This document shows, one piece after another, positions 1-64,000 of a stretch of DNA of 64,000 nt. Origin of the DNA: Pseudarthrobacter oxydans (GTDB taxonomy: Bacteria > Actinomycetota > Actinomycetes > Actinomycetales > Micrococcaceae); assembly GCF_034258515.1 (NCBI RefSeq), contig NZ_CP139438.1:1674001-1738000 (forward strand), read 5' to 3'. Within the stretch, counting starts at the first letter, position 1. The number at the start of each line of letters is the position of its first letter. The translations under genes were made by a program, and so were the position numbers. Under the pieces are notes generated by a model that did not search any database, was not told where the DNA came from, and worked only from the letters and a program-made list of their open reading frames with translations.

Positions 1-99
1 CGTGCCGACGACCGCACCCTGACGGCGGACGAGGCATCGGCCGCACGCGAGAGCGCCGTGGCACTGGCCGCTGAGCGCTTCGGCGCAGTCCAGCGCTAG
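1..99 (+). CDS. pheT: phenylalanyl-tRNA synthetase beta subunit, C-terminal end (partial)
   Basis: The window opens inside a reading frame that ends with TAG at 97-99. The 32 visible residues contain [14 protein letters not shown] and end ...ERFGAVQR, which matches the end of the FDX-ACB anticodon-binding domain of PheT (pattern RTL-[TS]-[DE]-E). PheT pairs with PheS to charge tRNA-Phe in the cytoplasm. In actinobacteria pheS-pheT often lies just upstream of the arginine operon. Here about 7.3 kb of other genes separate it from argC. Only the tail is visible, so the call rests on the short motif plus synteny. Confidence 0.8.
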
Positions 100-119
100 G
101 CGGGCAGTACCCAGGTCCC

Positions 120-788
120 ATGGACGCCAGGCTGGCCCTGCGGGCAGTGGATATCACAACTGATGTCCGCTGCCCGCAGGCGCATCAGGACGGCCCGGAA
201 GGGTTCGTCCCTGAACGTGCAGAGGAACTGCGGGCCGCGGCCCTGGAGCCGGCTGCTGCGCAGCGTTTCCTGGCCGGCAGGGCAGCGCTGCGCCGTTTTG
301 CGGGCGACGTGCTCGATCTGCCGGCATCGCAGCTGCGGTCCTCCTACTCCTGTCCCCAATGCGGCTCCGGACCCGGACTCTCCCACGGCCGGCCGGGCTT
401 CACGCACCGGGGCCGGCGCTTGCCCCTGTTGCTGAGCATGGCCAGGACCGGCAACTGGGTGCTGCTCGCCGCGGTTACGTCGCCGGGCAGGGGAGAACGG
501 CTGGGGGTGGACGCCGAAAATCCGGAACGGCTCGGCTTCGAGGGGTTCGACGCCGTGGCGTTGTCCCGCTCGGAGGAGCTCACCCTCGCGGGGCTGGAAG
601 GAAAGGCGCTCCTGCGCGAACGTGCCCGGCTCTGGAGCCGGAAGGAGGCCTGGCTCAAAATGACCGGCGAGGGGCTTCGGGTGGATCCCCGCACGGTAGC
701 CGCGTTGGAGGAACCTGGAGTACAGGACCTGCCGTCTGCTGCTACGGGGCTGCCGGCGTCGCTGGTCGCCGCCGTCGCCTTGGGCTAA
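120..788 (+). CDS. Sfp-type 4'-phosphopantetheinyl transferase
   Basis: A 222-residue protein with both signatures of the Sfp-type PPTase superfamily: RLGVDAENPER (Mg/CoA-binding GVDxE) near residues 127-137 and LWSRKEAWLKMTGEGL (WxxKEAxxK) near 170-185. Such enzymes move phosphopantetheine from CoA onto the conserved serine of carrier domains. A carrier-containing synthetase lies 1.4 kb away on the opposite strand, so this PPTase is the natural candidate to activate it. That link is inference from proximity. The last four bases overlap the end of the convergent aminopeptidase gene. The ATG at 120 has only a weak ribosome-binding site, so the start is provisional. Confidence 0.85.
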   Translation: MDARLALRAVDITTDVRCPQAHQDGPEGFVPERAEELRAAALEPAAAQRFLAGRAALRRFAGDVLDLPASQLRSSYSCPQCGSGPGLSHGRPGFTHRGRRLPLLLSMARTGNWVLLAAVTSPGRGERLGVDAENPERLGFEGFDAVALSRSEELTLAGLEGKALLRERARLWSRKEAWLKMTGEGLRVDPRTVAALEEPGVQDLPSAATGLPASLVAAVALG

Positions 789-2167
789 CCCCGCCGGCTT
801 CGCGGGGCAGGCAACGGCGGGAGCGCGAGCTCGAAGAGCCAGGGGTGGAGCACTGCTTCGGCGTCGATGCCCGCTACGCCGTTCGCCATCAGGATGAAGT
901 CGGCCGTTGAGACCGAGCCGTGGCGGTGGGTCCTGGTCCATTCCTGCAACAGGGTGAAGAACGCAAGGTCCCCGCAATGCATGCGCAGTGCGTGCAGCGC
1001 CAAGGCCCCGCGCTTATAGACACGGTCGTCAAACATCAGGGCCGGTCCGGGGTCGCCGATGAGCAGGTCCTGCCCGGCGGCGGAAAGCCTGCGCCAGGCC
1101 GCGGCCGCCCTGTCCTGGGCGGTCATCACTCCGGCCGCCTCGGACCAGATCCATTCGGCGTAGCAGGCAAACCCCTCGTGCAGCCAAATGTCGTGCCACC
1201 CGCGGACTGTCAGGGAGTTTCCGAACCACTGGTGCGAGAGTTCATGGGCGATCAGGCGCTGGGCATCCCAGTCCAGGCTGAGGTGGTTGCGGCCCAGAAT
1301 GGCCATGGTCTGGGCTTCCAGCGGAATTTCCAGGACATCGTCGGCCACCACAACCGTGTACTCGGAAAATGGGTAAGGACCAAAGCACCTGACGAAGGTG
1401 CGCATCATGTCGGGCTGGAGGCGCAGCCCCTGGCGGGCAGCCCCTGCCAGTGCGGGCGGGACGGCCGCGGTCTGGAGCACGCCTCCCGGAGCGTCACCCG
1501 GGTCAAGGACCAGGGATTCATACCGCCCGATCTGGACCGTGGCCAGGTAGGTGGCCATGGGCTCCTCCTGCTCGTAGGTCCAGGTCTCCCGGCTGGCCCT
1601 GGTGCTGTGCCCTACCAGTCGGCCGTTGCAGACGGCACGGTAATTGGCGTCGGTAGTTACCGTGATCCGGTAGCTTGCCTTGCTCCGCGGATGGTCGTTG
1701 CACGGAAACCAGGACGGTGCGCCGTTGGGCTGGCCAGCCACCAGCACGCCGTCGGTCAGTTCCTCCCAGCCCACCTCGCCCCACAGCCCGCGGCGCGGCG
1801 CAGGATTGCCCTCATAACGGACGTCCAGGGTGAACGTTTCGCCGACGGCGAGGCCGGCGTCGAGCTGGACCACCAGTTGTTCAGCGCGCTGCGAGAACCT
1901 CCGCACGCGCCGCCCGTTCAGCTGCACCTTAACGGCGCGAAGGCCTGCCAGGTCCAGGACGACGGCGGACGCCTGCCGGGCCGCCGTGGCGTGAATGACG
2001 GCACGGCCGCTGAGCCGGTTGGCGGCCATCCGGTAGTCGAGGTCCACTTCGTAGCGGGACACGCGGTACGAGTCGCTACCGTGGCCCGGCATGTAGGGGT
2101 CGGACAGCACTCCCGGGATGGCTGTCCCGGCGGCAGGTCCGGAGGTTGCTGGTTCAGGAAGACTCAT
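785..2167 (-). CDS. M1-family zinc metallopeptidase (short aminopeptidase)
   Basis: Gluzincin of family M1: the zinc motif HELSHQWFGN is followed by WLHEGFACYAEW, supplying the HExxH-x18-E ligands. The GxMEN-type substrate motif is divergent (EIPLEAQTMAIL). At 460 residues it is about half the length of PepN and lacks the large helical C-terminal domain, as in short actinobacterial M1 enzymes. The ATG at 2167 is preferred because GAGG lies 9 nt upstream; an in-frame TTG at 2182 has no such site. It begins 34 bp after the Pls-like synthetase on the same strand, so the two are probably co-transcribed. Zn aminopeptidases are known to cleave epsilon-poly-lysine in producer strains, so trimming or self-protection is a plausible but unproven role. 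Confidence 0.88.
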   Translation of the reverse strand: MSLPEPATSGPAAGTAIPGVLSDPYMPGHGSDSYRVSRYEVDLDYRMAANRLSGRAVIHATAARQASAVVLDLAGLRAVKVQLNGRRVRRFSQRAEQLVVQLDAGLAVGETFTLDVRYEGNPAPRRGLWGEVGWEELTDGVLVAGQPNGAPSWFPCNDHPRSKASYRITVTTDANYRAVCNGRLVGHSTRASRETWTYEQEEPMATYLATVQIGRYESLVLDPGDAPGGVLQTAAVPPALAGAARQGLRLQPDMMRTFVRCFGPYPFSEYTVVVADDVLEIPLEAQTMAILGRNHLSLDWDAQRLIAHELSHQWFGNSLTVRGWHDIWLHEGFACYAEWIWSEAAGVMTAQDRAAAAWRRLSAAGQDLLIGDPGPALMFDDRVYKRGALALHALRMHCGDLAFFTLLQEWTRTHRHGSVSTADFILMANGVAGIDAEAVLHPWLFELALPPLPAPRSRRG

Positions 2168-2201
2168 GGACGCGGGCCTCAATCACAAACGTGGCGGGTA
2201 C

Positions 2202-5200
2202 TTACTTCGGGCGGGGTGCAGGAACGCCGGGGCCGGCCCATGGACTGACGGGGTTGCCCATCCAGTAGGTTCCGGCCGGAACCGTTTCCCCGCGCATGAC
2301 CAGGGAAGCCGGTCCCACCGTTCCGCCGTGGCCGATGCGCGCCTGCGGGAGGATGACACCGTGCGGTCCCATCGTTGCGCCGTCTTCGAGCGTAACAGGG
2401 CCGATGCTCATGATGCGGTCGTGGAACAGGTGCGTTTGCACCACGCAGCCGCGGTTGACCGTGGAGTTCGCTCCCAGGGTGACAAGGTCGGCTTCCGGCA
2501 GCCAGTAGCTCTCGCACCATGTTCCGGGGCCGATCCTGGCGCCCAGTCCCCGCAACCACCACACAAGGGCCGGCGTGCCGGTGGCGGCCCGGGCGAACCA
2601 CGGCGCGCTGACCATTTCTATGAACGTATCCACCACTTCGTTCCGCCAGATGAACGAGCTCCACAGCGGGTGTTCCCCGGCCCTGATACGGCCGATGAGC
2701 AGCCATTTGGCAACCACGGCACTGGCCGCGGCCACGGCACCGGCCAGCAGCATCACTATGCCTCCCAGCAGGGCCGCCGCGGCGTAGTTGAAGGATGCGG
2801 CGAGCCAGTCCAGGGCCAGCAGCACGCCCGCGGCAAGGCCCACAGTGAGCGCCACGGGAACGAACCGGCAGGCCTCCCACAACGCACGTGCCAGCTTCAG
2901 CCTGGGAGGCGGCCGGTAGGTGAGCGAACTGTCCGAGGCGATGGCCGTGCGCCGCAGCCGGACAGGAGGGCTGCCCAGCCAGGAGGTTCCGGACTTGGCC
3001 TTGGACGGCGTCGCGGACAGCACGGCCACCAGCGAGTTCTTGGGAACATTACGGCCGGCTCCCGTCATGCCCGAGTTGCCCAGGAAGGAGCGCTTGCCGA
3101 TCTTGGCCGGGGCGATCCGCAACCAGCCGCCGCCAAGCTCGTAGGAGGCCACCATCGTGTCATCCGCCAGGAACGCGCCCTCTCCCACGGTGGTCATCTT
3201 GGGAACCAGCAGCACGGTGGAGGCCTCGACGTTCTTGCCGACTTTTGCTCCCAGCAGGCGAAGCCAGACGGGCGTGAAGAGGCTGGCGTAGACGGGAAAC
3301 AGGAGGTCCCGGGCCAGGTCCAGCACACGCTCGGTAGCCCAGATCTGCCAGCCGATCCGGCTCCGCACGCGGTAGTAGCCTTCACGCAGGCCCAGGCCGA
3401 GCAGTCGGGTGGTTCCCAGGACCAGCAGCAGGTTGGCGGTGAACCAGGCCAGGGCGGCAAGGGGCAGGGAGCCCAGCAGGGGAAGCCAGGCCTCGGACAG
3501 GGAGCTGTGGCCCCTGATGAACAGGAAGGCCACCAGGCAGGCAGCGCCTGCGGAAAGGTAGGGGATCATGGCCAGCAGTGCGCTGGCGGCCGCGAAGGCG
3601 GTAAACCAGAGCCGGGCAAGCATGGCGCCGGTGTCCGGCTGGGCCGGCCAGTTCTGTTTCGCCTTGCCCCGGCGTTCTGCCGGCGAGCCGGCCACAACCT
3701 GGCCCGCCTTGACCTTGCCCAGGACCGCCGAACCGGGCTCCACCTGGCCGCCGGCGCCGATGCTGGCGCCGGGCATCAGGGTGCTCCGGGCCCCCACGGT
3801 GGCGCCTGCGCCGATCCGGATGGCTCCGATGTGCACGCTGTCACCGTCGATCCACCATCCCGAAAGGTCGACTTCGGGCTCCACGTTGGCTCCGGTGCCC
3901 AGCGACAGGAGCCCGGTCACCGGCGGCAGCGAGTGCAGGTTAACGTTGCTCCCGATCTTCGCGCCGAGGGCGCGGGCGTAGTACGGCACCCAGGGTGCGC
4001 TCGCCAGGCTGACCGCTCCCGCAAGGTCCTGGATCTGCTCAGCCAGCCAGAGCCGGAGATGGACTTTCCCCGATCTGGGATAGGTGCCCGGCTTGACGTT
4101 CCGGAGCAGGATCCGGGCTGCTGCGACGGAGAGGAGCATGCGACCGGCAGGGCTGACGAACACCAGCCAGGACGCACCCACCCACCACCAGGACACCGTG
4201 GCTGCGGCGGTGAAGCCGGCCAGTCCTGCCAGCAGGTTATTGGCCGCCATCAGGTAGGTCAGCCACCGCATGCCCACGAGGATGTGCAGCGGGACGCCCA
4301 TCAACGTCTGGAAAACCTGCGACTTCCGGGCCGTGGGCCGGACAGTTCGGACCTCGGCAGGGCCGGCGGGAGTGCCGTCCGGCAGTGACTGCCGGGCCAC
4401 ATCGATCAGGGCCCCGACGCGCGGCGTCGCGTAGATGTCTGCCACTGTGATGGTGGGGTAGCGGACGCGCAGCGCAGAGACGAGCTGCGCGGCGGCAAGG
4501 GACCCGCCCCCGGCCGCAAAGAAATCCGCGTCGAGGCTGGTTGCGTTACTGCCAAGGACCGCGCCCCACTGCTCGACGATCCACTGGGCGTCATCGGGAA
4601 GGTTCAGCGGGGCCTGGCCTGCTTCGTCGGCTCCGCTGCCGGTGAGCGGCCAGGGCAGGGCATGGCGGTCCACCTTGCCGCTGGTCTTGGTAGGCAGGGA
4701 GTCGACGACGGCCAGCAGCGGAATCAGCGCAGCCGGAAGGCTGTCAGCGAGGAGCTTGCGGGCGGCGGCCAGGTCGGGCCCAGGAGGTCCCGCCGGCGCA
4801 AGGTACCCCACCAGGATCTGGTTCCCCGCCGCCGTCGTCCGGACGGCGGCAGCAGCGCCCGCGATGCCCGGCAGGGCCTGCAGGGCTGCGTCGACTTCGC
4901 CGAGTTCGATCCTGCGGCCACCCAGCTTGACCTGCTCATCGGCACGGCCCATGAAGATGAGGCCCTCGGCTTCGTAGCGGACGAGGTCCCCCGAGCGGTA
5001 GGCGCGGTCCCAGCCGAGCGTGGGAAACGACGCGTACTTGTCGGCATCCTTGGCCGCGTCAAGGTAGCGGGCAAGCCCTACGCCGCCGATGATGAGTTCG
5101 CCAACGCCTCCCTCGGGAACGGGAATCCCGCCCTCGTCCACCACAGCCAGGTCCCAGCCATCCAGCGGACGGCCGATCCGCACCGGACCCGGCCCGCCCA

Positions 5201-6272
5201 GCGGTGCAGCGCAGGCCACCACGGTGGCCTCGGTGGGGCCATACGTGTTCCACACTTCCCTGCCGTCAACGGCCAGCCGCTCCGCCAGTTCCGGCGGGCA
5301 TGCCTCCCCGCCGAAGATCAGCAACCGGACGTTCTCGAGCGCTTCGGCGGGCCAGAGGGCTGCCAAGGTGGGGACCGTGGACACAACGGTGATCCCGTGG
5401 CTGATGAGCCAGGGGCCCAGGTCCATCCCTGTTCGCACCAGGGCGCGGGGGGCGGGGACCAGGCAGGCACCGTGCCGCCAGGCAAGCCACATTTCCTCGC
5501 AGGACGCGTCGAACGCCACCGACAGCCCCGCCAGCACCCGGTCTGCCGTTCCGATCGGCTCCGCCGTGAGGAAGAGCCGGGCTTCGGCGTCAACGAAGGC
5601 GGCAGCAGAACGGTGCCGTACGGCAACGCCCTTCGGCGTTCCGGTTGAGCCGGACGTGAAGATCACCCAGGCGTCGTCGTCCACATCCGCGGTCCGGGCG
5701 GCGGGGTGGGGCGTGGGCCTGCTGCCGTTGAGGGTGATGCCCTTTTCCGTGACCACGGCGGCTACCCCGGCTTCAGCGAAGACGAGCCTGGCGCGCTCTT
5801 CGGGATCGTCCGCGTCGACGGGGACGTAGGCGGCGCCGATGAGCAGGATGGCAAGGATGGAAACGTACAACCTGTTGGTGCCGGAGGGGATCCGCACGCC
5901 GATCCTGTCGCCTGCGCCCAGTCCGGCGTGGTGCATCGCCCGCCCGGCGGAGCGTACTTCCGCCAGCAGCTGGGCGTAGCTCAGGGACCTGCGGCCGTCG
6001 TCGAGGGCTGAGGCATCGGGAAACCGTTCCGCGGTCTCCAGCAGGATGTCCACCAGCGTCCGTGCCGGGGGAGCGGCAGCGGCGCCGGCCAGCTGCGGCT
6101 GGTGGCGGGCCTGCTCCCGGATCTTGTCAGGGGCCCGTTCCGGGGCTGGGTCCGCGGCATAGCCGTCGGCTGCCCGGCTGCCGCTCTGTTGCTCGGTCAC
6201 CTGTGCAGTGTGCCGGGGCAAGATGAACGGGAAGTGTCCTGGTCTGCCTGCCGTCCACCCGGTGTTCGACAT
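2202..6272 (-). CDS. Pls/PosA-type single-module nonribosomal peptide synthetase (poly-amino-acid synthetase)
   Basis: A 1356-residue membrane-embedded synthetase. An adenylation domain (about 70-545) shows FTSGSTGTPKG (205-215), FDASCEEMW (254-262), YGPTE (344-348), YRSGDL (425-430) and the catalytic lysine in SGKVDR (531-536). A carrier domain follows, with the phosphopantetheine serine in FFAAGGGSL (Ser591). The remainder alternates hydrophobic membrane segments (about 655-725, 890-970, 1130-1200) with three soluble blocks of hexapeptide-repeat character (for example IGAGATVGARSTLMPGASIG). This is the A-T-TM-C architecture of Streptomyces albulus epsilon-poly-lysine synthetase, which has about the same length; there the tandem C-terminal domains form the iterative peptide bonds. 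There is no thioesterase. The pocket residues read D-A-E-S-I-G-T-V-V-K by alignment to GrsA. The gene lies between a quinone oxidoreductase and an M1 peptidase. The start is uncertain: ATG 6272 or GTG 6200. Confidence 0.9.
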   Translation of the reverse strand: MSNTGWTAGRPGHFPFILPRHTAQVTEQQSGSRAADGYAADPAPERAPDKIREQARHQPQLAGAAAAPPARTLVDILLETAERFPDASALDDGRRSLSYAQLLAEVRSAGRAMHHAGLGAGDRIGVRIPSGTNRLYVSILAILLIGAAYVPVDADDPEERARLVFAEAGVAAVVTEKGITLNGSRPTPHPAARTADVDDDAWVIFTSGSTGTPKGVAVRHRSAAAFVDAEARLFLTAEPIGTADRVLAGLSVAFDASCEEMWLAWRHGACLVPAPRALVRTGMDLGPWLISHGITVVSTVPTLAALWPAEALENVRLLIFGGEACPPELAERLAVDGREVWNTYGPTEATVVACAAPLGGPGPVRIGRPLDGWDLAVVDEGGIPVPEGGVGELIIGGVGLARYLDAAKDADKYASFPTLGWDRAYRSGDLVRYEAEGLIFMGRADEQVKLGGRRIELGEVDAALQALPGIAGAAAAVRTTAAGNQILVGYLAPAGPPGPDLAAARKLLADSLPAALIPLLAVVDSLPTKTSGKVDRHALPWPLTGSGADEAGQAPLNLPDDAQWIVEQWGAVLGSNATSLDADFFAAGGGSLAAAQLVSALRVRYPTITVADIYATPRVGALIDVARQSLPDGTPAGPAEVRTVRPTARKSQVFQTLMGVPLHILVGMRWLTYLMAANNLLAGLAGFTAAATVSWWWVGASWLVFVSPAGRMLLSVAAARILLRNVKPGTYPRSGKVHLRLWLAEQIQDLAGAVSLASAPWVPYYARALGAKIGSNVNLHSLPPVTGLLSLGTGANVEPEVDLSGWWIDGDSVHIGAIRIGAGATVGARSTLMPGASIGAGGQVEPGSAVLGKVKAGQVVAGSPAERRGKAKQNWPAQPDTGAMLARLWFTAFAAASALLAMIPYLSAGAACLVAFLFIRGHSSLSEAWLPLLGSLPLAALAWFTANLLLVLGTTRLLGLGLREGYYRVRSRIGWQIWATERVLDLARDLLFPVYASLFTPVWLRLLGAKVGKNVEASTVLLVPKMTTVGEGAFLADDTMVASYELGGGWLRIAPAKIGKRSFLGNSGMTGAGRNVPKNSLVAVLSATPSKAKSGTSWLGSPPVRLRRTAIASDSSLTYRPPPRLKLARALWEACRFVPVALTVGLAAGVLLALDWLAASFNYAAAALLGGIVMLLAGAVAAASAVVAKWLLIGRIRAGEHPLWSSFIWRNEVVDTFIEMVSAPWFARAATGTPALVWWLRGLGARIGPGTWCESYWLPEADLVTLGANSTVNRGCVVQTHLFHDRIMSIGPVTLEDGATMGPHGVILPQARIGHGGTVGPASLVMRGETVPAGTYWMGNPVSPWAGPGVPAPRPK

Positions 6273-6280
6273 GTGTTCAT
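6197..6280 (-). CDS. possible 27-codon leader ORF overlapping the synthetase start
   Basis: An ATG at 6280 is preceded by AAGGAAG with 4 nt spacing, a better ribosome-binding site than that of the synthetase ATG at 6272, which is in another frame. The short frame runs 27 codons and stops with TGA at 6199-6197. That TGA overlaps an in-frame GTG (6200) of the synthetase in a GTGA junction. This suggests a translationally coupled leader with the true synthetase start at GTG 6200. It could equally be chance. The peptide resembles no family I recognise. Confidence 0.3.
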   Translation of the reverse strand: MNTCRTPGGRQADQDTSRSSCPGTLHR

Positions 6281-6317
6281 GGTGCTTCCTTAATGTGCGC
6301 CCCCGACAAGTGACGAC

Positions 6318-7283
6318 CTACGGAACCAGGACCACCTTGCCGGTGGTGCGGCGCCCTTCAAGGTCGCGGTGCGCCTGGGCGGCCTCGGCCAGGGGATAGG
6401 TTCCGCCCACCCTCACTTTCAGGCTGCCGTCGGCGGCGGCGGCGAAGATTTCGTCCGAGCGCCAGCGCCGTTCCGCCGCGTCCAGGAGGTGGTGCGCGAT
6501 CGTGGGCCGGGTCAGGAAGAGCGAGCCGCCGGCGTTGAGCCGTTGCGGATCCACCGGGGGAACGGGACCCGAGGCGGCGCCGAAAAGCACCAGCGTCCCC
6601 CTGATGCGCAGGGCGGCCAGCGAGCCGTCGAAGGTGTCCTTTCCCACGCCGTCGTACACGACGTCGGCGCCCCTGCCGCCGGTGAGGTCCCTGACGGCGT
6701 CGGTAAATCCGCTGTAGCGCAGCACATGGTCCGCGCCGGCGTCGAGGGCGAGCCGCTCCTTTTCATCCGTGGACACCGTGGTGACCACGGTGGCGCCCTT
6801 GGCTTTGAGCAGCTGGATCATCAGCAGGCCAACACCGCCCGCGCCAGCGTGGAGCAGTACAGTGTGCCCCGGTTCCACCTTGAAGGTGGAGTTGATCAGG
6901 AAGTGGGCGGTCATTCCCTGCAGCGGGAGGGCGGCGGCGGTGAGGTCGTCGAGTCCCTCGGGCACTGGCAGGGCCTTGTCTGCATCCACCACGGCGTAGC
7001 CGGCGTAGCAGCTGGTGCCCTCGGCGGTGGCCACGCGGTCTCCTTCGGCGAATCCCGTCACTCCTTCGCCCAGTCCGGCAACCGTGCCCGCTGCTTCGGA
7101 ACCCGGCGTGAAGGGGTACGGGACCTTGTACGCGCCGCTGCGCTTGTAGGTGTCGATGAAATTCACTCCCACCGCACCCACTTTGAGCAGCAACTGGCCA
7201 GGGCCGGGGACCGGCCGGTCCACCTCCGCGTATTCGAGGACTTCCGGGCCGCCTGCCTGCCGTGCGACGATTGCATGCGTCAT
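6318..7283 (-). CDS. zinc-free quinone oxidoreductase (MDR superfamily)
   Basis: A 321-residue medium-chain reductase of the QOR/zeta-crystallin type. It begins with a GroES-like domain (VNFIDTYKRSGAYKVPYPFTPGSEAAG) and continues with an NADPH-binding Rossmann fold (HAGAGGVGLLMIQLLKAKGATVV). It lacks the catalytic and structural zinc cysteines of alcohol dehydrogenases. The family reduces quinones with NADPH, usually by one electron. The gene is divergent from argC and lies 45 bp upstream of the Pls-like synthetase on the same strand, so the two may share a transcript. Whether it takes part in the synthetase's pathway cannot be told from sequence. Confidence 0.9.
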   Translation of the reverse strand: MTHAIVARQAGGPEVLEYAEVDRPVPGPGQLLLKVGAVGVNFIDTYKRSGAYKVPYPFTPGSEAAGTVAGLGEGVTGFAEGDRVATAEGTSCYAGYAVVDADKALPVPEGLDDLTAAALPLQGMTAHFLINSTFKVEPGHTVLLHAGAGGVGLLMIQLLKAKGATVVTTVSTDEKERLALDAGADHVLRYSGFTDAVRDLTGGRGADVVYDGVGKDTFDGSLAALRIRGTLVLFGAASGPVPPVDPQRLNAGGSLFLTRPTIAHHLLDAAERRWRSDEIFAAAADGSLKVRVGGTYPLAEAAQAHRDLEGRRTTGKVVLVP

Positions 7284-7383
7284 GGCTCTCCTTCCCCGGG
7301 CCTGGCCTTTCCAGCCCCGGCTGCACGATCCATCCTAGGGAAACCGAAGGGAAACCCGGTGCCGAGGCAAACATCCAGGATCT

Positions 7384-9640
<2,257 letters not shown>

Positions 9641-9679
9641 GGCCTGTCCCCGGCAGAAACCGTTGTGGAAAGTGACAGC

Positions 9680-10639
9680 ATGAACACCCAGACGCGTGAA
9701 ACCACCAGCATGTCCGACGCCCAGGACAAGGCAGCAACCCTGATCGAGGCCCTGCCCTGGATCCAGCGCTTCGCCGGCACCACCATGGTGATCAAGTACG
9801 GCGGCAACGCCATGGTCAACGATGATCTCCGCCGCGCCTTCGCCGAGGACATCGTCTTTCTCCACCACGTGGGCATCCACCCCGTGGTGGTCCACGGCGG
9901 CGGTCCGCAGATCAACTCGATGCTGGGCAGGCTCGGCATCGAGTCTGAGTTCAAGGGCGGCCTCCGGGTCACGACGCCCGAGGCCATGGACGTTGTCCGC
10001 ATGGTCCTCACCGGCCAGGTGGGGCGTGAGCTGGTGGGACTGATCAACTCGCACGGCCCCTACGCGGTGGGCATGTCCGGAGAAGACGGCGGGCTGCTGC
10101 GCGCCGTCCGGACGGGCACTGTGGTGGACGGCGAAGAAGTGGACCTCGGGCTGGTAGGCGAGGTGGTCGGCGTCGACCCCGCAGGCATCGAGGACATCCT
10201 CGGCGCCGGCCGCATTCCGGTGATCTCCACAGTTGCCCCGGAGATCGTGGACGGCGGAGAAGGCGTGGCCGGCACCGCCCGCTTCCAGCCCACCGGCCAG
10301 GTCCTCAACGTCAACGCGGACACCGCCGCGGCGGCCGTCGCCTCGGCGCTGGGCGCCTCCAAGCTGGTGATCCTGACCGACGTCGAAGGGCTGTACGCCA
10401 ACTGGCCGGACAAGTCCTCCCTCATTTCCTCCCTCACGGCCTCGGAGCTGCGGGACATGCTTCCGCGGCTCGAATCAGGCATGATCCCGAAGATGGCGGC
10501 CTGCCTGAAGGCCATTGACGAGGGTGTGGAACGCGCGCACATCGTGGACGGGCGCCTGCCCCATTCCATGCTTCTTGAAACATTCACGACGGCGGGCATT
10601 GGCACCCAGGTAGTCCCGGACGAGGAGATCAACGCATGA
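9680..10639 (+). CDS. argB: acetylglutamate kinase
   Basis: Amino-acid kinase fold enzyme that phosphorylates N-acetylglutamate. Visible motifs are VIKYGGNAM (phosphate loop), [11 protein letters not shown] (substrate site) and ILTDVEGLY near the nucleotide site. The long mobile N-terminal helix (about 30 residues before the core) is typical of hexameric, arginine-inhibited NAGK, so feedback inhibition is likely. ATG 9680 with GGAAAG upstream is chosen; GTG 9665 and ATG 9710 are in-frame alternatives. It lies 39 bp after argJ and overlaps argD by four bases. Confidence 0.96.
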
Positions 10640-11889
10640 ACTCGGTGGAAAAGCCATCCGTGACAGAACTCGTGGAGACCACGGGCCACGCCGGAGCCGA
10701 GTGGCTGGAACGCTACTCCACCTCCCTGATGGGCGTGTTCGGCACCCCGCAGCGTGTGCTGGTGCGCGGCGCCGGCTGCCTGGTCTGGGATGCCGACGGC
10801 AAGGAATACCTCGACCTCCTTGGCGGGATTGCGGTCAACGCCCTGGGCCACGCGAACCCGTTCGTCACGTCCGTGATCTCCAGCCAGCTGGCCACGCTCG
10901 GGCATGTCTCCAACTTCTTCACCAGCCCCACGCAGATCGCCCTGGCCGAAAAACTCCTGGCCCTCACCCAGGCGCCGGCCGGCTCCAAGGTGTTCTTCAC
11001 CAACTCCGGCACGGAGGCGAACGAGGCGGCCTTCAAGCTGGCGCGCCGCAATACGGGTGGCAGCGGCGCCAAGCGGACCAAGATCATCGCCCTCGAAGGC
11101 GCCTTCCACGGCCGGACCATGGGCGCGCTTGCCCTGACCGCCAAGGAGGCCTACCGCGAGCCGTTCGAGCCGCTGCCCGGCGGCGTGGTGCACATCCCGT
11201 TCGGGAACGCCGAGGCGCTCAAGGCCGCCGTGGATGAAACCGTGGCCGCCGTCTTCCTGGAGCCCATCCAGGGCGAGGCGGGCGTCCGGCCCCTGCCGCC
11301 CGGGTACCTTCGGGCCGCGCGGGAGCTGACTGCCAGGGTAGGGACACTGCTGATCCTGGACGAGGTGCAGACCGGCATTGGCCGCACCGGCAAGTGGCTT
11401 GCCAGCGAGGACGCCGGCATCATGCCCGACGCCATCACCCTGGCCAAGGGGCTGGGCGGGGGCTTCCCGATCGGTGCGCTGGTCACCTTCGGCAGCCATA
11501 CGTCGTCGTTGCTGTCCGCCGGCCAGCACGGCACCACGTTCGGCGGCAACCCGGTGGCCACGGCAGCTGCCCTCGCCACGCTCCACGCGATCGAAAGCCA
11601 GGATATTCTGGCGAACGTGGCTTCGGTAGGGGAGCACCTGCGTTCGGGGCTGGCGGCCATCCCGGGCGTCACCGAAGTCCGGGGCGAAGGCCTGCTGATC
11701 GGCTTCGACCTCGACGCGGACGTGGCCCCGGCCGTGGTGCAGGCCGGCCTGGACGCCGGCTTCATCGTCAACAGCCCGGGTCCGCGGACCATCCGCCTTG
11801 CGCCGCCGCTGGTCCTCACGGCAGCGCAGGCAGACACTTTCCTGGCCGCCTTCCCGGCCATCCTCCAAGCAGCTAAGGACGCCCAGTGA
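10636..11889 (+). CDS. argD: acetylornithine aminotransferase
   Basis: Class III PLP aminotransferase of 417 residues that converts N-acetylglutamate semialdehyde to N-acetylornithine with glutamate as amino donor. The signature runs [17 protein letters not shown], with the PLP lysine in [15 protein letters not shown], and [18 protein letters not shown] binds the cofactor phosphate. It starts with an ATGA overlap on argB and ends with a GTGA overlap on argF. Confidence 0.96.
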
Positions 11890-12896
11890 CACCAGCCACC
11901 GGCACCACCCGGCACTTCCTCAAGGACACGGACCTCAGCCCTGCCGAGCAGGCAGAGGTCCTGGACCTCGCCATGCGCATGAAGGCCGCCCCGTACAGCG
12001 TCCAGCCGTTCGCTGCCGAGGGCAGCGGCCGCAAGACCGTCGCCGTGATCTTCGACAAGACCTCCACCCGGACCCGGGTGTCGTTCGCCACCGGCATCGC
12101 GGACATGGGCGGCAACGCGCTGATCATCAACCCGGGCGAGGCGCAGATCGGCCACAAGGAATCGGTGGAGGACACCGCCAAGGTCCTGGAACGCATGGTG
12201 TCCACCATTGTGTGGCGGACCGGCGCCCACGCCGGCCTGGTGGCCATGGCCGAAAACTCCAGGGTGCCGGTCATCAACGCCCTGTGCGATGACTACCACC
12301 CGTGCCAGCTGCTCGCGGACCTGCTGGCCGTGAAGGAGCACAAGGGCGAACTCAAGGGGCTCACCATGAGCTACCTCGGGGATGCCGCCAACAACATGGC
12401 GAACTCCTACCTGCTGGCCGGGGTGACGGCCGGGATGCATGTCCGGATTGCCGGGCCCGAGGGCTACCTCCCCGCGGCGGACATCGTGGCAGCCGCGGAG
12501 GAACGCGCCGCGGAGACCGGCGGTTCGGTGCTGGTCACGACTGACGCGGCGGAGGCCTTGAAAGGGGCCGACGTCGTGGCAACGGACACGTGGGTGTCCA
12601 TGGGCCAGGAAGCCGAAAAGGAAGCCCGGCTCCAGCTGTTCCGGGAGTACTCCGTCGATGAGGCGGCCATGGCACGTGCTGCGGAAGACGCCGTCGTGCT
12701 TCACTGCCTCCCCGCGTACCGCGGTTACGAAATCTCTGCCGGCGTCATCGACGGGCCCCAGTCCATCGTCTGGGACGAGGCCGAAAACAGGCTGCACGCC
12801 CAGAAGGCCCTGATGGCGTGGCTGATGCACCGCTCCGGCCTGGCGTTCGTGGACGGCCTCGCTCCGGTTGAAGGCACCGGGGAGAGCACGTTCTAG
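11886..12896 (+). CDS. argF: ornithine carbamoyltransferase
   Basis: Makes citrulline from ornithine and carbamoyl phosphate. The 336-residue protein has the carbamoyl-phosphate motif STRTRVSF (in DKTSTRTRVSFATG), the ornithine loop HCLPAYRGYEIS and the DDYHPCQ stretch. The length fits the biosynthetic enzyme. The GTG start overlaps the argD stop (GTGA) and its TAG overlaps the argR GTG. I see no second anabolic copy in the window. Confidence 0.96.
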   Translation: MTPATGTTRHFLKDTDLSPAEQAEVLDLAMRMKAAPYSVQPFAAEGSGRKTVAVIFDKTSTRTRVSFATGIADMGGNALIINPGEAQIGHKESVEDTAKVLERMVSTIVWRTGAHAGLVAMAENSRVPVINALCDDYHPCQLLADLLAVKEHKGELKGLTMSYLGDAANNMANSYLLAGVTAGMHVRIAGPEGYLPAADIVAAAEERAAETGGSVLVTTDAAEALKGADVVATDTWVSMGQEAEKEARLQLFREYSVDEAAMARAAEDAVVLHCLPAYRGYEISAGVIDGPQSIVWDEAENRLHAQKALMAWLMHRSGLAFVDGLAPVEGTGESTF

Positions 12897-13426
12897 TGTC
12901 TGCCCAACCGGCGTCGCCGGGCTCCAGCCCGGCCACTAAGACGGCCCGCCAGGCCCGGATCGCGGCCATCCTGACGGGTGAATCGGTGCGCTCCCAGGCG
13001 GAGCTGGCAGCCCTGCTGGCGGACGACGGCGTGCAGGTCACCCAGGCGACGCTGTCGCGGGACCTGGTGGAACTCGGCGCGGTCCGGGTGCGCGGCAAGG
13101 AGGGCGTGCTGGTGTATGCGGTCCCCGGCGAGGGCGGCGAGCGGGCCGCAAAAAGCGGGGTGAGCCAGGAGATCCTGGACGCCCGGCTGGCCCGGCTCTG
13201 CAGCGAACTGCTGGTCACCGCGGAGGCCTCAGCCAACATCGCCGTGCTCCGTACTCCGCCGGGCGCCGCCAACTTCCTGGCCCTGGCCATCGACCACTCG
13301 GTGATGCCGTCCATCCTGGGGACCATCGCCGGGGATGACACCGTGCTGCTGGTTTCCCGGGATCCGCAGGGCGGCCAGGACCTCGCCGCCAGGTTCCTGC
13401 AACTGGCTGAAGAAGCCGGGCAATAA
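12896..13426 (+). CDS. argR: arginine repressor
   Basis: A 176-residue ArgR. The N-terminal winged helix ([18 protein letters not shown]) binds ARG boxes. The C-terminal oligomerisation domain has [15 protein letters not shown], whose paired aspartates bind L-arginine in the hexamer. The GTG start overlaps the argF stop. Carrying the repressor inside the operon is usual in actinobacteria and gives autoregulation. The likely target is the twin TGCAT site before argC. Confidence 0.95.
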
Positions 13427-13472
13427 GCTTGAAGACAACATCTACAACCCCCCAATCCCAAGGAGCATCCAA

Positions 13473-14678
13473 GTGACTGAACGCATCGTGCTGGCCTACT
13501 CAGGCGGCCTGGACACCTCAGTAGCCATCGGCTGGATCGGCGAAGCCACCGGCGCCGAGGTCATCGCCGTGGCGGTCGACGTCGGACAGGGCGGCGAGTC
13601 CCTGGAGACCATCCGCCAGCGTGCCCTCGGCTGCGGCGCCGTCGAAGCCTACGTGGCCGACGCCTCTGACGAGTTCGCCAACGAGTACTGCGTCCCCACG
13701 CTGAAGGCCAACGCCCTCTACCAGGGCCACTACCCCCTGGTTTCCGCCATCTCCCGCCCGGTGATCGTCAAGCACCTGGTCAAGGCGGCCCGTGAATTCG
13801 GCGCCACCACCGTTGCCCACGGCTGCACCGGCAAGGGCAACGACCAGGTCCGCTTCGAAGTGGGCATCCAGACCCTCGGCCCGGACCTGAAGTGCATCGC
13901 CCCGGTCCGCGACCTCGCCCTAACCCGCGACAAGGCCATCGCATTCGCCGAGGAAAAGGGCCTGCCCATCGAGACCACCAAGAAGAACCCGTACTCGATC
14001 GACCAGAACGTCTGGGGCCGCGCCGTCGAAACCGGCTACCTCGAGGACATCTGGAACGCCCCCACCAAGGACATCTACGACTACACCGCCACCCCGGAAT
14101 TCCCGCCGGCACCGGATGAAGTCACCATCTCCTTCGAAGCCGGCGTGCCGGTGGCGATCGACGGCGTCAAGGTCACCCCGCTGCAGGCCATCAAGGAACT
14201 CAACCGCCGCGCCGGCGCCCAGGGCGTGGGCCGGATCGACGTCGTCGAAGACCGCCTGGTGGGCATCAAGTCCCGTGAAATCTACGAGGCCCCGGGCGCC
14301 ATGGCGCTGATCACCGCGCACAAGCACCTCGAGGACATCACCATCGAGCGCGAGCAGGCCCGCTTCAAGGCCACCGTTGGCCAGCGCTGGGCCGAACTTG
14401 TCTACGACGGCCAGTGGTTCTCCCCGCTGAAGCGCTCCCTGGACGCCTTCATCGAGGACACCCAGAAGTACGTCTCCGGCGACATCCGGATGACCCTGCA
14501 CGGCGGCCAGGCCATCGTCAACGGCCGCCGCTCCGACACCTCGCTTTACGACTTCAACCTCGCCACCTACGACACCGGCGACACCTTCGACCAGTCCATG
14601 GCACGCGGCTTCATCGAGCTGTGGGGCATGTCCGCCAAGGTTGCCTCCGGCCGCGACATCCGGGTCGCGGGAAAGTAA
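13473..14678 (+). CDS. argG: argininosuccinate synthase
   Basis: ATP-dependent joining of citrulline and aspartate. The 401-residue protein opens [20 protein letters not shown], the PP-loop (SGGxDTS) of the family, and carries [14 protein letters not shown]. The GTG at 13473 is chosen because AGGAG lies 7 nt upstream and the residues match the family's start; a longer upstream frame is antisense-like filler. The 46-bp gap after argR is the largest in the operon and could hold an internal promoter, but I see no clear one. Confidence 0.97.
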
Positions 14679-16094
<1,416 letters not shown>

Positions 16095-16095
16095 A

Positions 16096-16196
16096 ACGCT
16101 CTCTCACTTAACGCGCCGTTTCTGCCAAGGCTCTCTCACTTTCCCTAAGAAAGTGAGAGAGCCTTGGCGATTTTCAAGCATCAAGTGAGAGAGCGT
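16096..16196. repeat. nested palindromic repeat element (CTCTCTCACTT family)
   Basis: Two inverted repeats sit one inside the other. Outer arms 16096-16109 and 16183-16196 are a perfect 14-bp pair (ACGCTCTCTCACTT and its complement). Inner arms 16124-16143 and 16149-16168 form a perfect 20-bp stem with a CCTAA loop. The core CTCTCTCACTT occurs twice directly and twice inverted. The same left arm with its following ACGCGCC, and right-arm relics, recur around 30.0-31.75 kb. It may end argH transcription as a hairpin, though no T-run follows. It looks like a dispersed REP-type element. Confidence 0.8.
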
Positions 16197-16235
16197 CGGG
16201 GGTTCACGCGGAGGACTCACCGCTACCATGGCGCA

Positions 16236-16784
16236 ATGAGCGAAACCTTCCGGAAGTTCCTTCGCACCCTGCCCGACTTTCCATCCGACTTGCCCGGCTT
16301 CGACCCTGACAAGTCGCCGCAGGACCCGGTCCTGCTCTTTAAGCAGTGGTTGGACGAGGCCCTGGCGGCAGGGGAACCCCAGCCCCATGCCTGCAGCCTG
16401 GCCACCGTTGGCCGCGGTTCCGGCGGTGGGCAGCAACCGTCGTCGAGGATGCTGATCCTGAAGAACATCGACGACGACGGCTGGCACTTCGCCACGTCCC
16501 GCACCTCGCGCAAGGGCAGGGAACTGGGCGCCAACCCCTACGCCGCCCTGAACTTCTACTGGCCATCGCTGGGCCGGCAGGTCCGTGTGCTGGGTCCGGT
16601 GACGGAATTATCCGCGGAAGCTTCGTCCAGGGATTGGGCTGAACGGCCGCGTGCTGACGGCAGCGAAAACCCTGACTGGCAGCTCTATGCCATCCGCCCG
16701 GAGGAGATCGAGTTCTGGCAGGCCAGCCACGACGGCGCCCATATCCGCCACCGCCTGGGCGCGGACGGCGCACGGCTGGACTAG
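16236..16784 (+). CDS. pyridoxamine 5'-phosphate oxidase-like FMN protein
   Basis: A 182-residue split-barrel flavoprotein of the PNPOx type. SSRMLILKNIDDDGWHFATSRTSRKGREL resembles the FMN-binding R-x-VLLK and TN-x-x-SxKxxEL stretches of PdxH, followed by ALNFYWPSLGRQVRVLGPV. The dimerisation tail is recognisable (EIEFWQASHDGAHIRHR) but shorter and lacks the full W-x(n)-RLxP end. It may be a true pyridoxal-phosphate oxidase or a related F420/FMN oxidoreductase. The ATG at 16236 starts the homologous region; an upstream extension runs into the palindromic repeat. Confidence 0.75.
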   Translation: MSETFRKFLRTLPDFPSDLPGFDPDKSPQDPVLLFKQWLDEALAAGEPQPHACSLATVGRGSGGGQQPSSRMLILKNIDDDGWHFATSRTSRKGRELGANPYAALNFYWPSLGRQVRVLGPVTELSAEASSRDWAERPRADGSENPDWQLYAIRPEEIEFWQASHDGAHIRHRLGADGARLD

Positions 16785-16794
16785 GCTGGGCGGC

Positions 16795-17556
16795 ATGACC
16801 GCTCCCGAACCCGACCTCCTGCTCACCGGGCTTCACGCAGCTGCCGACGACGTCACCTCCGACGCCGCCAAGCTCACCGACGACGACGTGAAGGCTCCCT
16901 CCGCCCTGCCCGGCTGGACGCGGGGACACGTCCTTGCGCATCTCACGGGGATCTCCAACGCCATGGCCCGGCAGCTCGAGTACGCCGCCCGGGGGGAAAC
17001 CATCGAGCTCTACGACGGCGGCATGGACGGCCGGAACAGGGCGATCGGCATGGCGGCCGGCCACGACGCCGCCACCCACAGGGCGGACCTGGCCGAGGCC
17101 CTGGAGCGGGTCCTGCGCGCGTTCGATGCGCTGCCGGGCATCAAGGACTCGTCGGCCAACCGCACCGGCTGGTGGGCGCCCATCTCCTATCGGGGTGGAG
17201 TGGTCCTGGACGGAGGCCTGGCCCTGTGGCGCGAGCTCGTCATCCATGACTCCGACCTCCTGACCGGCAGGGGACCGGAAACCTGGAGCCGGCCGTTTTG
17301 CGAGCACCTGTTCGATTTCCTCGCAGCCCGCGTCCCGCCAGGGGAGAAACTGGTGCTGCAGCCGCTTGGCCTGCCGCCCGTGACTGTCGGCAGCGGCAAC
17401 CGGTCCACCGTGGTCAGCGGCATGGTCACTGATATCGCCGCGTGGCTGGCCGGCCGCGAACCCACGTTGGGGAGCCTGCGCGCTTCTGCAGCGGCCGACG
17501 GCGTGGACCTGCCGACGCTGCTGCCATGGCCGGCGGGAACGCCCGCGCCCAAGTGA
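16795..17556 (+). CDS. maleylpyruvate isomerase-family mycothiol-dependent protein
   Basis: A 253-residue DinB-like four-helix protein with the MDMPI N-terminal pattern: PSALPGWTRGHVLAHLTGISNAMARQLEYA, where the histidines supply metal ligands. Family members use mycothiol, the actinobacterial thiol, as cofactor in isomerisation or thiol transfer. The substrate cannot be read from sequence, and no gentisate or maleylpyruvate pathway genes are nearby. It starts 10 bp after the PNPOx-like gene and ends 1 bp from the convergent ogt. Confidence 0.8.
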   Translation: MTAPEPDLLLTGLHAAADDVTSDAAKLTDDDVKAPSALPGWTRGHVLAHLTGISNAMARQLEYAARGETIELYDGGMDGRNRAIGMAAGHDAATHRADLAEALERVLRAFDALPGIKDSSANRTGWWAPISYRGGVVLDGGLALWRELVIHDSDLLTGRGPETWSRPFCEHLFDFLAARVPPGEKLVLQPLGLPPVTVGSGNRSTVVSGMVTDIAAWLAGREPTLGSLRASAAADGVDLPTLLPWPAGTPAPK

Positions 17557-17557
17557 T

Positions 17558-18052
17558 TCAGGCGGCTTCGCGCGCCAGCAGGCTCTGTTTGATGGGCAGT
17601 CCCCACCGGAAGCCGCCCAGTGAACCGTCCGTGCGGATCACGCGGTGGCAGGGCACAAACAGGGCAGCCGCATTGAAGGCACAGGCGCTGGCGGCCGCCC
17701 GGACAGCTTTGGGGTTGCCGGCCAGCCCGGCGTACTCGGTGTACGTTACCGGGGAACCAGGCTGCACCAGCCGGAGCACATCCCACGCGTGGGCACGGAA
17801 CGGCCCGGACTTCTGCCGCACGGGCACCCGCATGGCCGGCGCCGGATCGCCCGCATAAAACGCCTCCACGGCAGCCGAGATTTCCCCCAGGCTGGTGACC
17901 AGCTCAATCGAGGCCGGCCGCAGGGAAGGGTGGACCTGGCCGGTCAGGTCGCCGGGATTGCCGGTCCAGCCGCTGGAAAGGACCACGCCGTCCCGGGCAA
18001 GGATGGTGAACGGTCCGTCCGGGGTGGACATCTGGAGCAACTGGGCCTTCAT
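17558..18052 (-). CDS. ogt: methylated-DNA--protein-cysteine methyltransferase
   Basis: Suicide repair of O6-alkylguanine. The 164-residue protein carries the acceptor-cysteine motif VPCHRVI and the upstream V-x-YxEYAxLAG-x-PKAVRAA helix-turn-helix. ATG 18052 has GAAGG 8 nt upstream. The ATG overlaps the stop of the preceding ada-alkA gene (ATGA), so the two form a two-gene alkylation-repair operon. Confidence 0.95.
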
Positions 18053-19572
18053 CGGTTCGCCTTCTCTGTTGTGCCGGTGCCTGTTGTGCTGTTGACTGCC
18101 GCGGCAGGGCGCGCCGCCGCCCGCCACAGGTGCATGGTGGCATAGGAGCGCCACGGGCTGACGTCATGGAAGCCAGCGCTTGGGGCCGCAGCACCGTGGA
18201 AATCGGGTTCCGCATCCGCCACACCGCTCAGCGCCTTGATTCCGTTCCGCACCGCCGCATCGTTGGCAAGGAATATGTCCGGGGCGCCGAGCACCCGCAT
18301 GGCGAGGTAGCCCACCGTCCATGGTCCAACCCCCGCCAGCGGCAGCAGCTTCGCGCCAAGGCTGGCCAGGTCGTCGCCGTAGCCGAAATCGAGCCTACCT
18401 TCCGCCAACGCGGAAGCGGCTGCCCGGAGTGCCTCGGTTCGCTTCCGGGGCCCGCGCAGGAGGGCGTGGCCGTCCGCGGCGATCTCCGCTGCGGTGGGGA
18501 ACATGCGGTCAAGGCCTTCGCCGGGGCTTTGGCTGGGGCGTCCGACGGCGGCCAGCTGAGTGAGTGCGGTCCGCGCCGCAGCCACGGTGACCTGCTGCCC
18601 AATCATCGCGCGGACCAGCATTTCCGCGGGATCCATCGCTCCGGGCATCCTGATCCCCGGGGCGCTCGCCACCGCGGCCGCCAGCCGGCCGTCCCCGGCC
18701 AGCGCGCTGTCGATGGCAACCGGATCCGCGTCCAGGTCGAACAGCCTCCGGACGCGGCTCAGCAGGGCCGGCAGGTCGCGGAGGTCCACCGCGCCGATGG
18801 TGAGGGTCAGCGGCCGCCCGGGAGCGCCGTCGTCGTAATCCACCCGGAACCTCGCGTCCCCGTGCGGAAGCCGCAGCGTGCGGGCGTAGGACGCCGCGGT
18901 GCCGGTTTCGATTCCGGGGAGGGCGCGAACGGCAAGGAACGTAAAAATCCCGGGGTCGAAGGGTTCCCGGTAGGGGAGGCGGAGGGTGATGGCGGTGGAG
19001 CCGGCGGGGGCCTTCGGATGCCGCGCCGCGCGCAGGGCAGTGGGGGTCATGTCGAAGACCTCCAGCATGGTGTCGTTGAACTGGCGGACGCTGCTGAAGC
19101 CGGCCGCGAAGGCGATGTCCGCTAGCTTCATGGAAGTGGACACCAGCAGGGTGCGGGCGGTTTGCGCCCGCCCGGCCCGGGCCAGCGACAGCGGCCCCGC
19201 CCCCAGTTCCTGGCTGAGGATGCGGTTGAGCTGGCGGGACGAATAGCCCAGGCGGGCTGCCAGGCCCTCCACGCCGTCCCTGTTGATCACGCCGTCGTTG
19301 ATGAGCCGCATGGCGCGCCCGGCAACATCCTGGCGAACGTTCCAGGCCGGTGTCCCTGGAACAGCCTCCGGAAGGCAGCGCTTGCAGGCCCGGTAGCCGG
19401 CGTCGTGGGCCGCTGCGGAGGTCTCGTAGAACGTAACGTTGGCCGGCTTTGGTGTCCGGGCCGGGCACGACGGGCGGCAGTAAATGCCCGTGGTCCGGAC
19501 GGCAGTGTAGAACTGCCCGTCGAACCGGGTGTCCCTGGCATCGATTGCCCGGTAGCGCTGCCAGAAGTCCAT
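18049..19572 (-). CDS. Ada-like regulator fused to AlkA 3-methyladenine DNA glycosylase
   Basis: A 507-residue fusion. Residues 1-75 form the Ada zinc domain ([13 protein letters not shown]...ACKRCLPE), whose cysteines sense methyl phosphotriesters. Residues 85-185 form an AraC-type helix-turn-helix. The rest is AlkA: an N-terminal beta domain, then HhH-GPD ([16 protein letters not shown]...[21 protein letters not shown]) with the catalytic aspartate in FLANDAAV. It lacks the O6-methyltransferase domain of E. coli Ada; that function is in the adjacent ogt. The fusion is common in actinobacteria and couples sensing of damage to repair. The ATG at 19572 follows a GGAGGA run. Confidence 0.93.
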
Positions 19573-19688
19573 TCCTCCATCCTGCCAGCCGCACTGGGTC
19601 CGGGCTAGCGGAAATCGGACAGGGCCGTTTCCCCTGCCCGTACCAAAAATGATCCGTATTGGCCGCCGGCTTTGGATAGAGTCTGGCC

Positions 19689-20363
19689 ATGAGCAGAAAT
19701 CCGCTGACCGGCACATCGCTGCGGGATTTCCTTTCCGGAGATGCCCGCCAGTTGGCGCCCCTGCTGCTGGGGGCGGTGCTGACGCACGAGTCCCGGGAAG
19801 GCGTGGTGTCCGTCCGGCTCACCGAAGTGGAGGCCTACCTCGGGCCCGAGGATTCGCTCCACCCGGACCCCGGCTCGCACACCTACCGGGGCCCCACGCC
19901 TCGCAACGCACCCATGTTTGGCCCGGCGGGGCACCTGTATGTCTACTTCACCTACGGGATGCATCACTGCACCAACCTTGTGTGCGGACCGGAAGGAACG
20001 GCTTCCGCCCTCCTGCTGCGGGCCGGGGAGATCGTGGACGGCGTGGACCTTGCCCGGCGCCGGCGCCCCACGTCCAAGGATCCTGCCGACCTGGCAAGGG
20101 GTCCCGCGCGGCTGGCCAAAGCCATGGGGATGACGACGGCGGACAGCGGCCGCGATGCACTGGCGCCGCCTTTCGGGCTGGTGCTTCCGCCCCGCCCCGG
20201 CCAGCCGGTGAGTTCAGGCCCTCGCGTGGGAGTGTCCGGTGCAGGTGGAACGGACCAGTACTCCTGGCGCTTCTGGATCACCGGCGACCCCACCGTCTCC
20301 CAGTACAAGGCCGCCAAGCCCAGGAGGGCAAAACCGGATCCGGCCGGGTTTCACGGGCGTTAA
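19689..20363 (+). CDS. mpg: 3-methyladenine DNA glycosylase (AAG/MPG family)
   Basis: A 224-residue alkyladenine glycosylase unrelated in fold to AlkA. It has the family's [15 protein letters not shown] with the catalytic glutamate, [25 protein letters not shown], and LLRAGEI. It excises alkylated purines by a monofunctional base flip. It is divergent from the ada-alkA/ogt pair, so three alkylation-repair enzymes lie together. A control region of 116 bp separates them. Confidence 0.93.
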
Positions 20364-20415
20364 CGGAAATGGTTGTAGAATGGTAGGTCTGTCTTTTGCG
20401 ATAGGGGAACGTTAA

Positions 20416-22644
20416 ATGCTCGACGCCGATTTGGCCCACGAACGGGACTATGTTGCCGGCCTGTATGCGCGGCTGGAAGAGCTGCGCGAGGAAAAGCGCC
20501 GCCAACTGGCCCAGGTCCGCCGGGCCGGGGCCGTGGGCACCATGCAGAACGTTTCGGAACGTGACGCGTTCGCTGCACTGTATGAGGACCGCCTGGCGCA
20601 GCTGGATGCTGTAGACGACCGCCTGGTCTTCGGCCGCCTGGACCTGGACTCAGGCGAAGCGCAGTACATTGGCCGCATTGGCCTCACCACCGAGGACCTG
20701 CAACGGCTCATGGTGGACTGGCGCGCGCCCGAGGCCGGCCATTTCTACCAGGCCACTGCGTTTGACCGGCAGGGCGTCCGCCGCCGCCGGCACCTCATCC
20801 TGCAGGGCCGTGAGGTCAAGGCCATCGAGGACGACGTCCTTGACGCGGACATGCTTGCGGACAACGAGTCGCTGCAGGGCGAAGGCGCCCTGCTCGCCGC
20901 GCTGAACTCCAAGCGGACCGGCCGGATGTCGGACATCGTCAGCACCATCCAATCCGAGCAGGACCGGATCATCCGTTCGTCGATTTCCGGCGCGCTCGTG
21001 GTGCAGGGCGGTCCCGGTACCGGCAAGACCGCTGTTGCCCTGCACCGCGCCGCCTACCTGCTCTACACCCACCGCGACCGCCTCAAGACCGCCGGCGTCC
21101 TGCTGGTGGGCCCGTCGTCGTCGTTCATGAAGTACATCGAACGGGTGCTGCCCTCCCTCGGTGAGACCGGCGTGGTCATGGCCAGCGTCGGCCGCCTCAT
21201 GCCCGGAATCCACGCTGTCCCCGAGCCGGACGCCGCGGTTGCCGCCATCAAGGGCCGGCTGGACATGGCCGGCGTGGTGGCCAATGCCGTGGCCAACCGG
21301 CAGCGAATGCCCGCCGAGGACCGCATCCTTGAAGTCGACGGCCGGAAACTCGTGCTGACCCAGCGCCAGGTGCGCCGGGCAAGGGAACGGGCACGCTCCA
21401 CCGGCAAGCCCCACAACGAGGCACGCGTGACGTTCGTCAAGATCCTGCTCCGGGAACTGACCGAACAGATGACGGAGCTCGTGGAAGCCGGAAACATCGG
21501 CAACAACGCCGACCGCTCCTACCTTGCCGAGGATGTGCGCAGCGCCCGTGACGTGCGGATCGCCCTCAACCTTTGCTGGATGCCCATGACGCCGGAAAAG
21601 CTGATCTCCGAGCTCTTCAGTAAGCCTGCCATCCTGGAAGCCTGCACGCCCAAGCTCGCCCCGGCGGAGCGCGCCCTGCTGCTGCGCCCCGCGGACGCGC
21701 CCTGGACGGAATCCGACGTACCCCTCCTGGATGAGGCTGCGGAGCTGCTCGGCGAGCTTGATCCGGCTGCGGGGCGTGGCCTGGCCCAGCAAGAACACGA
21801 CCGCGCCCGGGACCTTGCGAACGCGAAGCAGACGCTGGTCAACATGGAGGCGGCGGGCGTGGACCCGCTGATGTCGGCCGAGGAACTGGCCGAGCAGAAC
21901 CAGGAGCAGGAAACAAGGCAGACCGCTGCCGAGCGCGCCACCAGCGACCGCACCTGGGCCTTCGGCCACATCGTGGTGGACGAGGCGCAGGAGCTATCGC
22001 CCATGCAGTGGCGCCTGCTGGTCCGCCGGTGCCCCCTGAAGTCCTTCACGATCGTCGGGGACATCGCGCAGACGAGTTCGGTGGCCGGCGCGAATTCGTG
22101 GCAGGGCGCGCTTGCTCCGATGTTCGGTGAGCGCTGGCAGTTGGAGGAGCTGACGGTCAACTACCGGACCCCCTCCCAGATCGCCGAAGCCGCGGTCCGG
22201 ATGGCCAACGCAGCCGGACTGGTGGTCTCGGCGCCCAAGGCTGTCCGCGAAGGACGCTGGTCGCCCGTCATCGACGAGGTGGATCCGGGCCAGGTGGTCA
22301 GCCGCCTGGTTGAGGTCCTGCCCGAGGAACTGGACGCGCTCGACGGCGGACTCCTCGCCGTCATCGCGGACGGCGCCTTTTTGTCGGAAGCCACTGCGGC
22401 CCTGCGCGCCGCCTACGGGCGCCGCGTGGGCACGGGTGCAGGCAGCTATGAGCAGGACATCGTGGTGATCAGCCCCCGGGAAGCCAAGGGGCTGGAGTTC
22501 GACGGCGTCGTGGTGCTGGAGCCGTCCATGATGCTGAACCATGAGCACGGCAAGGTGGGGGACCTGTACGTCGCGATGACCCGCGCCACCCAGCGGCTGC
22601 GGCTTATTGCTTCGGAACCTGTGCCGGCCGGGATCAAGCGCTGA
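20416..22644 (+). CDS. HelD-type UvrD-like ATPase (RNA polymerase recycling factor)
   Basis: A 742-residue superfamily 1 ATPase. The N-terminal part (1-90) is a charged alpha-helical arm (ERDYVAGLYARLEELREEKRRQ), followed by the HelD-typical stretch YIGRIGL...MVDWRAPEAGHFYQAT. Walker A is GGPGTGKTAVALHRAAYLLYT (from about 198), Walker B is VVDEAQELSP, and later helicase motifs include ISPREAKGLEFDGVVV and YVAMTRATQ. HelD proteins bind RNA polymerase, insert into its channels and free stalled or drug-bound enzyme; some actinobacterial HelR variants give rifamycin tolerance. AGGGGA precedes the ATG. No rifamycin-associated palindrome is visible upstream. It lies just ahead of tyrS and an rrn operon. 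Confidence 0.9.
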   Translation: MLDADLAHERDYVAGLYARLEELREEKRRQLAQVRRAGAVGTMQNVSERDAFAALYEDRLAQLDAVDDRLVFGRLDLDSGEAQYIGRIGLTTEDLQRLMVDWRAPEAGHFYQATAFDRQGVRRRRHLILQGREVKAIEDDVLDADMLADNESLQGEGALLAALNSKRTGRMSDIVSTIQSEQDRIIRSSISGALVVQGGPGTGKTAVALHRAAYLLYTHRDRLKTAGVLLVGPSSSFMKYIERVLPSLGETGVVMASVGRLMPGIHAVPEPDAAVAAIKGRLDMAGVVANAVANRQRMPAEDRILEVDGRKLVLTQRQVRRARERARSTGKPHNEARVTFVKILLRELTEQMTELVEAGNIGNNADRSYLAEDVRSARDVRIALNLCWMPMTPEKLISELFSKPAILEACTPKLAPAERALLLRPADAPWTESDVPLLDEAAELLGELDPAAGRGLAQQEHDRARDLANAKQTLVNMEAAGVDPLMSAEELAEQNQEQETRQTAAERATSDRTWAFGHIVVDEAQELSPMQWRLLVRRCPLKSFTIVGDIAQTSSVAGANSWQGALAPMFGERWQLEELTVNYRTPSQIAEAAVRMANAAGLVVSAPKAVREGRWSPVIDEVDPGQVVSRLVEVLPEELDALDGGLLAVIADGAFLSEATAALRAAYGRRVGTGAGSYEQDIVVISPREAKGLEFDGVVVLEPSMMLNHEHGKVGDLYVAMTRATQRLRLIASEPVPAGIKR

Positions 22645-22678
22645 TCCTGCCTGCCGCAATACTGCTAACTTAGAAGGC

Positions 22679-23992
22679 GTGCCAGAACTCAACAGCCTCG
22701 AATCGCAGCAGAACGACGCCACTTTTGCCAATGTCTGGCAGGAGCTGAAATGGCGTGGCCTGGTCCACGTCTCCACCGACGAAGCAGAACTCGAAAAACT
22801 GCTCGCCGGCGCCCCGGTGACGTACTATTGCGGCTTCGATCCCACCGCGCCGAGCCTGCACCTGGGCAACCTCGTCCAGCTCCTGCTCATGCGCCGGCTG
22901 CAGTTGGCCGGCCACAAGCCCCTCGGGCTCGTGGGCGGTTCCACCGGCATGATCGGCGATCCCCGTCCCACGGCCGAACGCACCCTGAACACCAAGGACA
23001 CCGTCGCCGAGTGGGTGGGCTACCTCCAGGCGCAGGTCCGCCGGTTCCTCAGCTTCGAGGGTGACAACGCAGCCCGGATGGTCAACAACCTGGACTGGAC
23101 CGCGCCGCTGAGCGCCATTGACTTCCTGCGTGACGTGGGAAAGCACTTCCGCGTGGGCACCATGCTGCGCAAGGACGCCGTGGCCTCCCGGCTGCACTCG
23201 GATGAGGGCATCAGCTACACGGAGTTCAGCTACCAGATCCTGCAGGGGATGGACTACCTCCAGCTGTACCGGGATTATGGCTGCGTGCTGCAGACCGGCG
23301 GCTCGGACCAGTGGGGCAACCTCACCAGCGGAACCGAGCTGATCCGCAAAGTGGAGGGCAAGAGCGTCCACGCCCTGGGAACTCCGTTGATCACCAACGC
23401 CGACGGCACCAAGTTCGGTAAGAGCGAGGGCAACGCCATCTGGCTGGACGCCGGCATGTGCAGCCCTTATGCCTTCTACCAGTTCTGGGTCAACACGGCG
23501 GATGCCGACGTCGTGAACCGGCTGAAGGTCTTTACCTTCCTTAGCCGGGCCGAGATTGAAGAAATCGCCGTGGCTGTTGCTGAGCGCCCGTTCGCCCGCG
23601 AGGGACAGCGGAAGCTTGCCTATGAAGTGACGTCCCTCGTGCATGGAGTGGAAGCCACCGAGAAGGTCATCGCGGCCTCCGCAGCGCTTTTCGGGAACGG
23701 CGACCTCACAGCCTTGGACAAGCCCACGCTGCAGGCGGCAACGTCAGAGCTTCCCTCTGCAACTGTCCAGGTGGATGCGATGGGAATCGTGGACCTGCTG
23801 GTTGCCTCCGGCCTCTCCGAAAGCAAGTCGGCCGCCAGGCGGACGGTTGGTGAAGGCGGAGCCTACGTCAACAACGAGAAGGTGTCCGACCCCGAAGCCG
23901 TGATTTCGGAGTCCGAACTTCTGCATGGGCAGTACCTGCTCCTGCGCCGCGGAAAGAAGAACCTCGCTACCGTGGAAGTCCTGGTTCCCTAG
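22679..23992 (+). CDS. tyrS: tyrosyl-tRNA synthetase
   Basis: Class I synthetase of 437 residues. The HIGH-like motif is PSLHLGN in YYCGFDPTAPSLHLGN, the KMSKS-like loop is KFGKSEGNA, and a C-terminal S4 RNA-binding domain (VASGLSESKSAARRTVGEGGAYVNN) contacts tRNA-Tyr. It starts at GTG 22679, 34 bp after the HelD gene, with AGAAGG only 2 nt upstream. A TAACTT hexamer ends 7 bp before the GTG, so a leaderless transcript is possible. No T-box structure is evident. Confidence 0.96.
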   Translation: MPELNSLESQQNDATFANVWQELKWRGLVHVSTDEAELEKLLAGAPVTYYCGFDPTAPSLHLGNLVQLLLMRRLQLAGHKPLGLVGGSTGMIGDPRPTAERTLNTKDTVAEWVGYLQAQVRRFLSFEGDNAARMVNNLDWTAPLSAIDFLRDVGKHFRVGTMLRKDAVASRLHSDEGISYTEFSYQILQGMDYLQLYRDYGCVLQTGGSDQWGNLTSGTELIRKVEGKSVHALGTPLITNADGTKFGKSEGNAIWLDAGMCSPYAFYQFWVNTADADVVNRLKVFTFLSRAEIEEIAVAVAERPFAREGQRKLAYEVTSLVHGVEATEKVIAASAALFGNGDLTALDKPTLQAATSELPSATVQVDAMGIVDLLVASGLSESKSAARRTVGEGGAYVNNEKVSDPEAVISESELLHGQYLLLRRGKKNLATVEVLVP

Positions 23993-24042
23993 GCTTATCA
24001 CCCGCCCCGCGAAGACCCCCTGCACGCTCCTCCGCAGCCGAT

Positions 24043-24071
24043 TTGCACGGCCGCGGGGGAGCGTGTAATGT
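24043..24071 (+). promoter_or_regulatory. rrn promoter P1
   Basis: TTGCAC (24043-24048) and TAATGT (24066-24071) are separated by 17 bp, a good vegetative-sigma arrangement about 440 bp before 16S. The -10 has a preceding TG. It lies within the arms of an 8-bp inverted repeat. Confidence 0.55.
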
Positions 24072-24229
24072 TTTCTGAGTCGCCGCCGCTGAAGCGGAAA
24101 AATAGCGACCAACCCCCACCAAAAAGTGAAGCAACTTCACGATGTGCAGAAGCACTGACGGAAGAAATTGCTCCGGTTTTTGATGGGCGGATTCGTTCCG
24201 CAGAGTGAATTCCGGGAAAACTACCGGAT

Positions 24230-24258
24230 TTGCAAAGTGAAAATGAATGAAATAAGAT
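24230..24258 (+). promoter_or_regulatory. rrn promoter P2
   Basis: TTGCAA (24230-24235) and TAAGAT (24253-24258) also have a 17-bp spacer and sit in AT-rich DNA about 250 bp before 16S. Tandem rrn promoters with the downstream one close to the leader are common. Confidence 0.55.
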
Positions 24259-24333
24259 TGAAACATCGCAGCGAAGAAATACGAAATAGAAATTCATTGA
24301 ATTGAATTGTTTTCGGGAATATTCGAATGTGTC

Positions 24334-24354
24334 TGTTGTTTGAGAACTCAATAG
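24334..24354 (+). promoter_or_regulatory. boxA antitermination element in the 16S leader
   Basis: The run TGTTGTTTGAGAACTCAATA is nearly identical to the actinobacterial rrn boxA region known from mycobacteria, where NusB/NusE assemble the antitermination complex. A second copy lies before 23S. Confidence 0.75.
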
Positions 24355-24507
24355 TGTGCCAAGTTTGTTGATACCAATTGTTTTAGTGATTGGTTGAATT
24401 GACCGGGTCATCCGCCCCTGTGGGTGGTCTGGTTTTTACAGCTGGTTTCAAATTTTGTGCAGCCTTTTTGTCCCGTTTTCCCGGGGCTGGGGGTTGTGTC
24501 TGTTTTA

Positions 24508-29652
<5,145 letters not shown>

Positions 29653-29724
29653 CCACACACCACACCCGTGAAACCGGTTCAAAAGCGGTTCCACACCAGG
29701 GTTGGTAAAAAGAAAAAACAAGAC

Positions 29725-29760
29725 TGCTTGCGTCCACTATGTGGTTCCCGAACAACAAAC
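29725..29760 (+). other. 3' arm of the pre-23S processing stem
   Basis: The reverse complement of this segment matches the spacer segment 26381-26415 around ACATAGTGGACG and TTGTTGTT, with a few mismatches. Pairing would close the 23S precursor loop for RNase III cleavage. The 23S-5S spacer (29653-29859) holds nothing else recognisable. Confidence 0.65.
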
Positions 29761-29859
29761 CATTTGTTGCAGGGAACACCAACTAAATAACAACACCACA
29801 ATGTTGTAACCACAACACTTCCCACCCCCGGGGATCACCCGGGCGGACGGGTAACAAGG

Positions 29860-29976
29860 TTACGGCGGTCATAGCGTGGGGGAAACGCCCGGTCCCATTC
29901 CGAACCCGGAAGCTAAGACCCACAGCGCCGATGGTACTGCACCCGGGAGGGTGTGGGAGAGTAGGTCACCGCCGGA
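29860..29976 (+). rRNA. rrf: 5S ribosomal RNA
   Basis: About 117 nt with the standard core TCCCATTCCGAACCCGGAAG and closing helix TACGGCGGT / ACCGCCG. It is the third gene of the operon, 207 bp after 23S. Confidence 0.95.
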
Positions 29977-29989
29977 CAACCATTAGGTC

Positions 29990-30017
29990 GAGGCCCCAAC
30001 CACCAGGTTGGGGCCTC
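29990..30017 (+). terminator. rrn operon terminator
   Basis: A perfect 12-bp stem (GAGGCCCCAACC / GGTTGGGGCCTC) with an ACCA loop sits 13 bp after 5S. The following T-run is weak (CATTT). Confidence 0.8.
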
Positions 30018-30061
30018 CCGCATTTAACGCGCCCTCCCGGGGGACCCTCTCTCACTTAACG

Positions 30062-31508
30062 GGCTCTTCACGGTTCGTGGTGAACGTTCTGCCGTGAGGG
30101 ATGTTCATGCCGCTGTTCTGGCGGCACTGCGCAACAGGATACGCGTTTTGTAGTTGCGTGCGTTGGTGAATCCCCGGCCAGTCCTTTTTATGTGTTTGAT
30201 CGCGGTGTTGTTGGCTTCCACTTTCGCGGTTGTCGCACCGGTGACAATGAGGACTTCGATCTCTTTCCACCACCTGCAGACCGTGCGCCAGAGCCGGTTC
30301 GTCTCCGGCTGCGCGGCTCGCTCGACCAGGACCTGCAACCGGTCTTTCGCGGCGGCTGCGTCGGCAAGAGAGCCGGTAGTCAGCAGGGCCCGGAGCTGTT
30401 CCTTGACAAGCCACGCTGCCTGCAATTTCCCGGTGGCATCGTCGGTTGCGAACACGGTGCTGAGCCTGTCCCGTGCCCGGTCCGAGAGTGTGTCCCCGGC
30501 GCGCAGGAGCAGTCGCCGGTTGGCCCAGACCGGGTCAACGGAGCGCCCCCGCCGACCATGGGTCTGCTGGGTGAGTCGTTGACGGACTTCGGTGAGCATG
30601 TCGTTGCCGAGCTTGACCAGGTGGAACGCGTCGACCGAGACAGCGGTGCGTGGCAGCCACATCCGCAGGGCCTTGCGGAACGCCGCCGAGGGGTCGATGG
30701 CAACGACCTGCACGCCCAGGCGCCACTGAAGCGGACGGGCGAACAGCCAGTCCCCGACGCCCTCACTGTCGCGGCCATCCACGATGCCAAGGACTTGTCC
30801 GGTGTCGAGATCGACAATGGTGGTCATCCAGGGTTCGTAGCGTTTCCAGGCCTTGGTGGCGGGGTCGCGGAAGAACCGCACGGACCGGTAGCGGTGTTCA
30901 TCGATGCCGAGCATCCGCGGGGCCAGGGCATCTACATCAGGCAGCGTCAGCGCCGCCGAATCCAGAGCCCGCTGGACCAGCCACCACGAGACACCGAACG
31001 AAGCGGCGGCCTCCGCGGCGGCCCTGCCGGAGCCGATGACGGCAGCCACCAGGGCCTCACGGAGCCGGCGGGTGGACCGTGCCCGGCGCGGGACCTGGGT
31101 GGTCTCTTCAGTGAATGTCCGGCGGGGGCACAGGTACTCATCGCAGAAGAATCTCCGCTTGGCCCAGACTACTTCGACCGGCCCGGCGACAGGAATGTCC
31201 CGCAACCGTTGTGGCCGACGGGAATGAGCCCGGGTGCTGATCACGCCACACGACGGGCAACCGGCCTCTGTGGTGGCCACGACCCGGATCCGCCGCTGGC
31301 CGAAGGAGAGGACCTCGGTGCCGGTGACTCGGTAGTCGGGCAGGTTGAAAATGGCGGTGGCAGCATCGGGGCGCGGCGAAGTAGGCTCGATCAAGGCTCG
31401 TAGCTCCTGACTCTTGATGAATGCGTAGAGAACATCCATCACAGCAGGGCTACGAGCCCTTCAGCTTTCAAGACACGGAACCCGTTTCACCACCAACCGC
31501 GAAGAGCC
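30062..31508 (-). mobile_element. ISL3-family insertion sequence (1447 bp) with 8-bp target duplication
   Basis: Terminal inverted repeats begin GGCTCTTCaCGGTTcGTGGT at 30062 and, read inward from 31508, GGCTCTTCgCGGTTgGTGGT; about 22 of 24 bases match. ACTTAACG flanks both sides (30054-30061 and 31509-31516), a perfect 8-bp target-site duplication, the size known for ISL3. A single full-length transposase gene fills the element, so it looks intact and recent. The target is a copy of the 32-bp tandem repeat. Confidence 0.92.
30105..31439 (-). CDS. ISL3-family transposase
   Basis: A 444-residue DDE transposase from ATG 31439 (a GTG directly before it is an alternative). An N-terminal zinc-ribbon-like region (AGCPSCGVISTRAHSR, then CDEYLCPRRTF) precedes a helix-turn-helix (AAASFGVSWWLVQRAL). 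The catalytic core shows MLGIDEH for the first Asp, VSVDAFHLVKL for the second and KVEANNTAIKHIKRTGRGF for the Glu, all standard for ISL3. No frameshift is visible, so the enzyme is probably active. Confidence 0.93.
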   Translation of the reverse strand: MDVLYAFIKSQELRALIEPTSPRPDAATAIFNLPDYRVTGTEVLSFGQRRIRVVATTEAGCPSCGVISTRAHSRRPQRLRDIPVAGPVEVVWAKRRFFCDEYLCPRRTFTEETTQVPRRARSTRRLREALVAAVIGSGRAAAEAAASFGVSWWLVQRALDSAALTLPDVDALAPRMLGIDEHRYRSVRFFRDPATKAWKRYEPWMTTIVDLDTGQVLGIVDGRDSEGVGDWLFARPLQWRLGVQVVAIDPSAAFRKALRMWLPRTAVSVDAFHLVKLGNDMLTEVRQRLTQQTHGRRGRSVDPVWANRRLLLRAGDTLSDRARDRLSTVFATDDATGKLQAAWLVKEQLRALLTTGSLADAAAAKDRLQVLVERAAQPETNRLWRTVCRWWKEIEVLIVTGATTAKVEANNTAIKHIKRTGRGFTNARNYKTRILLRSAARTAA

Positions 31509-31636
31509 ACTTAACGCGCCCTCCCGGGGGACCCTCTCTCACTTAACGCGCCCTCCCGGGGGACCCTCTCTCACTTAACGCGCCCTCCCGGGGGACCCTC
31601 TCTCACTTAACGCGCCCTCCCGGGGGACCCTCCCGC

Positions 31637-31933
31637 ACTGCCCGGCCGGCCCGCCGTCGACCACCAGCGCCAAACTGCAAGAGCACCCCAGGAAACCCCA
31701 CATCAACCGAGAGAGCATCGCCGAAAAACCCGCATCAACTGAGAGAGCGTGTGAATCTTGCCACGATGCCGGCGCCTGGGCTTTTACCGTACTGCCCGGT
31801 TGGGCGACTCCACTAGAATTGATGAAGATGTACGGACTTCGAAGCGCTTGATTTCGGGTTGCGTAGGAAACGAAACACGGATACGAGCGGCTGCAGTTGC
31901 GCCAGTGGTCGGCTCACAACAGGAGGAATCCAC
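31637..31933 (+). other. repeat relics and leader of the downstream gene
   Basis: The stretch contains degenerate GAGAGAGC arms of the palindromic repeat to about 31750, then a TAGAAT hexamer (31814-31819) that may be the -10 of the following gene. No convincing -35 is seen. The coding start is preceded by a strong AGGAGGA at 31921. Confidence 0.6.
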
Positions 31934-33781
31934 ATGGCTGAGCACAACGGCGGCAACCGCGGCGGAAATGACCGCGGCGCCTTCCGCGGCAACAACAACT
32001 CAGGCGGCGATCCGCGTGGATTCCGTTCCCGCAGCAGCCGCGACAACAGCGATTCCGGCCCTGCCTCAGGCGGCGGTGAGCGTAAGCCGTTTGGGGACCG
32101 TGACAAGAAGCCTTTTGGTGACCGTCCGCGCCGTGACGGGGAAGGTGAGCGTAAGCCTTTCGGTGCTGGAGAGCGTAAGCCCTTCGGTTCAGGGGAGCGT
32201 AAGCCGTTTGGAGATCGTGACCGGAAGCCGTTCGGGGACCGTGACAAGAAGCCTTTTGGTGACCGTCCGCGCCGTGACGGCGAGGGTGAGCGTAAGCCTT
32301 TCGGTGCTGGAGAGCGTAAGCCGTTCGGAGACCGTGACCGCAAGCCTTACGGGGACCGTGAGAACCGGTCCTTTGGTGACCGTCCGCGCCGTGACGGCGA
32401 GGGTGAGCGTAAGCCGTTTGGGGACCGTGACCGGAAGCCGTTCGGCGATCGTGACCGGAAGCCGTTCGGGGACCGTGACAAGAAGCCTTTTGGTGACCGT
32501 CCCCGCCGTGACGGCGAGGGCGACCGTCGCAGCTTCGGCGGGGGAGAGAACCGGAAGCCTTTCGGTGAACGGACCGAACGGCCCGATCGGGGCGACCGCG
32601 CCGGCCGCGGCGACCGCCAGGACCGAGCACCCCGAAGTTTCGATCGGGGCTCCAGCCGGGAAGGTGCCGGACCCCGCAACTTTGGGCGGGACCGCCAGGA
32701 AGACCGTCCCGTCCGCGTGCCCAACGCCCGGGACCTCCGGAGCGCCAACCGCCCGGACCGGGAACGTTCTCCCGAAATCGACGAGGACGTCACTGGCAAG
32801 GAACTGGACCGCGCAACCCAGCACCAGATCAAGACCCTGGAAGCAAAAAGTGCTGAGTGGGTGGCCCGCCACCTGGTCATGGCCGGCAGGCTGATCGATG
32901 AAGAGCCGGAACTCGCGTTCCAGCACGCCCTGGCTGCCAGCCGGCGTGGGGGCCGGCTCGCCGCCGTCCGCGAAGCCGTCGGACTGACGGCGTACGCAGC
33001 CGGCCACTACGGCGAGGCCCTGCGCGAATTCCGCACCTACCGCCGCATCAGCGGCTCCAACGTCCACCTTCCGGTCATGGCCGACTGTGAACGAGGGTTG
33101 GGGCGCCCGGACCGTGCGCTGGACGTGGCCCGGTCCGAGGAAGCCCAGGACCTGGACGCTCCCGGCAAAGTCGAACTCGCTATCGTTGCCGCAGGTGCCC
33201 GGACCGACCTCGGACAGCTGGACGCTGCCGTAGCCGAACTGGAAATCCCGCAACTGGACATCAACCGGGCCTTCTCCTACAGCCCCCGGCTTTTCCGTGC
33301 CTACGCCGACGCCCTCGCCGGCGTAGGCCGCGAAGCTGAAGCCGAGAAATGGCGGAAGCAGGCCGTTGTGGCCGAGAACGCACTGGGCCAGGGCGTGGAC
33401 GAGGAACCGGACATCATCGACCTCGGCTGGGATGAAGAAGAAGAGGCCAGGGAAGAAGCCGAACGCCGCCGCCTGCTGGAGCGCGCGTCCCAGGCATCGG
33501 AAACCGCCACAAGCGCCGTATCCTCTACCGATGCCGCCTCAGCCGCCGGTGCAGCTGGAGCCGACTTCGCTGCCGAGTCCGCTGAACAGCAGGACACCGC
33601 CATCGAGGACCAGGAGAGTGACTACTTCGCCTCCGACGACGCCGAGTCCGACGAAGACTCGGTGGAGCCGGACGAGCTGGAAACCTCCGGGGAGGCCGCA
33701 GATGGAGCCGAAGCCGGACGTGACGGCGAACCCGATCTGGAAGACCAGGCCGGGGACCAGCAGGACCGCCGGGAAGACTGA
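31934..33781 (+). CDS. TPR-like protein with long R/K-P-F-G repeat N-terminus and acidic tail
   Basis: A 615-residue cytoplasmic protein in three parts. Residues 1-280 are low-complexity and strongly basic, with about a dozen imperfect copies of GERKPFGDRD/KKPFGDRPRRDGE between 49 and 210. Residues 285-485 form a helical, TPR-like domain (LAFQHALAASRRGGRLAAVREAVGLTAYAAG, YGEALREFRTYRR). Residues 490-615 are highly acidic. The TPR part corresponds by position to the conserved TPR gene between tyrS and the HAD gene in mycobacteria. R/G/F-rich repeats often bind RNA or drive condensates, but function here is unknown. AGGAGGA precedes the ATG. The HAD gene follows after 3 bp. Confidence 0.85.
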   Translation: MAEHNGGNRGGNDRGAFRGNNNSGGDPRGFRSRSSRDNSDSGPASGGGERKPFGDRDKKPFGDRPRRDGEGERKPFGAGERKPFGSGERKPFGDRDRKPFGDRDKKPFGDRPRRDGEGERKPFGAGERKPFGDRDRKPYGDRENRSFGDRPRRDGEGERKPFGDRDRKPFGDRDRKPFGDRDKKPFGDRPRRDGEGDRRSFGGGENRKPFGERTERPDRGDRAGRGDRQDRAPRSFDRGSSREGAGPRNFGRDRQEDRPVRVPNARDLRSANRPDRERSPEIDEDVTGKELDRATQHQIKTLEAKSAEWVARHLVMAGRLIDEEPELAFQHALAASRRGGRLAAVREAVGLTAYAAGHYGEALREFRTYRRISGSNVHLPVMADCERGLGRPDRALDVARSEEAQDLDAPGKVELAIVAAGARTDLGQLDAAVAELEIPQLDINRAFSYSPRLFRAYADALAGVGREAEAEKWRKQAVVAENALGQGVDEEPDIIDLGWDEEEEAREEAERRRLLERASQASETATSAVSSTDAASAAGAAGADFAAESAEQQDTAIEDQESDYFASDDAESDEDSVEPDELETSGEAADGAEAGRDGEPDLEDQAGDQQDRRED

Positions 33782-33784
33782 CGC

Positions 33785-34774
33785 ATGAGTGCCGTTCCCC
33801 TGATTTCCCTGTTCGACGCCCTCCTGGCAGATCTGGACGGCGTGGTCTATGCCGGACCGCACGCCATCCCCGGTGCGGTTGAGTCCCTGAAGCAGCTCTC
33901 CGGCCTTGGCGTGGGTCTGGGCTACGTGACCAACAACGCGTCCCGGTCACCGGCGCAGGTGGCTGCCCACCTCCGGGAACTCGGGGCGCCCGCCGAGGAC
34001 CATCAGGTGGTCAGTTCCTCCCAGGCCGCTGCAGACCTGCTCGCCTCACTGCTGGCTCCGGGCTCCAGGGTACTCATCACCGGCAGTCCGGCGCTGGCCG
34101 CGGAGATCGAACTCGTGGGGCTCGTGCCGGTGTACGGCCAGGAGGAGGACCCGGTGGCGGTGGTCCAGGGATTCAACCCCGAGATCGGGTGGAAGGACCT
34201 GGCCGAAGCCACTTACGTGGTGAACGCGGGCGCCCTGTGGGTGGCCACCAACACGGACATGTCCATACCGCAGGCCCGCGGCATCGCTCCGGGAAACGGC
34301 ACGCTGGTGCAGGCCGTGGCAGCCGCAACGGGCCAAACCCCGCGCGTGGCCGGCAAGCCCGAAGCGCCGCTCTTCCACTCCGCCGCCAAGCGGCTTGGCG
34401 CGGAACGCCCCCTGGTGGTGGGAGACCGCCTGGACACCGACATCCTGGGCGGAAACAACGCAGGCTTCGCCACGGTGGCGGTACTGACCGGCGTCGACAC
34501 CCGGCAAACCATCCTGGCTGCCCGTGCCGCCGAACGCCCGGACTACATCATCAGCTCCCTTGGGGACCTGCACCGGGTGTACCCGGAGGTCACACACGAC
34601 GACGGCACCTACGCCTGCGGCGAGGCCACGGCCCGGGTGGCCAACGGTGCGGTGGGCATCATCGGCAGCCAGGACAACCTGGATTCCTGGCGGGCCGCGT
34701 GTGCAGCCTGGTGGGCAGCCACCCCGGACGCCGCCGCACCCCAGGCGCCTGAACTCGTCTGGCTGGATCACTAG
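33785..34774 (+). CDS. HAD-IIA family phosphatase
   Basis: A 329-residue NagD/phosphoglycolate-phosphatase-like hydrolase. Motif I is LLADLDGVVY, motif II is YVTNNASRSP, and the C-terminal Mg site is LVVGDRLDTDILGGNNAGF. It dephosphorylates small metabolites; the substrate is not evident. In mycobacteria the equivalent gene (Rv1692) is reported as a glycerol-3-phosphate phosphatase, and the same position here suggests but does not prove that activity. It has an unusually long C-terminal extension after the HAD core (about 60 residues). Confidence 0.9.
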   Translation: MSAVPLISLFDALLADLDGVVYAGPHAIPGAVESLKQLSGLGVGLGYVTNNASRSPAQVAAHLRELGAPAEDHQVVSSSQAAADLLASLLAPGSRVLITGSPALAAEIELVGLVPVYGQEEDPVAVVQGFNPEIGWKDLAEATYVVNAGALWVATNTDMSIPQARGIAPGNGTLVQAVAAATGQTPRVAGKPEAPLFHSAAKRLGAERPLVVGDRLDTDILGGNNAGFATVAVLTGVDTRQTILAARAAERPDYIISSLGDLHRVYPEVTHDDGTYACGEATARVANGAVGIIGSQDNLDSWRAACAAWWAATPDAAAPQAPELVWLDH

Positions 34775-34783
34775 ACTGGTGGA

Positions 34784-35065
34784 ATGACTGAGCTGACCGA
34801 ACCCCTCCCCGCAGCAGCCCAGCCTTCCCCGGACTGGCCTGGAACCGGCGGTGCAGGTGTCACGGACCCGGTAGTGGCGCAGGCCCTGGCACGGCTTGAA
34901 GCCTTGCCGCAGGTTCCGGTGGCGGAGCACGAGACCGTTTACAGCGAACTTCACGATGAACTGCTGGCCGCGCTGAACAGCGACCCCGCCAACAGCGGAC
35001 CCGCCGACAGCGACCCCGCCAACAGTGAGCATGGAAGCACTGATCCGACGGACGGCGCTGCCTGA
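34784..35065 (+). CDS. small conserved protein upstream of tlyA
   Basis: 93 residues. The conserved-looking core is DPVVAQALARLEALPQVPVAEHETVYSELHDELLAALN, a helical hairpin typical of small proteins found between the HAD gene and tlyA in actinobacteria (Rv1693 position). The tail is a short D/S/N/P repeat (NSDPANSGPADSDPANS). No function is known to me. Its TGA overlaps the tlyA ATG. Confidence 0.75.
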   Translation: MTELTEPLPAAAQPSPDWPGTGGAGVTDPVVAQALARLEALPQVPVAEHETVYSELHDELLAALNSDPANSGPADSDPANSEHGSTDPTDGAA

Positions 35066-35880
35066 TGCCGGTGCGCCTCGACCAGGCGTTGGTGGCCCGT
35101 GGCCTTGCCCGGTCCCGCACCCACGCGGCCGCCCTGATCGCCGAGGGCAAGGTGAGTTCCGCCGGGCAGGTGCTCGCCAAGGCGTCCCTCCAGGTTGATG
35201 AGGGCCGGGACCTTGCCGTTCAGCATGATGAACAGGACGCCTACGCCAGCCGGGCAGGACACAAGCTGGCCGGTGCCCTTGACGCCTTCCCCGAGGTCTC
35301 GGCAGCGGGGAAAAGGTGCCTCGACGCCGGAGCCTCCACGGGCGGCTTCACGGACGTGCTGCTGAGGCGCGGTGCCGTGCACGTGGTGGCGGTCGACGTC
35401 GGGCATGGCCAGCTGGTGCCCCAGCTCAGGGAGGATCCCCGCGTGGAGGTCCACGAAGGACTCAACGTCCGCTACATGTCGCCCGCGGACATTGGCGGCC
35501 CCGCATCGCTTACCGTGGCTGACCTGTCCTTCATTTCCCTCACCCTGGTGGTGCAGCCGCTGGCTCTCTGCACCGAGCCCGGAGGTGACCTTGTGCTGAT
35601 GGTGAAGCCGCAGTTTGAAATCGGAAAGGACCGGCTGGGACGGACCGGCGTGGTCACCTCCGAGCGGGAACGGCGGCTGGCGGTGGAGAAGGTGGCCAGG
35701 GCAGCGCTCGACGCCGGGCTTGAACTAAGGGGCCTCGCGCAGAGTCCGCTGCCGGGCCAGGACGGAAACGTTGAATACTTCCTGTGGATAAGACGCAGGA
35801 TGAGCCAAGACTTGCCTAAGATCGAAGAGCGGGAGGCAGCGGCCGCTGCCTTGCTCGGACGAATCTGGCCGAACCACTAG
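35065..35880 (+). CDS. tlyA: TlyA-family 2'-O-ribose rRNA methyltransferase
   Basis: A 271-residue protein with an N-terminal S4 domain (MPVRLDQALVARGLARSRTHAAALIAEGKV) and an FtsJ/RrmJ-like methyltransferase with the SAM motif CLDAGASTGGFTDVLL and conserved VKPQFE. TlyA methylates C1409 of 16S (and C1920 of 23S in mycobacteria), which shapes capreomycin susceptibility. The long S4-containing form is the dual-specific type. The start overlaps the preceding stop (TGATG). Confidence 0.93.
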   Translation: MPVRLDQALVARGLARSRTHAAALIAEGKVSSAGQVLAKASLQVDEGRDLAVQHDEQDAYASRAGHKLAGALDAFPEVSAAGKRCLDAGASTGGFTDVLLRRGAVHVVAVDVGHGQLVPQLREDPRVEVHEGLNVRYMSPADIGGPASLTVADLSFISLTLVVQPLALCTEPGGDLVLMVKPQFEIGKDRLGRTGVVTSERERRLAVEKVARAALDAGLELRGLAQSPLPGQDGNVEYFLWIRRRMSQDLPKIEEREAAAAALLGRIWPNH

Positions 35881-35893
35881 AGAGCGGAACCTG

Positions 35894-36919
35894 ATGAGCA
35901 GGCGTGTACTGGTCCTCGCCCATACCGGCCGCGAGGACTCACTGAAGGCCGCCTGGGAGGCGTGCGCCCTGCTGCATGCCTCGGGCATTGTGCCGGTCAT
36001 GCAGGAGTCCGAACTCGGGGACATGGAGCGGTTCTTCGGACACCTGGCCCAGCCCGTGGAGATCCTCCACGACCACGTCCAGCTCCCGGACGTTGAACTT
36101 GTCATGGTCCTCGGGGGCGACGGCACCATCCTGCGCGCGGCCGAGCTTGTCCGTGAGGTGGACGTTCCGCTGCTTGGGGTGAACCTTGGCCATGTGGGCT
36201 TCCTCGCCGAAAGTGAGCGGGCGGACCTGGCCCAGACGGTGGAATGGATTGCCAGCCGTGAGTACACGGTGGAAGAGCGCATGACCATCGATGTCCAGGT
36301 CTGGGTGCGCGGCCAGAAGATCTGGCACACGTGGGCGCTGAATGAGGCCGCCATCGAGAAGGCCAACCGCGAACGCATGCTGGAGGTGGTCACCGAGGTG
36401 GATGAGCGTCCGCTGACGTCCTTCGGCTGCGACGGCATCGTGCTGGCCACGCCCACGGGTTCCACCGCGTACGGTTTCTCCGCCGGCGGGCCGGTAGTCT
36501 GGCCCGAGGTGGAGGCCCTGGTCATCGTCCCCATCAGCGCCCATGCCCTCTTCGCGAAACCCCTGGTGGTCTCGCCCCGCTCTCGGCTGGCGGTGGAAGT
36601 CCTGAACCGTACGGATGCCCTGGGCGTCCTGTGGTGTGACGGCAGGCGGTCAGTGGACCTGCCCCCGGGAGCCAGGGTGGAGGTCACGAAGTCCGCCACT
36701 CCGGTGCGGCTGGCGCGCACGCACCAGACGCCGTTTTCCGCGCGGCTGGTCCGGAAATTCCAGCTGCCCATTCACGGCTGGCGCGGCCCGGCCCCCAAGG
36801 CTGAGTCCGTTCACACCGGCCCCATCCCCATCATCCGGACGCCCCGCCCCATGCCGCCGCTCCAGGTACCGCAAGCGGGCCAGCCCGATGTCGAAACCGA
36901 TCCGCCGACCGCAAAGTGA
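35894..36919 (+). CDS. nadK: NAD kinase
   Basis: Makes NADP from NAD. It contains the GGDGT motif in VMVLGGDGTILRAAELV, the NAD-binding NE stretch (WALNEAAIEK) and TPTGSTAYGFSAGGP. At 341 residues it is longer than most, because of a proline-rich C-terminal tail of about 45 residues with no recognisable motif. It lies between tlyA (13 bp) and recN (4 bp), as in mycobacteria. Confidence 0.95.
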   Translation: MSRRVLVLAHTGREDSLKAAWEACALLHASGIVPVMQESELGDMERFFGHLAQPVEILHDHVQLPDVELVMVLGGDGTILRAAELVREVDVPLLGVNLGHVGFLAESERADLAQTVEWIASREYTVEERMTIDVQVWVRGQKIWHTWALNEAAIEKANRERMLEVVTEVDERPLTSFGCDGIVLATPTGSTAYGFSAGGPVVWPEVEALVIVPISAHALFAKPLVVSPRSRLAVEVLNRTDALGVLWCDGRRSVDLPPGARVEVTKSATPVRLARTHQTPFSARLVRKFQLPIHGWRGPAPKAESVHTGPIPIIRTPRPMPPLQVPQAGQPDVETDPPTAK

Positions 36920-36923
36920 AGCC

Positions 36924-38663
36924 ATGCTTGAAGAACTGAGAATCCGCGATCTGGGCGTCATCGCTGACGCAACGCTGCCGCTGGGGCCGGGCCTGAGCGT
37001 GGTGACCGGTGAGACGGGTGCGGGCAAGACCATGGTGGTCACCGCCGTCGGGCTCCTGCTGGGCGCCCGCTCCGACGCCGGGGCGGTGCGGAGCGGTGCC
37101 AAGAGTGCCACCGCCGAGGCCGTGCTCAAGCTCGACGCCGGCCATCCCGCCATAGCCAGGGCTTTGGAGGCGGGTGCCGAGACGGAGGAGTTCGACGGCG
37201 GCGCGGAGCTGATCCTTGCCCGTCGCCTTGGTTCCGACGGCCGCAGCCGTGCCTTCCTGGGCGGAAGGGCGGCGCCGGTGGGTGTCCTTGCCGAGATCGG
37301 CGAGACCCTGGTGGTGGTCCACGGCCAGTCGGACCAGATCCGGCTCAAGGGAGCCGCCGCCCAGCGGGGCGCCCTGGACAAGTTCGCCGGTGAATCGCTG
37401 GCCGGTCCGCTGGCCGCCTACCAGGACCTCTACAACCACTGGAAGTCCAGCCAGGCGGAGCTGGACAGCCTCCGCACTGCCGCCCGCGACAGGCTGCGTG
37501 AGGCCGAGTCCCTGGAGTCCGCCCTGGCTGAGATTGATGAGGTGGATCCGCAGCCGGGGGAGGACGAGCTGCTCAAGGCCGAGGCCGTAAAGCTCGCCAA
37601 CGTGGAGGAGCTCCGCATCGCAGCGAGCACCGCCCACCAGGCGCTCATCGCCGAGGACTTCGGCGAAGCGGGGGACGCCACCACCCTGGTTGATGCCGCC
37701 AAGCGGACGCTGGAGCATGTGGCAGAACACGACGCCGAGCTCGGCTCAGCGGCTGCGCGGCTGGCTGAGGTGGGCTTCCTGCTCAACGACATCGCCACGG
37801 AGCTGGCCAGCTACCAGGCCGGCCTGGACACGGAGGGGCCGGAACGGCTCGCGGAAATTGAGGACCGGCGGGCCGCCCTGGCCAAACTGGTCCGCAAGTA
37901 TGCACCCACCATTGACGAGGTGTTGGTCTGGGCGGAGAACGCCCGCGTCCGCTACGACGAACTGCAGGACGACTCAACCCGGATCGAAACCCTGGACGCC
38001 GAAGTCGTGAAGGCTGAGGCGGACCTGAAGAAGCAGGCCGCCGCAATCAGCAAGGTCAGGGCCAAGGCCGCCAAGGACCTTTCGGCCCGGGTCAGCGCGG
38101 AGCTGAAGGCGCTGGCCATGGCCGATGCCACCCTGGTCATCACCATCGACCCGGCCGGCCAGCTAACCCCTTATGGCGCGGACGAGATCAGCTTCCTGCT
38201 GCAGCCGCACTCGGGTGCGACCGCCCGGCCGTTGGGCAAGGGCGCGTCCGGCGGTGAACTCTCGCGCGTCATGCTCGCCATTGAGGTGGTGCTGGCTGCC
38301 GTGGACCCCGTTCCCACTTTCGTCTTCGACGAGGTGGACGCCGGCGTGGGCGGACGTGCCGCCGTCGAGATCGGCCGCAGGCTGGCCATGCTGGCCCGCC
38401 ACGTCCAGGTGCTGGTGGTCACGCACCTTCCGCAGGTGGCCGCCTTCGCGGACCAGCACATCACGGTCACCAAGACCTCCGTCCGGGGAGCCGACGGCAA
38501 AACAGCCACGGGGTTCACCTCAAGTGATGTCCGCCTCCTTGACGGTTCCGAACGGGTCCGTGAACTGGCGCGCATGCTGGCCGGCCAGGAGGATTCGGAG
38601 TCGGCGCAGGCCCACGCCCAGGAACTGCTGGACGACGCGAAACTGCTGCCGCAGCGGGCCTGA
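36924..38663 (+). CDS. recN: DNA repair protein RecN
   Basis: SMC-like ATPase of double-strand break repair, 579 residues. The start MLEELRIRDLGVI leads into Walker A (VVTGETGAGKTMVV). The middle is coiled coil (about 190-390), and the C-terminus carries the ABC signature GKGASGGELSRVMLAIEV followed by Walker B (FVFDEVDAGVGGRAA). RecN holds broken ends together and works with RecA. The ATG at 36924 starts 4 bp after nadK. Confidence 0.96.
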   Translation: MLEELRIRDLGVIADATLPLGPGLSVVTGETGAGKTMVVTAVGLLLGARSDAGAVRSGAKSATAEAVLKLDAGHPAIARALEAGAETEEFDGGAELILARRLGSDGRSRAFLGGRAAPVGVLAEIGETLVVVHGQSDQIRLKGAAAQRGALDKFAGESLAGPLAAYQDLYNHWKSSQAELDSLRTAARDRLREAESLESALAEIDEVDPQPGEDELLKAEAVKLANVEELRIAASTAHQALIAEDFGEAGDATTLVDAAKRTLEHVAEHDAELGSAAARLAEVGFLLNDIATELASYQAGLDTEGPERLAEIEDRRAALAKLVRKYAPTIDEVLVWAENARVRYDELQDDSTRIETLDAEVVKAEADLKKQAAAISKVRAKAAKDLSARVSAELKALAMADATLVITIDPAGQLTPYGADEISFLLQPHSGATARPLGKGASGGELSRVMLAIEVVLAAVDPVPTFVFDEVDAGVGGRAAVEIGRRLAMLARHVQVLVVTHLPQVAAFADQHITVTKTSVRGADGKTATGFTSSDVRLLDGSERVRELARMLAGQEDSESAQAHAQELLDDAKLLPQRA

Positions 38664-38774
38664 AACCCGGCCTTGCCGGGGTGCCGGCCACCGGTCACCC
38701 CTTGCTCCCGGGGCGGCCGGACCGGCAGACTTGGGCATTTGGGAAGCACTCCCAGCGATCCGTGGAAGGCTCAA

Positions 38775-40547
38775 ATGATGATAGGCTCGAATTCCGTGGT
38801 GCAGCGATCAAATTCCCGTGTAAATTCCCGGTTCCCGGGCTCGTCCAAGACGACCAAACACATCTTCGTAACCGGTGGTGTGGCGTCCTCGCTCGGTAAG
38901 GGACTGACGGCATCAAGCCTCGGTCACCTGTTGCGTGCGCGTGGCCTGTCTGTAACTATGCAGAAGCTGGATCCCTACCTGAACGTGGATCCGGGCACCA
39001 TGAACCCCTTCCAGCACGGCGAAGTCTTCGTCACCGACGACGGCGCCGAAACGGACCTGGACATCGGACACTACGAGCGCTTCCTGGACGAAAACCTGGA
39101 AGGTTCGGCGAACGTAACCACGGGGCAGGTGTACTCCACGGTCATCGCCAAGGAACGCCGCGGCGAGTACCTCGGGGACACCGTCCAGGTCATCCCGCAC
39201 ATCACGGATGAGATCAAGCGCCGGATGCGCCTGCCCGCCGAGGGCAAGAACGCCCCGGACGTCATCATCACCGAAATCGGCGGCACGGTGGGGGACATCG
39301 AATCCCAGCCGTTCCTCGAATCGGCCCGCCAGGTGCGCCAGGACATCGGCCGCACCAACGTGTTCTTCCTCCACGTCTCGCTGGTCCCGTACATCGGGCC
39401 GTCCCAGGAGCTGAAGACCAAGCCCACCCAGCACTCCGTCGCAGCCCTTCGGTCCATCGGCATCCAGCCTGAGGCGATCGTTATCCGCTCGGACCGTGAG
39501 GTGCCGGACGCGATGCGGGAAAAGATCGGCCGGATGTGCGACGTCGACATCGACGCCGTGGTGAACGCCGCCGATGCCCCCAGCATCTACGACATCCCCA
39601 AGACCCTCCACACGCAGGGCCTGGACTCGTACATCGTGCGCGCCCTGGACCTGCCGTTCAAGGACGTGGACTGGACCAGCTGGGACAAGCTGCTCGAAGC
39701 CGTGCACAACCCCAAGCACGAGGTTGAGATCGCGCTGGTGGGCAAGTACATCGACCTGCCCGACGCCTACCTGTCAGTGACAGAGGCCCTGCGTGCCGGC
39801 GGCTTCGCCAACGACACCAAGGTCAAGATCCGCTGGGTCCCCTCGGACGAATGCGAAACCCGCGAGGGCGCTATCAAGGCGCTCGACGGCGTCGACGCCA
39901 TTTGCGTTCCCGGCGGCTTCGGCATCCGCGGACTTGAAGGCAAGCTCGGCGCCCTGAAGTTCGCCCGCGAAACCAAGCTGCCCGTCCTGGGACTGTGCTT
40001 GGGCCTGCAGTGCATGGTGATCGAATACGCCCGCAACGTGGTGGGGCTGGAAGGTGCGTCTTCCAGCGAGTTCGAGCCTGATTCCAAGTACCCGGTCATC
40101 GCCACCATGGAAGAGCAGCTGGAGTTCGTCGAGGGTCGCGGCGACCTCGGCGGCACCATGCGCCTGGGCCTTTACGAAGCCAAGCTCGACGCCGGATCCG
40201 TCATCGCCGAAACCTACGGCAAGACCACCGTCAGCGAACGCCACCGCCACCGCTACGAGGTCAACAACAAGTACCGCGAGCAGATCGCGGCTGCGGGCCT
40301 GGTCTTCTCCGGCACGTCACCGGACGGCAAGCTCGTGGAGTTCGTCGAACTGCCCGCTGACGTCCACCCGTACTACGTGGCCACCCAGGCGCACCCCGAG
40401 CTGAGCTCGCGCCCCACCCGGCCGCACCCGCTGTTCGCCGGCCTGGTGAAGGCCGCGCTGGACCACCAGCGGGGCTCCGACACGGCCGCCACCGTGGGGG
40501 TCGGCGCTGTCGAGGCCGAGCATTCCGGTACGGTAGCCGCTAAGTAG
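38775..40547 (+). CDS. pyrG: CTP synthase
   Basis: Amidates UTP to CTP. The synthase domain starts [23 protein letters not shown], and the glutaminase domain has the nucleophile in [13 protein letters not shown] and the His-Glu pair in [12 protein letters not shown]. The first 27 residues are a serine/arginine-rich extension. GGAAGG precedes ATG 38775 by 6 nt; ATG 38778 and GTG 38799 are alternatives. The 111-bp gap after recN lacks the two genes that lie here in mycobacteria. Confidence 0.95.
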
Positions 40548-40571
40548 TTCCAACAGAAAAAGGACGGCGCG

Positions 40572-41234
40572 ATGCCCGGCACACCTGAAACCACCCCTGC
40601 TGCAAAGCAGGTTTCGGATGCACCGAGCCCGCGCCGTCTTTTGTCTACCGAGAAGGTCTACGAGGGCCGGATCTGGGACGTGGTCAGCGACAGTTTCCAG
40701 CTGCAGGAGACCGGTGAGGCCCTGACCCGCGACTACATCGACCACCCCGGGGCAGTCGCGGTCCTGCCCATGAACGCCGACGGCGAAATCCTCCTCCTCA
40801 GGCAATACCGCCATCCGGTGGGCATGGACCTCTGGGAAATCCCGGCCGGCCTGCTGGATATCGAAGGGGAGGACTTCGTGGTCGGGGCCGCCCGCGAACT
40901 GGCCGAGGAAGCGGACCTTGCCGCGGGAACGTGGAACGTCCTGGCCGACTTCTTCAATTCCCCCGGGTCCTCCAGCGAGGCCATCAGGATCTACCTTGCC
41001 CGGGACCTCATCGACATACCCCACCACGAACGCCACGAGCGGACGGATGAGGAAGCCGAGATCGAGTTCCACTGGATCAGCCTGGACGACGCCGTGGCGT
41101 CGGTGCTGGCCGGCAGACTCCACAACCCGTCCGCCGTCGTTGGAATCCTGGCAGCGGCCGCGGCCCGCGCCGGCGGGTATGAAGGCCTCCGTCCAGCGGA
41201 TGCGCCGTGGCCGGCCCACCCCAGCCAGCGCTGA
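40572..41234 (+). CDS. Nudix hydrolase, ADP-ribose pyrophosphatase-like
   Basis: A 220-residue Nudix enzyme with the ADPRase layout: domain-swap N-terminus ([20 protein letters not shown]), [37 protein letters not shown], then the Nudix helix [11 protein letters not shown]. The glycine expected near the end of the Nudix box (REUxEExGU) is an aspartate. The substrate is likely ADP-ribose or a related nucleotide sugar, from family resemblance. It sits between pyrG and xerD, as in mycobacteria (Rv1700). Confidence 0.9.
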
Positions 41235-42256
41235 TGGTCCCCACTTCCTCCGCCGGGCTGGCCCCCGCAGGGCCCGCCCCGGCAACGCCGGTCCAGGATT
41301 CCGTACCACCGCCTGCCCCGCCAACCGCCGTTGACCGCGGCATCACCGACTACCTCCAGCACATGGGTGTGGAGCGCGGACTCGCGGCCAACACCCTGGC
41401 TGCCTACCGGCGGGATCTTGCCCGCTACTCCCGTTACCTTTCCGCCGCCGGCTGCCGCCGCCCGGAGGAGGTCACCCGGCGCCACGTGACGGGATTCGTC
41501 CAGGCCCTTTCTGACGGTTCCGACGGCGGCACCGCCCTGGGAGTGCGGTCCGCGGCCAGGACCGTGGTGGCAGTGCGAGGGCTCCACAAGTTCTGGGCCC
41601 TGGAGGGGCATACCCCCTCCGACCCTGCCAGTGAGGTCCACCCGCCGATGCCCGGGAAACGGCTGCCCAAGGCCATCAGCGTCGACGAGGTGACCAGGAT
41701 CCTTGAGGCGGCGGGAACGGACACGGCAACGGGGCTGCGCGACCGGGCCCTCCTTGAGTTCCTGTATTCCACCGGGGCGCGGATCAGTGAGGCCGTGGGC
41801 CTGGACGTTGACGACATTTCCTTGGCGGAGGCCGAATCGGGCCCGGCCATCGTGCGGCTCTTCGGCAAGGGGTCCAAGGAACGGCTGGTACCCCTCGGCT
41901 CGTACGGCGCCCGGGCACTGGACGCCTACCTGGTGCGCGGACGTCCCCTGCTGGCGGCCAAGGGAAAGGGCACGCCCGCACTGTTCCTGAACGCCCGCGG
42001 CGGCCGCATCAGCCGCCAGAGTGCCTGGACCATCCTCAAGGCAGCAGCCGAAAAGGCGAACATCACCAAGGACGTCTCCCCGCACACCCTCCGGCACTCC
42101 TTCGCCACCCACCTGCTCGAAGGCGGCGCCGACGTCCGCGTGGTCCAGGAACTCCTGGGCCATGCCTCGGTGACCACCACCCAGGTGTATACCCTTGTCA
42201 CTGCCGATACCCTGCGGGAGATCTACGCTGCCGCGCACCCCCGGGCGCTGGGCTGA
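41234..42256 (+). CDS. xerD: tyrosine recombinase XerD
   Basis: Chromosome dimer resolution at dif with XerC and FtsK. The N-terminal SAM-like core-binding domain ([26 protein letters not shown]) and C-terminal catalytic domain are complete. The catalytic Arg is in [13 protein letters not shown], the Lys in [13 protein letters not shown], the HxxR in [15 protein letters not shown], the His in [14 protein letters not shown] and the Tyr in that same segment. The ATG overlaps the Nudix stop (TGATG). The syntenic position supports XerD over a phage integrase. An alanine/proline-rich leader of about 35 residues precedes the core. Confidence 0.92.
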
Positions 42257-42258
42257 GC

Positions 42259-42741
42259 ATGGCGGCCGCTGCAGTGGCACTGTGTTTCCTGCTCCAAGAG
42301 GTGGACGGCGTTTCCCAGGTCCTGCTGGGGCTGAAGAAGACCGGCTTCGGGCGCGGAAAGATTGTCGGCATCGGCGGGCACGTCGAAGTGGGGGAGACCG
42401 AAGCGGAAGCAGTGATCCGCGAGGTGCGGGAGGAAACCGACGTCGGGCTCCGGCACGAGGACCTTCGGGATGCCGGGGTGGTGCGCTTCGTGTTTCCTGC
42501 CAAGCCGGAGTGGGACATGGATACCCGTCTGTTCACTGCTGTCCGCTGGGAAGGCGAACCCACCGAAAGCACCGAGATCGCTCCCGCCTGGTTCGATACC
42601 GCCGCGCTGCCCTTTGACCGGATGTGGCAGGATGCGGACCACTGGCTGCCGGTGGTGCTGGAGGGAGGCAGCGTCAACATCGTGGTGACCATGGACAACG
42701 ACAACGAGGCCGTCGCCTCCTCGGAAAGCCTGCTGCCTTAA
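42259..42741 (+). CDS. Nudix hydrolase, MTH1-like
   Basis: 160 residues with the sanitising-type arrangement LGLKKTGFGRGKIVGIGGHVEVGETEAEAVIREVREETDV, close in layout to 8-oxo-dGTP/oxidised-purine hydrolases of the MTH1 group. As in the Nudix gene two genes upstream, the terminal glycine of the box is Asp. It lies 2 bp after xerD, so it is probably co-transcribed. Substrate inferred by resemblance only. Confidence 0.82.
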   Translation: MAAAAVALCFLLQEVDGVSQVLLGLKKTGFGRGKIVGIGGHVEVGETEAEAVIREVREETDVGLRHEDLRDAGVVRFVFPAKPEWDMDTRLFTAVRWEGEPTESTEIAPAWFDTAALPFDRMWQDADHWLPVVLEGGSVNIVVTMDNDNEAVASSESLLP

Positions 42742-42753
42742 GCCGTTAGACGC

Positions 42754-42792
42754 CGACGGCGGGCCGGGCACCGCAGCGCCCTCCCGCCGTCG
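42754..42792. terminator. candidate bidirectional terminator between convergent genes
   Basis: CGACGGCGGG (42754-42763) and CCCGCCGTCG (42783-42792) form a perfect 10-bp stem with a 19-nt loop in the 75-bp gap between the Nudix gene and prpC, which converge. No T-run is present. Confidence 0.45.
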
Positions 42793-42816
42793 TCGTGGTT
42801 TCCGCAGCAGCGGCGC

Positions 42817-43956
42817 CTACGGCAGGTGCCGCTCCTCGGGGCCGTTGTACTCGCTCAGCGGCCGGATCAGCGAGTTGGAGTCCAGCTGCTCCATGATGTG
42901 CGCCGTCCAGCCCGTGATGCGGCTGGCAACGAACAGGGGAGTGAACGTTGCGGTGTCGAAGCCCATCAGGTGGTAGGTGGGCCCTGCCGGGTAGTCGAGG
43001 TTGGGCTTGATGGCCTTGGCTTCGTCCATGGCGGTTTCAAGCCCCTGGTACAGGCCCAGAATCTCGGGCCGCCCGTAGTGGGCGATCATCTTATCCAGCG
43101 CAGCCTTCATGGTGGGCACCCTGGAGTCGCCGTGCTTGTACACGCGGTGGCCGAAGCCCATCACTTTCCTCTTCTGGGCGAGCGCATTCTCCATCCACGC
43201 CTTGGCCCGGGCTGCTGCCTCCTCAAGGGACTCCTCGGGCCGGATCCCGATCTCGTCGAAGGTATGCATGACGGCCTCGTTGGCTCCGCCGTGCAGTGGT
43301 CCCTTCAGCGCACCGATGGCTCCGGTGACCGCCGAGTGCAGGTCCGAGAGGGTGGACGTGATGACCCGTGCCGTGAACGTCGAGGCGTTAAAGCTGTGCT
43401 CGGCGTACAGGATCATGGAAACGTTGAAGGCCTCCACCACCTCCGGTACCTGCTCCTCGCCAAACGCCATCCAGAGGAAATTGGCCGAGTAGCCAAGGTC
43501 GTCGCGGGGCTCCACCACGGACTGCCCGTGCCTGCGGCGCTGGTCGTACGCCACCACGGCCGGCATGGCGGCGAAGAGGTCCACCGCTTTGGCCATGTTG
43601 GCCTCCCGCGACGAGTCTTCCGCCAGCGGATGCCTGGCCCCCATCACCGACGCGGCTGTCCGGCAGACATCCATGGGATGCGAGCTGGTGGGCAGGGTAT
43701 CGACCACCTGCTTGACCACCGGGTCCAGGGCGCGCCCGGCCCGCTCCCGGGCAGTGAATTCAGCTAGCTGGTCCTGGCTGGGCAGTTCCCCGTTCCAGAG
43801 CAGGTACGCAACTTCCTCGAAGCTGCACCGGGAGGCGAGCTCCTGGACCGGGTAGCCGCGGTACAGCAGTGAGTTGGTGTCCGGGTTGACCTTCGAAACG
43901 GATGTGTAATCCACTACGACGCCGGCGAGACCTTTTTTGATGTCCTGTTCAGCCAT
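42817..43956 (-). CDS. prpC: 2-methylcitrate synthase
   Basis: Citrate synthase-family protein of 379 residues that condenses propionyl-CoA with oxaloacetate. The catalytic histidines are in LKGPLHGGANE and GFGHRVYKHGD. The short length and the neighbours prpB, prpD and prpE point to methylcitrate synthase rather than the main citrate synthase. AAGGGAG precedes the ATG. It is last in the gntR-prpDBC transcript, 61 bp after prpB; a perfect 16-bp GC palindrome (43991-44006) lies in that gap. Confidence 0.93.
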   Translation of the reverse strand: MAEQDIKKGLAGVVVDYTSVSKVNPDTNSLLYRGYPVQELASRCSFEEVAYLLWNGELPSQDQLAEFTARERAGRALDPVVKQVVDTLPTSSHPMDVCRTAASVMGARHPLAEDSSREANMAKAVDLFAAMPAVVAYDQRRRHGQSVVEPRDDLGYSANFLWMAFGEEQVPEVVEAFNVSMILYAEHSFNASTFTARVITSTLSDLHSAVTGAIGALKGPLHGGANEAVMHTFDEIGIRPEESLEEAAARAKAWMENALAQKRKVMGFGHRVYKHGDSRVPTMKAALDKMIAHYGRPEILGLYQGLETAMDEAKAIKPNLDYPAGPTYHLMGFDTATFTPLFVASRITGWTAHIMEQLDSNSLIRPLSEYNGPEERHLP

Positions 43957-44017
43957 GCTGAAACTCCCTTGTTCCTGTCGCCTTTCGGATGCCGGCCGCG
44001 GCCGGCGGTGGTGGTTT

Positions 44018-44923
44018 TTAGTGCTTCCCGGGGACCTGGAAATTGAAGACCCCGGTGTCGAAGCGGTTGTAGGCCTCGTAGTCAACGAGGTCGTACAGCC
44101 GCGCACGGGTCAGCATGCTGCCCACCTGTGCCTCCTGTGTTCCCTCAGCCTTAATCGAGTCCAGCGTACGCTCAGCAGCGCCCATGGCACTACGGAGCAG
44201 GGTCACCGGATAAATCACCATGTTCACGCCCACCCCGGCGAGCTGGTCGACGGTGAAGAGTTCGCTCTTTCCGAACTCCGTCATGTTCGCCAGGATTGGC
44301 ACGTCCACGGCGTCGCGGATGGCCTGGAACTCGTCCAGGGTGGCCATCGCTTCGGGGAAAATGGCGTCCGCACCGGCATCCACGAGGGCGCGGGCCCGGT
44401 CCTGGGCTGCGGCGAGTCCGTCGGTGGCGCGGATGTCGGTGCGGGCCATGATGAGGAAGTTCGGGTCGCGGCGTGCATCGGCCGCGGCGCGGATGCGCTT
44501 GGTGGCAGTCTCAAGGTCCACCACGTTCTTGCCGTCGAGGTGGCCGCAGCGCTTGGGGTTGAACTGGTCCTCGATGTGCAGCCCGGCCAGCCCGGCATTC
44601 TCGATTTCCTGGACGGTGCGGGCCACGTTCATGGGTTCACCGAAGCCGGTGTCCGCATCCACGATGGCGGGCAGGTCCGTCATGCGGGCGATCTGTCCGG
44701 CGCGGGTGGCGACTTCGGTGAGGGTGGTCAGGCCGATGTCCGGCAGGCCGAGGTCGTTGGCCAGCACGGCGCCGGAGATGTAGACGCCGGCGAAGCCCTT
44801 CTCCTCGATCAGCCGTGCCGAGAGCGGGTTGAAGGCGCCCGGGAACTGCTGGATGGTCCCGGAGGCCAGGAGTTCCCGGAACCGGATCCGCTTCTGCTCC
44901 GGAGTGGTCTTGGAGTACAGCAT
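44018..44923 (-). CDS. prpB: 2-methylisocitrate lyase
   Basis: Isocitrate lyase-superfamily TIM barrel of 301 residues that splits methylisocitrate to pyruvate and succinate. The active-site loop is HIEDQFNPKRCGHLDGK (KRCGH signature), with DADTGFGEPMNVART binding Mg and substrate. The ATG overlaps the prpD stop (TGATG). Confidence 0.95.
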   Translation of the reverse strand: MLYSKTTPEQKRIRFRELLASGTIQQFPGAFNPLSARLIEEKGFAGVYISGAVLANDLGLPDIGLTTLTEVATRAGQIARMTDLPAIVDADTGFGEPMNVARTVQEIENAGLAGLHIEDQFNPKRCGHLDGKNVVDLETATKRIRAAADARRDPNFLIMARTDIRATDGLAAAQDRARALVDAGADAIFPEAMATLDEFQAIRDAVDVPILANMTEFGKSELFTVDQLAGVGVNMVIYPVTLLRSAMGAAERTLDSIKAEGTQEAQVGSMLTRARLYDLVDYEAYNRFDTGVFNFQVPGKH

Positions 44924-46443
44924 CAGAACAGGCCCTTCGGTGCCGCGCCCAGGTCGATGACCCCCGGCGCCGCAGTGATGTTCAGTTGGTCCAGTTCGCC
45001 GGCGGCGAGTTCCGGGAGGCGTTCGACGGCGGCGAGGAACCTTTCGATTTCCGCTTCCTCCACCAGTCCGGCGGCGAGGGTGCGGAACTTGTTGACGTAC
45101 TGCTCCCGGCCGAAGGGGCGCGCGCCGAGCGGATGGGCGTCGGCCACGGCGATCTCGTCCGTGATGACTGTGCCGCCCGCCAGGATGATCTCCACGGAAC
45201 CGCCGAAGGCCTTCTCGGCAATGTCCAGCGAATGGTAGCGCCGCGTCCACTCAGGATCTTCCTCGGTGCTCACCTTCTGCCACAGGTCCACCGTGTCCGG
45301 GCGTGCGGCGCGTTCGGGGGCGTAGGAGTCCACGTGGTGCCACGCGCCGTCCTGCAGTGCCACCGTGAAAATGTAGGGGATGGAGTGGTCCAGGGTTTCC
45401 CGGCTGGCCTTGGGATCGTACTTCTGCGGATCGTTGGCGCCGGAGCCGATCACATAGTGCGTGTGGTGGCTCGTTTTGATCAGCACGGACTTCACGTTCG
45501 CGGGGTCGGTAGCCTCGGGGTGCTCACGGTTCAGCTTCCGCGCGAGGTCGATCCAGGCCTGGGCCTGGTACTCGGCGGAATGTTCCTTGGTGTACGTGTC
45601 CAGGATCGCGCGCTTGGCCTCCCCGGCTTCCGGCAGCGGGACCATGTACGAGGCGTCCGGGCCGTCCAGCATCCAGGCGATCACCCCGTCCTCGCCTTCA
45701 TAGATCGGCACGGGCGAGGTCTGGCCCCGCATGGCACGGTCCGCGGCCTCCACGGCCATCTTCCCTGCGAACGCCGGAGCGTGCGCCTTCCAGGTGGAGA
45801 TTTCGCCCTTGCGCGACTGCCGCGTGGCGGTGGTGGTGTGCAGTGCCTGTCCCACGGACTGGAAGATGGTCTCGACGTCGAGCCCCAGGAGCGTGCCGAT
45901 GCCCGCCGCAGCCGACGGGCCCAGGTGGGCCACGTGGTCGATCTTGTGCTTGTGCAGGCAGATGGCCTTGACCAGGTTCACCTGGATCTCATACCCGGTG
46001 GCGATGCCCCTCACCAGGTCGTGTCCGCTGGCCCCGGTGTGCTGGGCAACGGCAAGGATCGGCGGGATGTTGTCGCCAGGGTGCGAATAGTCGGCCGCCA
46101 GGAAGGTGTCGTGGTAGTCCAGTTCGCGCACCGCCACCCCATTGGCCCATGCCGCCCATTCGGGGGAAACGCGCTCGCCGATACCGAAGACCTTGGCCCC
46201 CTGGCCCCCGGTGCTGGGACCATGCGCCAGCGCCTGGGCCCGGGCGGCCACGATGGGGCTGCGGTTCAAGGACGCGATGGCAACCGAGGCGTTGTCGATC
46301 ACCCGGTTGATCACCATGTCTGTGACCTCGTCGGTGACCGGGACGGGATCGGTGGCTACCTTGGCGATCTTGTAGGCGAGCTGCTCCTCGCGGGGCAGGT
46401 TTTCCTCGCTCTTGTAAACGCGGACGTGGTTTTCCTTAACCAT
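44923..46443 (-). CDS. prpD: 2-methylcitrate dehydratase
   Basis: MmgE/PrpD-family enzyme of 506 residues, first dehydration step of the methylcitrate cycle. Typical stretches are [30 protein letters not shown] and [22 protein letters not shown]. No acnD/prpF pair is present, so the cofactor-free PrpD route is used. The ATG at 46443 lies within the 3' end of the regulator gene (8-bp overlap), so expression is coupled to it. Confidence 0.95.
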
Positions 46444-47095
46444 GGTGCTCCTTGTCGTGGGGCGTGTGCGTGTTTTTGACGTGTGAAAGGCTTCTGTGCA
46501 GGTGGAGCGTGGTGGCTGCCTCGGCCAGCCGGGGGTTTCCGGCGGCGATGGCCTCGGCGATGGCCGCGTGCTCGGCGGCAGCGGCAGTGAGCCGGTGCGC
46601 GTCGTCGGCGGCAAGCCTGCGGACCCGGACCAGGTGCACACGCAGGCCGCGCATGGCCTGGGCCAGGTAGGAGTTGGAAGCAGCAGCATCGATGGCCGCG
46701 TCGAGGCGCCCCGCGAGCTCGTAATAAGCGTGCCGGCCCGGGTCGCTGCCATCGATGAGGGCGGGTGCTTCGAGGAATTCCTTCTGCAACTGCACGAACA
46801 CGGCAGAGTCGCCGCGTTCGGCTGCGAGCGCTGCCGCTTTGCACTCCAGTGTTTCGCGGAGCTCAAAAAGTTCGTCGATGTCGTCGAGTGAAACGTCGGT
46901 GACGACGACGCCGCGGCTGCCGGCCGTCGTCGTCAGCCCTTCCGCCGTGAGACGGCTCAGCGCCTCCCGGAGGGGCGTGCGCGAGACGCCAAGGCGTTCC
47001 GACTGCTCCACCTCTGCCAGCACCGTGCCCGGCAGGAGGCGCCACTCGGTGATGTCATCGCGCAGCGCTTCGTAGGCCCTGTCGCTGGCGCGCAT
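46436..47095 (-). CDS. GntR-family (FCD subfamily) regulator of the prp locus
   Basis: A 219-residue FadR-type regulator. The winged helix is [31 protein letters not shown], and the C-terminal FCD domain has the helix bundle with metal-binding His residues ([15 protein letters not shown]). It is the first gene of the minus-strand prp operon and overlaps prpD, so it almost certainly controls propionate catabolism. The ligand may be methylcitrate or propionyl-CoA; that is inference. GGAGG lies close to the ATG. Two TGTATACA palindromes upstream are the likely operators. Confidence 0.88.
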
Positions 47096-47127
47096 CGTTG
47101 CCTCCTTCGGTGGTTTGACCTTTCCAG

Positions 47128-47135
47128 TGTATACA
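47128..47135. promoter_or_regulatory. candidate GntR operator O1
   Basis: A perfect TGTATACA palindrome 33 bp upstream of the gntR start. The half TATACA, read on the minus strand, is a good -10 hexamer, so a bound repressor would block the gntR-prpDBC promoter. FCD-type GntR proteins commonly bind short T-GTATAC-A palindromes. Confidence 0.55.
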
Positions 47136-47189
47136 GAACACGGACAAAAACCAGCCCCTGGACGCAACTGTGGCAGAAATTCGCCACGC

Positions 47190-47199
47190 ATGTATACAT
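47190..47199. promoter_or_regulatory. candidate GntR operator O2
   Basis: A perfect ATGTATACAT palindrome, centred 63 bp (six helical turns) from O1 and ending 5 bp before the prpE -35. It shares the TGTATACA core with O1. Confidence 0.55.
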
Positions 47200-47204
47200 T
47201 GCTC

Positions 47205-47234
47205 TTGTTTTCCCTCCGACGGCCGGGCTAGCAT
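47205..47234 (+). promoter_or_regulatory. candidate prpE promoter
   Basis: TTGTTT (47205-47210) and TAGCAT (47229-47234) with an 18-bp spacer, about 17 bp before the coding start. Moderate match to vegetative promoters. Confidence 0.4.
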
Positions 47235-47251
47235 GGCGTCATCACAATGTC

Positions 47252-49162
47252 GTGGACGGGATGCGCTTCATGGTTACCAACAGCTATCGGGACACGTACG
47301 AACACAGCCTCAGGGAGCCGGGGGAGTTTTGGCTCAGCGCGGCCGCAAGGGTCTCCTGGTCAACGCAGCCCCGGCGCGCCCTGGACTCCAGTAAAGCGCC
47401 GCTGTACGGCTGGTTTCCCGACGGTGTCCTCAATACCTCCTACAACGCCCTGGACCGCCATGTGGAGGCCGGCCGGGGGGACCAGGATGCCCTGATCTTC
47501 GATTCGGCCATGCTTGGCATCCAGCGCCGGTTTAGCTACGCGGAACTCACCGGCCTCGTGGCGCGCTTTGCCGGGGCCCTCCGCAACCGCGGCGTGGGCA
47601 AGGGCGACCGCGTGGTGATCTACATGCCGATGATTCCCGAGGCCGCCATTGCCATGCTTGCAACTGCACGGCTTGGGGCAGTGCATTCAGTGGTGTTTGG
47701 CGGATTCGCCCCAAAGGAGCTTGCGTCCCGCATTCGGGACGCCGCCCCCGCCCTCGTGGTCACTGCCTCGGGCGGAATCGAACCGTCGCGCCGCATTGAA
47801 TACCTCCCCGCCGTCGCGGACGCCCTCGCCCTGGCCGGCGTGCCGGATCTCCCCGTTATTGTCACGGCACGGGAAGGTTTCGCCGCCACGGCAGCGGAGC
47901 ACGGCTGGCTGGACTGGGATGCTGAAATGGCCGCCGCCGAACCGGCCGGGCCGGTGGATGTCGCTGCTACGGATCCGCTGTACATCCTGTACACCTCGGG
48001 TACTACCGGGACGCCCAAAGGCGTGGTCCGGGACAACGGCGGACACGCCGTCGCCCTCAATTGGACGCTGGACAACATCTACGGCATCGGTCCGGGGGAC
48101 GTCATGTGGACCGCCTCGGATGTCGGCTGGGTAGTGGGGCACTCCTATATCGTCTACGGCCCTCTGCTGGCCGGCGCCACAACGGTCCTCTACGAGGGAA
48201 AACCGGTCGGAACCCCGGATGCCGGCGCTTTCTGGCGCGTGGTCCAGGACCACGGCGTCAACGTCCTGTTCACGGCGCCCACGGCACTGCGGGCCATCCG
48301 GAAGGCGGACCCGGAAGCAGCCCTGCTGGGCGCCTACGACATTTCCAGCCTGCGCACCCTCTTCACGGCAGGGGAGCGGCTGGACACGGACACGTTCCAC
48401 TGGGCCTCGCGGACGGTGCGTGTTCCCGTGGTGGACCACTGGTGGCAGACGGAGACGGGCTGGGCGATCTGCGCCAATCCCCGGGGACTGGAAGAGCTGC
48501 CGATCAAACCGGGTTCGCCCAGCGTTCCCATGCCGGGGTTCAAACTCCGCATCGTGGACGGACTCGGGGAGGACTTGGGGCCCGGAAGCGAAGGCAACAT
48601 TGTGCTGGACCTGCCGCTGCCGCCCGGGACGCTGGCAACGCTCTGGGGCGACGACGAACGCTACATCTCCTCCTACCTGCAGGCTTTCGAAGGCTGCTAC
48701 GCCACCGGGGACTCCGGCTACCAGGACGGGGACGGCTACGTGTTCGTCATGGGGCGGACCGACGACATCATCAACGTTGCGGGGCACAGGCTGTCCACGG
48801 GCGCCATGGAACAGGTCATTGGGCAGCACCCGGCCGTGGCCGAGTGCGCGGTGATCGGCCTGGCGGATCCGCTGAAGGGCCAGCGTCCCAGCGGCTATGT
48901 TGTGCTCAAGTCCGGGGTCGACGTGCCGCAGGACGTCCTGGAAAAGGACCTGGTGGCGCTGGTGCGCCGGGATATCGGGGCCGTGGCAGACTTCAAGCAC
49001 GTTACTGTGGTGGATGCCCTGCCCAAGACCCGGTCAGGAAAGATCCTCCGCAAGACCATGCGCCAGATTGCCGACGGCGGGGAATACACGGTGCCGTCCA
49101 CCATCGAGGACGCCGGGGTGATAGACCAGCTCATCGGGATCCTCCGCCCCACGGCAGGGTGA
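47252..49162 (+). CDS. prpE: propionyl-CoA synthetase
   Basis: Acyl-CoA synthetase of 636 residues, ANL superfamily. It has YTSGTTGTPKGVV (P-loop), WWQTETGWAI, YVFVMGRTDDIINVAGHRLSTG and the acylated lysine in KTRSGKILRKTMRQIADG. Sequence and divergent pairing with prpDBC favour propionate over acetate. Activated propionate enters the methylcitrate cycle encoded next door. GTG 47252 is the longest start; ATG 47261 or 47270 is possible. The catalytic lysine can be controlled by acetylation in this family. Confidence 0.9.
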   Translation: MDGMRFMVTNSYRDTYEHSLREPGEFWLSAAARVSWSTQPRRALDSSKAPLYGWFPDGVLNTSYNALDRHVEAGRGDQDALIFDSAMLGIQRRFSYAELTGLVARFAGALRNRGVGKGDRVVIYMPMIPEAAIAMLATARLGAVHSVVFGGFAPKELASRIRDAAPALVVTASGGIEPSRRIEYLPAVADALALAGVPDLPVIVTAREGFAATAAEHGWLDWDAEMAAAEPAGPVDVAATDPLYILYTSGTTGTPKGVVRDNGGHAVALNWTLDNIYGIGPGDVMWTASDVGWVVGHSYIVYGPLLAGATTVLYEGKPVGTPDAGAFWRVVQDHGVNVLFTAPTALRAIRKADPEAALLGAYDISSLRTLFTAGERLDTDTFHWASRTVRVPVVDHWWQTETGWAICANPRGLEELPIKPGSPSVPMPGFKLRIVDGLGEDLGPGSEGNIVLDLPLPPGTLATLWGDDERYISSYLQAFEGCYATGDSGYQDGDGYVFVMGRTDDIINVAGHRLSTGAMEQVIGQHPAVAECAVIGLADPLKGQRPSGYVVLKSGVDVPQDVLEKDLVALVRRDIGAVADFKHVTVVDALPKTRSGKILRKTMRQIADGGEYTVPSTIEDAGVIDQLIGILRPTAG

Positions 49163-49176
49163 GATCCCGGCGCAGT

Positions 49177-49890
49177 TCAGCGCCCGCTCCAGCGGTACTC
49201 GTTCTCCGGCCTGCCCGGGGTGCCGTAGCGGGCAGTCCTGGAGACCGTACCTGCATCGGCCAAATACTCCAGGTAGCGCCGCGCAGTGACACGGGACATG
49301 CCGAGGGCGTCCATGACTTCCGTGGCCGAGACGGCATCGCGCTGCTGTTTGACGAAGTCCTGCACTGAGCCCAGCGTGGAAACCGAGAGGCCCTTGGGCA
49401 GGGGGAGTTCCGACGGCGCCCGCAGGCTGGCGAAAGCCTGGTCCACTTCGCTTTGGGACGCGCCGGTTTTCCCGGATCCCGCGTCATGGCCTGCGAGCTG
49501 CTGCCGGAACTGCCGGTAGCTCTCCAGCTTGTCGGCGAAAGTGGCGAAGGTGAACGGCTTGATCAGGTACTGGACCACCCCAATGGCCACCGCGCTCCGG
49601 ACGATCGCCAGTTCCCGCACGGCCGTGATGGCGATGATGTCCGCCAGGATGCCGGCCGCCCGCATGCGCCGCGCAATGTCCAGCCCGTGGAGGTCCGGGA
49701 GGTTCATGTCCAGGAGGACCAGCTCCACCGGGTTGCCTGCGGCGGAAAATTCGCCGAGCAGGCGGAGGGCAGACTGGCCGTCAGGAGCTCTTCCGGCCAG
49801 TTCAAAGCCCGGCAACCGCCCGATGTAGGCCGCGTGTGCGGCTGATGCGATGGCCTCGTCCTCAACGATGAGGACCCGGATGTTGCTCAC
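49177..49890 (-). CDS. CitB/DcuR-type response regulator
   Basis: A 237-residue regulator. The receiver domain has the phospho-acceptor Asp in LVLLDMNLPDLHG and the conserved Lys in YLIKPF; the C-terminal helix-turn-helix is SATEVMDALGMSRVTARRYLEYL. Such regulators respond to citrate or C4-dicarboxylates. The GTG start overlaps the kinase stop (GTGA), and dctA lies just beyond the kinase, so dctA is the likely target. Confidence 0.92.
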   Translation of the reverse strand: MSNIRVLIVEDEAIASAAHAAYIGRLPGFELAGRAPDGQSALRLLGEFSAAGNPVELVLLDMNLPDLHGLDIARRMRAAGILADIIAITAVRELAIVRSAVAIGVVQYLIKPFTFATFADKLESYRQFRQQLAGHDAGSGKTGASQSEVDQAFASLRAPSELPLPKGLSVSTLGSVQDFVKQQRDAVSATEVMDALGMSRVTARRYLEYLADAGTVSRTARYGTPGRPENEYRWSGR

Positions 49891-51521
49891 GGTGTGTGCT
49901 CCTTCTGCGGGGACACCGCTGCGGGAAGAAATACTTCGAACTTCGCTCCGCGCCGTCCGTTGATGGTCAGCGTACCGCCCAGGCGGTGTACTGCCTGCCG
50001 GACCAGCGCCAGCCCGATGCCCCGTCCGCCGGGTCCGGAAGGCTTGGTGCTGAAGCCGTGCCGGAAGATGTTGTCCGCTGCCTGGGAGTCCAGCACGGCG
50101 CCGGAATCGTGGACGGCGATGTCCAGCCCTTCCTCGTCCGACTCCACTGTCAGCTGCACCCGCCGCGGCGGAGGAGCGTCTGCTGCCGCGTCAATCGCGT
50201 TGTCCAGCAGGTTTCCCAGGATGGTGACCAGGTCCTGCACCGCAACTCCCGCCACACTACCGGAACCCAGCGTGGCAACGTCCAGCTGGACGCCGCGTTC
50301 GTGGGCTTCAGCCACCTTGCCCATGACCAGGGCACCCAGCACGGGCTCATCCACCGAGCTGACCATGTCGTCGGTCAGCTGCTGGCTCAGTTCCAGGTCC
50401 CGGGTGGCAAAGTCCAGGGCTTCCTGGGTCCGGCCCAGTTCCAGGAGCGAGACCATCGTGTGGAGCCTGTTGGCGTGCTCGTGGGTCTGGGCCCGGAGCG
50501 CTCCGGAGAGGGTGCGCATGGTTTCAAGCTCGTTGCCCAGCGCCTCAATCTCGGTCCGGTCCCGCAGCGTGGCCACCGTGCCGTAGACGGCTGACCTGCC
50601 GCGGTTCCCCGGAACCCCGGGCGCCTTGGCCGGTCCCTGGTTGACCACCAGGACCCGCGAGCCGGTAAGGACAATTTCGTCCTTGGCAGTCCGCCCCGAC
50701 TCGAACAGCTCCCGGAGCTCCTCCTCGAGCGGCAGCTCCGCCAGTGTCGGCGGCCGGGTGGGGTCCTTGCTGCCGGATCCCCCAAGGCCCAGCAGTTCGG
50801 CCGCGTGGTCGTTGTATATCACCACGCGGCCCTTGGCATCGATGAGGATCAGCCCTTCCCGGACCGAGTGCAGGACGGACTCGTAGTATGCGAACAACTG
50901 CGAGAGCTGTTCCGGCCCCCAGCCGCGGGTGACCCGGCGAAGATACCGGCCCAGCAGCCAGGAGGCCAGCGAGCCTCCCAGCAGCAGGGCAAGGCCAATC
51001 GCCAGCAGGGCAGGCAGGCGTCCCGCGAACGCAACATCCACCGTGCGCACCGTGACACCCGCCGCCACCAGCGCCTTCACATTGCCGGCCTCATCCTTGA
51101 CCGGGACAATCGTCCGCACTGACGGGCCCAGCGTCCCCGCCGTCACTTCCGTGTACTGCTCACCCCGCAAGGCGGCGTCGATCGAGCCGATGTAAGGCCT
51201 GCCGATTTCCTCCTCCCGCGGGTGCGTCCAGCGGGTCCGGTCGGGAGCCATGATGGTCACGAAGTCGACGTCGGCAGCAGACATAACGTCGCTGGCGTAG
51301 GGCTGCAGGACGGCTGAGGGGTCCGGTCCGGCAGCTGCCTCCAGCACCAGCGGGCTGGCTGCGATCGAAGCGGCGATCCCCGCCATGCGCATGCCGGCCT
51401 CGTCATAGGCGCGGTCACGGGCGTCAACGTAGGTGGCTGAACCAACGATGGCGATGAATACCACCACAATTAGCAGGTTCGCCACGAAGAGCCGGCGGGC
51501 GATACTCCAGGGGTGGATCAT
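49887..51521 (-). CDS. CitA/DcuS-type sensor histidine kinase
   Basis: A 544-residue membrane kinase. TM1 (about 8-30) and TM2 (about 170-195) bracket an extracytoplasmic PDC/Cache sensor domain. A cytoplasmic PAS domain follows (ESVLHSVREGLILIDAKGRVVIYND). The phospho-acceptor His is in RAQTHEHANRLHTM, the N-box is NLLDNAIDAAAD and the G-box is GGRGIGLALVRQAV. This is the layout of citrate/fumarate sensors. ATG 51521 is chosen over an upstream start because GGGAGGT precedes it closely. It is divergent from dctA, with about 150 bp between. Confidence 0.92.
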   Translation of the reverse strand: MIHPWSIARRLFVANLLIVVVFIAIVGSATYVDARDRAYDEAGMRMAGIAASIAASPLVLEAAAGPDPSAVLQPYASDVMSAADVDFVTIMAPDRTRWTHPREEEIGRPYIGSIDAALRGEQYTEVTAGTLGPSVRTIVPVKDEAGNVKALVAAGVTVRTVDVAFAGRLPALLAIGLALLLGGSLASWLLGRYLRRVTRGWGPEQLSQLFAYYESVLHSVREGLILIDAKGRVVIYNDHAAELLGLGGSGSKDPTRPPTLAELPLEEELRELFESGRTAKDEIVLTGSRVLVVNQGPAKAPGVPGNRGRSAVYGTVATLRDRTEIEALGNELETMRTLSGALRAQTHEHANRLHTMVSLLELGRTQEALDFATRDLELSQQLTDDMVSSVDEPVLGALVMGKVAEAHERGVQLDVATLGSGSVAGVAVQDLVTILGNLLDNAIDAAADAPPPRRVQLTVESDEEGLDIAVHDSGAVLDSQAADNIFRHGFSTKPSGPGGRGIGLALVRQAVHRLGGTLTINGRRGAKFEVFLPAAVSPQKEHTP

Positions 51522-51673
51522 CCGTACCTCCCACGCACCTTCCACGACCAATATGAACGCAACGGTGAGCTGGGTCACGGCGTACCCAATGATGGATATC
51601 ACACCGGAGGACGTGTTGAGCCCAGATACTGTGCCGCAGCGTCTATCAGATTATCCATACAAGGAGACACATC

Positions 51674-53023
51674 ATGGCTTCTCAACGAGGAGAGTCGCTT
51701 GACACCGTGAAGACGCGGCGCAAGGGCATCGACAAATCGCACTACCTGTACATCGCCGTCATCGCTGCCGTGATCCTGGGCGCCGTGGTGGGCCTGATGT
51801 TCCCGGAGGTCGGCAAGTCCCTCAAGCCGCTCGGCGACGGGTTCATCAAACTCATCAAGATGATGATCGCCCCGGTCATCTTCTGCACCATCGTCCTGGG
51901 CATCGGCTCGATCGCGAAGGCTGCCACGGTGGGCAAGGTAGGCGGCCTGGCGCTGGGCTACTTCATCCTGATGTCCACGTTCGCGCTCGCCATCGGCCTG
52001 GTGGTGGGCAACCTGATCCACCCGGGTGAGGGCCTGAAGCTGGCCCCCTACGACCCCAACAAGAAGGCGGAAGTAGACAGCACCGTTGCTTTCCTCCTTG
52101 GCATCATTCCGGGAGATATTCCGGTCCTGCCCACCCTCTTTGCCGCCATCCTCGTAGGGTTCGCCCTCCAGAAGATGGGCCCGCAGGGCGCTCCCATCCT
52201 CAAGGCCGTCGGCCACGGCCAGGTCCTCGTGTTCCGCATCCTGATCATGATCATGTGGCTCGCCCCCGTGGGTGCCTTCGGTGCCATCGCCGCCGTCGTG
52301 GGAGCCACCGGCTTCCAGGCCATCGTCAGCATGTTCACCCTGATGGCTGCCTTCTACATCACCTGCGCACTGTTCATCGTGATCATCCTGGGCGGCCTGC
52401 TCAAGGTTGTCACCGGCGTCAACATCTTCAAGCTGATGAAGTACCTGGGCCGCGAATACCTGCTCATCTTCTCCACGTCCTCCTCTGAAGCTGCCCTGCC
52501 CCGCCTGATCGCCAAGATGGAACACCTCGGTGTCTCCAAGCCCGTTGTTGGCGTCACGGTGCCCACCGGCTACTCGTTCAACCTTGACGGCACGGCCATC
52601 TACCTGACCATGGCCTCCCTGTTCGTTGCCAACGCCATGGGCACGCCGCTGGACCTGGGCGCCCAGATCTCCCTGCTGATCTTCATGATCATTGCCTCCA
52701 AGGGTGCAGCCGGTGTCACCGGTGCCGGCCTCGCCACGCTGGCTGCCGGCCTCCAGGCCCACAAGCCCGAGCTGCTGGGCGGCGTAGGCATGATCGTGGG
52801 CATCGACCGGTTCATGTCCGAGGCCCGCGCCCTGACCAACTTCACCGGCAACGCCGTAGCCACCGTCCTGATTGGCACGTGGGTCAAGGAGATCGACGGC
52901 GTACAGGTCAACAGCGTCCTCTCCGGCGAGGAACCCTTCGACGAAGCAACCATGCTGGCCCACCACCACGGTGAAGCCGCTCCGGAGCAGGCTGAAGCCC
53001 GCCCGGTTCCGGCCAATGCCTGA
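51674..53023 (+). CDS. dctA: C4-dicarboxylate:cation symporter
   Basis: DAACS-family transporter of 449 residues with about eight transmembrane segments. It has the serine-rich loop FSTSSSEAALP and the TM7 motif PTGYSFNLDGTAIYLTMASLF, both hallmarks of DctA/GltP. It imports succinate, fumarate or malate with protons or sodium. AAGGAG lies 10 nt before the ATG. The divergent CitA/DcuS-type system is its probable regulator. A strong terminator follows. Confidence 0.93.
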   Translation: MASQRGESLDTVKTRRKGIDKSHYLYIAVIAAVILGAVVGLMFPEVGKSLKPLGDGFIKLIKMMIAPVIFCTIVLGIGSIAKAATVGKVGGLALGYFILMSTFALAIGLVVGNLIHPGEGLKLAPYDPNKKAEVDSTVAFLLGIIPGDIPVLPTLFAAILVGFALQKMGPQGAPILKAVGHGQVLVFRILIMIMWLAPVGAFGAIAAVVGATGFQAIVSMFTLMAAFYITCALFIVIILGGLLKVVTGVNIFKLMKYLGREYLLIFSTSSSEAALPRLIAKMEHLGVSKPVVGVTVPTGYSFNLDGTAIYLTMASLFVANAMGTPLDLGAQISLLIFMIIASKGAAGVTGAGLATLAAGLQAHKPELLGGVGMIVGIDRFMSEARALTNFTGNAVATVLIGTWVKEIDGVQVNSVLSGEEPFDEATMLAHHHGEAAPEQAEARPVPANA

Positions 53024-53041
53024 CCACTCCGGCCAACAGGC

Positions 53042-53075
53042 AACCGCCCCCGCAGCAAGCGCTGCGGGGGCGGTT
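53042..53075 (+). terminator. dctA terminator
   Basis: A perfect 15-bp GC-rich stem (AACCGCCCCCGCAGC / GCTGCGGGGGCGGTT) with an AAGC loop, 18 bp after the dctA stop. The T-run is weak (TTCCTTG). Confidence 0.85.
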
Positions 53076-53249
53076 CCTTGTCTGCGGAGCGGTAACCTTC
53101 GACCTCAGCTAGAGGGTCAAGGCTCAACATGGGCCGAAAGTCAAGTTCCCTCGAATGCCGTGTCGGTCGCTGTAACCTTGGGAAGAAGAAGGAACGGCGC
53201 TGGCAATCAGCGGCAGGAAATCACCGTCATCGAAAGTGTGGATAGATAC

Positions 53250-54149
53250 GTGAGCAGCGAACAGGGTTCGGCAACTCTGGAGGGCACGGAATTTGACCTG
53301 GACAACGCGGTGATGGGGCCCACCGGGCGCCCATACCGCGAGTTTCCGGAACCCGCGCCGCTGTCCTCCCACGGTCCGGCCCGGGTCATCGCCATGGTGA
53401 ACCAGAAGGGCGGCGTCGGCAAGACCACCTCAACGATCAACCTCGCCGCGGCGCTGGCGGAATACGGCCGCCGCGTCCTCCTGGTCGACTTCGATCCCCA
53501 GGGTGCGCTTTCGGCGGGCCTCGGCGTGAATCCCCACGAGCTGGACCTCACTGTCTACAACGTGCTGATGGACCGCAAAGTGGACATCCGCGACGCCATC
53601 CACCAGACCGGCGTTGAGAACGTCGACCTGCTGCCGGCCAACATCGACCTCTCCGCCGCCGAAGTCCAGCTCGTCAATGAAGTTGCGCGCGAGCAGGTCC
53701 TGGACCGGGCCCTCAAGAAAGTCGAGGACGACTACGACGTCGTCCTCATCGACTGCCAGCCCTCCCTCGGGCTCCTGACCGTCAACGCGCTCACCGCGGC
53801 GCACGGCGTCATCATTCCGCTGATCTGCGAGTTCTTCGCCCTCCGCGCCGTGGCGCTGCTGGTGGAAACCATCGACAAGGTGCAGGACCGCCTCAACCCG
53901 CGCCTGCAGGTGGATGGCGTCCTTGCCACCATGTACGACGCACGGACGCTGCACAGCCGCGAGGTCATCACCCGGCTGGTGGAGGCCTTCGGCGACAAGG
54001 TCTTCGAGACCGTCATCAAGCGCTCCATCAAGTTCGCGGACGCCACCGTGGCCGCCGAGCCGATCACGAGCTACGCCGGCAACCACGTGGGCGCCGACGC
54101 CTACCGCCGCCTGGCCAAAGAGCTGATCTCGCGCGGCGGCGCACCCTAG
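53250..54149 (+). CDS. ParA-family chromosome partitioning ATPase
   Basis: A 299-residue deviant-Walker ATPase: VNQKGGVGKTTSTINLAAALAEYG, the switch aspartate region VLLVDFDPQGALSAGLG, and VLIDCQPSLGLLTVNAL. It is the second ParA/Soj copy found next to scpAB in actinobacteria (Rv1708 position), distinct from the parAB pair at the origin; no parB is beside it. GTG 53250 begins the conserved start (SSEQGSATLEG); GTG 53238 is an alternative. Confidence 0.9.
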   Translation: MSSEQGSATLEGTEFDLDNAVMGPTGRPYREFPEPAPLSSHGPARVIAMVNQKGGVGKTTSTINLAAALAEYGRRVLLVDFDPQGALSAGLGVNPHELDLTVYNVLMDRKVDIRDAIHQTGVENVDLLPANIDLSAAEVQLVNEVAREQVLDRALKKVEDDYDVVLIDCQPSLGLLTVNALTAAHGVIIPLICEFFALRAVALLVETIDKVQDRLNPRLQVDGVLATMYDARTLHSREVITRLVEAFGDKVFETVIKRSIKFADATVAAEPITSYAGNHVGADAYRRLAKELISRGGAP

Positions 54150-54156
54150 CCACGCC

Positions 54157-54969
54157 GTGGCCGAAACCAAGCCCGGCTTCGAGGTGCGGCTGGCCAACTT
54201 CACGGGTCCGTTCGACCTCCTGCTGGGGCTGATCGCCAAGCACCAGTTGGACATCACCGAGGTGGCCATCGCCACGGTGACCGACGAATTCATCAAGTAC
54301 ATCCGGAAGCTGCAGGAACTGGGCGAGGACTGGGCCCTTGACGAAGCCAGTGAATTCCTGGTGATCGCCGCGACACTGCTGGACATCAAGGCTGCCAGGC
54401 TCCTTCCCGCCGGGGAAGTGGAAGACGATGAGGACATGGCCCTGCTCGAAGCCAGGGACCTGCTCTTCGCCCGGCTGCTCCAGTACAAGGCCTTTAAGCA
54501 TGTGGCCGGGCTCCTGGGCGCAACCCTGCACCAGGAAGCACGGCGTTTTCCCCGGCAGGTTGCGCTGGAGGAACACTTCGCGGCGATGCTCCCTGAACTC
54601 GTCTGGAAGCACACGCCCGAACAGTTCGCAGCCATGGCCGAAGCGGCGCTGCAACCCAAGGCGCCCAAACCCACGGAGGTCGGGCTGGCCCACCTCCACG
54701 GCGGCAATGTCAGCGTCAAGGAGCAGGCAGAGATCGTGGGGTTGCGGCTCCAGCAGGAATCGCCGCTGACTTTCCGGGCCATCATTGCGGACGCCGAGTC
54801 CACCCTGGTGGTGGTGGCCAGGTTCCTGGCGCTGCTGGAGCTATTCCGGGACAAGGCAGTCTCCTTCGACCAGCTTTCGCCGCTGGCCGACCTTGCCGTC
54901 CACTGGACAGCCGGCGGCCGGCAGTGGTCGGCGGAGAACCTGAGCGAAGAATTCGAGGAGCAGCTGTGA
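54157..54969 (+). CDS. scpA: segregation and condensation protein A
   Basis: Kleisin subunit of the bacterial SMC complex, 270 residues. The N-terminal SMC-neck motif is FEVRLANFTGPFDLLLGLIAKHQLDITEVAIA, followed by LDEASEFLVIAATLLDIKAARLLP. The C-terminal winged helix is LSPLADLAVHWTAGGRQWS. It starts with GTG 7 bp after parA and overlaps scpB (GTGA). Confidence 0.95.
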   Translation: MAETKPGFEVRLANFTGPFDLLLGLIAKHQLDITEVAIATVTDEFIKYIRKLQELGEDWALDEASEFLVIAATLLDIKAARLLPAGEVEDDEDMALLEARDLLFARLLQYKAFKHVAGLLGATLHQEARRFPRQVALEEHFAAMLPELVWKHTPEQFAAMAEAALQPKAPKPTEVGLAHLHGGNVSVKEQAEIVGLRLQQESPLTFRAIIADAESTLVVVARFLALLELFRDKAVSFDQLSPLADLAVHWTAGGRQWSAENLSEEFEEQL

Positions 54970-55628
54970 CCAAGGAAGCTACCGAAGCCATGCGCCAAGG
55001 GGAGGTGGACCTCGAAAGCCTTCCCGGCGGGGCCAAGGCTGCCATCGAGGCCGTGCTGATGGTCATCGACCAGCCGGCAACAGAGGAAGAACTGGCTGCC
55101 GGGCTTGGGCTGACCGTTGAAACGGTCAGCACCCTGCTGGCCGAACTTCAGCGCGAGTATACCGGCTATACTGTTAAAGCCCCGGATATGGAACAAGCCA
55201 GCGCCGCTGGTTTCGGCTCCAGCCCCCGGGGTTTTGAATTGCGGAACATCGCCGGTGGCTGGCGGATCTATTCCCGCGCGGAATTCGCCGACATTGTCGG
55301 CAAGTACGTGCTGGAAGGGCAAACGGCCAGGCTCACCCAGGCGGCCTTGGAAACGCTGGCGGTCATCGCGTACCGGCAGCCTGTCTCCAGGGCAAGGGTG
55401 TCCGCAATTCGGGGCGTCAATGTCGACTCTGTGGTCAGGACACTCGCCCAGCGCGGGTTGATCGAGGATTCGGGAACGGACCCGGAGTCCGGGGCCATCC
55501 TCTACCGGACCACATCGTATTTCCTGGAGCGGATGGGAATCGGCTCGGTGGCCGAGCTGCCGCAGCTGTCTCCACACCTTCCAGGGTTGGACGGCATCGC
55601 GGAGTACTACGACGCCGACGGGATCTAG
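54966..55628 (+). CDS. scpB: segregation and condensation protein B
   Basis: Dimeric partner of ScpA in the SMC complex, 220 residues, two winged helices. Conserved stretches are AIEAVLMVIDQPATEEELA and TQAALETLAVIAYRQPVSRARVSAIRGVNVDSVVRTL. The GTG start overlaps the scpA stop, so translation is coupled. Confidence 0.95.
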   Translation: MTKEATEAMRQGEVDLESLPGGAKAAIEAVLMVIDQPATEEELAAGLGLTVETVSTLLAELQREYTGYTVKAPDMEQASAAGFGSSPRGFELRNIAGGWRIYSRAEFADIVGKYVLEGQTARLTQAALETLAVIAYRQPVSRARVSAIRGVNVDSVVRTLAQRGLIEDSGTDPESGAILYRTTSYFLERMGIGSVAELPQLSPHLPGLDGIAEYYDADGI

Positions 55629-55739
55629 GCGGGTTCGCCCGGCCTGGGCAAAGAGTATTTATCAGGGCAGACTATTTCTGCACGGCTGGTTAAGGTTGTC
55701 TGTGGACACCTTTCCGGCCAAACAATTGAAGGACGGGTC

Positions 55740-56954
55740 ATGACACAGGCGGGACGCCAGGGTTCACCACGTAACAGTTCGGGACGCAACGGTTCGGAAC
55801 GAAACAGAACACAGCGCAACACCTCCCAGGGTGGGAGTTCAGCGGGCGGGTTCCGCAGCGGTGCCCCCAAGCGGGGCGGCGGGTTCGGCAGCGACCGCCC
55901 GCAACGCGCACCCAAGCCGCGCGAGGAGCGCTTCATCGATCCGGATTTGGCTTCGGACGGCCCGCAGCAGGGCCGCGGCGCGGTTGATCCAAAGGCGGCC
56001 AGGCCGTCCTCCCGGAAGCCTGCAGCCCGCAAACCCGGGGCCAAGAAAGCACCGGGCACTCCCGGCGCCCTCAAGCCGAAGCCACGCACCGGCGCCCCGG
56101 GCGCCGCGGCCTCCCGCGCGTTCGGCAGTGAACGCTTCGGCCAGAACCTGGGGCCGGTGCGCAGGCCGTCCCGCAAGAAGGGCCCGCGGGGCGATGTTCC
56201 CCAGTCGGAGCTTCACGACGCCGACGGCGTGCGCCTGCAGAAGGTCATGGCCTCGGCCGGGGTTGCCTCCCGCCGCGTCTGCGAAGAGATGATCGCCGAG
56301 GGCCGTGTGGAAGTGGACGGCCAGGTGGTCACCGAACTCGGCGTCCGCGTCGACCCCAAGACCGCCGTCATCCACGTGGACGGGCTGCGGATCCAGCTGG
56401 ATGAGGACCTGGTGTACATGGTGTTCAACAAGCCCAAGGGCGTTGTTTCCACCATGGAGGACCCCGAGGGGCGTCCTTGCATCAGCGACTTCCTCAAGAA
56501 CAGCAAGAACAAGGGCGAACGCCTGTTCCACGTTGGCCGCCTCGACGTCGCCACCGAAGGCCTGCTCCTGCTGACGAACGACGGCGAACTCGCCAACCGC
56601 CTGACGCACCCTTCCTACGAGGTTCCCAAGACCTACCTCGTGCAGGTCCGCGGTCCCTTCCCGCAGGGGATTGGCGCGCAGCTCAAGGAGGGTGTGGAAC
56701 TCGAGGACGGCTTTGCGTCCGTGGACTCCTTCCGGCTTGTCGACTCCACTCCGGGCCACGTCCTGATCGAGGTAGTGCTGCACTCCGGCAAGAACCGCAT
56801 TGTCCGCCGCCTGTTCGACGCCGTCGGCTTCCCGGTCCTGCGGCTGGTCCGCGTGAAGGTGGGCCCCATCGGCCTGGGAGACCAGCGACAGGGCAGCATC
56901 CGCAACCTCGGCAAGCAGGAAGTCGGCCACCTGCTGGCATCCGTAGGGCTCTGA
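55740..56954 (+). CDS. rluB: 23S rRNA pseudouridine synthase, RluB type
   Basis: RsuA/RluB-family enzyme of 404 residues. Residues 1-155 are a basic G/R/S/P/K-rich disordered extension. An S4 domain follows (VRLQKVMASAGVASRRVCEEMIAEGRVEVDG), then the catalytic domain with the Asp in LFHVGRLDVATEGLLLLTNDGEL and KTYLVQVRGP. It modifies a uridine in 23S helix 90-93, by family. Position after scpB matches other actinobacteria. GAAGGA lies 7 nt before the ATG. Confidence 0.92.
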   Translation: MTQAGRQGSPRNSSGRNGSERNRTQRNTSQGGSSAGGFRSGAPKRGGGFGSDRPQRAPKPREERFIDPDLASDGPQQGRGAVDPKAARPSSRKPAARKPGAKKAPGTPGALKPKPRTGAPGAAASRAFGSERFGQNLGPVRRPSRKKGPRGDVPQSELHDADGVRLQKVMASAGVASRRVCEEMIAEGRVEVDGQVVTELGVRVDPKTAVIHVDGLRIQLDEDLVYMVFNKPKGVVSTMEDPEGRPCISDFLKNSKNKGERLFHVGRLDVATEGLLLLTNDGELANRLTHPSYEVPKTYLVQVRGPFPQGIGAQLKEGVELEDGFASVDSFRLVDSTPGHVLIEVVLHSGKNRIVRRLFDAVGFPVLRLVRVKVGPIGLGDQRQGSIRNLGKQEVGHLLASVGL

Positions 56955-56957
56955 GGC

Positions 56958-58067
56958 ATGTCCGCTTTCCACAGCCAGGGCCGCGGGCACCTGGACGGTC
57001 CGGTCGTGGTCCTTGGCACCGGACTGCTGGGCACCAGCATCGGGCTGGGGCTGCGCGGGCGCGGCGTGCCCGTGTTCTTGTCCGACCCCTCGCCCACCAA
57101 CCAGGCGGTCGCCGTGGATATCGGAGCGGGCCGGCCACTGGCTGAGCTGGATGGCAGGGTTCCGCAGCTCGTGGTGGTTGCCGCTCCGCCGGACGTCACG
57201 GCCGATGTCGTGGCAGCAGCCCTGTCCGAGTACCCTGACTCGGTTGTGGTGGACATCGCCAGCGTGAAGGCTGAGATCCTGGGCCAGCTGCGCCGCCGCG
57301 GCGTTGACCTCTCCCGCTACGTGGGAACCCATCCCATGGCCGGACGGGAAAAATCAGGTCCCGTAGCTGCGCGCGGCGAGCTGTTTACCTCGATGCCGTG
57401 GGTGGTGTGTCCGTCGGAGGAGACCTCCGCCGCCGCCCTCCAGACGGCCCGGTCCCTGGCCGCAGACCTGGGCGCCGTCGTCTCCCAGTTCACGGCCGAC
57501 GAACATGACGAAGCCGTGGCCCTGGTCTCGCACCTGCCCCAGGTGATGTCGTCGCTGGTGGCGAGCCGGTTGCAGGGGACACCCCTGCACGCGCTGTCCC
57601 TGGCCGGGAACGGCCTGCGCGACGTCACCCGCATTGCTGCCAGCGATCCCGCCCTCTGGGTCCAGATCCTTGGCGGCAACGCGGCGAAGGTGGTGGACAT
57701 CCTGTACGGCGTCCGGGATGACCTCAACCGGCTGATTGGCACCTTGGAAGAGCCCACAGCGCCTGGGGCGAGGCTGGACCTCGCCCAGCTCATGAGCGAA
57801 GGCAATGCCGGCCAGGCACGCATTCCGGGCAAGCACGGCGGACCGCCGCAGGCATACTCCTGGCTGACCGTCCTGGTGGATGACAAACCGGGGCAAATCG
57901 CCCGGCTCCTCACCGAAATCGGGGAGATCGGCGTCAACCTGGAGGACCTCCGCCTTGACCATTCGTCCGGCCAAAACGTGGGTATGGTGGAAATATCCGT
58001 GTTGCCGAACAAGCACGACCACCTGATCGAAGCACTAAACGACCGCGGATGGCGGGTACTTCAGTAA
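56958..58067 (+). CDS. tyrA: prephenate dehydrogenase
   Basis: NAD(P)-dependent tyrosine-pathway enzyme of 369 residues. The Rossmann motif is VVVLGTGLLGTSIGLGL, and the active site has GTHPMAGREKSGP with the catalytic His and later VALVSHLPQVMSS. A C-terminal ACT domain (SWLTVLVDDKPGQIARLLTEIGEIGVNLEDL) implies allosteric control by tyrosine. It starts 3 bp after rluB and overlaps cmk by one base (TAATG). Confidence 0.94.
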   Translation: MSAFHSQGRGHLDGPVVVLGTGLLGTSIGLGLRGRGVPVFLSDPSPTNQAVAVDIGAGRPLAELDGRVPQLVVVAAPPDVTADVVAAALSEYPDSVVVDIASVKAEILGQLRRRGVDLSRYVGTHPMAGREKSGPVAARGELFTSMPWVVCPSEETSAAALQTARSLAADLGAVVSQFTADEHDEAVALVSHLPQVMSSLVASRLQGTPLHALSLAGNGLRDVTRIAASDPALWVQILGGNAAKVVDILYGVRDDLNRLIGTLEEPTAPGARLDLAQLMSEGNAGQARIPGKHGGPPQAYSWLTVLVDDKPGQIARLLTEIGEIGVNLEDLRLDHSSGQNVGMVEISVLPNKHDHLIEALNDRGWRVLQ

Positions 58068-58780
58068 TGACACAGGAACTTCTCGACACCATGCCCGCGC
58101 TCCGCATCGGACGGCCGCTGGTGGTGGCCATTGACGGCCCCTCCGGCTCCGGCAAGTCCAGCGTGAGCAAGGAAGTGGCCCGCAGGCTCCGGCTCGCCTA
58201 CCTGGACACCGGCGCGATGTACCGCGCCCTGACCTGGGATTGCGTCGCCAGGGGAATCGACCTCGACGACGCCGCAGCCGTGGAGCAGGCCGCCCGGGAC
58301 CTGGTACTGGACCTGAGCACCAGCCCGCACGACGACTACGTCCGGGTTGACGGCGTGGACGTCACTGACGCCATCCGCGAACCGGCAATCTCTTCGGCCG
58401 TCAGCGCTGTGGCCACCACCCTCGGCGCCCGGACTGAACTTATCCGCCGCCAGCGGGAGCTGATCGAAAAGCACCACCGCCGCATGGTGGTGGAAGGCAG
58501 GGACATCACCACCGTCGTCGCGCCCGGGGCGGAAGTCCGCATGCTGCTCACCGCCAGCGAGGAAGCGCGGCTGCGCCGGCGCGGGATGCAGCTCGGCGGC
58601 ACCCAGGACGCCGAGCAGCTGGCGGCCCAGGTGACCCACCGCGACGCGAAGGATTCCACGGTGGTGAACTTCACGAAGGCGGCCTCCGGGGTTGTCACGC
58701 TGGACTCATCGGACCTCGACTTCGAGCAGACCGTAGCAGCGGCCCTGGTGATCGTCACGAAGGCCCTCAACCGTGACTGA
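58067..58780 (+). CDS. cmk: cytidylate kinase
   Basis: Phosphorylates CMP and dCMP. A 237-residue P-loop kinase: VVAIDGPSGSGKSSVSKEVARRL, LDTGAMYRALTW for nucleoside binding and VVEGRDITTVVAPGAEV for the lid region. The ATG at 58067 overlaps the tyrA stop; 8 bp overlap the acyltransferase. Confidence 0.95.
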   Translation: MTQELLDTMPALRIGRPLVVAIDGPSGSGKSSVSKEVARRLRLAYLDTGAMYRALTWDCVARGIDLDDAAAVEQAARDLVLDLSTSPHDDYVRVDGVDVTDAIREPAISSAVSAVATTLGARTELIRRQRELIEKHHRRMVVEGRDITTVVAPGAEVRMLLTASEEARLRRRGMQLGGTQDAEQLAAQVTHRDAKDSTVVNFTKAASGVVTLDSSDLDFEQTVAAALVIVTKALNRD

Positions 58781-59492
58781 CGGCAAGCGGGGTGTCCCGT
58801 CCGGGCTGACCATGACGTGGAGCAGGCCTGTGGGCTGGATCCTCGACCATCTGGTGTACCGGACCACCGTCACGGGCAAGGACAACGTGCCCACCGGAGG
58901 CCCGGTGATTTTCGCCGCGAACCACATCAGCTTCCTGGACGGGCCGGTCATGTTCGGTGCCTCGCCACGGCCCATGCACATCCTGGTCAAGCAGGAAATG
59001 TTCCAGGGATTCCTCGGCCGGGTGCTCAACGCCTCCGGCCAGTTGCCGGTGGACCGGAGGGGCGACCGCGCGGCACTGCAGCGCTGCAAGGAAGTGCTCG
59101 ACGCCGGACGGTGCGTAGGGATCCTTCCCGAAGGTACCCGGGGGAGCGGGGCGGCTGCGGACATTAACGGCGGCGTGGCCTGGCTGGCGCTGAACTCCGG
59201 AGCGCCGGTGGTTCCGGTGGCCATCCTGGGTACGCGCAGAGGCGACGAACACCTTGATTCAGTGCCACGGCCGGGCAGGCGTTTCCACGTCAGCTTCGGA
59301 AATGCCCTCACCCTTGGCCGCAGGGCCGGGGAAAGCGGGCGTGCTTCAATGGACAGGGCGGCGCTGGAAATCCGCGCTGCGCTGGCTGGGCACGTCCAGG
59401 ACTCCGTTCAACTCAGCGGGCAGCCCCTGCCCACGGCAGATGCCCATAAAGACTTAACAGCAGTAGCCGGGACGCCGGCAGATGACCACTAA
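58773..59492 (+). CDS. 1-acylglycerol-3-phosphate acyltransferase-like protein
   Basis: A 239-residue PlsC-family protein. The catalytic block is [14 protein letters not shown] (HxxxxD), and [11 protein letters not shown] is the phosphate-binding block III. It probably makes phosphatidic acid at the membrane, though the family also acylates other lipids. GTG 58773 overlaps cmk. The gene between cmk and der is common in actinobacteria. The last 35 residues are low-complexity. Confidence 0.88.
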
Positions 59493-59502
59493 GGACAGTG
59501 CA

Positions 59503-61053
59503 ATGAGCGATACGACTCAAACTCCCGGCCACCCCGGCGCCGGCGAAGACGACTACACGCCCACGGGCACGGACCAGGTGGCCGAACGGCTGGCTGCCAT
59601 TGACGACGAGGAGGCCGAGCTCCGCGCCGCGTCCCTCCGGGCGGGCCTGGAGGACTATGACCTCGACGAGGAAGACGCCGCACTGCTCAGCGGCGAGTAC
59701 GGCGACGAGGACTTCGACGGCCCCGTCAAACTTGATCCGGTCCTGGCCATCATCGGACGCCCCAACGTGGGCAAGTCAACCCTCGTGAACCGCATCCTGG
59801 GCCGACGTGAAGCAGTGGTTGAAGACACCCCCGGTGTCACCCGCGACCGCGTCATGTACTCCGCCAGCTGGAACGGACGCAACTTCACCCTCGTGGACAC
59901 CGGCGGCTGGGAACACGATGCCCGCGGTATCCACGCCCGCGTGGCCGAGCAGGCCGAGATGGCCGTTGAACTCGCCGACGCCGTGCTCTTCGTGGTGGAC
60001 TCCGCAGTAGGGGCTACGGCCACCGATGAAGGCGTCATGAAGATGCTCCGCCGCAGCAAGAAGCCGGTCATCATGGTGGCCAACAAGGTGGACGACTTTG
60101 CGCAGGAAGCGGACTCTGCCACCCTGTGGGGCCTGGGCTTTGGTGAGCCCTACCCGGTGTCGGCGCTGCACGGCCGCGGGGTTGCGGACCTGCTGGACCA
60201 CGTGATGGACGTGCTCCCAGAGTTCTCCACCATTGAGGGAACCGACCGTTCCGGCGGCCCGCGGCGCATTGCCCTGATCGGCCGCCCCAACGTGGGCAAG
60301 TCCTCGCTGCTGAATAAGCTGGCAGGCACCGAGCGCGTAGTGGTGGACAACACGGCCGGAACCACCCGCGACCCCGTGGACGAGTTCATCGAACTCGGCG
60401 GCCGGACGTGGCGCTTCGTGGACACGGCAGGCATCCGCCGCCGCCAGCACATGGCGCAGGGGGCGGACTTCTACGCCTCCCTGCGGACCCAGGCCGCACT
60501 CGAAAAGGCGGAGGTCGCCGTCGTGCTCCTCGCCGTGGATGAGGTCCTCAGCGAGCAGGACGTCCGGATCCTGCAGCTCGCCATTGAGTCCGGCCGTGCC
60601 CTGGTGCTGGCGTTCAACAAATGGGACCTGCTCGACGACGAACGCCGGCGCTACCTGGAACGTGAAATCGAACAGGACCTGGCTCACGTGAACTGGGCAC
60701 CCCGGGTGAACATCTCTGCCAAGACCGGGTGGCACAAGGACCGCCTGGTTCCCGCCCTGGACCTGGCACTGGAGAACTGGGACAAGCGCATCGCCACCGG
60801 CCGCCTGAACGCCTTCCTCGGCGAACTCGTTGCCGCGCACCCGCACCCCGTCCGAGGCGGCAAGCAGCCGCGCATCCTCTTCGGCACCCAGGCGTCCAGC
60901 CGGCCCCCGAAGTTCGTGCTGTTCACCACCGGATTCCTGGACCCGGGATACCGCCGCTTCATCACCCGCCGCCTCCGGGAAACCTTCGGCTTCGAGGGCA
61001 CCCCCATCGAGGTCAGCATGCGGGTCCGGGAAAAGCGGGGCAAGAAGCGTTGA
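59503..61053 (+). CDS. der: ribosome biogenesis GTPase Der
   Basis: EngA/Der with two tandem G domains: [14 protein letters not shown] with DTGG and NKVD, then [14 protein letters not shown] with DTAG and NKWD. A KH-like C-terminal domain follows ([31 protein letters not shown]). It acts in 50S subunit assembly. A 75-residue acidic N-terminal extension is present, as in other actinobacteria. AAGGA 7 nt upstream favours ATG 59503 over ATG 59482, which lies inside the preceding gene. 516 residues. Confidence 0.96.
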
Positions 61054-61211
61054 TTCCGGTGATCTCCGCAACACGCGGAGCGCCGGAAGCCGGAAAGTGT
61101 CACTGGCACCCTCCGGAATCGTGTAAGCTCTTCTAGGTGGTTCGGCCGGACTGCTGGTGAAATCCTCGGAGTGATTTGAGGGTTCAGCTCAGCGGAGAAC
61201 GGCGGAACCAG

Positions 61212-61288
<77 letters not shown>

Positions 61289-61289
61289 C

Positions 61290-61325
61290 AAAGCCGCGGA
61301 AACTTCAGGGTTTCCGCGGCTTTTT
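61290..61325 (+). terminator. tRNA-Pro terminator
   Basis: AAAGCCGCGGAAAC and GTTTCCGCGGCTTT form a perfect 14-bp stem around TTCAGG, ending in TTTTT. A classic intrinsic terminator. Confidence 0.92.
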
Positions 61326-61353
61326 GCATTGGCGGGATTCCCGTGATGACGCG

Positions 61354-61437
61354 ATGAGCCCGACCAACCTGACGATCGGCACCCACGGCGGGATCACCAT
61401 CCGCCGCCGCCCGAGGGGTGCCCTGCACAGGGGCCAG
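61354..61437 (+). pseudogene. remnant of an integrase N-terminus next to tRNA-Pro
   Basis: The frame from ATG 61354 reads MSPTNLTIGTHGGITIRR before losing sense. The pattern T-IGTHG-x-I-x-x-RR matches the first residues of actinobacterial phage-type tyrosine integrases, as I recall them. The family's continuation (R-x-RFRD-x-DG) is missing: 28 codons in, the frame meets the antisense 3' end of the next gene. Position directly behind a tRNA gene fits attL of an integrated element. The match is short, so confidence is limited. Confidence 0.45.
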
Positions 61438-63381
61438 CTAGCCGAGGGCGGCGTCGAGGGTGACGAAGCCGTAGCCTGCCGCCCGGAGCTGGGAGATCAC
61501 CTCTGGGAGGGCCGCGGCGTCGAGCGTTGAGCCGTCGTCCGGGTTGGAGCCGAGGTGCATGAGGACGATCTCCCCGGGCTGCGCGGAAGCCAGGACGCGC
61601 TGGACGATGAAGCTCGGGCCGCGCGTTCCGTTCATGGTGCCTTGCCAGCCCAGGGTGTCAACGGTCCACCGGACCGCCGCGTAGCCAGCGGCGTTGACGT
61701 CTGCGATCGTGCGGGAATCGCGGGCGCCGAAGGGGAAGCGGAAGAACGGGCGCGGGTCTCCTCCAGCGGCCTCGATGGTCCTCTGCGCGCTGCTGATCTC
61801 GGCCGCGATCTGGGCGTCGGTCAGGGTTGTGAAATCTGGGTGGGTCATGGAGTGATTGCCGATCCGATGCCCCGCGTTGTAGATCAGCGCCGGGTTGGAG
61901 GGGAACTGGTTGACCCAGTCTCCGGTGAGGAAGAACGTGCCCGGGACGCCGTGGGCTGCGAGGGTGGCGAGGATCGATCGGAGGGCGGCGTCGTTGGCGC
62001 CGGCGTCGAACGTGAGTGCGACAACCTTCTGCGTGGTCGGAATGCGCTCAAGATCCACGCCTAGGAGCGCCGACGGGACGCTGGTGTAGATGACCTCGAT
62101 CCTGCCGCTGGCCGCGTGCCACAGGATAGAACCGTGCTGGAAGTCGTTGCGGCGGCCGCCCGTGATGCTGTACTCGCCGCTGATCGGGTAGCCGAGCCGG
62201 CTGCGCTCCCAACCGAGGGCCACCCACTGGGCTCGGATGGCTCCGTACACCTCGTGGGCTCCCGTGGCAGGCGACCAGTAGATCGACGAGCCGGCGTTCG
62301 TGCCGCTGAAGTGGTTGAACCGACCGACCCCGTCGGGGGTGCCGGTCTCATCCGTCACGGGGAATCCAAGCACGCCGGCCGGTCCGCCGAGCTCCAGGTA
62401 GTGTCCGCGGATGGCCCCGTGGACCTCGTACGCTCCGGTGCCGGCGCTAAAGTAGATCGCCCCTCCGGCGAAGTTGTTGTGGCGGCCAGCGGCGCCGGGG
62501 GTGGAGGTCTCGTCGGTGAGCGGGAAGCCCAGGAAGCCGGCCGGTCCGCCGAGCTCCAGGTAGTGTCCGCGGATGGCTCCGTGGACCTCGTACGCTCCGG
62601 TGCCGGCGCTAAAGTAGATCGCCCCTCCGGCGAAGTTGTTGTAGCGGCCAGCGGCGCCGGGGGTGGAGGTCTCGTCGGTGAGCGGGAAGCCCAGGAAGCC
62701 GGCCGGTCCGCCGAGCTCCAGGTAGCGTCCGCGGATGGCTCCGTGGACCTCGTACGCTCCGGTGCCGGCGCTAAAGTAGATCGCCCCTCCGGCGAAGTTG
62801 TTGTGGCGGCCAGCGGCGCCGGGGGTGGAGGTCTCGTCGGTGAGCGGGAAGCCCAGGAAGCCGGCCGGTCCGCCGAGCTCCAGGTAGTGTCCGCGGATGG
62901 CCCCGTGGACCTCGTACGCTCCGGTGCCGGCGCTAAAGTAGATCGCCCCTCCGGCGAAGTTGTTGTGGCGGCCAGCGGCGCCGGGGGTGGAGGTCTCGTC
63001 GGTGAGCGGGAAGCCCAGGAAGCCGGCCGGTCCGCCGAGCTCCAGGTAGCGTCCGCGGATGGCTCCGTGGACCTCGTACGCTCCGGTGCCGGCGCTAAAG
63101 TAGATCGTGCCGCCGGTGTAGTCCTGGGCGCGGCCCCCAGCGACGTCGTACGCGCTGCCGACTGGCGTGCCGAGAAACGATGCGCTGCCGCCGAGCTGCT
63201 CATAGTGCTGGAGGATCGCGTCGTCGCCGGCCTGCTCGACCACCATCGACGCCGGAACGCTCCGTTGCGCAGCCACCGCTGATGCGGCGGACGCGGGCGG
63301 CCCCAAGGCCGTGCCCCCGAGGCCCCCGCCGAGGGCGAGGGCCAAGGCCATTCCGAGGACGGCGGATCGAGACCGGCGCAT
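61438..63381 (-). CDS. secreted LGFP-repeat protein with C-terminal NodB polysaccharide deacetylase domain
   Basis: A 647-residue exported protein. The Sec signal (MRRSRSAVLGMALALALGGG) ends near ASAASA (about residue 35). About seven LGFP-type repeats follow (60-435), of which units 90-143, 144-197, 198-251, 252-305 and 306-359 are nearly identical 54-mers (LELGGPAGFLGFPLTDET). LGFP repeats are thought to anchor proteins to the actinobacterial envelope. The NodB domain (about 450-647) shows TFDAG, NHSMTHPD (metal His pair), RFPFGARD, WTVDTLGW and LMHLG. The second Asp of the usual TFDDG is Ala. The probable substrate is peptidoglycan or another acetylated glycan. AAGGGG precedes the ATG. Confidence 0.93.
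   Translation of the reverse strand: MRRSRSAVLGMALALALGGGLGGTALGPPASAASAVAAQRSVPASMVVEQAGDDAILQHYEQLGGSASFLGTPVGSAYDVAGGRAQDYTGGTIYFSAGTGAYEVHGAIRGRYLELGGPAGFLGFPLTDETSTPGAAGRHNNFAGGAIYFSAGTGAYEVHGAIRGHYLELGGPAGFLGFPLTDETSTPGAAGRHNNFAGGAIYFSAGTGAYEVHGAIRGRYLELGGPAGFLGFPLTDETSTPGAAGRYNNFAGGAIYFSAGTGAYEVHGAIRGHYLELGGPAGFLGFPLTDETSTPGAAGRHNNFAGGAIYFSAGTGAYEVHGAIRGHYLELGGPAGVLGFPVTDETGTPDGVGRFNHFSGTNAGSSIYWSPATGAHEVYGAIRAQWVALGWERSRLGYPISGEYSITGGRRNDFQHGSILWHAASGRIEVIYTSVPSALLGVDLERIPTTQKVVALTFDAGANDAALRSILATLAAHGVPGTFFLTGDWVNQFPSNPALIYNAGHRIGNHSMTHPDFTTLTDAQIAAEISSAQRTIEAAGGDPRPFFRFPFGARDSRTIADVNAAGYAAVRWTVDTLGWQGTMNGTRGPSFIVQRVLASAQPGEIVLMHLGSNPDDGSTLDAAALPEVISQLRAAGYGFVTLDAALG
62377..63114. 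repeat. 162-bp tandem coding repeats, nearly identical at DNA level
   Basis: The phrase GCTAAAGTAGATCG recurs at 162-bp steps near 62447, 62609, 62771, 62933 and 63095. Copies differ at only a few bases, for example H/R alternation at one codon and GCCCC/GCTCC in another. Such identity suggests recent expansion or gene conversion. Confidence 0.92.
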
Positions 63382-63656
63382 TGTGACCCCTTCGTGCTGA
63401 CCGAGACATGCGAGCCTTGGTCAAGACGCTACGCCCCAGGGGCATGCCCGGGCAGGGGCAGAGGTCCCGAATCGCAATCAGATCACCCGCGACACCCCGT
63501 CCGCGGTGCTGCCGCAGTTGCCGCGTTCCGGGGTCCCATGTCATGTTCGAGCGGATGACCGCGGGCGGTACGCTGTTGCAGGACCAAGGCCTCATTTCCG
63601 CAGCCAAGTCGTCCACAATGACGGTCGACATCTACCAGCTTGGCTGCCGGATCTTC
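63382..63656. other. intergenic region with no recognised gene
   Basis: A 275-bp stretch between the LGFP gene and the glycosylase. It holds the LGFP gene's ribosome-binding site and presumably its promoter. I looked for a copy of the tRNA-Pro 3' end (a second attachment site) and saw none. Confidence 0.5.
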
Positions 63657-64000
63657 CTACTTCAGGAACTTAGAGGTCCTGCGGTCAGCCAGGATCTTGC
63701 CCTTGGTCTGGCAGGTGGGGCAGTACTGCAGGGCGGTATCGGCGAAGGAAACCTCGCGGACAGTATCTCCGCACACGGGGCACGGCTGACCGGCCCGCGC
63801 ATGGACGCGCATGTGGCTCCGTTTGACGTCCTTCAGGTCCTTGGGCGGCTTGCCCTGCGCCTCGGCCATCGCCGTGCCAAGGATGGTGTGGATGGCGTCG
63901 TACAGGACCTGGACGGTTCCGCGGTCCAGGGACTTGGCCGTGGCAAAGGGGGAGATCCTTGCCGCATGCAGAATCTCGTCGCTGTAGGCGTTCCCAATCC
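63657..64000 (-). CDS. Fpg/Nei-family DNA glycosylase, C-terminal part (partial)
   Basis: The last 114 residues of a gene that enters from beyond the window. IGNAYSDEILHAARISP is the H2TH region, and CPVCG...YCPTCQ is the C-terminal zinc finger. The enzymes excise oxidised bases and cut the strand. In classical Fpg the zinc finger carries GRST before the last CxxC; here it is DTAL, so the conserved DNA-contacting Arg is absent. This fits a divergent actinobacterial Fpg-like branch. The N-terminal catalytic Pro-Glu is outside the window. Confidence 0.88.
   Translation of the reverse strand, partial: IGNAYSDEILHAARISPFATAKSLDRGTVQVLYDAIHTILGTAMAEAQGKPPKDLKDVKRSHMRVHARAGQPCPVCGDTVREVSFADTALQYCPTCQTKGKILADRRTSKFLK

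Follow-up and report, generated by a model that had tools for sequence, protein, structure and literature searches.

Epsilon-polylysine is used to preserve food. What it does for the organisms that make it is not settled, and its natural role is described as less well understood in PMC8117764. According to that account, the Pls synthetase of Corynebacterium variabile, which is encoded in the same pls-peptidase operon arrangement as considered below, made epsilon-polylysine when it was produced in S. coelicolor, which reportedly lacks a pls gene of its own; under the conditions used, C. variabile itself showed neither detectable polymer nor detectable Pls protein, and its pls likewise yielded no polymer in C. 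glutamicum. The same source reports Pls homologues with a lysine pocket in Arthrobacter, Glutamicibacter, Micrococcus, and others. In addition, NAPAA clusters called by antiSMASH have been reported for Arthrobacter (PMC9228311), Pseudarthrobacter (PMC12025171), and Paenarthrobacter (PMC11719660), as well as for all nine Antarctic isolates of Micrococcaceae and Dermatophilaceae in PMC11078813, and those of the three named genera are possibly the same locus as the one described here or an equivalent of it. In light of the Arthrobacter homologues and these clusters, the remark in a sequence-only reading of the present DNA that no such product is commonly linked with the genus has to be withdrawn.

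The locus lies at the start of a 64,000-nucleotide stretch of Pseudarthrobacter oxydans DNA, referred to here as the window, and consists of the following features.

1..99, + strand: 3' end of pheT (phenylalanyl-tRNA synthetase beta), the left flank, with its stop at base 99
120..788, + strand: Sfp-type 4'-phosphopantetheinyl transferase (PPTase), 222 aa, which presumably activates the carrier domain of Pls
785..2182, - strand: two-domain M1 zinc peptidase, 465 aa, PldII-like by family and position
1175..1246, - strand: M1 zinc site HEXXH-X18-E (HELSH-X18-E at 313), residues 313-336
2202..6272, - strand: predicted epsilon-poly-L-lysine synthetase of the Pls/PosA family, 1356 aa
2247..4316, - strand: TIGR02353 terminal membrane domain of the synthetase, residues 653-1342, with hydrophobic segments and hexapeptide-repeat-like stretches
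4401..4586, - strand: carrier (thiolation) domain, residues 563-624, with Ser591 at 4500-4502
4641..6101, - strand: adenylation domain, residues 58-544, with pocket code DAESIGTVVK
6318..7283, - strand: quinone oxidoreductase gene (qor), codirectional with pls and 45 bp upstream of it
7425..8477, + strand: argC, the first gene of the arginine operon, the right flank

The positions, lengths, and strands of the genes and the site of the carrier serine, as given in the sequence-only reading, are borne out by the open reading frame list and a motif scan. That reading also placed the cassette between pheT and the arginine operon; pheT does adjoin it (the complete frame is 7355-10099 of locus L120 and ends at window base 99, with pheS before it), but qor, which had not been listed, separates the cassette from argC. 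The PPTase and M1 genes are convergent and their ends overlap by 4 bp. The M1 gene directly follows pls in the same orientation, with a gap of 19 bp if the whole frame is counted or 34 bp from the probable start, an ATG five codons in at 2167; this start is preferred because the best database copies have 460 aa, the length that it gives.

Membership of the synthetase in the Pls/PosA family, as first proposed from its motifs, was confirmed by a domain search with TIGR02353, which matched residues 653-1342 with 697.9 bits (cut-off, 423.1) over the complete model (1-695 of 695). Pfam recognized an AMP-binding domain (PF00501, residues 79-402) and a PP-binding domain (PF00550, residues 563-624), and the GGGSL motif at 588 fits a carrier serine at position 591. 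A Hexapep match in the terminal domain reached 23.4 bits, below the cut-off of 27; beyond these three families there was no Pfam match at an E value of ≤0.001, and no canonical condensation or thioesterase domain was found. In a plain hydropathy scan, peaks in the C-terminal half near 680-723, 882-921, 928-962, 990-1009, and 1130-1198 were compatible with three transmembrane pairs, not cleanly resolved, and weaker peaks also appeared within the adenylation domain.

The nearest solved structure is the adenylation domain of Streptomyces albulus Pls (7wew; E value, 1.4e-189). PheA numbering, together with the PosA code given in PMC10522769, assigned the pocket to D255, A256, E259, S298, I319, G321, T343, V351, V352, and K533, that is, DAESIGTVVK, and in the 7wew alignment all ten positions are identical to S. 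albulus Pls. The same code was found in 105/105 intact homologues besides the window (those with an uninterrupted Pls frame of >1200 aa among the 160 loci L040-L199), a nonindependent sample chosen by similarity to Pls or by site. According to PMC10522769, lysine enzymes carry alanine at pocket position 2 and enzymes for shorter diamino acids carry phenylalanine. Lysine is thus the expected substrate, since the pocket matches that of S. albulus Pls and has alanine at position 2, and the code narrows the predicted product to epsilon-poly-L-lysine. Other diamino acids are thereby ruled out as the leading reading of the substrate. A product made of ornithine, diaminobutyrate, diaminopropionate, or beta-lysine would not be foreign to the family, which makes several such cationic polymers (PMC10522769), and three genomes examined encode a second Pls-like enzyme with the pocket DFECLSVVTK, with an identity of about 28% in two of them and, for the adenylation part, 34% in the other; the phenylalanine in this code is the residue tied to PDAP/PDAB synthetases in PMC10522769. 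The synthetase in the window has alanine there instead and differs from PosA, for which the code DMEHNGTVSK is given in the same source, so we regard such a product as very unlikely.

A somewhat different alternative is that the physiological product is something other than free polylysine, the loaded lysine being either passed to a lipid or to an acceptor on the cell surface or built into short, capped oligomers. The terminal domain of this family has been modelled as beta-helices packed in the fashion of acyltransferases (PMC10522769), native production can be silent (PMC8117764), and the same genome encodes another fusion with adenylation, carrier, and membrane acyltransferase-like parts (L038). 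Against this, characterised Pls enzymes yield free polymer, both in a heterologous host (PMC8117764) and in vitro (PMC8506220), and we consider a transfer or capping function very unlikely. The reading that we prefer, and hold to be very probable, is that the three genes form a canonical epsilon-poly-L-lysine synthetase cassette, with a PPTase, a lysine-loading Pls, a membrane domain that exports the polymer, and an M1 peptidase that degrades it.

The M1 protein matched both M1 domains in Pfam (PF01433 and PF17900), and its best match in the PDB was 6a8z, a zinc metalloprotease of 474 residues. Of at least 595 hits, the best 80, all named loci, were considered, and in every one of them pls is followed by an M1 gene in the same orientation, with a gap of up to 2.2 kb (L090); these loci come from Arthrobacter, Kocuria, Brevibacterium, Rhodococcus, Nocardia, Tsukamurella, Kribbella, Amycolatopsis, and others. 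The name PldII did not occur among the 120 matches listed of 6867 to the M1 protein. PldII itself is a member of family M1, and the protein is PldII-like by family and gene position. PldII is called both an aminopeptidase and an endo-type metallopeptidase (PMC9223678), and the evidence on its effect on chain length conflicts: inactivation of Pld and PldII in Streptomyces left both production and the degree of polymerisation unchanged according to a review (PMC8506220), whereas repression of pldII led to longer chains in PMC9223678.

The PPTase matches its family weakly (33.4 bits to PF01648; cut-off, 25), has no relative in the PDB at an E value of ≤1, and contains the KEA motif (WSRKEAWLK at 172) and a GVD region that reads LGVDAE. 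As PF01648 gave only two hits in the genome, this protein and a 115-aa protein of AcpS size, it is the only non-AcpS PPTase encoded there as judged by this model. Three other proteins of the genome contain PP-binding domains, one of them within the L038 fusion. A PPTase gene was detected beside pls in 31/80 named loci, mostly from Micrococcaceae together with three from Microbacteriaceae, some of the loci being cut short.

How these proteins might act together is suggested by characterised relatives; what was seen directly here is the order of the genes, the families of their products, the pocket code, the joint inheritance of the three genes, and purifying selection. The PPTase (120-788) would place phosphopantetheine on Ser591 of the synthetase, after which the adenylation domain would activate L-lysine and load the carrier. 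The membrane domain would then link the lysines, alpha-carboxyl to epsilon-amine, and export the polymer. Hydrolysis of the polymer, for self-protection or turnover, would fall to the M1 peptidase, which may be co-translated with pls, as has been reported for S. albulus. The proposal that the cassette makes and activates a cationic homopolymer is in this way supported by homology, through the Pls/PosA family, the co-inherited PPTase, and a neighbouring M1 peptidase belonging to the type that breaks down the polymer in Streptomyces. As far as can be judged from sequence, the locus is a canonical Pls-PldII-type cassette to which a co-inherited PPTase is added.

The three genes are closely associated across the genus. 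TIGR02353 matched above its cut-off in 124 of the 150 genus genomes sampled, and the same 124 matched the Pls of the window at an E value of ≤1e-150. M1 relatives of at least 57% identity were found in 124/124 Pls-positive and in 0/26 Pls-negative genomes; in one of the latter, G137, the only match was a longer protein, at 41%. Similarly, PPTase relatives (E value, ≤1e-8) were found in 123 of the 124 Pls-positive genomes (the exception is G088) and in 0/26 Pls-negative ones; in some genomes these relatives share 36-41% identity or are sited elsewhere in the genome, and those of such low identity may be nonorthologues. Within the family sample, Pls (E value, ≤1e-250) occurred in 79/149 genomes and 21/31 genera and M1 (E value, ≤1e-100) in 67/149 genomes and 20/31 genera. 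Here the link between the two is looser, with 12/79 Pls-positive genomes lacking an M1 match at this threshold, while no Pls-negative genome has one.

argC was found in all 150 genus genomes, and its neighbourhood was compared in 80 of them, namely, all 26 negatives, 8 genomes with a relocated cassette, and 46 others picked by hand. The cassette is in place in 44 (including G027, where locus L219 puts it about 16 kb from argC), only the M1 and PPTase genes are present at the site in 2, Pls is encoded elsewhere in 8, and the cassette is absent in 26. In each of the 26 negatives pheT, qor, and argC stay together without it, and the interval between pheT and qor measures 77-337 bp in 22 of these genomes and 864-1646 bp in the remaining 4, compared with 6.15-6.37 kb in 31 of 43 positives for which it was determined. 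The PPTase gene is close to pls and the M1 gene in 38/44 in-place cases. In the eight relocated cases, pls, M1, and PPTase lie within a few kilobases of each other at the second site, with the PPTase gene in two orientations. In the sequence-only reading the cassette was taken to have been inserted between pheT and the arginine operon. The comparison of the pheT-argC interval contradicts this, since pls also lies between pheT and argC in Kocuria (L065), Sinomonas (L071), Psychromicrobium (L055), and Arthrobacter sp. UM1 (L119), which rules out a recent insertion. Because other genera have the same pheT and argC flanks, the cassette is a resident of the interval and not something inserted locally; it is conserved there and has undergone repeated losses or exchanges as a unit.

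On a quick tree of the 80 genomes made from PheS, PheT, ArgC, and Qor, including five rows that had fewer than half of the columns, the absent label requires 17 changes, at least 14 of these on well supported branches; negatives are over-represented in this tree, as all 26 were among the 80 genomes. Among 14 independent pairs that differ in Pls, with traits coded from the genus-wide Pls, M1, and PPTase searches, M1 agrees in 14 and PPTase in 13, the PPTase not differing in the one remaining pair. The genes are mostly adjacent, however, so that one deletion can remove all three in this test. Less trivial support for a shared fate comes from the relocated cassettes and from G018 and G091, which have kept M1 and PPTase at the site without a local pls and whose only listed Pls, about 50% identical, is encoded elsewhere. 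For 32 genomes with intact frames, Pls distances correlate with PheT distances at 0.66 and with ArgC distances at 0.26, compared with 0.65 between PheT and ArgC, and the nearest row by Pls is also the nearest by PheT in 19/32. Pls distances thus track PheT but hardly ArgC, which leaves room for recombination. The changes at the site may be losses or exchanges by recombination.

Pairwise dN/dS values between the window and five relatives, obtained by a simple counting method and with synonymous sites approaching saturation where the pairs are more distant, were 0.084-0.101 for Pls, 0.086-0.157 for M1, and 0.127-0.284 for PPTase, with 0.084-0.142 for Qor, 0.043-0.085 for ArgC, and 0.054-0.082 for PheT. 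Pls is therefore under purifying selection. These values also bear on whether the cassette could be a decaying, nonfunctional remnant, as might be suspected from its lack in 26 of 150 genus genomes and from the internal stops or frame splits that interrupt Pls or M1 in several relatives. In the window the frames are open and full length, and dN/dS for Pls is not far from that of pheT, which makes this the most improbable of the alternatives considered.

Turning from decay to a maintained cassette, we can offer a wider view of its history as a tentative suggestion, one that we think is rather less likely to hold in full than to fail in some part. Polylysine might be an old resident trait of Arthrobacter and its kin, under strong purifying selection, rather than a sporadic antibiotic, with synthetase, peptidase, and private PPTase forming an on/off module at a fixed site that is lost, and perhaps regained whole, via recombination at pheT/qor, such that producers and nonproducers are mixed. 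Relatives that differ cleanly in having or lacking the entire cassette at one site provide natural pairs for testing the role of the polymer, and the cassette's own presumed activating enzyme could aid heterologous production.

The enzyme type was already known, including in relatives, and the co-inherited PPTase and the loss or exchange of the cassette as a unit are a modest evolutionary addition. The NAPAA reports, in the parts available, give the cluster type only and do not describe the PPTase, the conserved site, or unit loss, and the limited portion of the open-access literature searched mentioned neither a PPTase inherited with pls nor loss of the cassette as a unit at pheT-argC. The Pls operon of C. 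variabile (PMC8117764) is alike in combining pls with a peptidase gene in a nonfilamentous actinobacterium, and the available part of that account does not mention a link to a PPTase. PosA, the delta-poly-L-ornithine synthetase of Acinetobacter baumannii (PMC10522769), shares the kind of terminal domain, with 20% identity between the PosA and S. albulus Pls versions, and the isopeptide chemistry; it differs in its ornithine pocket and in being encoded by a single-gene operon. The locus also resembles pls and pldII of S. albulus, with which it shares the adenylation-carrier-membrane architecture and the pocket code, the adenylation domain being the part compared, as well as the order of pls followed by the gene for the degrading enzyme, the two being translationally coupled in S. 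albulus (PMC9223678). It differs from the S. albulus locus in that a convergent PPTase gene adjoins the peptidase gene, qor precedes pls, and the whole resides between pheT and argC.

The pheT-argC interval retains the quinone oxidoreductase gene (qor) even in genomes that lack the cassette. Where pls is present, the two genes may share a transcript, a guess that we base on the 45-bp gap between them. Besides Pls, the window's own genome encodes another protein, in L038, with an adenylation-carrier-membrane-like architecture, and this is a possible second client of the cassette PPTase.

Features in the window and in fetched loci (L) of the sampled genomes (G)
Window 6318-7283: quinone oxidoreductase
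L038 43-2592 (G000:C1 near 3524676): 849-aa protein; AMP-binding, carrier, Acyl_transf_3 under threshold
L211 (G018), L212 (G091), L213 (G043): Pls of ~50% identity, neighborhood different from that of the cassette
L217 5207-10221, + strand (G128): split Pls-type matches
L218 3027-8100, - strand (G135): split Pls-type matches
L214 (G072), L215 (G079), L216 (G042): second Pls-like enzyme, ~1430-1460 aa, described by identity and pocket code

The ~50% identical Pls has the substrate pocket DAESIGTVIK, and no M1 peptidase or PPTase match was detected near it within the 15 kb fetched. For G018 and G091 the matches listed include no other Pls, and the M1 peptidase and PPTase genes are still found at the old site, the pheT-qor-argC interval.

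L217 and L218 encode an apparently split relative, as judged from sequence matches: those to the Pls terminal membrane domain and those to its adenylation-carrier part fall in two separate adjoining stretches, in that order in both loci. The pocket, which is weakly aligned, starts with DI and does not resemble a diamino acid code.

The second Pls-like enzyme is 28-29% identical to Pls in two of its three loci, with 34% identity in L216, for the adenylation part only. Its pocket code in all three, DFECLSVVTK, suggests that some genomes of the genus specify a diaminobutyrate or diaminopropionate polymer.
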